DNA of 39,800 nucleotides. Origin: an uncultured Pseudomonadota bacterium (GTDB lineage Bacteria; Pseudomonadota; Alphaproteobacteria; RF32; CAG-239). Under the pieces are notes generated by a model. It searched no databases. It worked only from the letters and a program-made list of their open reading frames with translations, and was not told the origin of the DNA. The position numbers and the translations under genes were made by a program. This document shows positions 1 through 39,800 of the stretch, piece after piece; positions within the stretch are counted from its first letter, which is position 1, and every line of letters begins with the position of its first letter. The stretch spans positions 1 through 39,800 of the forward strand of contig CASERH010000006.1 of the NCBI GenBank assembly GCA_949290295.1, read 5' to 3'.

Positions 1-1
1 G

Positions 2-304
2 GAAGGCAGCCAGATGCTGATGAATGCGGTTGATGACAGCGGAGATACTACAAAATCAGGCCCAAACTCAAGTTTGGCGGTTGTAACCTCTAAGATTGAT
101 GCCAATTATGTCTTGCTCAACAATGTGGATGAAAATCTGACCCTGGTTCAAAACAACCTCCAGACCAGTGTCGATTCAATTAAAAACGTTGACCAGACAG
201 AGGCTGCCGTTAAGGCTCTCTTGGCGATGAACAACCTTTCGGCATCTTATTCCGTGCTGCAGAACGCCATGAGTATGTCTTTGCTGAATTATCTTAATAA
301 CTAG
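2..304 (+). CDS. Flagellin / FlgL-like protein, C-terminal fragment (5' end outside window)
   Basis: The reading frame is open from the left edge, so this is the last ~100 residues of a longer protein. The end resembles the flagellin C-terminal domain shared by flagellins and hook-associated protein 3: a long amphipathic helix, then a V-D-x-x-E-A-A-V stretch, then the helix with A-S-Y-S-V-L-Q-N-A and the terminal S-L-L-N-Y-L. In the family this helix packs against the N-terminal helix to form the filament or hook-filament junction core. The internal ATG at 14 is not a credible start because the frame continues upstream. A strong terminator follows at once, so it ends its transcription unit. 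Whether it is FlgL (more likely from the LLNYL ending) or a flagellin cannot be settled from the fragment. A flaF gene elsewhere in the window supports a flagellated organism. Confidence 0.75.
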   Translation, partial: EGSQMLMNAVDDSGDTTKSGPNSSLAVVTSKIDANYVLLNNVDENLTLVQNNLQTSVDSIKNVDQTEAAVKALLAMNNLSASYSVLQNAMSMSLLNYLNN

Positions 305-324
305 TACCACAAGCTGGCTTACGC

Positions 325-364
325 AAAGCCTCATCGACTTAGTCGATGAGGCTTTGTTCTTTTC
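325..364 (+). terminator. Rho-independent terminator of the flagellin-like gene
   Basis: A perfect 15-bp inverted repeat (AAAGCCTCATCGACT at 325-339 and its complement at 341-355) is followed by a T-rich tract. It lies 20 bp after the stop codon at 302-304. It also lies just past the 3' end of the convergent giant gene and may serve both, although the minus-strand side lacks a clear U-run. Confidence 0.85.
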
Positions 365-401
365 CTCCTATAAGCTGATTCTTTGTATTATAAACCTCTT
401 G

Positions 402-3400
402 TTACTTCGTATAGAAATATTTGCGATAGCATCTTACTGTTCCGTCACGCCGTTTGCAATAAGCTCCATATTCTATCCAATTGCCATTTTGGTCTCCATC
501 CCAATAGCGGCAATCTTCAGGAGAGCTAAAGAGGGCTAGATTGCAGTCACAGTCATCATTGTTGTATAACAGTTCGCCGCTTCTTGTCTTGCAAGCGTTT
601 TTCTTGGAGTTTGTCAATGCCGGAACAAGAGATGTATTACCAGGAGTTTTTCCAGAAATATTGCTGTAATTTTCTGAGATCTTATTACATGTATAGTCAT
701 CTCTGTATTTTTCGTGAATATCGTCTTTGTCACTCCCTTTATCATGTCCGAAAATCCAACATGCTGGTTTGTATCCGCCTGTTCTACTGAAATTTCCAAC
801 TTCTGAACAAGAATCATCTTTAGTATATTTGTCAGGATCACAATCGCATATCTCATACATGGTGATGTTTCCTAGGGTGCCGGCTACAGATTTTGAATTT
901 CCTTGCGGAACCCACTGCGAAGTACTATCATTGGCATTGCAATTTGTTATGTTGCCGGCCGAAGTATCTTTATAATAGCCGTAGCTACTTAGACATTTAT
1001 AATAAATCTGCCCACAACCGTCTAGCTTAAGCTCGGCATTTTTGTAGTATTCACAGGCCGAATTTAAAATATTCTTCAAGCTTTCTTGATTACCGCTATC
1101 CATTGCATTGAATTTAGATTGGTCAAAAGTTTGCTCTCCTGCTGTGGCTGAAATAATTATTCCCGAAGATGTCCAGCCACTCATATCTACCGGTCTGCAC
1201 TGGCATGCTTGGTACAATTTTTGAGTCTTGCCGTTTTTGTCAACTTGAAGGCAAAAAGCTCCGTCTGCCGGAGGCTGTTCATTTTCGCCATCGCAAGCTG
1301 AAACAAATGATGAATTACACAGACATTCTTCAAAACGACGCTGTAATACGCTGCTTGCCGCTTCTCCCTCTCCGCTGCTAACATATCTTTCGCAATAATT
1401 TGAGCTTGTTACATAATAACTATAAGACGTATATTCATCGTTTAGACCCTGTCCATCATCATCACTTGCGTTGCAAGAGTATTTATAACTACTTTGACAT
1501 TCACACTCACTATATAATGTGGTAGCCGTTCTGACGCTGTTTACATATTTTATCTGCGTACAACTCTGGTCTCCAGTAAGAGATGGCGCTTTGATCCCTT
1601 TATTTTGGCCGGATGGTTGGCAACTGTAAGCAAAGGCACTCGGACAATCACACTGATTAAATTTATCAATTCCGTTAGCCGTGCATTTATAAGCATCAAC
1701 TTTTAAGTGATTAGGATCTGAGCAAGTTTCAGTATAATATTGACCACATTCGCAGCCAGAATATTTGGTTGAATTATCTCCAGTCTCCGAGTTTAGCGGC
1801 GTGCAAGCCTTATTGGCATCTTGTGGTTTGGTCATGCCTGGATTGCTGGCATCATAGGCACACGTTTCGCTATAATCACTGTCACATTCACAGTGGGTGT
1901 AGAGTTTTTCTCCATTCTCTGTTTTCTGACAATAATCATCATCATCTTTTAATTGTCCATTGGCTGTACAGGTATATTTATAACTACTGCTGCATTCACA
2001 AGATTCATAGTAGGTTGGTTGTTCTCCTTCACCATAAATCACTTCCGTACAAGAGCGTGACTTGGATGGAATAACCCCTTGGTTTGCTCCCGTTGCCTCG
2101 CAGGTTGTTTTATAGATACTTTTATCGCAAGTGCAACTCTCATACACCGTTGTTCCCAAACTGCCGTTTTCTCTGAGAGGTGTGCATGAACGACCTTTGG
2201 TGTTATTCTTGCCGGGACACTCCACCCAATTTTCTGGGCAACCACAAGATTTGTATAGACGGTTTCCCATCTCATCAACACAAGAATCTCCTAGTCCTCC
2301 TTGATCGTAACCTTGGCAGGTATACTGGTATCCGTTCAATTTACAAGCGGAAGTTTCTTCACATTGTGCATATTTGGTTACTTGGGTTTCGCCATTTACG
2401 GATACACAGCTTCCCCCCGTTCCAACCTGAGAGTCCGTACATACAGAATAAGTCTGTTCTTGGTACGATGAGCACTCGTTACTTACGGCACAACTGCTGT
2501 AATAAGTGCCGCTGCTGTCCGTGCAACTTTCGGCATTGGTTCCTGGCCCCGTTGACGCACAAGTTTTCCAGTTGGTCGGACATTTACATTTATATAGAAT
2601 TTCATTGTCTGCGCTCACACAAGGATCGTAAGATGACTGATTGGTATCACATGCCTCTCTATGTTCATTGGTACAGCTGCTAGATGGAGTGGCGCATTCT
2701 GTATAATATTTGGTGCCATTCAATGTGCAATATGTCCCTATACCGACCTCATTATCTCCATTACAAGGTTTGTCGTAACCACTGGCGCAAATACAGTATT
2801 CAAAATATGTTATGCCGTTACGTGTGCACGGATTTACGCCTATCTGCAAGCTTCCTTGACATGTCTGGTTCTCTCCGTGCGTACAAGTCTCTTTGCTTAC
2901 ACAGCTGCCTTCTTTATAGTAGTATTGCCCATTTAGCATGCACGGCTCGCCGGTTCCGACTGTTCCCTCAGGACAAATGGCATATCCATCAGGACATCTG
3001 CAGCTCTTGTAGCCGCCGATATTGCCTTCATTATCTTGACACGGGTCCACACCAATCAATGGCGGCAGACACTTTTCCGTGTGCTGCCAAGTACATGCTG
3101 TCACCTCACACTGATAATATTTGCCTCCACAGCCATTAGGTTTGGTCACTCCTGTTGGTTTTTTGCCTCCGGGACAGCCATAATAATTATCTGCCCAGTT
3201 GGCCGGAAGTTCATCGGGTTTGCACTCACAAGCCTTGTATTTGCCATTGCACGGCTCACCTACCCCAATGTAGCGCTCGCCGTCACATTCCTGATTATAG
3301 TCTGATGTGCACTGACAATAAGGGTAGAACGATAATGTATCTTTGGTGCTGATTAGACCTTCCTGTGCAGCTCTGCGCAAGGTGGAATCTGAGCTTATCT

Positions 3401-6400
3401 TTTCTGCAGTCAATTGCAGACTGCAAGCTCCTCCAGACAGCATGCCCGCGCAGTTGTATTTATGATTTGTATAGGCCGGATGACAATCGCATTTGTCGTA
3501 GTATCGAACGCCGCCTTTGATAATGTAATTATCTCCTAAGATATGGCGAACCGGACAATTCTCTTCTGTCCACTTAAACTCTGAAGGATCATAATAGCAG
3601 TTATATGCTCTTTTGTTGGGATCTTCCGTATATTCACAAAGTTGCGCCTTTACTCCCGTTCCGTATAATGCTTTACACTGGCTTTCTGTTGAGGCTATGT
3701 TTATGGTATAGGAAGTATTGGGAGTTCCATCATCATTCAAAATATGCTTGCCGCATTGAGCTAAAATAGGCTTAACTCTACACTCTCCGGGTCTAAAATG
3801 AGCAACGCCATTTTTCATCAGTGTACTACCATTTCCATATTTACACCAAGATACCTCTGTCGTATCCGGTTTTTCATACGGGTAGTCGCATGTCTCTGTG
3901 TAATCTCTGGCATCACAAGTGCATTCAATCTTCTTCTCTCCGCAACGCTTGCCGCTCGCGCCGGGACCAAAACCTGCATTTTGGCATAAAATTGACGGAT
4001 CTGTAGATGTGTTGATATCATCTATGATTGCAACTGTAGCACTTTCCTCAGCACAGTCATTATTAGCGCATTCTTCATAATAGGTAGCTCCTCCGACCGT
4101 ACAAGCCAAGGCCCCCGGCGCAGGTGTCTTATTTTCATCATTCAGACACTGCTCGGTGTAAGAACTGCCACAATAACACGGATATGCCAATGTGTGGTTT
4201 TGTGAACACTGCCCTCCAAGACCGTCGACACCAAAAGTCGCTCCATCTCCAAGCAAATTTTTGCAGTCTAGTTCGTAGGCTTCTTCTTCCTCAAGGTAGG
4301 AAACTCCTTTACCGTTGGTGTCCATTTTATCGCAACGAGTGTAGCACTTTTCATATTTGAGATTTTTTGTTCCCTCAAAGCTACAGGTCTGACCGGCCGC
4401 TTCCTCCGTATCAGCACAGACTCTGGTGTCTACTCCGTCAACTTTGCGATTGCCACTGACATCAACCCATGTTTCCGGACATTTACAAACAACACGCTGT
4501 TGCAAAAGATTGGAACTCTCATAACAGTAGTAGTCTAATGATCCGGGCATGCTGGTCGACGTACACTCATCCGCGGAATAATACAGCGGACGATCTGTCG
4601 GACAAACGACCGAAAATGATTTGTATTTAACGCTGCCATTGCCATCAAATGTGCAGGCCTCTCCGACACCGATAAAACGACTCTTACACTCTGTTGATGT
4701 GAAGAACCTCCCTTGATAATAAATACCCGGCGTGCCGTTTTCATCTTTTTGTGATGAGCAATATTCTTCTATTGTTTTATACCCTTGTGATTTTGGACAA
4801 CGGCAAACATACATAGCTGTTTCATCACCATATTTATTAAAACACATCTCCCCCGTATCTGCCTGGACACCATCAACCAACGGGCAACTATCCGGATCCA
4901 AGACAACTGGCGTATTGACCGTATTCTCACATTGCGGCAAACATTTTTCATATTTGGGCTCGCCATCAAACGTGCAAGATAAACCTCCACGAATTTTGTT
5001 GGTATCTAGGATATTTTGACCTTCATCTGTATAGCATTTGGTGTCAAACTCCTTCGGACATCCGCAAACTACATTTGCAATCCCCTCATTGCCATCTTTA
5101 TAGCAAACACTGCTACTTCCTTCATAATCGCCTATATTGCATTCCGATTTGTCACCTTTAACGCGGTTGGCATCCTCCGGACAGGAAATGCCGAAGTCTC
5201 TATATTTATCAACATTTTGACCATCTACAACATCATAACTACAGGGAACGCCTATCCCCTTAAATGCCGCCTCACAGCTGGCTTGCGTATATACCTCCCC
5301 GTCGATATCTGTCTCACCTGCGGCTACCTTTAGCGAACAATACTCTGTTAATGTCTGATAATTACTCGGACATCCGCAAATATACTTACTTTTAGGAGCC
5401 GAATCCCCGTTTGGCTCATAGCAAATGGATGTCAGCGCCGTACCACCAACCCAATTTCCACAACCGTTCTGTTGTTCTACAATCTTTAACGTACCTTGAC
5501 CAGCCTCTTGTTCAAACCAACTGCATTTGTCGCCAAAAAAGCTATATTTCTTCAGATATTCGAGGACCTCTCCGTTGTCATCTAAAGCATCAAACGTACA
5601 AGCCTCACTATCAAGACCTATCTTTTGTTCTGTGTAACATTTTTGACATGCGTTGTCACAAACCGTTTGTGTATCGGTAATCTGTCCGCCACATTCTTCT
5701 AGAAGACTCCGGACGTAGGTCGGACATTGGCATTGGTATAGGGTTTTACCGAGTTCTCCCTCCGTCTCTGCAGCCTGATAACATTTTGTTGATCCATCAA
5801 AGTCCATGTATTTACAAGCATCTTGGCTTTCTGATAGATAAGCTGATTTTCCTTCCGGACATGGGTATAAACAATTTTCATATTTTATGATATTTCCCGT
5901 TTCCGTACTTTCATACAAACAAATATTATCTGCACCTACCATACCTTCCGTTAGGGTATTGCATTCTTCGTTTGTTTTGTAGTTACCGCAATTGCATTGC
6001 CAATAAATACCCGTATCTGCATCTTTGCTCAAGCATAGATATTTTTGATTATTATTGTAAAACTCAGAATTATCAGCCCCTTCAACGGGATCATAAGACC
6101 CAACAACTTTCTGTTTTAGATTGCCACATGACACAGTCAAATCATCGACACCATTGTCGAGCCCAACGTATTCCGGCCCTTCATCTGCCTCGGCATCCGT
6201 GCTGCCATAACATTTAGGCAGACATAACTCAAATTTTATCGGCCCATCCATTTTGCATTGACGGCCTCCTCGCAATAAATTTCCCTCACAAGAAGTCTTC
6301 CATAAATCATTTCCATCTTCGTCTTTGGGACAAGTGCAGTAGGAAACCTTTTCATAATATGAAACATCTTGGTTAAGTGCGTAAATTCCCCCATCAACAA

Positions 6401-8033
6401 TCTTTTCTGCCTCAGTTAGATCTACTTTCATGGCACAACTGGCAACCTGACCTCCCTCTATACAAGGGGTTTCTCCTCCTGTGGGTGCATACTTTTGACC
6501 TTCTGAGGTTTGTTGATACGCAATAATGTCTTCTTCCCAATCTTGGCAAATCCTAATAGGCGGATTTTTGTAGCGCAATCTTTTTAAGTCTATGGTTTTG
6601 GATAGCTCTATTGATCCGCTTAGTTGATGACCTGAACTGTTTAAATTAATAGCCCTTACTTCTTTTGATGTTTGGGCATCCCAAGCACAAACATCAATAA
6701 TTTTATAAACTTTTTTACCCTCTGCCATCGACCTGGATACGCTTATCGGCGAGACGTAGTCCGCACTTGGTGCTTGGTTTACCTTCTCCAAACTATTTTG
6801 TGCTAAAAAGTTGTCATCAGAACCAAAGGGCGTGTATTTATATTGATCTTCACAACCACATATCGCTGCAGTGTTTGCCGTGGCTATAAGAGTGACGCCA
6901 GAAGCTATTGATGTTTGAGCGGTGCACATATATGGTTTTTTCTTTCCGGGATAATCTTTGTATAACGAGGATACCCCGAAGGTTGAGAGGCTACAATCTT
7001 CTGCTGCGGCTTTTAGCGTTTCTTCAGAATACTCGGTATAACTATCTTGCAAATCAAGATAAATCATGTTTAAAGGCGTGCGTTCTGTGTCGCTACATTC
7101 CGGATATCCGCACAAGGTTGACATTTTTTCACAGGCAGAACCGCTTGTGGGGTCATTTTCTGCTCTACAAACTGGCGTCCCAAGCGGACGTTTTTCATCC
7201 TCGCAGACAGGCTCCCCTCCGCAATTACTTACATATTCACTTGTATTACAACCACAGACAGCTTTTTGAATTCCCTCGCTGTAACATAGTCCTTTTATTT
7301 CTCCGTTTATGCTTGATGATGTACAATCTGTTTGAGATTGTATACTGTATTGGGGGGTTGCTTTTTCAAAAACAGAACATTCAGGGGTGCAATCATAGCC
7401 TACAGTATCTGTACTTGTATTATAACATTTAACGGCGTTATTCCTGTTAAGTGCATATTGGCAGGCTGCTTGGCTCGTTTCTATCGTATGCCCTGACGGA
7501 CACGCCGGCAGGCATTGTTGGTAAAAAGAAACTCCCGCACTGTCGACACATTTACCATCGGGATCGCCATAAGTCGATGCTTCACATGACACATATTCGC
7601 TCTTACAGCGACAATTGTACTTGATCGCGCCATCTGCTGTCTGGCATTGTTCTGAATTTGTTGATGCCGCACATTGGCTACTATCATCTACTGCACCGAT
7701 ATCACATGTCGGATAAGCATCCAAAGGAATCGGGTTAGCCGGCTCACTACAATTATAGCGACCGCCATCACAAGCCGTGGCAACTGCATTGCTTATACCC
7801 AGAAGCTGGTTACAACCTTCCGGAGTGTCGGCACTTTGGTTACCACATTCTACACCCGAATATGTGGATGTATGGCTGTCATCACCCAAAGAGTTTGCAG
7901 AACCTGAGGCTCCTTGTGTGTCTCTATCGGTGAAAACATCTACATCCGCAATCGAGCGTACGGCTGCATGCGCCAAAGATGCGGCCATAATACTTGCGGA
8001 CAGAAGTAATAAAAGCTTCTTTAAGTGCAACAT
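402..8033 (-). CDS. Giant secreted cysteine-rich repeat protein (2543 aa), function unknown
   Basis: I do not recognise a named family. The start at 8033 gives a classical Sec signal peptide: K5-K6, a leucine-rich core and an A-H-A cleavage site near residue 23. The mature protein is acidic and Tyr/Gly/Asn-rich, with roughly 200 cysteines by my count (about 8% of residues), evenly spread. Two repeat styles are visible. Residues ~100-1500 hold long modules of about 100 residues containing a C-x-C-P pair, a C-x-F-D-G turn and a Y-E-K-C-L-P-x-C ending. Residues ~1580-2215 hold compact tandem units (see the repeat entry). There is no transmembrane anchor, LPXTG or autotransporter barrel at the C-terminus, which ends basic (C-Y-R-K-Y-F). 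The many paired cysteines suggest a disulfide-stabilised, protease-resistant rod outside the cytoplasm (inference). It is monocistronic, with its own promoter and palindromic operator. The SD sequence is weak (GGAT ~12 nt upstream). The frame is intact over 7.6 kb. Confidence 0.85.
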   Translation of the reverse strand: MLHLKKLLLLLSASIMAASLAHAAVRSIADVDVFTDRDTQGASGSANSLGDDSHTSTYSGVECGNQSADTPEGCNQLLGISNAVATACDGGRYNCSEPANPIPLDAYPTCDIGAVDDSSQCAASTNSEQCQTADGAIKYNCRCKSEYVSCEASTYGDPDGKCVDSAGVSFYQQCLPACPSGHTIETSQAACQYALNRNNAVKCYNTSTDTVGYDCTPECSVFEKATPQYSIQSQTDCTSSSINGEIKGLCYSEGIQKAVCGCNTSEYVSNCGGEPVCEDEKRPLGTPVCRAENDPTSGSACEKMSTLCGYPECSDTERTPLNMIYLDLQDSYTEYSEETLKAAAEDCSLSTFGVSSLYKDYPGKKKPYMCTAQTSIASGVTLIATANTAAICGCEDQYKYTPFGSDDNFLAQNSLEKVNQAPSADYVSPISVSRSMAEGKKVYKIIDVCAWDAQTSKEVRAINLNSSGHQLSGSIELSKTIDLKRLRYKNPPIRICQDWEEDIIAYQQTSEGQKYAPTGGETPCIEGGQVASCAMKVDLTEAEKIVDGGIYALNQDVSYYEKVSYCTCPKDEDGNDLWKTSCEGNLLRGGRQCKMDGPIKFELCLPKCYGSTDAEADEGPEYVGLDNGVDDLTVSCGNLKQKVVGSYDPVEGADNSEFYNNNQKYLCLSKDADTGIYWQCNCGNYKTNEECNTLTEGMVGADNICLYESTETGNIIKYENCLYPCPEGKSAYLSESQDACKYMDFDGSTKCYQAAETEGELGKTLYQCQCPTYVRSLLEECGGQITDTQTVCDNACQKCYTEQKIGLDSEACTFDALDDNGEVLEYLKKYSFFGDKCSWFEQEAGQGTLKIVEQQNGCGNWVGGTALTSICYEPNGDSAPKSKYICGCPSNYQTLTEYCSLKVAAGETDIDGEVYTQASCEAAFKGIGVPCSYDVVDGQNVDKYRDFGISCPEDANRVKGDKSECNIGDYEGSSSVCYKDGNEGIANVVCGCPKEFDTKCYTDEGQNILDTNKIRGGLSCTFDGEPKYEKCLPQCENTVNTPVVLDPDSCPLVDGVQADTGEMCFNKYGDETAMYVCRCPKSQGYKTIEEYCSSQKDENGTPGIYYQGRFFTSTECKSRFIGVGEACTFDGNGSVKYKSFSVVCPTDRPLYYSADECTSTSMPGSLDYYCYESSNLLQQRVVCKCPETWVDVSGNRKVDGVDTRVCADTEEAAGQTCSFEGTKNLKYEKCYTRCDKMDTNGKGVSYLEEEEAYELDCKNLLGDGATFGVDGLGGQCSQNHTLAYPCYCGSSYTEQCLNDENKTPAPGALACTVGGATYYEECANNDCAEESATVAIIDDINTSTDPSILCQNAGFGPGASGKRCGEKKIECTCDARDYTETCDYPYEKPDTTEVSWCKYGNGSTLMKNGVAHFRPGECRVKPILAQCGKHILNDDGTPNTSYTINIASTESQCKALYGTGVKAQLCEYTEDPNKRAYNCYYDPSEFKWTEENCPVRHILGDNYIIKGGVRYYDKCDCHPAYTNHKYNCAGMLSGGACSLQLTAEKISSDSTLRRAAQEGLISTKDTLSFYPYCQCTSDYNQECDGERYIGVGEPCNGKYKACECKPDELPANWADNYYGCPGGKKPTGVTKPNGCGGKYYQCEVTACTWQHTEKCLPPLIGVDPCQDNEGNIGGYKSCRCPDGYAICPEGTVGTGEPCMLNGQYYYKEGSCVSKETCTHGENQTCQGSLQIGVNPCTRNGITYFEYCICASGYDKPCNGDNEVGIGTYCTLNGTKYYTECATPSSSCTNEHREACDTNQSSYDPCVSADNEILYKCKCPTNWKTCASTGPGTNAESCTDSSGTYYSSCAVSNECSSYQEQTYSVCTDSQVGTGGSCVSVNGETQVTKYAQCEETSACKLNGYQYTCQGYDQGGLGDSCVDEMGNRLYKSCGCPENWVECPGKNNTKGRSCTPLRENGSLGTTVYESCTCDKSIYKTTCEATGANQGVIPSKSRSCTEVIYGEGEQPTYYESCECSSSYKYTCTANGQLKDDDDYCQKTENGEKLYTHCECDSDYSETCAYDASNPGMTKPQDANKACTPLNSETGDNSTKYSGCECGQYYTETCSDPNHLKVDAYKCTANGIDKFNQCDCPSAFAYSCQPSGQNKGIKAPSLTGDQSCTQIKYVNSVRTATTLYSECECQSSYKYSCNASDDDGQGLNDEYTSYSYYVTSSNYCERYVSSGEGEAASSVLQRRFEECLCNSSFVSACDGENEQPPADGAFCLQVDKNGKTQKLYQACQCRPVDMSGWTSSGIIISATAGEQTFDQSKFNAMDSGNQESLKNILNSACEYYKNAELKLDGCGQIYYKCLSSYGYYKDTSAGNITNCNANDSTSQWVPQGNSKSVAGTLGNITMYEICDCDPDKYTKDDSCSEVGNFSRTGGYKPACWIFGHDKGSDKDDIHEKYRDDYTCNKISENYSNISGKTPGNTSLVPALTNSKKNACKTRSGELLYNNDDCDCNLALFSSPEDCRYWDGDQNGNWIEYGAYCKRRDGTVRCYRKYFYTK
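1388..3296 (-). repeat. Tandem compact cysteine-rich units in the giant protein
   Basis: This stretch encodes residues ~1580-2215 of the giant protein. It consists of degenerate units of about 40-55 residues, with pattern C-x-C-x(3)-Y-x(2-3)-C, then a G-[VIT]-[GND]-x-x-C turn (seen as GVGEPC, GVDPC, GTGEPC, GVNPC, GIGTYC), then an N-G-x-x-Y-Y-x-x-C closing segment. The protein pattern is clear but the DNA is well diverged between units, so this is an old, selected repeat rather than a recent tandem duplication. Confidence 0.75.
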
Positions 8034-8050
8034 TTGGATATCCGTTATTA

Positions 8051-8078
8051 AATCATAAAAAATGCATTTTTTATGATT
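8051..8078. promoter_or_regulatory. Perfect 28-bp palindrome, probable operator of the giant gene
   Basis: Left arm AATCATAAAAAATG at 8051-8064 is followed directly by its exact complement at 8065-8078, centred on ATGCAT. It overlaps the last 3 bp of the predicted -10 box and covers the expected transcription start (~8069), the classic position for a repressor site. It starts 17 bp upstream of the ATG at 8033. An mRNA hairpin is less likely because transcription would begin inside one arm. Confidence 0.6.
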
Positions 8079-8104
8079 ATAACTACTACCTTAGATTATT
8101 GCAA
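8076..8104 (-). promoter_or_regulatory. Sigma-70 promoter of the giant cysteine-rich gene
   Basis: On the minus strand, -35 TTGCAA (8104-8099), a 17-bp spacer and a perfect -10 TATAAT (8081-8076). The predicted start is near 8069, giving a ~36-nt leader. Confidence 0.65.
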
Positions 8105-8136
8105 TTAATAAAATAAGTTATAGCCCATTTTTTGAC

Positions 8137-8172
8137 AAAAAAAACGATACATCCTTTCTGATGTATCGTTTT
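8137..8172 (-). terminator. Terminator of the tetR-MFP-RND operon
   Basis: A perfect 13-bp stem (8141-8153 with 8160-8172, loop 8154-8159) begins 20 bp past the RND stop codon. On the minus strand it runs into an uninterrupted U-tract. Confidence 0.85.
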
Positions 8173-8192
8173 TATCTTGTCTTGCTCTTTTG

Positions 8193-11100
8193 CTATTCTG
8201 CGCTTGTTTTGCCCGAAGAGCATCTTTCTCTGATGGTTTCAAACAAAACATACAACAACGGAATAACGATCAATCCGGCGGCCGTTCCCAACAACATTCC
8301 GTAGAACACCGGAACACCAATGGCAATACGGCTTGAGGCGCCGGCGCCGGTAGCTACAATCATCGGCAATACGCCCAAGATGAAGGTGAATGCCGTCATC
8401 AAAACCGCACGGAAACGTTCTTTGGTACCGGTCATGGCCGCTTTAACAATGCTTGAGCCTCTTTCTCTCTCCTCTTTAGAGAATTCAACAATCAAGATTG
8501 CGTTCTTACTGGCCAAGCCAACCAACAAAATCAATCCCAATTGGGCATAAATACTCAACGGCAGTCCGGTTATAAACAGGCCGGCCAAAGCCCCCAGCAT
8601 GGCAACCGAAACCGAACTCAACACCGGCAGCGGCGTCATCCAGCTCTCATATTGCGCAACCAGGAACAAATAACCAAACGTTATGGCCAGGGCTAACAAG
8701 TAGCCGATTTGTCCGCCACTGTCTTTTTCTTGGTAACTGATTCCTGACCAAGCGTAGTTAAAGCCCTGCGGCAATTTCTTAGACAACTCTTCCAAGGCAG
8801 ACATGGCCTGACCGGTACTGACGCTGTTGTTCTGAACAGCCGTAATGGTTGCGCTCGGATATTGGTTATAACGCGTAACAACACGCGGTGAGAGAACCTT
8901 GCTCAGTTTTACGACACTACCCAGCGGTACCATCTCTCCATCTTTGTTAGCTACGTGCAACTTGCTGATGCTATCAATATCCTTACGGAACTTCCAGTCT
9001 GCCTGAATCATTACCTTGTTAACCTGAGTACCAAAGTTTACATCGTTGATGTAACTTGAGCCGAGGTAATTTTGCAAAACAGAGAAGATGCTTCCGATAG
9101 AAACACCCATCGCTTCTGCTTTTTGGCGATCTATATCAAGGTAGATGTTCGGTGTTTGAGCTGTGTAGGTCGTATAGGCATAAGAGACCTCCGGAGCCTG
9201 ATTTATCTGCAACAGCATATTCTGCAAAGCTGCCTCAATCTTTTGTGGATTGTCCGTATCCGTTGACAACAGACGATAATCCATACCACCGCTCATACCA
9301 AGTCCCATAATTGCAGGTGGTTCAAACAACTGGACTTCTGCCTCCGGAAGGTTGGCAACCTTGGCACGAATCCGGTTCAGGATATTGGTAGAGTAAAGCT
9401 CATCGCCTTTACGCTCATTCCAAGGTTTCAGGGTTATGAAGCCCAAAGCTACGTTTTCGCCGGTACCACCAATCATGCTCACGCCGGCAACAACCATGAT
9501 GTTATCTACACCTTCTTCTTCTTTCATCAGCGGATAGATTTCATCAATGAATTTTTGCGTGCGTTCACGAGTGGCACCTTCAGGCAGCTGAATGTTTATC
9601 ATAATAACGCCTTGATCCTCACTTGGAATAAATGATGTCTGACTAATACTTAAAAAGCCATATACACCGGCGACGATCAAACCAAAAAGAAGCGCGATCA
9701 CTGACACTTTTCTGGCGACGATTGCAACGATTGCAACGTAAGTATCTCGAGATTTGCTCAAAAATTGGTTAAACCAAAACAGAGGTCCGTGTTGTGTGGG
9801 TTTTAGCGGACGCAATATGGTGGCGCACAAAGCCGGTGACAATGTTAAGGCATTGATGGATGAAAATGTTACCGAAGTAGAAATTGTTATCGCAAACTGC
9901 TGATAAATTTTTCCGGTAATTCCTCCCATAAAGCCAACCGGAACGAAAATCGCCAGCAACACCAAGGTTGTTGCAACAACCGCGCTTGACACTTGTTCCA
10001 TGGCCTTAATGGTGGCTTCTTTAGCCGTCAGATGTTCCGTTTCCATCAAATACAAAACACGCTCGACCACAACAATGGCATCATCTACCACCAAGCCGAT
10101 GGCCAGAACCAATCCGAATAAGGTCAACATATTGATGCTGTAGCCTAAGGCCAACATAACCGCAAAAGTGGCAAACAACGAAACCGGAATCGTCAGTGAC
10201 GGGACCAATGTCGCGCGCCAGTCCTGCAAGAAAATGTAGCAGACCAAGACAACCAGTACAAAGGTTAAGACCAAAGTAAAGACAACTTCTTCAATGGAGG
10301 CCACAATATAGTCCGTTGAGTCGTAACCGATGATATATTCCATGTCATCAGGGAAACTTTCTGCCAAACGAGCCATTTCTGCCTTGACAGCCTTCATGGC
10401 ATCCAAGGCGTTGGCTCCCGCCAACTGGTTGATGGCAATGGCTACGTTGGGTGCATTGTTGAACTTAGATGTTGCCTTATAGTTTTCTTCTCCGATTTCT
10501 ACTCTGGCAATGTCTTTCAGTCTCAGCAAGCCTCCCTGCTCTGCGGTGCGAACAATGATGTTTTCAAAATCCTCAACCTCATTGATACGGCCTTGTGTTT
10601 GCAGAGTATACATCATTTGTTGGTGGCCGTCTCCGGGCATGGCACCGACACTACCAAGTGATGGTTGGTAGTTCTGGCTTTCAATTGCCGCCGTAATAGT
10701 TTCCAGCGGCAGATTTAATGCCGTAATCTTGTCGGCATCCAGCCATACACGCATGCTTAGTCTTGAAGAATAAACATTAACCTCACCAACACCATAAACA
10801 CGAGCCAAGTTGTTTTTGATATTGTTTTGGACGTAGTCGGCCAATTCCAACGTGCTGTGAGTGCCGTTAGGAGATCCAATAGAGATAAAGCCCAAAGTGT
10901 TTGATGAACGGCTTCTTACCGTCAAACCTTGTCTGGTTACTTCTGTCGGCAATTTGCTTTGAGCTTGTTGGATACGGTTTTGAACCTTTACCTGAGCCAT
11001 ATCCCTATCGACCCCTACCTTAAACGTAACCGTTAACTGGTAGCTGGAGTTCTCCGATGATGAAGACATATATAGCATATCTTCAACGCCGTTGATTTCC

Positions 11101-11303
11101 TCTTCCAACGGGATACCAATGGTTTTGGCGACAACCTCAGCACTGGCTCCGGGATAGGTGGCAGAAACCACAACCTCCGGCGGCGTAATCTCAGGATAAA
11201 GCGCAATCGGCAGTGAAAATACGGAAATAACACCGGCCAAAGTCAATACGATGGAAATTACCATCGCAAAGCGCGGGCGCTCAATGAATATTCTGGAAAA
11301 CAT
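8193..11303 (-). CDS. HAE1-family RND efflux pump, AcrB/MexB-like inner-membrane subunit
   Basis: At 1036 residues this is the normal length for a proton-driven RND drug transporter. The N-terminus M-F-S-R-I-F-I-x-R-P-R-F-A and first TM helix are typical. The TM4 motif [12 protein letters not shown] near residue 404 supplies the paired Asp of the proton relay, and [11 protein letters not shown] near residue 934 carries the matching TM10 Lys. The duplicated 6-TM plus porter/docking layout is visible ([14 protein letters not shown]; a second half near the end with G-A-G-A-S-S-R). It forms a trimer that takes substrates from the periplasm or outer membrane leaflet and passes them to an outer-membrane channel through the adaptor encoded 3 bp upstream. 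No outer-membrane factor is encoded in this operon. Substrate cannot be deduced. Confidence 0.95.
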
Positions 11304-11306
11304 CTG

Positions 11307-12470
11307 TTATTTTACCTCCGCCGTGTCAGAAATTAACTGAGCTTTTACCGGTTGACCTTCTCTAACTTTTTGCAAGCCTTGAACAATAACTTTATCATCA
11401 GCCGTAAGCCCGTCTAAGACAACTTGCTGATCCTCAATTACATCACCCAAAGTTACCCTTCTCTGCTCGGCAATATTGTCCTTAGTAACAACCATAACAT
11501 AGTTGCCGTGTTCATCCTGAGCCAAGGCCGCCTGCGGAACCAGCAGAGCCATTTGCTCTTTTTTATCACCTATGCGGATATCAACATAGTTGCCCGGAAT
11601 CAGCAAGCCTTTGTCGTTGCTGTATTCGGCATAAACCGCTATGGTTGCCGTATCGGTATTTACTTCATTATCCGTAAATCTGGACTGAAGGTGATTTACC
11701 AGTACTGTACCGTTGGAAAGCACCAACTCGGTCTGCAGCTGAGCACCCTTGCCATCATATGTTTGGCGCATATTGAGCATATCTTTATCCGTGACCGAAA
11801 AGGCAACTCGAATCGGATCTGTTTGAACAATACGAGCCAAAGTTTGTGTGGCTGAGGACACATAGTTACCCTCTGTTACCAGAGCTTTACCAATGCGGCC
11901 GCTGATAGGTGCTTTAATCTCTGTGTATCCCAAATCAATTTTAGCCAAATCCAAATTTGCCTGAGCTTGAGCAACTGCTGCCTTTGCCTGCAGATATGTG
12001 CTCTCTGCCGTATCTAATGTGGCTTTAGATGCATAGTTTTGTTTGCTTAAAGAAGACTGACGCTTGTAATCTCTTTCGGCTCTGACTAAATTTGCTTTTG
12101 CACTTGCCAACTCTGCCTCACGCAAAGAGACAGTGGCTAAATAGCGCTCTTGTTCAATAACAAAAAGGATGTCCCCTTCATTAACAAAAGAACCTTCCTC
12201 AAATAAAACTTTTTCCACATAGCCGGTAATTTGCGGCATCAAATTGACACTCTTTATGGCCTCTACGTGGCCAATAAAAGTCTTTTTGGGAGCTATATTC
12301 CTTGTTTCAAGCTCTTGTACTAATACATACGGCGTACCGCTACCCATCATTCCCATTCCGGTAGCTGGTGGAGTTAGTTTGGCTTTTAGAAACCAACCAA
12401 AACTTACACATAAACCCAAAATAACAACCTGTCTGATAATAACTCTTTTTTGTAATTTTCCTACCAGCAT
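11307..12470 (-). CDS. RND periplasmic adaptor (membrane fusion protein), AcrA/MexA-like
   Basis: 387 residues. An N-terminal hydrophobic segment (about residues 12-28) follows a basic start and serves as anchor; no lipobox cysteine is evident. Then come the first lipoyl half (V-x-L-M-P-Q-I-T-G-Y-V near residue 75), an alpha-helical hairpin rich in Ala/Lys/Glu (residues ~105-175), the second lipoyl half (I-K-A-P-I-S-G-R-I-G near residue 190), and beta-barrel and membrane-proximal domains. It links the RND trimer to an outer-membrane channel. It starts 2 bp after the tetR stop and ends 3 bp before the RND start, so the three genes are co-transcribed and probably translationally coupled. Confidence 0.93.
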   Translation of the reverse strand: MLVGKLQKRVIIRQVVILGLCVSFGWFLKAKLTPPATGMGMMGSGTPYVLVQELETRNIAPKKTFIGHVEAIKSVNLMPQITGYVEKVLFEEGSFVNEGDILFVIEQERYLATVSLREAELASAKANLVRAERDYKRQSSLSKQNYASKATLDTAESTYLQAKAAVAQAQANLDLAKIDLGYTEIKAPISGRIGKALVTEGNYVSSATQTLARIVQTDPIRVAFSVTDKDMLNMRQTYDGKGAQLQTELVLSNGTVLVNHLQSRFTDNEVNTDTATIAVYAEYSNDKGLLIPGNYVDIRIGDKKEQMALLVPQAALAQDEHGNYVMVVTKDNIAEQRRVTLGDVIEDQQVVLDGLTADDKVIVQGLQKVREGQPVKAQLISDTAEVK

Positions 12471-12472
12471 TT

Positions 12473-13093
12473 CTATTTTTTCTCCACTTTTAGGCCATCC
12501 ATCATCAAATCAAAAGCCTGCGACACAGAGCGGCTCAAATTCATCGGAAACCGTTTGGCTATAAAGGCATCCACGACACCGCGCCACGCGCACAACAAAA
12601 GGGTGGTTAAATCATCTATATCCACGTCAGGCCTTATTTCTCCACTTTTTTGAATAAAAGTCAACTTTTCTTTTAACGACAACCACGGATAATCCATAAT
12701 CTCGTGTATCTGCTGACGAATGCGATTGGTGATAATTTCCGACCACTCCATCTGAAAAATTATAAAAAATAAAAACTTGCAAAACTCAGGATCGCTCTCT
12801 ATTGATGAGGCAGCAACTCTAAAACCTTCTCTTAATTCCTGAAGGGTTGTAATCTGTGGTTTTTCTGACCAAGTTTTACTCTCGTGTTCTTGAAATTTTT
12901 GTTTCATTAGCTCGGCTAACAAGTCTGCCTTATTGCGAAAATGCCAATAAACAGCCCCTTTGGTCAGGTTTATTCGTTTGGCAATCTCATCAAATGTGGT
13001 TCTTGCAAAACCCTTTTCATAAAACAAATCCATTGCCGAGGCCAAAATGGCTTCTTTGGTTTGCTCGGCTTCTTCTTTGGTTCTTCTTGCCAT
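12473..13093 (-). CDS. TetR/AcrR-family repressor of the adjacent RND efflux operon
   Basis: The chosen start is the ATG at 13093, preceded by an AGAGGA Shine-Dalgarno sequence; it begins M-A-R-R-T-K-E-E-A and gives 206 residues, a usual TetR length. A longer in-frame extension to 13210 would add a Lys/Ile-rich tail with no SD and is rejected. The HTH domain is clear: I-L-A-S-A-M-D-L-F-Y-E-K-G, T-T-F-D-E-I-A, L-T-K-G-A-V-Y-W-H-F-R-N-K. The C-terminal part matches the AcrR-type (MAATS) ligand-binding domain. As the first gene of tetR-MFP-RND, with an AcrR-like inverted repeat over its promoter, it most likely represses its own operon until a pump substrate binds. Confidence 0.9.
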   Translation of the reverse strand: MARRTKEEAEQTKEAILASAMDLFYEKGFARTTFDEIAKRINLTKGAVYWHFRNKADLLAELMKQKFQEHESKTWSEKPQITTLQELREGFRVAASSIESDPEFCKFLFFIIFQMEWSEIITNRIRQQIHEIMDYPWLSLKEKLTFIQKSGEIRPDVDIDDLTTLLLCAWRGVVDAFIAKRFPMNLSRSVSQAFDLMMDGLKVEKK

Positions 13094-13105
13094 AGTCCTC
13101 TCCAA

Positions 13106-13191
13106 TATACATACCAAATAGGAAGTATGTATAAAAAAGATTAAAATTTTGCAAATTAATTTTTTATTTTTTTGAAAAATTGGTATGTATA
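13106..13191. promoter_or_regulatory. AcrR-like operator cluster and promoter of the tetR-MFP-RND operon
   Basis: A 9-bp inverted repeat, TATACATAC (13106-13114) and GTATGTATA (13125-13133), is separated by 10 bp and lies 13 bp upstream of the tetR ATG. A third copy of the half-site, GGTATGTATA, sits at 13182-13191, just past the HAD gene stop. The half-site resembles the TACATACA half-site I recall for the E. coli AcrR operator. A minus-strand promoter with -35 TTGCAA (13154-13149) would place its -10 inside the inverted repeat. Confidence 0.6.
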
Positions 13192-13203
13192 ATTTTATGT
13201 CGT

Positions 13204-13839
13204 TTACCAATCAAGCACTCTAACCGCTTGATTAATATCTGCAAAAACATAATCGGCAGCGGCACAGGTTTGGCCGTTTTCTGAAATCTGCACTGTTTTG
13301 AACCCCGCCTCCTTTGCAAGGCTTAGGCTCTTACAGCTGTCTTCAAACATCAGGCTTTCTTCGGGATAAATCTTGCAAAACTCACAAAACTTCTTGAAGG
13401 CTTCCACACCTTGTTTGTAGACATATCCACCCTGTTTGGCATCGTAAATTTTCTCAAAAACATCAGCCCTTATGCCTATTTTGTTCAAGACATCTAGACT
13501 GTGGCTCACCGTGCTATCGGTAAAAATAAACTTGCGCTGCGGAAGCTTGGCTAATGCCGTGGCCAACTCTTTATTTTCCTTCAAAGAGTTCACATCGGTT
13601 CGGCAAATATACTCCATAAATTCTTCTTCGGAAATTCCCAGCTCTTTTTCCACCCCCTGCGATTCATAGGGATATTTTTGCAAAAGTCGCTTTGAGATGT
13701 CTTGAGCTTCTTCCCTGCTGACATTTAGTTTGCGGCAGAAAAAATCATAAACCCGACATTGGCAGTCCTCCCCAAGACCGGAGCTCAACGGATATAGCGT
13801 TCCGTCCAAATCAAAGACCAAATTCTTAAACTCTGGCAT
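13204..13839 (-). CDS. HAD-superfamily hydrolase, pyrimidine 5'-nucleotidase-like
   Basis: 211 residues with all four HAD motifs: V-F-D-L-D-G-T-L-Y (nucleophile D10 and D12), F-T-D-S near residue 106, a Lys in the G-Y-V-Y-K segment near 140, and F-E-D-S near 165 for Mg2+ binding. The D-L-D-G-T-L-Y-P start and all-alpha cap between motifs I and II match the SDT1/pyrimidine 5'-nucleotidase subfamily, whose members dephosphorylate nucleoside monophosphates or small phosphoesters. It starts 5 bp after the malQ stop, so it is the last gene of the glycogen operon. That position suggests a sugar-phosphate or nucleotide substrate tied to glucan metabolism, but this is inference. Confidence 0.8.
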   Translation of the reverse strand: MPEFKNLVFDLDGTLYPLSSGLGEDCQCRVYDFFCRKLNVSREEAQDISKRLLQKYPYESQGVEKELGISEEEFMEYICRTDVNSLKENKELATALAKLPQRKFIFTDSTVSHSLDVLNKIGIRADVFEKIYDAKQGGYVYKQGVEAFKKFCEFCKIYPEESLMFEDSCKSLSLAKEAGFKTVQISENGQTCAAADYVFADINQAVRVLDW

Positions 13840-13844
13840 CTGGC

Positions 13845-15983
13845 TTATCTTTCTTTCTTGATTGCCGTAATATTGCGAAGATAGGCTGAAGAACTTTCTA
13901 AATCTTCCAAATCCAGTGGTAATTTCAGCCGCCAGTTCGGATGCTTATCTCTGTCTGTTCCTGGAAGATTTTGTTGTTTCTCCACTTGCAGAAAATCTTC
14001 TAATTGCACCAGCACTACCTTGGAGGCTGAACGTGCAATATAGCGATGAACAGCTTCTTCTATGCCTTCCGGATATTTCTCCCCGTATATAAAGTTGCCG
14101 CTCCTTGGTCTGTCTTCCGGCCAGACGCCTGCCGCATCAAGAGAGCTTAACAACATTCCCCTGTCTGCTTCTCTTTTGTGGTAGGCATTGGCCTTTTCTC
14201 CCTCTGAGGCAATCTGGCCCAATTTCGCCGCCTCCTCAATATCATAACCAAACCACCACATCTTTAAGGGCGGCATATCATGCGTGCCTACTGATGCAAA
14301 TGCGTGTGGCGGATAGTCATAGGGGGCCAAAAAGCCTCCCCAGCCGGCGTTGGCTCGCTCAGACCACAAAACACTCAATGAATGAATATTTCTCTCTTTT
14401 AGAGTATCTACAAAACCTTCCGGCACATTACCAATGCTTTCTCCAACAATTACGCATTTGTTTAAATAGCTCTCCAAAGCTACGATATTGAGCATATCTT
14501 CAAAATTATAGTATATATATGTTCCCTCTTCCCCGTTATCTGGCAAAACGTATAACCTCATCAGGCTCATGACATGGTCCATGCGCAAGGCTCCGGCATT
14601 TTTCATATTAGCCCTCAAAATTTTTATAAACGGCTCATAGCGCAGCTCCTTTAACATGGTGGGAGAAAAAGCGCCAAGCCCCCATCTTTGCCCACCCGGG
14701 AAAAAGGCATCCGGCGGTGCTCCGGCACCGACGTCTCTGATAAACAAGCCGGGATTTCCCCAAAATTCCGCACTGTCTTTGCCGACACCTACCGCCAAAT
14801 CTCGGTAGAAGCCAATCTTTAGCCCCAGATCTTTGGCTAATTTTCCGGCTTCATCAAATTGTCTGGCCGCCTCAAATTGCATAAACTTGAAAAACTCTAT
14901 CCGATCTTGGTGGCCGGCTCTATATGCCACAATCCCGTATGATTGCGGCGAGTGATATTCTTCAGGCCAGGCCCGCCAGCCGCCCCAAACCTTGGGGCTT
15001 TCGGTTTCATATAAAGTTTGAAACAAGGCCAATTTATCCAGTTCTTCGCCCTGATCCTCACAGAATTTTTCAAATGCCTTTTTTCTTTCCGGAGAACCTT
15101 TGTCTTTGAATGTCTTGAAGCACTTTTCTAACATTTTGGCCTTGAGAGGGTAGACTTTTCCGTATTGTATCAGCTCGCTGCCCCGAACCTCTGCCAATAA
15201 CCCCTCTATCATTTGTTTATCTGCCGCGTCAAACTCCGGAACTTTCTCAATATCTATATAAATCGGATTCAAAAACAATCGGCTGATGGATTGGTAGGGG
15301 CTGGCATTTTCCGGAAAATCATGACACAGTACATTTAGGGGATTTAGCCCGATAATATCTGCTCCGCAACGTGCACATATTCTGACCAATTCCTCCAAAT
15401 CCGTAAAATCTCCAACGCCCCAGTTGCGTTTGCTCTTAACCGCATAAAGCTGCACAGCATAGCCCCATAATTTGCGCTCCATACCCGGTGCCTCATAGCA
15501 GCGTTCCGGTGCCACAGCCAAACGCGATTTATAATTTTTGCTGCCGACATGAACATCCAGTTCATAATAGCCGGGGTCTAAGGCTTCGGTTACGGCATAG
15601 TACTCTTTTGTGAGCTCTTTATCTCCCAAGCAGTAGTGCTCCGGTGCGGCATTATGTTCTATTCTGATATTTTGTTGGCGATGATGACTATCTTTAATGA
15701 CAATACGATCAATTTTTTGCCCTTTAGGCAAAACAACGTCAAAGCCTATATCTGTTTGCTTGCCGACATAAATCGGGCTTAAAACCTCACACCATCGGCG
15801 ATCCTCATATTTTTGCAGCGAGCTTTCTATTTCTTCATCGGTGCCGCAGTGATACCCCAACGCCTCAACAAAAAAACGTATGGTCTCGGGCTTGATGTTG
15901 TAAGTTTTTCTGACCATTCCCGCATCGCTGAAACTATCTGCAACGCCTAGTTTTGATGCCAACTGTTTTAATTTATCCGTCAT
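13845..15983 (-). CDS. malQ: 4-alpha-glucanotransferase (amylomaltase, GH77)
   Basis: 712 residues, close to the long enterobacterial MalQ form with its N-terminal beta-sandwich domains (about residues 1-150). The GH77 core starts at W-G-V-G-D-F-T-D-L. Key sites are L-R-M-D-H-V-M (nucleophile Asp, ~468), V-G-E-S-I-G-N-V-P (acid/base Glu, ~516; the common form is G-E-D-L-G) and T-H-D-M-P-P (transition-state Asp, ~569). The substrate loop F-F-P-G-G-Q-R-W-G is conserved. It transfers glucan segments between maltodextrins and releases glucose, recycling the short chains left by debranching. An AGGAAACGGG stretch precedes the ATG, and glgX ends 12 bp upstream. Confidence 0.95.
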   Translation of the reverse strand: MTDKLKQLASKLGVADSFSDAGMVRKTYNIKPETIRFFVEALGYHCGTDEEIESSLQKYEDRRWCEVLSPIYVGKQTDIGFDVVLPKGQKIDRIVIKDSHHRQQNIRIEHNAAPEHYCLGDKELTKEYYAVTEALDPGYYELDVHVGSKNYKSRLAVAPERCYEAPGMERKLWGYAVQLYAVKSKRNWGVGDFTDLEELVRICARCGADIIGLNPLNVLCHDFPENASPYQSISRLFLNPIYIDIEKVPEFDAADKQMIEGLLAEVRGSELIQYGKVYPLKAKMLEKCFKTFKDKGSPERKKAFEKFCEDQGEELDKLALFQTLYETESPKVWGGWRAWPEEYHSPQSYGIVAYRAGHQDRIEFFKFMQFEAARQFDEAGKLAKDLGLKIGFYRDLAVGVGKDSAEFWGNPGLFIRDVGAGAPPDAFFPGGQRWGLGAFSPTMLKELRYEPFIKILRANMKNAGALRMDHVMSLMRLYVLPDNGEEGTYIYYNFEDMLNIVALESYLNKCVIVGESIGNVPEGFVDTLKERNIHSLSVLWSERANAGWGGFLAPYDYPPHAFASVGTHDMPPLKMWWFGYDIEEAAKLGQIASEGEKANAYHKREADRGMLLSSLDAAGVWPEDRPRSGNFIYGEKYPEGIEEAVHRYIARSASKVVLVQLEDFLQVEKQQNLPGTDRDKHPNWRLKLPLDLEDLESSSAYLRNITAIKKER

Positions 15984-15995
15984 TTTACCCGTTTC

Positions 15996-18074
15996 CTACT
16001 TTTTGATCTCAAACAACGCCACACACCACGCCGGAATTTCTATCAGCTTACCGCTGCCTGCAGCTTTTTCATCCACCTTGCCCTGACTGCTGTCTAGCAG
16101 CAGGTGCCATGATAATTTCTCCGGCAGATTGGGAAGTTTCCAACTTTGAGCTTTGAAATTGGCATTCAATATCAGCAAAACAAATTTGCTACCCGTATAA
16201 GCGCAGGCCCCCAGCGAGCGCCGCTCCGCATCATGCCAATCTTCAGTGGTAAACTCCTTACCTGCCTCCGTATACCAAGCGATATCTTTATAACCGCTCT
16301 TGTCTATCGGATGGCCGGTGAAAAATTTGTGCCGCTCAAACATCTTCAACTTTTTGCGCAAACGAATCACTTGGCGCACAAAAGAGGCAAAATGTTTTTG
16401 CTGCTCGGTTATGGCCTCCCAGGCAATCCACGTCAATGCATTGTCTTGGCAATAGGGGTTATTATTGCCCATTTGAGTGCGTAGAAACTCATCTCCGGCA
16501 ACCAACATCGGCGTACCGAAAGAGAGAAGTAATGTGCTGAGCAGTGAACGGCTGCGTAAAATTCGATTCTCAACCACTACCTGGTTATCACTCTCTCCTT
16601 CTTCTCCGGAATTCCAGCTCCAGTTGGAATCAGAACCATCTCTATTGTTCTCACCGTTGCTCAGATTATGTTTGTGGTTGTAGCTGACCAAATCCCTCAG
16701 ATTAAAGCCATCGTGAGCTGTCACAAAATTTACGCTGGCCCAAATATCTCGGTTATTGTAGTTGAAAATATCGCTTGAACCACTCACCCGGCTGGCAAGT
16801 TCTGCTGTCTGGCCGGGGTCGCCTTTCCAAAAACGGCGCACATTATCTCTGAACTTATCATTCCACTCGGCCCAGCCGGGCAAAAATGCACCAACCTGAT
16901 AGCCGCCATAGCCGACATCCCACGGCTCGGCTATCATCTTGACTTCTTGCAACACCGGGTCTTGCGCAACCGCATACATGAAACCACTTTCTTGGGTGAA
17001 ATTATTGTGCTGGCGCGACAATGTCGGCGCCAGGTCAAACCTGAAGCCATCCACGTGCATTTCTTGTACCCAATAGCGCAAAGAATCCATCACTAACCGC
17101 AAAACATTCGGATTTTGCACATTCAATGATGCCCCGCACCCGGTGGTGTCATAGTAATAACGTTTATTATCCGGATTTAAAATGTAATATGAGCTGTTGT
17201 CTATTCCCCGGTAGCACAAGGTCGGCCCCATGTGGTTGCCCTCACCGGTGTGGTTATAGACAACATCCAAAATCACTTCCAAACCATGCTGGTGCATGGT
17301 CTTTACCAAATCTTTTATCTCATTTAGGTCATTACCCGAAAGATAAGACTGCTCCGGTGCAAAAAAGCTAAAACTCTCATACCCCCAGTAGTTATCCGTT
17401 ATATATCCTTTCTTGTGCCTATTGCCGAAAAAGGCATGAATGGGCAAAAACTCTACAGCCGTCACTCCCAACCATTTAATGTAATTGATGACCGAGCTAT
17501 GAGCAAAACCGGCGAAGGTTCCCCTCTTGGCATCCGGCACAGAGGGCTGCAGCATGGTGTAACCACGCAACTGGGTTTCATATATTATTGTATCCTCAAA
17601 CTTATGAGCGGGCTTAACATCTCCGGCCCAGTCATAGGCATCATCTACCACAACGGACTTGGGAACATAGGCAGCAGAATCCAAACTGCTGAATGATAAA
17701 TCCTTGTCCGGGCTGTCTACATCATAGCCAAAGATGGCCTTATTCCAAATCAACTTACCAACCAGCTTTTTGCCGTATGGATCTATCAGTAATTTATTGG
17801 GGTTAAAGCGAAGTCCTTCCGCCGGCTTATAGGGGCCGTAGACTCTGTATCCATAAACCAAATCAGGCTTGGCATCTTCCAAATAAATATGCCAAATGTT
17901 GTTATCGTTAGTTAGAATCTCGTAGCGCTCAAGCTCCTCTGCGCCGGAGACATCAAATAGGCAGAGTTCAACCTTGGTGGCATGAGCCGAAAACAGGGCA
18001 AAATTCACTCCTTTTCCGTCATATGTCGCCCCGAGTGGGCTAACTTTTCCTTCCGAGGTTTTGAATTTTGCCAT
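15996..18074 (-). CDS. glgX: Glycogen debranching enzyme (isoamylase-type, GH13)
   Basis: 692 residues, the usual GlgX size. An N-terminal CBM48 beta-sandwich (about 10-130: G-V-N-F-A-L-F-S-A-H-A-T-K-V-E-L) precedes the TIM barrel. GH13 regions are visible: D-V-V-Y-N-H-T (I), G-F-R-F-D-L-A (nucleophile near residue 346), A-E-P-W-D-V (acid near 383) and T-A-H-D-G-F (near 455). The G-E-N-N-R-D-G segment is characteristic of GlgX/TreX. It cleaves alpha-1,6 branches of phosphorylase-limited glycogen. It lies between glgB (16 bp gap) and malQ (12 bp gap), with an AGAGG SD before its ATG. Confidence 0.95.
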   Translation of the reverse strand: MAKFKTSEGKVSPLGATYDGKGVNFALFSAHATKVELCLFDVSGAEELERYEILTNDNNIWHIYLEDAKPDLVYGYRVYGPYKPAEGLRFNPNKLLIDPYGKKLVGKLIWNKAIFGYDVDSPDKDLSFSSLDSAAYVPKSVVVDDAYDWAGDVKPAHKFEDTIIYETQLRGYTMLQPSVPDAKRGTFAGFAHSSVINYIKWLGVTAVEFLPIHAFFGNRHKKGYITDNYWGYESFSFFAPEQSYLSGNDLNEIKDLVKTMHQHGLEVILDVVYNHTGEGNHMGPTLCYRGIDNSSYYILNPDNKRYYYDTTGCGASLNVQNPNVLRLVMDSLRYWVQEMHVDGFRFDLAPTLSRQHNNFTQESGFMYAVAQDPVLQEVKMIAEPWDVGYGGYQVGAFLPGWAEWNDKFRDNVRRFWKGDPGQTAELASRVSGSSDIFNYNNRDIWASVNFVTAHDGFNLRDLVSYNHKHNLSNGENNRDGSDSNWSWNSGEEGESDNQVVVENRILRSRSLLSTLLLSFGTPMLVAGDEFLRTQMGNNNPYCQDNALTWIAWEAITEQQKHFASFVRQVIRLRKKLKMFERHKFFTGHPIDKSGYKDIAWYTEAGKEFTTEDWHDAERRSLGACAYTGSKFVLLILNANFKAQSWKLPNLPEKLSWHLLLDSSQGKVDEKAAGSGKLIEIPAWCVALFEIKK

Positions 18075-18090
18075 ATGTGCCTCTTTTCTT

Positions 18091-20283
18091 TTATCTTATC
18101 GGTTTAATCACTATTGTCGCAAGCGGCGGCAGTGTGATTTGAATTGAGCATGGTTTGTTGTTCCACTCTCCTTCCGTTGCTTGCATGAAGCCCTCGTTTT
18201 TAACGCCGCTTCCCCAGTAGTTTACATCATCACTGTTAAAAATTTCTTGATATTTACAATTTTCCGGCACGCCTATCCGATAGTCTTTTCTGACAACCGG
18301 CGTAAAGTTTGAAACCACAATCAAGTAATCTCCCGGGGTGTAACCTTTGCGCATATAAGAGATGACACTGTCATCGGAGTTGGAGTGATCTATCCACTCA
18401 AAGCCTCGATAATCAAAATCCTGCTGATACAGCGGCGGATTTCCCTTATACATCAAGTTCAAATCCCGAACACAGTTTTGCATTCCTTTATACATGGGGT
18501 AGTCAAGCAAAAACCAGCGCAGACCTTCCTCGGAATTCCACTCCCAATCTTGCCCGAATTCACATCCCATAAACAAAAGTTTTTTGCCCGGATGAGTATA
18601 CATAAATCCGTAATAAGCCCTCAGGTTAGCAAACTTTTGCCACTCATCACCTGGCATCTTGGCAAGCATAGACCCTTTGCCATGGACAACTTCATCGTGA
18701 GAAATCGGCAAAATAAAATTCTCATTGAATGCGTAAAGCAACCCAAATGTCAGCATACCGTGGTGATATTTTCTGTGGATGGGGTCGTGCGAAATATATT
18801 TGAGCGTATCATTCATCCACCCCATATTCCACTTGTAGCCAAAGCCCAAACCACCCATTGAAGTCGGGCGCGAAACCATCGGCCAAGCAGTTGATTCTTC
18901 TGCCACCGTGAAAGCCCCTTTAACTTGCGAATAAGCGAGTTCATTCATGCGGCGCAAAAAGGCTATTGCCTCTATATTTTCATTGCCGCCATAAATGTTG
19001 GGAATCCATTCCCCATTCTTGCGTGAGTAATCCAAATACAACATGGAGGCAACTGCGTCTACGCGCAAGCCATCAATATGAAATTCCTTGAGCCAATAAA
19101 TGGCACTCGCACACAAAAAGTTCATAACTTCCGTGCGGCCGTAGTTATAAATCTTGGTTCCCCAATCGGTATGTTCTCCTTTGCGCGGATCTGCATGCTC
19201 ATACAAATGGGTGCCATCAAACTCATTTAAACCGTGTCCGTCTTTTGGGAAGTGCGCCGGCACCCAATCCATAATGACGGCAATGCCCGCTTGATGAAAT
19301 TTATCAATCAAATATCTTAAGTCATCAGGTGTGCCAAAACGGCTGGTCGGAGAAAACATTCCGATAACCTGATACCCCCATGAACTATCGAGCGGGTGCT
19401 CTGCCAACGGCAAAAATTCAACATGTGTAAAGCCCATGTTTACAACATAAGGAATCAAGGTATCAGCCAATTCACGATAAGTCAGATATTCATTATTGTC
19501 TTTGCGACGCCAAGAACCTAAGTGCACCTCATAAATAGACATCGGCTTGTCAAAAGAATTATATTCTTCGCGATAATTCATCCAATTTTGATCTTCCCAA
19601 TCATAGTGATTGATATCATAAACTATTGAGGCCGTGTTGGGTCTTTTTTCGGAATAAAATGCCAAAGGATCTGCTTTTACCAAAATGGATCCATCTTGAG
19701 TTTTCAGCTCATATTTATACAACTCTCCCTCATGAATACCGGGAATAAAAATATCCCAAACGCCACAGGTTGGATGCTTGCGCATGGCATTGACTCGGCC
19801 ATCCCAATTATTGAAACCACCAACCACGCTCACACGTTTGGCATTGGGGGCCCAAACCGCAAAACTAACACCTTTGACGCCATACATTTCTGTCGGATGC
19901 GCGCCTAATTTTTTATACATATCCAGGTGGTTTCCCTCTGCCAAAAGGTAGACATCCATATCACCCAAAATAGACGGGAACCGGTATGGATCTTCTGCCT
20001 CATAGGTGACACCCATATCATTTTCTATTCTGAATTTATAGGCAAAATTTTCGATCTTTCCGAGATTGATTTGGTAGAAACCTCTCTCATCGAGTTTGGT
20101 CATTAATCCTAAGGAATTACCTTGAGAATCCAACAACTCTATTTTGTTGGTATGTGGCTGATAAGTGCGGATAAAAACTTCTTTGCTACCCTTGTCTTTA
20201 TGGATACCCAAAACGGCAAACACATTGCCATGGTCTCCATCAATTACGGCTTCCATTTCTTCTTTTGATAATAAGTTTTCCAT
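18091..20283 (-). CDS. glgB: 1,4-alpha-glucan branching enzyme
   Basis: 730 residues, the normal bacterial length with both N-terminal modules: an N1 beta-sandwich (residues 1-110) and a CBM48 module (~115-225, F-A-V-W-A-P-N-A-K-R-V-S-V-V-G-D/G-F-N-N-W-D). Catalytic motifs: D-W-V-P-A-H-F (I), G-L-R-V-D-A-V-A-S-M-L (nucleophile near 408), V-A-E-E-S-T (acid near 463) and S-H-D-E-V-V-H-G-K (near 528). It makes the alpha-1,6 branches of glycogen. It is the first gene of glgB-glgX-malQ-HAD; AAGGA lies before the ATG. No glgC, glgA or glgP is in the window, so synthesis and phosphorolysis must be encoded elsewhere. Confidence 0.97.
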   Translation of the reverse strand: MENLLSKEEMEAVIDGDHGNVFAVLGIHKDKGSKEVFIRTYQPHTNKIELLDSQGNSLGLMTKLDERGFYQINLGKIENFAYKFRIENDMGVTYEAEDPYRFPSILGDMDVYLLAEGNHLDMYKKLGAHPTEMYGVKGVSFAVWAPNAKRVSVVGGFNNWDGRVNAMRKHPTCGVWDIFIPGIHEGELYKYELKTQDGSILVKADPLAFYSEKRPNTASIVYDINHYDWEDQNWMNYREEYNSFDKPMSIYEVHLGSWRRKDNNEYLTYRELADTLIPYVVNMGFTHVEFLPLAEHPLDSSWGYQVIGMFSPTSRFGTPDDLRYLIDKFHQAGIAVIMDWVPAHFPKDGHGLNEFDGTHLYEHADPRKGEHTDWGTKIYNYGRTEVMNFLCASAIYWLKEFHIDGLRVDAVASMLYLDYSRKNGEWIPNIYGGNENIEAIAFLRRMNELAYSQVKGAFTVAEESTAWPMVSRPTSMGGLGFGYKWNMGWMNDTLKYISHDPIHRKYHHGMLTFGLLYAFNENFILPISHDEVVHGKGSMLAKMPGDEWQKFANLRAYYGFMYTHPGKKLLFMGCEFGQDWEWNSEEGLRWFLLDYPMYKGMQNCVRDLNLMYKGNPPLYQQDFDYRGFEWIDHSNSDDSVISYMRKGYTPGDYLIVVSNFTPVVRKDYRIGVPENCKYQEIFNSDDVNYWGSGVKNEGFMQATEGEWNNKPCSIQITLPPLATIVIKPIR

Positions 20284-20349
20284 CTGTATTTCCTTAAAAT
20301 TAACAACATAATTTTTAAAGTTTTGCGTTTTATAAAATCGCTTTAATTA

Positions 20350-20378
20350 TCTATAAAATCTTATCATCTTAATTGCAA
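20350..20378 (-). promoter_or_regulatory. Putative promoter of the glgB operon
   Basis: On the minus strand, -35 TTGCAA (20378-20373), 17-bp spacer, -10 TATAGA (20355-20350), about 67 bp upstream of the glgB ATG. The -10 is only a 4/6 match. Confidence 0.4.
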
Positions 20379-20438
20379 GCTTTTTGACTCCTCTTTCATA
20401 AAATATTTCACTATTTTTTTATTTTGTTGCTTTTAGTG

Positions 20439-20466
20439 TTGACGGATAAATTTTTGATTGTATATT
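20439..20466 (+). promoter_or_regulatory. Sigma-70 promoter of the DUF2934 gene
   Basis: -35 TTGACG (20439-20444), 16-bp spacer, -10 TATATT (20461-20466); each box matches consensus at 5 of 6 positions. The predicted leader is ~33 nt to the ATG at 20506. Confidence 0.65.
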
Positions 20467-20505
20467 AGTTAGTGTTTACCGAACTTTTATTTGGAGTTAT
20501 TGATT

Positions 20506-20757
20506 ATGATGAAAAACAACGAAAAAGCTATCCAAGAGGCAGCTTATTTCATTTGGCAAAATGCCGGATGCCCGCAGGGTCAGGACGAATATTTCTGGTC
20601 TATGGCTGTTGAGCAGATCAACAATTGCAATAAGTCTAACTGCAGCAAAAAAAGCAGCTCTTCTTCTTGCAAATCTTCTTCTGCCAAGAAGTCTTCTTCT
20701 GCTAAAAAAGCATCTGCTTCTTCTAAATCTTCTTCTGCTAAAAAATCTTCTAAATAG
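20506..20757 (+). CDS. DUF2934 protein with histone-H1-like Ser/Ala/Lys tail
   Basis: 83 residues from the ATG at 20506, which has GGAG 9 nt upstream; the frame also opens at a TTG at 20491, but that overlaps the SD. Residues 7-37 match the DUF2934 signature A-Y-x-I-W-x-x-x-G-x-P-x-G-x-(5)-W-x-x-A. A Cys/Asn/Lys linker follows (three cysteines), then a low-complexity tail of S-S-S-A-K-K and S-S-K units to the end. The DUF2934 function is not established. Ser/Ala/Lys tails like this occur on bacterial H1-like and AlgP-like DNA-binding proteins, so nucleic-acid binding is possible (inference). It has its own strong promoter and a strong terminator, suggesting high monocistronic expression. Confidence 0.8.
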   Translation: MMKNNEKAIQEAAYFIWQNAGCPQGQDEYFWSMAVEQINNCNKSNCSKKSSSSSCKSSSAKKSSSAKKASASSKSSSAKKSSK

Positions 20758-20784
20758 TTCGATTTTTTGCGTTGAATTTTTATG

Positions 20785-20817
20785 AAAAAAGTTCCGTCAT
20801 TTGCGGAACTTTTTTTT
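20785..20817. terminator. Bidirectional terminator between the DUF2934 gene and the TPR-methyltransferase gene
   Basis: A 12-bp stem (A6-GTTCCG at 20785-20796, complement at 20804-20815) with loop 20797-20803. T-tracts flank it on both strands. The stop codon of the convergent methyltransferase gene (20797) lies in the loop. Confidence 0.85.
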
Positions 20818-22125
20818 AGTTTTAAAGGCGATTATAACCCAGCCTGACACTTCTTTTTCTCCCTCTTTTCGCAAGACGCAAGATGTAAAAATCGCCCTTT
20901 GGAATCCGCCTTGTTTCAGCGCCTTTTGCACATATTTTTTTCCATGCACAAAACGCCCCGAAAGATGTTGTTTCCACGCCTCTGTATCATCTTCATTTTT
21001 TGTGATGCTAAAGATCATCATCCCCTCATCTGATAGGCTGTTTGCACAAGCTGAAAAAACTTTTTCCAGTGTCCCAAAATAAGTGAAAACATCTGCCGCA
21101 ATAATCAAATCAAACTTATTTTTTTCTTTTGCCAAATAGCTTTCTATATCTTCTTTCTTTAACTCTTTATATTTTCCTCTTTGCCTTGCTTTTGCAAGCA
21201 TTTGCGCTGATATATCAACCCCGTATAATTTGTATTTTTTCAGTGCAGAATCCAAATACTTTGCGCACAAACCGGTGCCACATCCGGCATCTAAAATACG
21301 AGGATTTTTAGGCAACATTTCTGAACCATATTTTTTGATTTCCCTGGCTATAATTTGTGGGACTTGGTAGTTGAGAGAGCTCAAAACCTCATCAAAAGAA
21401 TCTGCAAAATTATCAAATACATTTTGCACATAATTTATATCTGATTTTGCAAAATTTTCGCTCGGAAAGAAACTATTCCAACTTTGTTTTACAATGCTGT
21501 TTTCTGCATATTTTTCATGCCACTTTTTTACATACGGCAGCACTTTTTCTTTTCCAATTTCGGCGGCTATTTCATATAAGGTATAGGCCATATTCAGATG
21601 CTGAGAATCCTCTCCGCCGCTTTGGCAAACCGCCTGCCATGCACTCTCCAATGCCAAGTCAAAATTGCCATTTTTTTGTGCTGCCTGTGATAACGAATTC
21701 CACGCCCAGAAGTTGTTTGGTTGTTGCTTGAGAGTATATAAGAATCCATCTTGGGCTTCTTGAAATCTTTCCTCCTCAAAATCAATTTTGGCTTTTAAGA
21801 AAATACCCTCCGGCGAATCTTTTAAGGCCAGGGAAACATCTTTGGCTGCGGCATATTTTTTTTGCCGCAAAAAGGCCTCTCCGCTGTTTACCAATGCCTC
21901 AAAATTTTTGGAATCCTGTCTTAAAATTTTTTGGTAGTATTCGTTGGCTCTTGCATAATCGCCTTCAATATAAAAGGTGTTGCCGACAATCAGAAGCGAA
22001 TTGATATCTTGAGGATTTTTGCGCAAAGTCTTCAATGCCAATTTGTGCGCCAAAGCAAAATCTCCTTTTTGATACGCCTCTGCCGCTGTTGTTTTTTTGA
22101 AACCGAAACCAAACAATTTTTTCAC
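20797..22125 (-). CDS. TPR-repeat / SAM-dependent methyltransferase fusion
   Basis: 442 residues. Residues ~15-190 form tetratricopeptide-like helical repeats (A-Y-Q-K-G-D-F-A-L-A-H-K-L-A; I-E-G-D-Y-A-R-A-N-E-Y-Y; N-F-W-A-W-N-S-L-S). A class I methyltransferase domain follows: motif I D-A-G-C-G-T-G-L near residue 280, then Y-G-V-D-I-S-A-Q-M-L-A-K-A and an F-D-L-I-I-A-A-D-V-F-T-Y-F motif IV. This is the architecture of the predicted TPR-methyltransferases (COG4976-like), substrate unknown. The frame opens with GTG at 22125; a TTG at 22116 with AAAGGTG 6 nt upstream is an equally good or better start. It has no signal peptide, so it is cytoplasmic. It is divergent from the MATE gene. Confidence 0.85.
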   Translation of the reverse strand: MKKLFGFGFKKTTAAEAYQKGDFALAHKLALKTLRKNPQDINSLLIVGNTFYIEGDYARANEYYQKILRQDSKNFEALVNSGEAFLRQKKYAAAKDVSLALKDSPEGIFLKAKIDFEEERFQEAQDGFLYTLKQQPNNFWAWNSLSQAAQKNGNFDLALESAWQAVCQSGGEDSQHLNMAYTLYEIAAEIGKEKVLPYVKKWHEKYAENSIVKQSWNSFFPSENFAKSDINYVQNVFDNFADSFDEVLSSLNYQVPQIIAREIKKYGSEMLPKNPRILDAGCGTGLCAKYLDSALKKYKLYGVDISAQMLAKARQRGKYKELKKEDIESYLAKEKNKFDLIIAADVFTYFGTLEKVFSACANSLSDEGMMIFSITKNEDDTEAWKQHLSGRFVHGKKYVQKALKQGGFQRAIFTSCVLRKEGEKEVSGWVIIAFKTKKKFRK

Positions 22126-22136
22126 CTTTTTTATAC

Positions 22137-22165
22137 TTGGCTTTTGCCCTCTTTATGAGTATATT
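22137..22165 (+). promoter_or_regulatory. Putative promoter of the MATE transporter gene
   Basis: -35 TTGGCT (22137-22142), 17-bp spacer, -10 TATATT (22160-22165), 30 bp before the ATG at 22196. Confidence 0.5.
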
Positions 22166-22195
22166 ACTTTTGGCAGCTTAAATAAGTGGTTAATA

Positions 22196-23521
22196 ATGAC
22201 ATATTCCTACCGTAAAATAATTGATATTTCTTGGCCTATTTTATTTGGCCTTATCATTCAGCAGCTTATCGGGGTTACCGATACGGCTTTTTTGGGACGG
22301 CTCGGCGCTGTTGAGTTGGGAGCATCGGCTTTGGCCGGTGTCTTTTATATCATGATTTTTATGCTCGCTTTAGGATTTGGAATCGGTGTACAAATTATTG
22401 TCGCCAGGCGCAACGGCGAAAAAACTTTTGATAAAATTGGCCCTCTTGTCTATCAGGGAATCTTTGTTCTTTTGATTGCTGCCGGTATCACTATTTTTCT
22501 TATTTTGCTTGCGGCTCCGAGCGTCTTAAAAAACATGATTACCTCCGGGGCTGTTTATGCTAAATCTTTAGACTATCTCAATATCAGAATCTTTGGTTTT
22601 TTATTTGCCTTTCCGATTGTCATCTTCAGGTCTTTTTTTGTCGGCATTACACAGACAAAAATTTTGACTTGGAACGCCATCGTTTTGTTGGTGGCAAATG
22701 TTGTTTTGGATTATCTTCTCATCTTTGGCAAATGCGGTTTTCCCGAAATGGGAATAAAAGGTGCTGCGCTGGCCTCGGTTATTGCCGAAGCATTCGGTGC
22801 TTTTTTCTTTTTGTTTTATATAATTTTTTATACTAACTTAAAAAAATATGGCTTCAATAAAGTTGTGTTTTTTGATTTTAAGGTGCTTGTCCAAATCTTT
22901 GATCTCTCAATTTGGACCATGTTGCAATATTTTGTTTCTTTGGCAACTTGGTTCTTGTTTTTGGTGGCGATTGAACATTTGGGAGAAGAGGCTCTGGCTA
23001 TTTCTAACATCTTAAGAAGTGTCTCTGTTTTTCCTTATGTGGTGGTGACGGCTCTCGGCGCTGCGGCCAACACGCTCACCAGCAATCTTATCGGCTTGAG
23101 AAAGCCTGATGAAATTATCCCAACCTCCAACCGCATTATCAAAATTGCCTACCTTTCCGGCTTGGTTATCCTTGCCCTTATGTGTCTATTCCCTCGCCTT
23201 GTCTTGCGTATTTATACCGATGATACTCTTTTGATTGAACAAGCTATATGGCCTTATTATGCATCTCTTGCTTCTTTTATGACCTTGGTGCCGGGCATGA
23301 TTTGGCTCAGCGTTGTCTCCGGAACGGGACAAACTAAAGAAGCTATGTATATGGAGCTTATCGCCCTTTGCTTTTATATGATAAATGTTTGGTATGTCGT
23401 TATCCACTTGAGGGCGGAGCTTTTTATTTGTTGGACTTGTGATTACTCTTATAATATCATCTTATCCATTCTCACCTTTGTCTATCTATGTCGCAGACGA
23501 GGACAGCACAAGGTTGTGTAA
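22196..23521 (+). CDS. MATE-family efflux transporter (DinF-like)
   Basis: The start at 22196 gives M-T-Y-S-Y-R-K-I-I-D-I-S-W-P-I-L-F and 441 residues, the usual size for a 12-helix MATE exporter. The upstream in-frame extension to 22097 overlaps the divergent gene and is rejected. Family hallmarks: P-I-L-F-G-L-I-I-Q-Q-L-I-G-V-T-D-T-A-F-L-G-R-L-G in TM1 and its loop, G-F-G-I-G-V-Q-I-I-V-A-R-R-N-G, and in the second half T-A-L-G-A-A-A-N-T-L-T-S-N-L-I-G. MATE proteins export cationic drugs or metabolites using H+ or Na+ gradients; the substrate here is unknown. The DUF4186 gene follows 19 bp later, so they probably share a transcript. Confidence 0.93.
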   Translation: MTYSYRKIIDISWPILFGLIIQQLIGVTDTAFLGRLGAVELGASALAGVFYIMIFMLALGFGIGVQIIVARRNGEKTFDKIGPLVYQGIFVLLIAAGITIFLILLAAPSVLKNMITSGAVYAKSLDYLNIRIFGFLFAFPIVIFRSFFVGITQTKILTWNAIVLLVANVVLDYLLIFGKCGFPEMGIKGAALASVIAEAFGAFFFLFYIIFYTNLKKYGFNKVVFFDFKVLVQIFDLSIWTMLQYFVSLATWFLFLVAIEHLGEEALAISNILRSVSVFPYVVVTALGAAANTLTSNLIGLRKPDEIIPTSNRIIKIAYLSGLVILALMCLFPRLVLRIYTDDTLLIEQAIWPYYASLASFMTLVPGMIWLSVVSGTGQTKEAMYMELIALCFYMINVWYVVIHLRAELFICWTCDYSYNIILSILTFVYLCRRRGQHKVV

Positions 23522-23540
23522 TATTTGAGAAAGCATTCTT

Positions 23541-23906
23541 ATGTATCAAACCATTTTACAAAGGCTTTCCGCATCTTCTTTTCGCCACAGATTTCGCCTG
23601 GCGGAAAAAGACAAGGCTTATGTGTTGGCAAAGGGCTATGACACCATAAAAAGGCATGCTCAAGATTTTATAAGCAAGCGAATCGCCCCGGCCAACCTGC
23701 CAAATGACGGCAAACAGACACCCATGCGCGGACATCCGGTGTTTATTGCTCAACACGCCACCGCTTGTTGCTGCCGTCAGTGTATTTATAAATGGCATCA
23801 TTTTTCTCCCGCGGGGGAGCTTTCTTCTCAGCAACAAGACTACCTTGTCGGTCTGATTATGGCATGGATTGAAGAACAGATGCAACAAACAAAAAACCTC
23901 GGATAA
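23541..23906 (+). CDS. DUF4186 family protein
   Basis: 121 residues. The sequence matches what I know of DUF4186: F-R-x-R-F-x-L-x-E-K-D near the N-terminus, H-A-x-D-F-I-x-x-R-[IL]-A-P-A, N-D-G-K-Q-T-P-M-R-G-H-P-V-F-I-A-Q-H-A-T-A-C-C-C-R-x-C and a final I-x-x-W-I-E-E-Q-M helix. The His/Cys cluster (H-A-T-A-C-C-C-R-Q-C, K-W-H) looks like a metal site. Function is not known. It is preceded by the MATE gene and ends inside the loop of a terminator. The SD is weak (GAGAAAG). Confidence 0.85.
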   Translation: MYQTILQRLSASSFRHRFRLAEKDKAYVLAKGYDTIKRHAQDFISKRIAPANLPNDGKQTPMRGHPVFIAQHATACCCRQCIYKWHHFSPAGELSSQQQDYLVGLIMAWIEEQMQQTKNLG

Positions 23907-23925
23907 CTAAACCCGAGGTTTTTAT
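23892..23925 (+). terminator. Terminator of the MATE-DUF4186 unit
   Basis: An 11-bp stem, AAAAACCTCGG (23892-23902) with CCGAGGTTTTT (23913-23923). The DUF4186 stop codon (23904-23906) is in the loop. The flanking A-run makes it usable on the minus strand too, downstream of tRNA-Leu. Confidence 0.75.
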
Positions 23926-24012
23926 TGGTAGGGGTAGTCAGACTCGAACTGACACGGGAGTGAACCCACAAGATTTTGAGTCTAGCGCGTCTACCAGTTC
24001 CGCCATACCCCC
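23926..24012 (-). tRNA. tRNA-Leu (anticodon CAA), CCA encoded
   Basis: An 87-nt class II cloverleaf on the minus strand. The acceptor GGGGGTA pairs with TACCCCT, the D arm has GGTAGACGC, the anticodon loop is CTCAAAA (CAA, reads UUG), a long variable arm has a GGG/CCC stem, the T arm is GTCAG-TTCGAGT-CTGAC, then A and CCA. Two non-canonical pairs are noted: G1-U72 and a U-U opposition in the anticodon stem (CTAGA/TCTTG). Confidence 0.95.
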
Positions 24013-24025
24013 ATCGACTGGCTAA

Positions 24026-24054
24026 GTGATAATATATTTAATCTTTGCAGTCAA
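24026..24054 (-). promoter_or_regulatory. Putative promoter of tRNA-Leu
   Basis: On the minus strand, -35 TTGACT (24054-24049), 17-bp spacer, -10 TATCAC (24031-24026), 13 bp before the tRNA 5' end. Confidence 0.5.
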
Positions 24055-24112
24055 CAGTTTTTTTCGCCCTTTTTAATTTTTTTATCTAAAAAGGTTATTG
24101 TATCATTTCAAC

Positions 24113-24493
24113 CTAGGGATTTCCGGCATCAACTCCTTCGCCAGATAAGCCCTTGGCAATGTTTAGGTTAATACTAATCAGAGCATCCAGCTTGTGAGGC
24201 TCCGGTGAAGCAAGCGTGTCCACAGTCCTTTGGAAAACAAACATGGCCAAATTTAGAATACTTCTTCTGACCTCAGGCGGTTGGGGACAATCATCTTCCC
24301 TAACGGCAGAGGCTAATATAGCCCAAAGTTTGCGATTTTTTTCTAATGCATCTTCCAGCTCACCTCTCTTTTCTTCCCAGTGTTCTTTTATTAAATTAAG
24401 CCCAGATGCCGTTCTTATCAGAGCACGGCTCTCAAGTTCCGATTGTTTGAGCCCGGAAACTTCGGCTTGCGCATAAGTTCGTGAGAGGTCCAT
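24113..24493 (-). CDS. flaF: Flagellar biosynthesis regulator FlaF
   Basis: 126 residues from the ATG at 24493, with AAGGA 12 nt upstream; an in-frame TTG at 24505 abuts the SD and is unlikely. The order of features matches FlaF: an N-terminal Y-A-Q-A-E region, E-S-R-A-L-I-R-T-A, a charged helix, N-R-K-L-W-A-I-L-A-S-A-V near residue 60, P-P-E-V-R-R-S-I-L-N-L-A-M-F-V near 80, and the final L-I-S-I-N-L-N-I-A-K-G-L. In alphaproteobacteria FlaF works with FlbT to control flagellin synthesis and filament assembly. It stands alone here, without flbT or flagellin genes next to it. Confidence 0.88.
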   Translation of the reverse strand: MDLSRTYAQAEVSGLKQSELESRALIRTASGLNLIKEHWEEKRGELEDALEKNRKLWAILASAVREDDCPQPPEVRRSILNLAMFVFQRTVDTLASPEPHKLDALISINLNIAKGLSGEGVDAGNP

Positions 24494-24599
24494 TTTTAAA
24501 TTCAATCCTTATCAAAAATTAAAAGCTTTTTTAACACAATTACGCTATTATTATATTAAAATAAAGTTACTCAATAGTAAAGATTTAAAGGATATTTCA

Positions 24600-25469
24600 A
24601 TGAAAAAGCTGATTATTTCATGTATGATGCTGGTGTTGACTTTACTTTGGGCCGCCGCCGGCTCAGCTTTTGTGCGCTATGAGGACAAACACCCCAAAAA
24701 AGTCAGAGAGGTCAGAATAACTGGCTTTCTTGATTATGCTCCGTTTGGCTATACCGAGAGACCCAATGAGATTCTTTACGGTAAGTTTTTTACTGTCTTT
24801 CAGCCGATGATTGATACTCTTCAGAAAGAAAATAATCTCAAAATAATGTATGAACTCTCCAAACGTAATTTTCCGGCACAAGTCCAAGAAGTAAGACAAG
24901 GCAATATTGATATCGTCTTGGGGGCGTATCATGAAACAGAGCTTTTTAGGGGCTTGGAATTAATTTATCCGGCAGCTTTTATTAATCCGGTTACGGTCTT
25001 TATGCTGCCTAACCGTATCAACGAGGTGAAATCCGTTGATGATTTGAAAAAGCTCAAAGGTGTTCGGACCTCCAAAGAAGCCTACAGTGATTTTGTTGAG
25101 CAACAGCTTAAAAATTTCAACCTCGAAACTGTTGACAATTCTTATGATTTATTTGAGCGGTTGTTCACTAAAAAAGCCGACTACATATTAATTAGCCAAT
25201 ATTATGGTTTGATTGAAGCCTCAAAACTCGGACTGCGCAGCCAAATCAGCGTTGCCAAACAGACTTTATGGCAAGTTCCGATGTTTATCGGCATTTCAAA
25301 ACTCTCTAGAGAAAGAAAAATGCTTAGCCAAAAGCTGACACGCTATCTCGAAGATCCTAAAAATCAGGAGCTTCTCAAACAGAACCTTATTCGCCTTGTT
25401 AATGAAGCTGAAATTAATGCACAGGGGATCGTTCCCCCAACTTTTGGGCTTGAAAACAAACAGAACTAG
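24600..25469 (+). CDS. Periplasmic solute-binding protein, family 3-like
   Basis: 289 residues with a Sec signal peptide (M-K-K-L, hydrophobic core to W-A-A-A-G-S-A, cleavage near residue 23). The rest reads like the SBP_bac_3 fold: I-T-G-F-L-D-Y-A-P-F-G-Y opening, Q-E-V-R-Q-G-N-I-D-I-V-L-G-A-Y crossover, L-K-G-V-R-T-S-K-E-A second-domain start, A-D-Y-I-L-I-S-Q-Y-Y-G return. These proteins capture amino acids or similar small ligands. No permease or ATPase genes adjoin, so it may serve a transporter elsewhere or act as a sensor domain; the ligand cannot be inferred. AAAGGA precedes the ATG. Confidence 0.8.
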   Translation: MKKLIISCMMLVLTLLWAAAGSAFVRYEDKHPKKVREVRITGFLDYAPFGYTERPNEILYGKFFTVFQPMIDTLQKENNLKIMYELSKRNFPAQVQEVRQGNIDIVLGAYHETELFRGLELIYPAAFINPVTVFMLPNRINEVKSVDDLKKLKGVRTSKEAYSDFVEQQLKNFNLETVDNSYDLFERLFTKKADYILISQYYGLIEASKLGLRSQISVAKQTLWQVPMFIGISKLSRERKMLSQKLTRYLEDPKNQELLKQNLIRLVNEAEINAQGIVPPTFGLENKQN

Positions 25470-25521
25470 CTTGACCTTACCGACCTAATTGTTTACTATG
25501 GTTGTCTGAAAGGTTAATGCT

Positions 25522-26187
25522 ATGGTTTTGCTTATTCATCATCCTGTATCTCCGGCCGGACGAAAAATCCGTTTGCAAATGTCTGAGAAAAAAATGCTCT
25601 TCATCTTGCGTGAGGAGGAGCCTTGGAAAATATCGGATGACGTTTATAAACTTAACCCCGCCGGTGAGCTACCTATTTTTCTAAGCGACGGTAATGTTAT
25701 CGCCGGAAACTACGCCATCAGTGAGTATTTGGAAGAAGCGTCTCCCGATGTACCGATGATTTTTGGTGATGCTAAGCAACGCGCTGAAATCAGGCGTTTG
25801 GTGGACTGGTTTGATAATAAATTTTTTAGGGAAGTATACCGCAATATTGTTTATGAAAAAGTTCATAAGCGCTTTGCAAACGGTGCGGCTCCGGATTCAA
25901 AAATCCTCAAAGTCGGACTTAATAACCTGATGTATCACCTTGAATATATTGAGTGGCTCTTGGAAAGGCGCCAATATTTGGCGGCAGATACTGTTTCTTT
26001 GGCTGATTTATCTGCTGCGGCCGAGCTTTCTGTTATCGATTATTTGGGGTCTGTTCCTTGGGACGAATTTAAAACTGCAAAATTGTGGTATTCTAAAATG
26101 AAATCAAGACCATCGTTTAAGGATATCCTCAAAGATAATATCAGAGGCATTTTGCCGGCTAAACATTATACAAATTTAGATTTTTAG
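25522..26187 (+). CDS. Glutathione S-transferase family protein
   Basis: 221 residues. The N-terminal thioredoxin-like domain shows H-H-P-V-S-P-A-G-R-K-I-R-L, then K-L-N-P-A-G-E-L-P-I-F with the cis-Pro, then a G-N-Y-A-I-S-E-Y-L glutathione-contact segment (commonly ES-x-x-I). The C-terminal helical domain has Y-L-A-A-D-T-V-S-L-A-D-L, the usual G-x-x-x-T-x-A-D motif with local changes. The catalytic Ser position (S9, in V-S-P) is plausible. It may act in detoxification or as a stress-type GST. AAAGG lies before the ATG; the lipoprotein gene follows 11 bp later, so the two probably form an operon. Confidence 0.88.
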   Translation: MVLLIHHPVSPAGRKIRLQMSEKKMLFILREEEPWKISDDVYKLNPAGELPIFLSDGNVIAGNYAISEYLEEASPDVPMIFGDAKQRAEIRRLVDWFDNKFFREVYRNIVYEKVHKRFANGAAPDSKILKVGLNNLMYHLEYIEWLLERRQYLAADTVSLADLSAAAELSVIDYLGSVPWDEFKTAKLWYSKMKSRPSFKDILKDNIRGILPAKHYTNLDF

Positions 26188-26198
26188 AGGCTGCTCTT

Positions 26199-26663
26199 AT
26201 GAACAAAAAAATTACTCTCTTGTTTTTTTCGTTGGCGCTTTGCTCTTGCACTTATTTATCTAAGGGAAGCGGACAAGTTGTCTACCACTGGGAAAAGCTA
26301 CATACCGGTGTAGAAAAGTTCTCCAGAGATCATGCAGAGTGTCTCATGGCAGCTAAAGAGTTCAAATTAATGCCTGACTTTAGAACTTGGTTCTATTCTG
26401 AGGAAACAAAACTCAACACAAAAGCTGATTGGCATTCGGATAAGGGTATTTGGGCGACTTATGTTCCTTATGCGGGGGCCCAGCCTTTAATTGTTAACTC
26501 TCGCTATGATGACGATGATATCAGCCCTAAAAATTATAGCAAATGCATGAAATCGAAAGGATATTGGCCAAGAGAGCACGATATTCCCGAAATTACCAAT
26601 ATCAATCTTTACAAAGCGCGCCGTCCGCATTTGCAACAGCCTTTTGGGTTGCCGGAGTATTAG
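26199..26663 (+). CDS. Small lipoprotein of unknown function
   Basis: 154 residues. A type II signal peptide is clear: M-N-K-K-I-T, a hydrophobic core and an L-C-S-C lipobox with the lipidated Cys at residue 17. The mature part is Tyr/Trp/Lys-rich with two later cysteines (in A-E-C-L and S-K-C-M-K-S-K-G-Y-W), which could form a disulfide. The K-C-M-x-x-K-G-Y ending is common in small lipoproteins of proteobacteria, but I cannot name the family. AGAGG precedes the ATG. Its 3' end overlaps the convergent outer-membrane factor gene by 62 bp. Confidence 0.8.
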   Translation: MNKKITLLFFSLALCSCTYLSKGSGQVVYHWEKLHTGVEKFSRDHAECLMAAKEFKLMPDFRTWFYSEETKLNTKADWHSDKGIWATYVPYAGAQPLIVNSRYDDDDISPKNYSKCMKSKGYWPREHDIPEITNINLYKARRPHLQQPFGLPEY

Positions 26664-28062
26664 TTTCATACCCGCCGCCGATGGCTTTGTAAAATGCTAT
26701 GATGTCCGTGTAAATATTTGCATTGCTTGAGATGAGGCTGTTTTGCGAATCGAGCAGGTTTTGTTGCGTGCTTAAGACTTCGCTAAATTCTATCAACCCT
26801 TGTTTATACTTATCTAAGGTGAGCTTTGAGACCTCTTGCTGTGCTTTTTCTGACAAAAACGCACTCTGATTGCGCTCATATTCTTTCTGCAAACTTACAA
26901 CCGAATTTCTGATTTCTTGTGCCGCATTCAGAACACTTGATTTATACATATTCTCTTGCTCTTTGGTCATTGACTCTTGCAATTTGACATTATTCACTAA
27001 GGCTCCCCAGTGAAACAGCGGCATGTTTATTGCCGGAGAATAACTATATGTATCACTATCAGAGCTTATCAGGTTTGATATTTTTTGAGACTGAAAACCA
27101 ACTAGTCCGCTCAAATTTATTGATGGAAACAACTCAGAAATAGCTTGGCCGATTTTGGCATTTTGAGCAATGAGCTGATTTTCGGCCTCTCTTACATCCG
27201 GGCGATTGCGAATCACACTGATCGGCAAAGCATATAACCGTTCCAAATCATACTCAAACCGGCGGCTGATGAGATTTTCTTCCTTGTTTTTGAGATCATT
27301 GTTTAAGCTTCCTGGAAGCTCTCCGGTTAAAATTGCCAGTGCATTCTTATAAGCCTCTACCTCTGTCTCCAATTGCGGGATTTGTTCCTTGGTGGTTTCC
27401 AGCAGATATTCTGCTTGTTTTAAGCTGATGTCATCGGTTAGGCCAACATCATATTTTTCTTTGGTCAAATCATAAATTGATTGCTGCAATTTCAAATTTT
27501 TCTTGGCAATATTCAGCTGTTCTTGTGCTTGGCGAAGACTGACATAATTTGTGGCAATTTCTGCCGTTAAGCTTAAGCGAACATTATCTAGGTTTGCTGC
27601 AGCCGCCTCTGCCAAAGCTCTGGCACTTTCGGTCTGGCGACGGCCCCCGCCCCAAATATCTATTTCCCAACTGGCATCCAGCCCCAATTGATAGTAATCG
27701 GTTGAGATCGGAACACCATAGTTAATACTGTCTTTGACGTAGTGATAGCTACCATCTGCATCTATTGTCGGCAGGTTTTGAACGGCGGTGATGCGCAAAC
27801 TTTGTCTGGCTTGGCGCAAATTCTCAATTGCTATTGAGACTGTTGGGCTTTCCGATAAGCCTTTTTCTACCAACTTATTTAATGTCTGGTCATTAAATTC
27901 CTTATACCAATCTTTTTTTATTTCTGTTGCGCTTTTTGTTAATTTAAGGCTGGTGGCAATATCTTTGTCCGAGAAAAACTCCGGTTGCTTGTAATCTGGG
28001 CCAACCGCGCAAGAAGAGGCCAGAAGTACGCTCAAAGATAAGCTTGCATATCTATTTATCAT
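26602..28062 (-). CDS. Outer-membrane factor of RND efflux, NodT/OprM-type lipoprotein (TolC superfamily)
   Basis: 486 residues from the ATG at 28062, which has a perfect GGAGG SD; an upstream in-frame extension lies inside the RND gene and is rejected. Lipobox L-L-A-S-S-C (Cys18) is followed by A-V-G-P-D-Y-K-Q-P, a hallmark of NodT-type OMFs. Two TolC-like repeats of coiled-coil plus beta strands are visible (L-x-[40 protein letters not shown]). It forms the outer-membrane exit duct. It overlaps the RND gene by 11 bp and is the last gene of MFP-RND-OMF. It is the only OMF in the window, so it may serve both pumps. Confidence 0.93.
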
Positions 28063-31000
28063 TTTTGACCTCCGTTGGTGTTCTCTTTCTGCTACCCGAC
28101 CACTCTTTGATGCTTTCAAACACCGCAAACAAGGCCGGAATAAAAATGATTCCAACAAAGGTGGCTGCTATCATACCAAAAAAGACCGAAGTACCGATGG
28201 CTATTTGGCTTGAGGCTCCGGCACCGGTGGCCACAATCATTGGAAAAACACCCAAAATAAAGGTTAAGGCAGTCATCAGCACGGCACGGAATCTTTCACC
28301 AGCCCCCTTCTTTGAGGCATCAAGAATCGAATCTCCCTGCTCCCGGTAGGCCTTGGTGAATTCCACAATCAGAATTGCATTTTTGGCAGCCAAGCCTATC
28401 AGCATAATCAAACCAAGCTGCGCATAAATACTCAAGGGTTGGCCCATGAGATGCAGACCTATCAATGCTCCCAAAATGGCAAAAACAGTTGAGAACATCA
28501 CTGAAAAAGCCAACATCCAGCTTTCATACAATGCCACCAAAAAGAGGTAGCAAAAAATCAGCGCCAGGGCAATTAAGATGGCGGCGAGCCCCGCGGCTTC
28601 CACCTCTTGCAGGCTCAGCCCCGTCCAGGCAATTTGAAAATCTTCCGGCAACAAAGACGCCGCTACATTTTTGACCGTGTTAATGGCCGTGCCGGTACTG
28701 ACTGCGGCTGAGGCTTGAGCGGTGATGGCTGCCGCCGTATATTGGTTATAACGATAGATGATTTTGGGTGATAATGTTGTTCTGACATCGGCAAAGCTTT
28801 TGACCCTTATCAGCTTATTATCACTTGAGCGCACATATAAATTTTGTACATCTTCTATGTTGCGGCGGAAGGGAAAATCTGCCTGCACAATAACCTTGTT
28901 GACCTGCCCGCTCAAGGTGATGTTATTGACATAGCGTGAGCCCAAATTATTAGAGAGAGCCTCAAACAAGTTGGCAACCGGAATTTTGTAGCTTTCAAGC
29001 TTGGTTCTATCTACATCCAAATAAATATGCGGGGTATCTGCCGTAAAGGTAGAAAACGCATAAGACAGATTTTTAGATTCATTTAGACCTAATAAAAACT
29101 TCTCCATCCAACCAAAAAGTTCTGAGGGCGTGGTATTGCCGTTGGTGGCAAGCAACTCTAAAGACAAGCCATTGCTTTGGCCGATGCCGGGAATGGCCGG
29201 CGGCGCAAAGAAATTAACCTGCGCGTCTTGAGTGAAGGCAAATTTTTCCATTAGGCTTGCAGTAATCCCCTCAATAGATAAGGCTTTTGAAGTCCGTTCC
29301 GACCAAGGCGCCAAGCCGATAACGCCCAAAGCGATGTTTTCTCCGCCACCGCCCAACAAAGAATAGCCCGCAACCGAGATAAAATATGTGACACCTTCCA
29401 TCTCCAAGGCTTGTTTTGAGATTTTTGATACCAGCTCGTTGGTCTGATTAATGGTAGCGGTTTCATCTAACTGGATATTGGCAAAAACTATCCCCTGGTC
29501 TTCTTCGGGCAAAAACGATGTGGCCGTCAGTTTAAAGCCTATGCCGACCAATACCAAAACACCCAAAACCGTCAAAACCGTGACTTTTAGGTATGATGAA
29601 AAATAGCCGACAACTTTCAGATATTTTTCTTTGAAAAAGTCTATTGTATCGTTAAACCATTTGAAAAAGCCGTGCGGATCTTCTTGCTTGTCACCGCTTA
29701 AGAATATGGAACACAGAGCCGGAGACAAAGTCAGCGCATTGAAGGCTGAAAAGACCACCGCCGTGGCTATGGTGACCGCAAATTGCTGATATATCTTGCC
29801 GGTGATACCCGCCATTAGCCCTACGGGAATAAAAATTGAAAGCAAAACAAAAGTGGTGGCCACAATGGCGCTGCCTATTTGCTCCATGGCTTTTTCGGCA
29901 GCCGATTTGGCATCCATTTTCTCATAAGCCATCAGATACTCCACTCGTTCCACCACGATGATGGCATCATCTACAACCAAGCCAATGGCCAATATCATGG
30001 CAAACAGTGTCAGAATATTTATATCAAAACCCAAAACATATATGACCGCAAAAGTTGCCACCAGTGAGACAGGAATGGTGATAAGCGGAATAATCGTGGT
30101 GCGAATCTTTTGCAAAAACACATAAGTCACCAACACCACCAGAGAAAAAGTAATACACAATGTTTCTATAATGCTTTGGATGGAAGAACGGACATAATTG
30201 GTGGAATCGTAGGCAACCTTAAACTCCATATCGTCTGGAAAAGTCTTGCTAAGTTTGCTGATTTCTTCTCTCACGTTGTCCATAATGTCTAGGGAGTTTG
30301 AACCTGGCGTTTGGCTCAAACCGATGATAACCGAAGGCGCATCATCAAAGCGCGCGTTCATCTGGTAAGTATCGGCTCCGAGTTCCACTCTGGCGACATC
30401 TTTTATCCTAACAATACCGCCGTTTGCTGAGGTGGCAATAATAATATTTTTGAAGTCCTCAACCTTGTTGAGCAGGCCTTTGGCTGTTAAAGACAAAACC
30501 ACTGCCGTGTTATTGGTGCTGGGGGCCGAGCCGATGGAGCCTATGGAGGCTTGCACGTTTTGTGAGGAGATGGCATTGACGACATCGGTGCTGTCTAGGC
30601 CAAGTGATGTCAGCTTATCTGGATTTAGCCATATTCGCATGGAATATTGCGGGCCATAAATTGAGACATCGCCAATACCTTCTATGCGCGCCAGGGGATT
30701 TTGAATATTAGTATAGGCAAAATTGCTTAAATATAAGTCGTTATAAGTATTGTGCGGCGAGCGCAAAACCAGCATACCCAAAATATTGGACATTTGAGTC
30801 GTGACCTCGAGCCCTTCTTGATTTACAATATCCGGCAGCTGGGAGGAAACTTGTTGCAGACGGTTTTGGACTTTTACCTGAGCAATGTCCGGGTCGGTGC
30901 CGACATTGAAAGTAATGGTCAGATTATAGCTTCCGGTGTCATCTGAGGTGGAAGACATATAAAGCATATCCTCAATACCATTAATCTGGTTTTCTATCGG

Positions 31001-31192
31001 AATGGCAACCGTATCTACCAAAACCTCGGCATTGGCGCCTGGATATGTGGCCTTTACCACTATTTGCGGCGGTGTAATTTGCGGATATTGTGAAATCGGC
31101 AGCACCACTATCGCCAACAATCCCAGCAAAATCATTATAATCGAGATAACCCCGGCAAAACGCGGTTTATCTATGAAATATTTGGAAAACAT
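28052..31192 (-). CDS. HAE1-family RND efflux pump, second copy
   Basis: 1046 residues. It has the same landmarks as the first pump but is clearly diverged: N-terminus [15 protein letters not shown]4 [12 protein letters not shown] near residue 409, TM10 [11 protein letters not shown] near 939, [14 protein letters not shown] and G-A-G-A-S-S-Q. The porter domains (e.g. [10 protein letters not shown], in contrast to [10 protein letters not shown] in the first pump) differ, so substrate ranges probably differ. The start codon shares one base with the MFP stop (TAATG), indicating translational coupling. Confidence 0.95.
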
Positions 31193-32319
31193 TATTTTTT
31201 CTCCCCATTGGCGGAGGCTATCTTAATTTTGACTTTGGTGTCTTTGCCGACATTGCCGACCTTGTCTGTCACCAAATATTCTTCTTTGGCGAATCGGTTG
31301 GCCAAGACATAGTTGCCGTTTTGCTCATCTAATATGGTTACGGGAGTTTTTAAGAGCTGGTTATTTTTGATGGTGTAGACATAATTGCCATCCGGGCTCA
31401 ACACAACGTAGTTTTGTCTGACCAAAACCGCGTCTTTAACATTCTTTTCTAATAATACATCTACATAGGCATTGGCCATCAGCTCATGATTAGGGTTGGC
31501 AAAATCTGCATAAACGGCCACAGATCCCGTGGTTTTATCAATGCTATTGTCCGTAAATTTAAACTCGCCCAAGGGCTTGTATAAATTGCCATTTGAAAGT
31601 TTGAGCATGATTTTTTCGCCGGCGAATAAAGGTGCTCCATTTTGTTTGGCGATTTCATTTAAATACTCTTTATCAGAGATTGAAAAGACTACCCGAATCG
31701 GATCATACTGGATAATCGAGAGCAAAGCACCGCTGCCGGGAGCCACATAATTTCCTTTGGTTAGATCAACGTTGCCGACAACACCGTCAATTGATGACTG
31801 CAGCACGGTGTAGTCATACATCACTTGGGCCTTGGCTTGGTTGGCTTTTGCCTCCTCAAGATTGCCCAAGGCGCTCAAATACTCGGCCTTGGCATTATCA
31901 AACTCGGTTTGAGAGATGGCTTTTTTGCCTGCCTTTTTGATTCTTTCATAATAAACTTTGGCATTGTTAAAATTGGCCTGCGCCTGTGTGGTGGCGGCAA
32001 TGGCAGCATTTAGAGCTGCTTTATATTCTCGTTGGTCTATCAAAACCAAATTATCGCCCACCTTGACATCTTGGCCGCCTTGCACAAACACATCTTCTAT
32101 ATAACCGCTGACATTTGGCACCAAATCAACCGATTTTATCGGGGTCACATAGCCGACATAAGTTGAGGTTATGGTAATGTCTTGCGGTTCTATCGGAATA
32201 ACATTTAAGGTTAGTTCTCTTTGCTTTTGCGTTGATGCAGCTAAAGTCGCTTTGGGGGCCAAACACCAAAAAAACATCAACAATAAAACAGCAAAGATAT
32301 ATCGCGGCCGAGACAACAT
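31192..32319 (-). CDS. RND periplasmic adaptor (membrane fusion protein), second system
   Basis: 375 residues with a cleavable signal peptide (hydrophobic to [10 protein letters not shown], near residue 28), unlike the anchored adaptor of the first system. The lipoyl halves are at [11 protein letters not shown] and [10 protein letters not shown], with an Ala/Lys/Gln-rich helical hairpin between them, then beta-barrel ([13 protein letters not shown]) and membrane-proximal domains. A strong GAGGAG SD precedes the ATG. It is the first gene of a complete tripartite operon. No regulator is adjacent; the 172-bp gap to the divergent glycosyltransferase must hold both promoters, but I see no convincing pair of boxes and no AcrR-like half-site there. 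Confidence 0.93.
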
Positions 32320-32491
32320 TTTTTTCTCCTCTTATCTAAGTTGTAATTTTAAATAATTGGCAATGGAGATAATTCAATATTGCTAATCTTGTTTATGCTT
32401 GAAGAATTTTGCTTGGAGGATGGGAAAAATTGTTGTATTTTATGCATAATTTTGTATTGTGCCTCTAAAATTTAATAAGGAACAAAAAACA

Positions 32492-33664
32492 ATGATTAAG
32501 ACTAAACAAACAGAACCCGTTGTTTTGCAAGTGCTGCCGGAGTTGGAAATGGGCGGCGTAGAGATTGGCACCGTTCAAATTGCCTCTGCCTTACAAGAAA
32601 ACGGAATTAAAAATTTTGTTGCCTCGCAGGGCGGGCGTCTTACCAAAGATTTGAGTAAGATGAAGGTTAAGCATTTGACCTTGCCGCTTAAAACAAAAAA
32701 CATCTTTAAAATGCGCAAAAACGCCAATGCTTTGGCCGAGTTTATCAAAAAAAACGGCATCAATATCGTGCATGCTCGTTCCAGAGCGCCTGCTTGGAGT
32801 GCTTATTGGGCGGCAAAAAAGGCCGGTGTGCATTTTATGACCACCTTCCATGGAACCTATGGCCTCGGCCCTTGGGGTATCAAAAAAATATACAACAAAA
32901 TCATGACCATGGGTGAGCGCGTTATTGTTATTTCAAACCATATAAAAAATCATGTTTTGAAAAACTATAAAAAAGTTGATGAACAAAAGCTTCGCTTGAT
33001 TCATCGCTGCGTTGATGTGGAAAAATTTGACCCCAAGTCTGTTTCCCAAGAGAGAATCATAAAAACCATCAAAGAGTACAATATTCCGGAGGACAAACCG
33101 GTTCTGACGTTGATTGGCAGAATCACCCGTTGGAAAGGGCAACATTTACTGGTAAAGGCTCTCTCAAAGATGAAAAACACTAACTGCTATTGCGTGATTG
33201 CCGGTGATGCCCAGGGAAGAGTTAAGTATGTTGACGAGATTAAAGAACTGGCAAAAAAGCTCAAGGTTAGCAATCGGGTCGGCTTTTATGGCAAAGTTTT
33301 GGATCCGCAGGCGTTGATGCAGGTTTCTACCGTGGTGCTTTCTACCGCCATAGAGCCTGAGGCTTTTGGACGCATCTCGGTTGAAGGGCAAGCCATGGGC
33401 AAAATTGTGGTCGCCTCCAACATCGGCGGCTCGCTTGATACCATCAAAGACGGCGTGACCGGCAAGCTCTACCAGTTTGATGACCCGCAGGCTTTGGCTG
33501 ATGCCCTTGATTGGGCGCTCTCTCTGGATGAGAAAGAAAAGCAAAAAATTGCCAAAAACGCCATAAAAAATGCAAAAGAAAACTTCACAAAACAAATTAT
33601 GTGTGATAAAACGATAGCCGTCTATCGTGAATTGATGGATGAAAACAATAACTTAGTAAAATAA
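32492..33664 (+). CDS. Glycosyltransferase family 4 (GT-B fold)
   Basis: 390 residues from the ATG at 32492 with AAGGA 10 nt upstream; an in-frame GTG at 32459 lacks an SD. Features of GT4: L-P-E-L-E-M-G-G-V-E-I-G-T in the N-terminal domain, N-I-V-H-A-R-S-R-A-P and T-F-H-G-T-Y-G, then the donor-binding domain with L-I-G-R-I-T-R-W-K-G-Q and the E-x7-E element E-P-E-A-F-G-R-I-S-V-E-G. It probably adds a sugar to LPS core, O-antigen or another surface glycan; donor and acceptor are unknown. It is 17 bp upstream of thrS and probably co-transcribed with it. Confidence 0.9.
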   Translation: MIKTKQTEPVVLQVLPELEMGGVEIGTVQIASALQENGIKNFVASQGGRLTKDLSKMKVKHLTLPLKTKNIFKMRKNANALAEFIKKNGINIVHARSRAPAWSAYWAAKKAGVHFMTTFHGTYGLGPWGIKKIYNKIMTMGERVIVISNHIKNHVLKNYKKVDEQKLRLIHRCVDVEKFDPKSVSQERIIKTIKEYNIPEDKPVLTLIGRITRWKGQHLLVKALSKMKNTNCYCVIAGDAQGRVKYVDEIKELAKKLKVSNRVGFYGKVLDPQALMQVSTVVLSTAIEPEAFGRISVEGQAMGKIVVASNIGGSLDTIKDGVTGKLYQFDDPQALADALDWALSLDEKEKQKIAKNAIKNAKENFTKQIMCDKTIAVYRELMDENNNLVK

Positions 33665-33681
33665 AAAAAGGAAATTTTAAT

Positions 33682-35607
33682 ATGGTTGCGATTAAATTGC
33701 CTGATGGCAGTGTGATGAATATGGAGAGCGGTGTCAGCGGTTATGACATTGCTGCAAAGATAAGCTCTGGCTTGGCGCAAGCCGCTTTGGCCGTTAAAGT
33801 TAATGATAAACTCCAGGATTTGACTACCCCTATCACTACCGACGCAACCGTGACTATCATCACCGGCAAGGATAAGGAAGGTCTTGCTATCCTCCGTCAC
33901 TCTTGCTCACACGTGATGGCTGAAGCTGTTAAAGAACTCTGGAAAGATGTGCAAGTTACTATCGGACCAGCGATTGAAAACGGTTTTTATTATGACTTTT
34001 CTCGTAAGGAGCCTTTTACGACTGAAGATTTTGAAAAAATCGAAGCTAAAATGCACGAGATTGTTAAGCGCGACGAGAAAATCACCCGTAAGGTCTTGCC
34101 GCGTGATGAGGCTATCAAGTTCTTTAATGATTTGGGTGAGCACTATAAGGCTGAAATTATTCAAGATTTGCCCGAATCCGAAACTATCTCTCTTTATACC
34201 CAAGGTAACTTTACCGATTTGTGCCGTGGTCCGCACGTTCCCTCAACCGGGAAAATCGGAAACGCTTTCAAACTTATGAAAGTTGCCGGCGCTTATTGGA
34301 GAGGTGATTCCACCAAGGAAATGTTGCAGCGTATTTATGCAACTGCCTGGAACACCAAAAAAGAGTTGGATGAGTACCTTAAAATGCTTGAAGAAGCAGC
34401 CAAACGCGACCACCGCAAGCTCGGCCGCGAGATGGATTTGTTCCATTTCGAGCCTGACTACGCTCCCGGTGCCGTCTTTTGGCATGATAAAGGCTATAAA
34501 ATCTACCGCAAATTGATTGAGTATATGCGCAAGCGCCAAGAAAACAACGGTTATATTGAGGTTTCTACGCCGAGAGTTATGGATCGTTGTTTGTGGGAGA
34601 CCTCTGGTCACTGGGAAAAATATGGCGCCCACAACTATTCCGGCCAAACGGAAGATAAAAAATGGTTCTGCATTAAACCGATGAACTGCCCAGGCGGATT
34701 GTTGATTTATAAGCAGGGAATCAAGTCTTATCGTGATTTGCCGCTCAAAATTGCCGAGTTTGGTAAGGTTAACCGCTATGAGGCCTCCGGCTCTTTGATG
34801 GGCTTGATGAGAGTGCGCGAATTTACGCAAGATGATGCCCACATCTTCTGCACGCCTGAGCAGATGGAAGATGAATGCATTACCACGTTGAAACTGATTT
34901 TTGATATTTACAAAGATTTTGGATTTGACAAGGTAAAGATTTATCTTTCTACTCGTCCGGAAAAACGTATTGGCTCAGATGAAATTTGGGATATCTGCGA
35001 GAAGGCTTTGGCCAATGCGCTCACTAAGCATGGCTATGAATTTGAGATTAATGAAGGTGAAGGTGCATTCTATGGCCCCAAACTGGAATTCATCCTCAAA
35101 GATGCCATCGGCCGTGAGTGGCAATGCGGAACCATCCAGGTTGATATGAACCTGCCGCAGCGTTTTGACATCAGCTATATTGGTGAAGACGGTGAGAAAC
35201 ATCAGCCGGTTATGCTGCACAGAGCTTTGTTTGGTTCTATTGAGCGTTTCTTGGGTATCTTGATTGAACACCATGCCGGCAAACTGCCGCTTTGGTTATC
35301 TCCCGAGCAGGTTGTGGTTTGCCCGATTGTCAGCGAGATGAACGACTACGCTGAGGAAGTTGCGGCCAAATTGCGCGCGGCCGGATTGTATGCCAAAACG
35401 GATTTGCGTAATGAGAAAATCAACTACAAAATCCGTGAGCACTCGGTTGCCAAGATTCCGGTTATTGCCGTTGTCGGTGCCAAGGAGAAAGAAAACGGCA
35501 CGGTTACCGTTCGTCGTTTGGGCTCTGAAAAACAAGAGCTTATGGCGCTTGATGACTTTATTGCCGCTCTTAAAAAAGAGGCGACAATGCCGAGCCAAGA
35601 CCGCTAA
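33682..35607 (+). CDS. thrS: Threonine-tRNA ligase
   Basis: 641 residues, essentially full length. Domains in order: TGS (1-65), the editing/SAD domain with H-S-C-S-H-V-M-A-E-A near residue 74 and a later conserved H-Y near 155, the class II core (motif 2 around V-N-R-Y-E-A-S-G, motif 3 L-H-R-A-L-F-G-S-I-E-R-F), and the anticodon-binding domain (from ~545). The catalytic zinc ligands are present: Cys in M-N-C-P-G-G (~334), His in D-D-A-H-I-F (~386) and His in M-L-H-R-A (~512). AAAAAGGAAA precedes the ATG. No T-box or tRNA-like operator is seen in the 17-bp leader gap. It ends in a strong terminator, with no infC following. Confidence 0.98.
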   Translation: MVAIKLPDGSVMNMESGVSGYDIAAKISSGLAQAALAVKVNDKLQDLTTPITTDATVTIITGKDKEGLAILRHSCSHVMAEAVKELWKDVQVTIGPAIENGFYYDFSRKEPFTTEDFEKIEAKMHEIVKRDEKITRKVLPRDEAIKFFNDLGEHYKAEIIQDLPESETISLYTQGNFTDLCRGPHVPSTGKIGNAFKLMKVAGAYWRGDSTKEMLQRIYATAWNTKKELDEYLKMLEEAAKRDHRKLGREMDLFHFEPDYAPGAVFWHDKGYKIYRKLIEYMRKRQENNGYIEVSTPRVMDRCLWETSGHWEKYGAHNYSGQTEDKKWFCIKPMNCPGGLLIYKQGIKSYRDLPLKIAEFGKVNRYEASGSLMGLMRVREFTQDDAHIFCTPEQMEDECITTLKLIFDIYKDFGFDKVKIYLSTRPEKRIGSDEIWDICEKALANALTKHGYEFEINEGEGAFYGPKLEFILKDAIGREWQCGTIQVDMNLPQRFDISYIGEDGEKHQPVMLHRALFGSIERFLGILIEHHAGKLPLWLSPEQVVVCPIVSEMNDYAEEVAAKLRAAGLYAKTDLRNEKINYKIREHSVAKIPVIAVVGAKEKENGTVTVRRLGSEKQELMALDDFIAALKKEATMPSQDR

Positions 35608-35628
35608 GTGCTTGTGTATGACACTTTT

Positions 35629-35663
35629 AAAACCCGCAAGGCCGCAAACTTTGCGGGTTTTTC
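35629..35663 (+). terminator. Terminator of the GT4-thrS unit
   Basis: An 11-bp stem, AAAACCCGCAA (35629-35639) with TTGCGGGTTTT (35651-35661), continuing into a T-run, 21 bp after the thrS stop. Confidence 0.85.
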
Positions 35664-35692
35664 TTGCAATTTATATTTTTTATGCTTAGACT
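35664..35692 (+). promoter_or_regulatory. Putative promoter of the structured leader RNA
   Basis: -35 TTGCAA (35664-35669), 17-bp spacer, -10 TAGACT (35687-35692, 4/6 match). It lies directly after the thrS terminator and would start transcription near 35698. Confidence 0.5.
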
Positions 35693-35697
35693 AGTTG

Positions 35698-35902
35698 GCG
35701 TACTTCATGGTACGGAGACTACAAAATCTCCTACATAACGCGATGTCGATATAGCACCGTTAAAATCTATATCCCCGACAACTCTTGGTCGGGGAGCTTT
35801 CAGCGTATGTTCAAGGCTTGCCCCAAAGGCTGAGAGGATCATTTCGTTATGTATGATTTTTGTACTCCCCGGCCACCTTACCATAAGGCGGCCGTTTTGT
35901 TT
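35698..35902 (+). ncRNA. Structured leader RNA with conditional-terminator architecture (unassigned riboswitch or attenuator candidate)
   Basis: About 205 nt with no credible ORF. Visible helices in order: CGTAC/GTACG (35699-35703 with 35710-35714); GGAGA/TCTCC (35714-35718 with 35727-35731); a long-range stem TACATAACG (35732-35740) with CGTTATGTA (35845-35853), extended across a 2x2 internal loop by ATG/CAT. Inside it sit three hairpins: GATATAG/CTATATC (35748-35754 with 35767-35773), CCCCGAC/GTCGGGG (35773-35779 with 35788-35794) and CTTTCAGC/GCTGAGAG (35797-35804 with 35829-35836). A terminator follows (35870-35902). Bases 35786-35796 can alternatively pair over 11 bp (one G-U) with 35865-35875, which breaks both the second hairpin and the terminator. 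I could not match it to TPP, FMN, cobalamin, SRP, 6S or tmRNA consensus elements that I know. Confidence 0.65.
35870..35902 (+). terminator. Intrinsic terminator of the leader RNA, just upstream of the lipoprotein gene
   Basis: Stem CGGCCACCTTA (35870-35880) with TAAGGCGGCCG (35884-35894) and one A-C mismatch, loop CCA, then TTTTGTTT. It ends 25 bp before the lipoprotein ATG, leaving room only for the SD and none for another promoter. Confidence 0.8.
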
Positions 35903-35927
35903 GAGTTGAACTTATGGAGAAAAAATC

Positions 35928-36332
35928 ATGCAAAAATTATGTTTATTTCTGGTTGCCATCTGTTTGGCATCTTGCACCACGCTTACCAGGCAGGAGCAAA
36001 ACACCCTACGCAATCTCAAAGCGCAAGGTGTCACCGTAGACAAGCCTGTCGGCAGTTTTGAGGCGCCGGCAAACCCGGGTGCCGCCGGAGCACTCAATCT
36101 CCTACCCGGCATTGGCAATTTTTATCTGGCCAGCGGCAATGGCGGAGACAGTTCTCACTGGCTTTATGGAACCTTAAATCTTTTGACTTGGCCAATATCT
36201 ATTTTGTGGGGAATCCCTGAGGCTGCCATTGATGCCAACCGCATCAATGAGCGAGAACTGATTTACTATTATCAATATGATCGCCAGGGGCAAAAAGAGC
36301 TTGCCACTGCCGGCAAGACTTTGGAAAATTAG
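35928..36332 (+). CDS. Small lipoprotein, conserved but uncharacterised type
   Basis: 134 residues. Signal peptide II: M-Q-K-L-C-L-F-L-V-A-I-C and lipobox L-A-S-C (Cys16). The mature part has an N-terminal charged helix (R-Q-E-Q-N-T-L-R-N-L-K-A), a glycine-rich centre, N-L-L-P-G-I-G-N-F-Y-L-A, a hydrophobic W-P-I-S-I-L-W-G-I-P segment and a final D-A-N-R-I-N-E-R-E-L-I-Y-Y-Y motif. I have an impression of similar small lipoproteins in other proteobacteria but cannot name the family or function. GGAG lies before the ATG. Expression probably depends on read-through of the leader terminator directly upstream. A terminator follows the stop, so it is monocistronic. Confidence 0.85.
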   Translation: MQKLCLFLVAICLASCTTLTRQEQNTLRNLKAQGVTVDKPVGSFEAPANPGAAGALNLLPGIGNFYLASGNGGDSSHWLYGTLNLLTWPISILWGIPEAAIDANRINERELIYYYQYDRQGQKELATAGKTLEN

Positions 36333-36338
36333 CAACAA

Positions 36339-36376
36339 AAAACCGAGGCGGTCTGATCTTACCGTCTCGGTTTTGT
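36339..36376. terminator. Terminator between the lipoprotein gene and the convergent small membrane protein gene
   Basis: A 14-bp stem AAAACCGAGGCGGT (36339-36352) with ACCGTCTCGGTTTT (36361-36374, one G-U), followed by Ts. The stop codon of the convergent ORF (36359-36361) lies at the loop edge. Confidence 0.8.
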
Positions 36377-36589
36377 GTGTTTTTGGCACTCTGTGTATGT
36401 GACTGCCCTCTCAAAACAAATTGCATAGACAGGAAAGACACTCACCCAGCATATTAGTTCCTTAGGAAAGCCATAAATGCTGGCGGCGTCAAAACAGTAG
36501 TCATACACAATCGTAGCTCCGATAAATACCCCCCACAAGCACCAGATTGCAAATACCAACGCAAGCACTGCAAACACAACTTTTTTCAT
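36359..36589 (-). CDS. Small predicted membrane protein
   Basis: 76 residues from the ATG at 36589 (a GTG two codons upstream at 36595 is possible). Two hydrophobic stretches are visible, about residues 4-28 (V-V-F-A-V-L-A-L-V-F-A-I-W) and 45-60 (L-I-C-W-V-S-V-F-P-V-Y-A-I), and a basic tail. No family is recognised and there is no clear SD. Support is moderate: it fills a gap, has a membrane-protein composition and ends at a terminator. Confidence 0.5.
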   Translation of the reverse strand: MKKVVFAVLALVFAIWCLWGVFIGATIVYDYCFDAASIYGFPKELICWVSVFPVYAICFERAVTYTECQKHTKPRR

Positions 36590-36690
36590 ACGCACAAAAA
36601 TTTTTAAATAACTACCTTAATCACTATACTTTCGTTATTATAGATAGTATTTTTCACCTCATCGGTCAAGGCTATCTTCTTTATTTTCAC

Positions 36691-36722
36691 AAAAAAAAGC
36701 GTGACATTTCTGTCACGCTTTT
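36691..36722 (-). terminator. Terminator of the mlaA-mlaC operon
   Basis: A perfect 12-bp stem AAAAGCGTGACA (36695-36706) with its complement (36711-36722), loop of 4. On the minus strand it is followed by a run of Us. It begins 19 bp past the mlaC stop. Confidence 0.88.
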
Positions 36723-36741
36723 CGTTGCCTCAAAATACAAA

Positions 36742-37341
36742 TTATTTAATTTTGGTTTTCAAATTCGCAATCAACGCATCTACCCCGCCGGGGTTGTTTT
36801 TGATGAATGCAGTGTATTCATTGCGGGCGGTGATGGCCAAGCTTACATTTTCGATAATGATATCAACAATTTTGTATTGTCCGCCTTTTTCACGCACACG
36901 CCATACGACTTTGGCCGGCTCTCCTTGGTCCATCGGCACAACAGAGTTTACAAAAACCTGCCCGGCAGAATTTGACGGGGATGTTCCCTTGAAAATAAAC
37001 TCTCTGCCCTTAAATTCGTCAAAACGCTTAGACCAGGTGCTGATGTTGAGCTGGCGGTAAACCTTGATGAACTCTTCCCTTTGTGCCGGAGTGGCTGTAC
37101 GCCAGTTGCGCCCCAAAACAAACTGGCCGATAAAATCCAAATCCAGAGCCTTGTTAAAAAGTTTTGCAAAGCGGGCATCTTTTTCGGCCTGCGGAATGTT
37201 GGCATTGATAATCTGCTCTATGCCCTCTGTCGTTACTTCTTTTACAAAAGCCTCCGCCTTGGCGGCATCAATCTCGGCATTAGCACTGCCTGAAAACAAA
37301 AGTAACATGCCTAAAAGACTGCCGGCAAAAAGTTTTTTCAT
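36742..37341 (-). CDS. mlaC: MlaC/Ttg2D-family phospholipid-binding periplasmic protein
   Basis: 199 residues. A signal peptide ends at S-A-N-A (near residue 22). The body matches MlaC: an F-V-K-E-V-T-T-E-G helix, F-N-K-A-L-D-L-D-F-I-G-Q-F-V-L-G-R-N-W-R-T-A-T-P-A-Q, Y-R-Q-L-N-I-S-T-W-S-K-R-F-D, then V-V-W-R-V-R-E-K-G-G-Q-Y-K-I-V-D-I-I-I-E-N-V-S-L-A. In the Mla pathway this soluble carrier shuttles phospholipids between the MlaA outer-membrane complex and the inner-membrane MlaFEDB transporter. It directly follows mlaA (15 bp gap). The inner-membrane genes are not in the window. Confidence 0.93.
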   Translation of the reverse strand: MKKLFAGSLLGMLLLFSGSANAEIDAAKAEAFVKEVTTEGIEQIINANIPQAEKDARFAKLFNKALDLDFIGQFVLGRNWRTATPAQREEFIKVYRQLNISTWSKRFDEFKGREFIFKGTSPSNSAGQVFVNSVVPMDQGEPAKVVWRVREKGGQYKIVDIIIENVSLAITARNEYTAFIKNNPGGVDALIANLKTKIK

Positions 37342-37356
37342 ATAAAGTCTCCTTAG

Positions 37357-38145
37357 TTATTGGTCCATTTCATCAAAGGCTTCGCCTTCTTCCTCAAAGC
37401 CGAAATCAAAGTCATATGCGGCTGTTTCTTCCGACTTATCGCGATAGCATCTCAGCTTGCTCTGGTTTTGCAAATATGCCGAGCGCAATGTCGTGTAATA
37501 ATCAACAGAGTTACGCTCCAAATCATCCAACAAATCCAAAGCTTGTTCACGCGCGGTGATGCCATAGACAGCAGCCAAGCCCCAAGAGGCTTTATCGTGA
37601 ACATTAGCATCATTATAAGTGCCCCAATATACAGGGTCAAACACAAACTCCAGGGCCAAACCGGTGGCGGCACGCGGGGTGCTCGGACCAATCAGCGGCA
37701 AGACAAGGTATGGGCCCTGAGGAATACACCATTTGGCAAAAGTTTCATTAAACGTGGCTTCCCGCTTGGGCAATCCCCAGCCCTCCGCCACATCAAACAT
37801 ACCGGCCAAACCAAGGGTAGAGTTCAAGACAAATCTACCCAAACTTTTGGTCATGGCGACAGGCTCTCCTTGCAAGAGCAGATTGCCGGCAGATACCGGT
37901 TCTTGCAAGTTGGAAAGGACGGAACTAACCCTCTCTCTCACAAAAGGTGTCGTGATGGCTCGATACCCTTTGGCCACCGGCTTAATCACGTATTTATCTG
38001 CCTGATAGTTAAACTCAAAAATCGGACGGTTGATACTCTCAAAGGGATCTTCTGCCGAATCTGTATGCTGCCCGGTTGAGGCACAAGCGGCAAGCAACGC
38101 CACTCCCGAAACGGCAATCATCTTCTTGATGGATAGTTTTAGCAC
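37357..38145 (-). CDS. mlaA: MlaA/VacJ-family outer-membrane lipoprotein
   Basis: Chosen start is the GTG at 38145 because AGAGG lies 5 nt upstream; a GTG at 38151 overlaps that SD and the ATG at 38121 is far from it. The lipobox L-L-A-A-C is followed by the family motif D-P-F-E-S-I-N-R-P-I-F-E-F-N, then R-F-V-L-N-S-T-L-G-L-A-G-M-F-D-V-A, E-T-F-A-K-W-C-I-P-Q-G-P-Y-L-V-L-P-L-I-G-P-S-T-P-R and D-P-V-Y-W. MlaA removes phospholipids from the outer leaflet of the outer membrane and hands them to MlaC. The tail is Asp/Glu-rich. First gene of mlaA-mlaC. Confidence 0.94.
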   Translation of the reverse strand: MLKLSIKKMIAVSGVALLAACASTGQHTDSAEDPFESINRPIFEFNYQADKYVIKPVAKGYRAITTPFVRERVSSVLSNLQEPVSAGNLLLQGEPVAMTKSLGRFVLNSTLGLAGMFDVAEGWGLPKREATFNETFAKWCIPQGPYLVLPLIGPSTPRAATGLALEFVFDPVYWGTYNDANVHDKASWGLAAVYGITAREQALDLLDDLERNSVDYYTTLRSAYLQNQSKLRCYRDKSEETAAYDFDFGFEEEGEAFDEMDQ

Positions 38146-38179
38146 GGCCACCTCTTTTTGTTGTTATTAAATTGAGCTT

Positions 38180-38207
38180 AATATATCATCAAATTAACAG
38201 AAATCAA
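38180..38207 (-). promoter_or_regulatory. Putative promoter of mlaA-mlaC
   Basis: On the minus strand, -35 TTGATT (38207-38202), 16-bp spacer, -10 TATATT (38185-38180), 35 bp before the GTG start. Confidence 0.5.
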
Positions 38208-38270
38208 TATTTTTCACTCACATTCTTGATATCTAAGGCGGTTTGTTACAATGCCGAAATCTTTTGTGTT

Positions 38271-38299
38271 TTGCATAAAGGGAGAATCTGAAATATTAT
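38271..38299 (+). promoter_or_regulatory. Putative promoter of the DegT aminotransferase gene
   Basis: -35 TTGCAT (38271-38276), 17-bp spacer, -10 TATTAT (38294-38299, 5/6 match), 38 bp before the ATG. The -35 is weak by consensus. Confidence 0.4.
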
Positions 38300-38337
38300 G
38301 CCTCCCAGTTGAAACTTTTATATGAGGAATATTCACA

Positions 38338-39498
38338 ATGACTAGCAAACCTTCTAAACCTATTATGCTCTTTGATTGCAAAACCTCTCAAAGCGTTATC
38401 GGTAAAAATAAAATTATGAACGCTCTTGAAAAGATCCTTGACCACGGCGCTTATTGCCAGGGTCCTGAAACAAGAGAGTTGGATGAGAAATTAGCCAACT
38501 ACTCCGGCACAAAATTCTGCGCTACCTGCGGATCAGGTACCGATGCCTTGACCCTTGCCTTGATGGCTTGGGGCGTTAAACCCGGCGATGCCGTTTTTGT
38601 TTCTTCTTTCACCTTCGTATCTTCTGCCGAGGCTCCTGTTTTGTTGGGCGCAACCCCTATCTTTGTTGATTCCGATCCTAATACCTACACGATGGATCCT
38701 AAAGATTTGCAACGCGCTATTGACGAGGTTAAAAAGGAAGGCAAGCTCAATCTTAAAGCCGTTATTCCGGTTGATATTTTCGGTTCTCCCTGCAACTATG
38801 ATGAAATCCTCAAGATCGCTCATGACAATGGCATGAAGGTTTTGGCAGACTCTTGCCAATCTTATGGCTCTGTTTACAAAGGCAAGAAAGCCGGATCTTT
38901 TGCTGATATGTCTGCAACCTCTTTCTACCCGACCAAACCTCTGGGATGCTATGGTGACGGCGGTGCCGTGTTCACAAACTCCAGTGAAGAAAACGAACTG
39001 GTTAAATCTTGCCGCGTTCACGGTATGAGCCCCGAAGATCACTACGACAATGTTCGTTTGGGCTTGACCGGCCGTATGAACAGTTTCCAAGGCGCTGTCT
39101 TGTTGCAGAAGTTGACTGTTTTTGACCAGGAATTGAAAGATCGTTTCCGTGTTGCCAAACGCTATGACAATGAACTCGACAGCTATTTCGGCAAACAACA
39201 GATTTTGGATAACTGCCAGTCTGCTTACGCACTCTATACCATTAACTGTGCAGATCGCGATGAACTCATGAGCTACCTCAAGGAAAACGGTATTCCTTGC
39301 GGCGTATACTATCCGCGTCCGGTCAACACCCAGACTGCTTATGCTAAGTGGAATACTCGTCCGCTGCCGGTTTGTGAGAAACTCTCCAAGACAGCCCTCT
39401 CTATCCCGATGACTCCTTATCTTGACAACGAAGATTTGGACTATATCATTCGGGTTATGAATGAATTTGCTGCAAAGAAAAAAGTTAAAGCAGCCTAG
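38338..39498 (+). CDS. DegT/DnrJ/EryC1/StrS-family PLP-dependent sugar aminotransferase
   Basis: 386 residues. Family landmarks: G-A-Y-C-Q-G-P-E-T-R-E-L-D-E near residue 38, C-G-S-G-T-D-A-L-T-L-A-L (PLP phosphate), F-V-S-S-F-T-F-V-S-S-A-E, V-I-P-V-D-I-F-G-S, A-D-S-C-Q-S-Y-G and the catalytic Lys in F-Y-P-T-K-P-L-G-C-Y-G-D-G-G-A near residue 199. The C-terminal Y-Y-P-R-P-V-N, T-A-Y and A-L-S-I-P-M-T-P-Y segments are typical. Such enzymes transaminate nucleotide-linked keto-sugars for LPS, capsule or glycoprotein sugars; a WbpE/WlbC-like role is possible. It stands as a single gene between its promoter and a terminator, with GAGGA before the ATG. The exact substrate is not deducible. Confidence 0.93.
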   Translation: MTSKPSKPIMLFDCKTSQSVIGKNKIMNALEKILDHGAYCQGPETRELDEKLANYSGTKFCATCGSGTDALTLALMAWGVKPGDAVFVSSFTFVSSAEAPVLLGATPIFVDSDPNTYTMDPKDLQRAIDEVKKEGKLNLKAVIPVDIFGSPCNYDEILKIAHDNGMKVLADSCQSYGSVYKGKKAGSFADMSATSFYPTKPLGCYGDGGAVFTNSSEENELVKSCRVHGMSPEDHYDNVRLGLTGRMNSFQGAVLLQKLTVFDQELKDRFRVAKRYDNELDSYFGKQQILDNCQSAYALYTINCADRDELMSYLKENGIPCGVYYPRPVNTQTAYAKWNTRPLPVCEKLSKTALSIPMTPYLDNEDLDYIIRVMNEFAAKKKVKAA

Positions 39499-39515
39499 TT
39501 GTTGTTAACACGTAC

Positions 39516-39547
39516 AAAAAACGGCGGTTTTTTACTGCCGTTTTTTT
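39516..39547 (+). terminator. Terminator of the DegT aminotransferase gene
   Basis: Stem AAAAAACGGC (39516-39525) with GCCGTTTTTT (39537-39546), continuing into a T-run, 17 bp after the stop codon. Confidence 0.8.
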
Positions 39548-39585
39548 GTGTCTGATATTTTTTTGATAACAAGTGAATTTTTAAC

Positions 39586-39614
39586 TGGACATCTGCAAAA
39601 ATATGCATTATAAA
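39586..39614 (+). promoter_or_regulatory. Promoter of tRNA-Phe
   Basis: -35 TGGACA (39586-39591), 17-bp spacer, -10 TATAAA (39609-39614); both match consensus at 5 of 6 positions. The tRNA begins 17 bp downstream. Confidence 0.65.
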
Positions 39615-39631
39615 GCTTCTCGTTATCGGCT

Positions 39632-39707
<76 letters not shown>

Positions 39708-39717
39708 TTTCGTAAAT

Positions 39718-39742
39718 ACCGCCATGAAAGGCGGTTTTTTTT
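39718..39742 (+). terminator. Terminator of tRNA-Phe
   Basis: ACCGCC (39718-39723) pairs with GGCGGT (39730-39735) and is followed by eight Ts. The remaining 58 bases to the window end hold no gene that I can support. Confidence 0.85.
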
Positions 39743-39800
39743 GTGCTCTCGCCAATCGAACTTCGTTTCTTCAAAACTCGTTCTCTTGGGGACGGGCCTC

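What the first reader, a model, noticed from the sequence alone, without database searches (positions are those of the whole stretch)
35698..35902. Unassigned riboswitch-like leader with terminator/antiterminator switch upstream of a small lipoprotein
Seen directly: a promoter-like pair, then about 205 nt with five hairpins, three of them inside a 9-bp long-range stem, then an intrinsic terminator ending 25 bp before the lipoprotein ATG. Bases 35786-35796 (TGGTCGGGGAG) either form the hairpin with CCCCGAC at 35773-35779 or pair over 11 bp with 35865-35875 (CTCCCCGGCCA), which is the 5' half of the terminator. The two folds are mutually exclusive. Because no other promoter fits between terminator and gene, the gene must rely on read-through, as for a ligand-sensing or protein-controlled attenuator. 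I could not match the sequence to a riboswitch class that I know.
Basis: partly seen in the sequence, partly recalled or inferred. Interest (0 to 1): 0.78.

Follow-up and report, generated by a model that had tools for sequence, protein, structure and literature searches.

The report
Phage-type antisense leader turned gene switch
A 205-base leader RNA in front of a lipoprotein gene of an alphaproteobacterium belongs to a large family of folded leaders laid out much like the antisense immunity RNA of phage P1, and it likely turns the gene on or off by opening or closing a transcription stop signal.

Summary
The leader is real and strongly folded (z -5.75) and belongs to a multi-copy RNA family that Rfam does not hold as such: 51 of 94 genomes searched (own included), 183 matches in the window's family (54 genomes), 29 or more in one genome, 32 of 385 genomes of the class; blastn finds kin on hundreds of plasmids. 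Two long-range pairings covary very strongly. No Rfam riboswitch matches. It is a divergent relative of Rfam sRNA-Xcc1 (87 nt), whose loci carry the same 5' half, so that RNA looks like the 3' half of such a leader. The layout follows phage P1's annotated a1-b1 / C4 / a2-b2 order: 5' sites a1, b1 pair with strands a', b'; in sRNA-Xcc1-type copies the start region carries a second copy (z -8.6). In the window's group start-site pairing is weak, and an intrinsic terminator sharing 4-5 nt with the closing helix follows. Best reading: a C4/sRNA-Xcc1-type leader co-opted as an attenuator of accessory genes; its signal is unknown. In one relative all 20 leaders examined sit on 20 different pseudopilin-like genes, each with its own b1/b' letters.

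The parts
35664..35692 (+). promoter-like pair TTGCAA / TAGACT, 17-nt spacer
   Evidence: Read from sequence; the pair recurs with small changes at the same distance in relatives L002-L007. Not mapped, and not listed by the consensus scan.
35700..35713 (+). P0 hairpin GTAC..GTAC
   Evidence: Read from sequence; equivalent hairpins with other stem letters in relatives.
35714..35731 (+). P1 hairpin GGAGA/UCUCC; its loop 35720-35726 (UACAAAA) is site a1
   Evidence: P1: 98.1% of cells paired, 3 of 4 pairs change on both sides.
35858..35864 (+). a' strand UUUUGUA, pairs with P1 loop (pseudoknot PK1)
   Evidence: 98.7% of cells paired, 5 of 6 pairs change on both sides; 25 of 26 rows complementary at all six positions, G-U counted.
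35732..35740 (+). site b1, UACAUAACG, 5' strand of the long-range helix
   Evidence: 8 of 9 pairs change on both sides, 92-93% of cells paired.
35845..35853 (+). b' strand CGUUAUGUA, 3' strand of the long-range helix, in the loop of P7
   Evidence: permutation test of the P1+b1 segment with the b'+a' segment, low-GC group n=96, z -44.
35741..35759 (+). P3 hairpin (two mismatches in this copy)
   Evidence: 96.1% of cells paired in 26 relatives.
35748..35773 (+). PK3: 35748-35754 GAUAUAG pairs with 35767-35773 CUAUAUC
   Evidence: 93.2% of cells paired but only 1 of 6 pairs changes on both sides: moderate.
35773..35779 (+). strand a, CCCCGAC (pairs with b: state that frees c)
   Evidence: 97.4% of cells paired; nearly invariant, so little covariation.
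35787..35796 (+). strand b, GGUCGGGGAG
   Evidence: Pairs with a or with c; L028 keeps both pairings through matching changes in all three strands.
35797..35836 (+). P6 hairpin with conserved asymmetric internal loop GCGUAUGUYCA / AAAGG
   Evidence: 99.5% of cells paired, 6 of 8 pairs change on both sides.
35838..35857 (+). P7 hairpin AUCA/UGAU enclosing b'
   Evidence: 100% of cells paired, nearly invariant.
35865..35874 (+). strand c, CUCCCCGGCC
   Evidence: b/c pairs in 99.2% of 260 cells.
35870..35902 (+). intrinsic terminator; its 5' arm shares 35870-35874 with c
   Evidence: Hairpin plus U-tract after c in 92 of 121 low-GC copies; 4 shared nt in 76 and 5 in 8 of the 92.
35853..35861 (+). 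AUGAUUUUU, 9-nt complement of the start region 35921-35929
   Evidence: Sequence; ATCAT just before or at the start in 18 of 87 leader genes against 13 of 412 others. Weak, see report.
35916..35930 (+). Shine-Dalgarno GGAG 35916-35919 and start codon 35928-35930
   Evidence: Sequence.
35928..36332 (+). 134-aa lipoprotein-like ORF, accessory, no Pfam or NCBIfam match

Best explanation
The leader at 35698-35902 has the layout of a C4/sRNA-Xcc1-type antisense leader and likely works as an on/off transcription attenuator of the lipoprotein gene behind it. Shown by sequence: two 5' sites (a1 in the loop of P1, b1 after it) pair with two antisense strands (a', b') in the 3' half, and a third strand b can pair either with a (upstream) or with c (downstream). 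Inferred: when b pairs with c, the closed RNA holds the foot of the terminator's 5' arm, the hairpin is cut from a predicted -12.1 to -2.8 kcal/mol, and polymerase reads through; when b pairs with a, c is free, the full terminator forms and the gene is off. Inferred from C4 and from the sRNA-Xcc1-type relatives: free a'/b' strands can also pair with the start region, so that released 3' halves could repress. What sets the switch in the cell is unknown; my first choice is antisense RNA of the same kind, before a ligand or protein.
For: Family and fold. Terminator coupling: 92 of 121 low-GC copies. Relation to sRNA-Xcc1: sub-threshold full-length matches at the same place and strand in 6 of 13 loci; in RF02221 loci the 5' segment matches a'/b' (z -9.4, n=30, 0/2000), and 23 of 29 have six or more unbroken pairs for both a1:a' and b1:b' (counted). 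C4 layout: putative a1 and b1 sites, C4, then a2 and b2, annotated in that order in phage P1; the sites' complements are found in C4. a2/b2 at the start in sRNA-Xcc1-type copies: matched -20.2 against mismatched -15.4 kcal/mol, z -8.6, n=29, 0/2000; control with the P6 segment z +0.9. Genes behind them: Bro-N 5, Rha 3, SymE 2, P22_AR 1, KilA-N 1 of 29. The own genome holds a second copy that both models hit weakly: RF02221 30.5 bits (cut-off 53) and R1 22.6 bits, E 0.004.
Against: The window copy reaches neither RF02221 (20.9 against 53 bits) nor any C4 match. R1 finds only L235 and a chance-level L214 among 31 sRNA-Xcc1-type loci, and its genome-wide search at E 0.001 lists one copy in the own genome. 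C4's model does not find sRNA-Xcc1-type cores. The HMM of the sRNA-Xcc1-type 5' element scores none of eight other family loci above the best shuffles. In the low-GC group start-region complementarity is weak (z -2.9, control -1.9); in the GC-rich group it is absent (z +0.8). No terminator was called in 29 of 121 low-GC copies and in 17 of 20 GC-rich ones. The lipoprotein lives without the leader in at least 7 of 20 genomes that have it. The nested-fold energies favour termination. No transcript, read-through or processing was measured.
Confidence: 0.6

Rival explanations
1. A metabolite riboswitch of a new class: the conserved P6 internal loop is the ligand pocket and a/b versus b/c is its expression platform.
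For: Near-invariant P6 loop; a terminator in 92 of 121 low-GC but 3 of 20 GC-rich copies, and riboswitches too can differ in platform; scattered regulon.
Against: Genes behind share no pathway; a1/b1 and a'/b' match the P1 C4 layout; in sRNA-Xcc1-type copies the start region matches a'/b' beyond chance, which a ligand switch does not need.
Confidence: 0.17
2. A protein-controlled or polymerase-modifying antitermination leader, like RfaH/JUMPstart, LoaP or the EAR element (named from memory), for horizontally gained surface and defence operons.
For: Genes behind include glycosyltransferases (8 of 86), HTH regulators (6), PD-(D/E)XK nucleases (3), EcoRI-type methylases (2) and outer-membrane proteins; plasmid records matched by GC-rich copies are mostly predicted conjugative (176 of 214, 217 of 292).
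Against: No Rfam match for the leader at gathering and only weak ones at E up to 10, sRNA-Xcc1 among them; this unit looks like a single gene; the b/c fold would antiterminate without a factor. No search for a partner protein was made.
Confidence: 0.12
3. A free-standing trans-acting sRNA gene (promoter, RNA, terminator) that only happens to lie before genes, as sRNA-Xcc1 is described in print.
For: Promoter-like pair and terminator of its own; sRNA-Xcc1 was seen as a ~100-nt band, 88 nt by RACE (PMC2996969, passages).
Against: The picked ORF start lies 35-65 nt behind c in 84 of 98 low-GC copies; start-region match to own a'/b' in sRNA-Xcc1-type copies; in one genome 20 of 20 leaders examined sit on 20 different pilin-like genes. 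If the Rfam model's ends are the RACE ends, which I did not check, the 88-nt RNA runs from b to just past c, as a trimmed leader would.
Confidence: 0.08
4. A dispersed repeat or mobile element without a role in the gene behind it.
For: Many copies, tandem copies in L066, plasmid and phage carriage.
Against: Two-sided compensatory change in two long-range helices and P6; 179 of 180 cells paired among 20 paralogues with 20 different sequences.
Confidence: 0.03

Closest known systems
sRNA-Xcc1, Rfam RF02221 (Xanthomonas integron cassettes; here also phages)
   Same: b..c closed domain with P6 and P7-like hairpins; b', then a', just before c; in RF02221 loci an upstream half with a1 loop and b1 is found (23 of 29 with six or more unbroken pairs for both).
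   Different: Rfam and the papers seen treat it as an 87-88 nt sRNA. The window copy scores 20.9 bits against a 53-bit cut-off, has another P6 loop and P3, and ends in an intrinsic terminator.
C4 antisense RNA of phage P1, Rfam RF01695 (and the c4-a1b1 motif named in the table of PMC2864571)
   Same: Order a1, b1, core with a' and b' complements, then the gene; a1/b1 (annotated as putative) upstream of the core and a2/b2 near the start (annotation of AF234172; checked). The 5' element after b1 resembles that of sRNA-Xcc1-type copies (nhmmer 13.3 bits, E 0.056, best of 200 shuffles 8.3): a hint.
   Different: No cross-detection by covariance model. The window gene is a lipoprotein, not an antirepressor; start-site pairing is weak and a terminator is present.
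Terminator-type attenuators and riboswitches (general)
   Same: Two exclusive helices sharing strand b, the downstream one overlapping the terminator's 5' arm.
   Different: No ligand or leader peptide known; long-range a1/a' and b1/b' pairing.

Membership tests
Rfam RF02221 sRNA-Xcc1 | Score over the curated gathering cut-off (53 bits) | tested here: not met
   Window 20.9 bits, full model 1-87; 24-37 bits in 6 of 13 loci.
Rfam RF02221 sRNA-Xcc1 | b..c closing helix with P6-like hairpin and b', a' before c | tested here: met
Rfam RF02221 sRNA-Xcc1 | 88-nt stable RNA | not testable with these tools
   Needs Northern or RNA-seq.
C4-type antisense leader (architecture) | a1 and b1 upstream of the core, complementary to a' and b' in the core | tested here: met
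   PK1 and long-range helix; P1 comparison.
C4-type antisense leader (architecture) | a2 and b2 copies at the ribosome site of the gene behind | tested here: inconclusive
   Strong in sRNA-Xcc1-type (z -8.6), weak in the window's group (z -2.9, control -1.9), absent in GC-rich copies (z +0.8); 9-nt complement in the window; ATCAT 18/87 against 13/412.
Rfam RF01695 C4 | Score over the curated gathering cut-off | tested here: not met
   No C4 match in the window at E up to 10, nor on sRNA-Xcc1-type cores at E up to 5.
C4-type antisense leader | Gene behind encodes an antirepressor | tested here: not met
   Lipoprotein-like ORF here; Bro-N 5, Rha 3, P22_AR 1, KilA-N 1 among 29 sRNA-Xcc1-type copies.
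Metabolite riboswitch | Known Rfam riboswitch class | tested here: not met
Metabolite riboswitch | Ligand binding | not testable with these tools
   Needs in-line probing.
Intrinsic-terminator attenuator | Exclusive helices with terminator overlap, conserved in relatives | tested here: met
   read-through itself not measured.

The most novel reading that the evidence does not exclude
A phage immunity antisense module (C4/sRNA-Xcc1 type) has been domesticated in Alphaproteobacteria into a chromosome-wide set of privately coded attenuators. Every copy keeps the same scaffold but carries its own b1/b' (and often a1/a') letters, so each accessory gene, above all a repertoire of pilin-like genes, can be silenced or released one at a time by RNA pairing, giving surface variation without DNA rearrangement.
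Probability: 0.25. Interest if true: 0.9.

Novelty: new variant of a known kind. Interest (0 to 1): 0.74.

Why it matters
It gives a likely mechanism to a large leader family that Rfam does not hold. It recasts a known 'trans sRNA' (sRNA-Xcc1), recently discussed as vesicle cargo (PMC12189769, passages), as the probable 3' half of a leader whose target lies in the gene behind. It ties both to the classical C4 immunity layout, and suggests that this layout passed between phages, plasmids and host surface and defence genes, with the start-site target traded for a terminator in one clade. The pairing code makes the idea directly testable by compensatory mutation.

Tried and rejected
6S RNA and tmRNA: the genome has its own copies elsewhere. 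TPP: a GGGGAGC..GGCTGAGAGG resemblance (recalled) was noted, but there is no TPP match at E up to 10. Viral contigs, pattern of the low-GC type: 0. Diversifying selection on b1/b' in G050: divergence 0.55 per site against 0.51 for helix P6, and the number of near-identical codes is as in column shuffles (21 against 24.7 +/- 3.7), so not claimed. RBS pairing as the general rule: rejected for GC-rich copies (z +0.8). Homology of the C4 and sRNA-Xcc1 cores: models do not cross-detect; only the 5' element hints at it (E 0.056). A covariation count on an sRNA-Xcc1-type alignment was not made because the alignment did not keep b1 and b' in register; the register-free permutation test was used instead. 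The permutation tests do not correct for relatedness. Start codons were picked by a script; by eye some are not the first start behind the leader (L209, L218, L219, L220, L226), and they were kept in the counts. Dropped before counts: of the 30 first loci, L021 and L024 were not put in the seed and L002 and L022 were left out as near-duplicates; 12 of 98 low-GC and 4 of 19 GC-rich ORFs were not given to Pfam; L226 and L230 were left out of the alignment.

Full report
WHAT IS THERE. Between thrS (33682-35607) and a 134-aa lipoprotein-like ORF (35928-36332) lies a 205-nt leader. It folds far better than shuffled sequence (z -5.75, 0 of 200). The promoter pair is read by eye and recurs with small changes in L002-L007; the consensus scan did not list it.

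A MULTI-COPY FAMILY. blastn with the leader hits 48 of 94 genomes, own included. A covariance model R1 built from 26 copies with a hand-drawn structure hits 51 of 94. In the window's own family that is 47 of 54 genomes with 183 matches, summed by me from the table; one genome stops at 29 because only 29 candidates are scored. The other 4 positives lie among 40 genomes outside the family. A class-wide draw gives 32 of 385 genomes (25 of 276 genera), a lower bound because few candidates are scored. R1 was run on 80 of the 106 and hits all 80, with L090 weakest (29.8 bits). Two MAG titles name other phyla (L102, L127); binning errors are possible. The class name is inferred from these titles. blastn with the Mesorhizobium and Acidocella copies finds 214 and 292 plasmid records, mostly Agrobacterium and Rhizobium and mostly predicted conjugative; R1 confirms the six plasmids that I fetched.

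STRUCTURE AND COVARIATION. On 26 sequences: LR (b1/b') 8 of 9 pairs change on both sides; PK1 (P1 loop a1 with a') 5 of 6; P1 3 of 4; P6 6 of 8; P3 4 of 7; PK3 only 1 of 6. Shuffled and slid controls are far below (covariation score 0.534 against 0.205 +/- 0.013 shuffled and at most 0.108 slid). a/b and b/c hardly vary, so they are supported by conservation (97.4% and 99.2% of cells paired) rather than covariation. In L028 all three strands a, b and c carry matching changes, so both rival pairings are kept. The counts do not remove relatedness.

EXPRESSION PLATFORM. I split 141 distinct copies into a low-GC group (121, mostly MAGs of the window's family but also other genomes of the class) and a GC-rich group (20). 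A hairpin plus U-tract follows c in 92 of 121 and 3 of 20. In the 92 its 5' arm shares 4 nt with c in 76 and 5 in 8, the window among the latter. For the window, taking those bases into b/c drops the hairpin from -12.1 to -2.8 kcal/mol; b:c is -20.0 and a:b -12.8 as isolated duplexes. Nested-fold energies favour the terminated state (constrained -67.3 against -59.3; unconstrained -73.9, terminator formed), but the second cannot count the crossing helices, so the balance is open.

RELATION TO sRNA-Xcc1. Rfam gives only a sub-threshold hit, RF02221, over its full length (20.9 bits, E 0.3 over all 4227 families). In 13 loci chosen mostly from outside the window's family, 6 have such hits at 24-37 bits, from b to 7-8 nt past c on the same strand. 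RF02221 itself hits 62 of 398 genomes of the phylum, 39 of them over cut-off. I read upstream of the 30 loci given. Register-free test, duplex energy of the 5' segment with the b'/a' segment, matched against exchanged loci: low-GC n=96 z -44; GC-rich n=19 z -10.5; RF02221 loci n=30 z -9.4; 0 of 2000 permutations each. One by one, 23 of 29 RF02221 loci have six or more unbroken Watson-Crick pairs for both a1:a' and b1:b'; the exceptions are L205, L210, L213, L214, L221 and L232. The own genome has a second copy (contig C49) with 30.5 bits to RF02221 and 22.6 bits to R1, E 0.004, before a lipoprotein-like ORF; R1's genome-wide search at E 0.001 did not list it.

THE C4 LAYOUT. In RF02221 loci the start region of the gene behind repeats the letters of a1 and b1: n=29, matched -20.2 against -15.4, z -8.6, 0 of 2000; the same test with the P6 segment gives z +0.9. 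Eleven of 29 have six or more unbroken pairs for both a2:a' and b2:b' (L206, L211, L212, L216, L221-L225, L233, L234). In L209, L218 and L220 the copies stand before a short upstream start, not before the Bro-N-like start that the script picked (by eye). This order is the one annotated in phage P1: putative a1 and b1 upstream, C4 with their complements, a2 and b2 before icd. A paper states that C4 antisense RNA blocks ant expression in an operon that holds c4, icd and ant1/2 (PMC8198154, passages). ORFs behind RF02221 loci: Bro-N 5, Rha 3, SymE 2, HTH_38 2, P22_AR 1, KilA-N 1, Rap1a 1 of 29 (the table does not say whether these fall on different proteins); PHROG anti-repressor families reach 5 of 29. 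A 2025 paper reports sRNA-Xcc1 upstream of symE in Xanthomonas integron cassettes (PMC12444791, passages). The 88-nt RACE product (PMC2996969, passages) has the length of the b..c+8 domain, so it could be a trimmed leader; that is inference. C4's model does not detect RF02221 cores. An HMM of the 5' element of 21 RF02221 loci scores best at the expected place in P1 (13.3 bits, E 0.056; best of 200 shuffles 8.3), but no better than the shuffles in eight other family loci, the window's and L235 included: a hint for C4, nothing for the window.

THE WINDOW'S CLADE DIFFERS. Start-region pairing is weak in the low-GC group (z -2.9, 6 of 2000, control z -1.9) and absent in the GC-rich one (z +0.8). 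The window does have a 9-nt complement (35853-35861 with 35921-35929), and ATCAT next to the start is enriched (18 of 87 against 13 of 412), partly through related leaders. The terminator is the more general platform here. Hence the reading: C4/sRNA-Xcc1-type layout, terminator in place of the RBS target.

WHAT IT SITS ON. Pfam on 86 of 98 low-GC ORFs: glycosyltransferase 2 in 8, HTH_3 6, RgpF 3, PDDEXK_4 3, BspA-type LRR 3, EcoRI methylase 2, outer-membrane families and others. On 15 of 19 GC-rich ORFs: HTH_3 3, RovC_DNA-bd 2, DUF4268 1. The lipoprotein itself is patchy: 20 of 94 genomes. By comparing coordinates, the leader is directly upstream in 8 of those 20 (G000, G008, G015, G016, G019, G025, G032, G034), absent there in at least 7, and undecided in 5 whose R1 matches are not all listed. 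In G050, 20 of 20 fetched copies precede 20 different pseudopilin-like ORFs. Their b1 sequences are 20 of 20 distinct, 179 of 180 cells pair with b', and 16 of 380 cross pairings reach 8 of 9. P6 varies nearly as fast, so selection for private codes is not shown.

LITERATURE LIMITS. Searches for sRNA-Xcc1 (18 papers), c4 antisense RNA (17), c4-a1b1 (1), sRNA-Xcc1 with symE (1), sRNA-Xcc1 with C4 antisense (1) and a mixed query (2) showed, in the listings and in the passages I read in six papers, no statement that sRNA-Xcc1 has this 5' half or a C4 layout. Chen et al. 2011, the main sRNA-Xcc1 paper, is not held, so I cannot exclude it there. Of c4-a1b1 I saw only the table entry.

VERDICT. Observation confirmed; interpretation partly supported. 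New variant of a known kind. Shown are the family, its helices, the terminator overlap and the a1/b1 pairing; the switch, its direction and its trigger are inferred.

Noticed in passing
G050 loci L242-L261: 20 of 20 fetched leader copies (of 29 or more) lie 40-62 nt upstream of 20 different pseudopilin-like genes (GRSMIEMLGVLAIIGVLSVGG...), each with its own matched b1/b' letters.
   Followed up: partly
L235 (G000 contig C49, 276-361): Second copy in the window's own genome, hit weakly by both RF02221 and R1, before another lipoprotein-like ORF.
   Followed up: partly
L066 1573-2222: Three tandem copies of the leader, the third missing its middle, each followed by a terminator-like run and a start.
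   Followed up: no
L200, L201, L014, L028, L061, L121, L126, L130, L131, L142, L192: By eye the leader repeatedly precedes XRE-type regulators (most with PNPIDVYVGNRIRxRR..FQQIQKYE-like letters), on rhizobial plasmids as well as in MAGs.
   Followed up: no
L199-L204, after c: Plasmid copies carry a further hairpin with GCGGGGGCGNACCGC (L199 in part); picked starts lie 60-75 nt behind c in 9 of 19 GC-rich copies. Its role is open.
   Followed up: no
L109, L202: On a Mesorhizobium scaffold and a Ketogulonicigenium plasmid the leader precedes a DUF2285-type gene next to a replication-initiator gene.
   Followed up: no
L238 (Vibrio phage Cla): sRNA-Xcc1-type leader directly before a short kilA-N ORF that overlaps an anti-repressor gene, as icd and ant1 do in P1.
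   Followed up: partly
window 36339-36374: Strong terminator-like hairpin behind the lipoprotein, so the unit is probably one gene.
   Followed up: no
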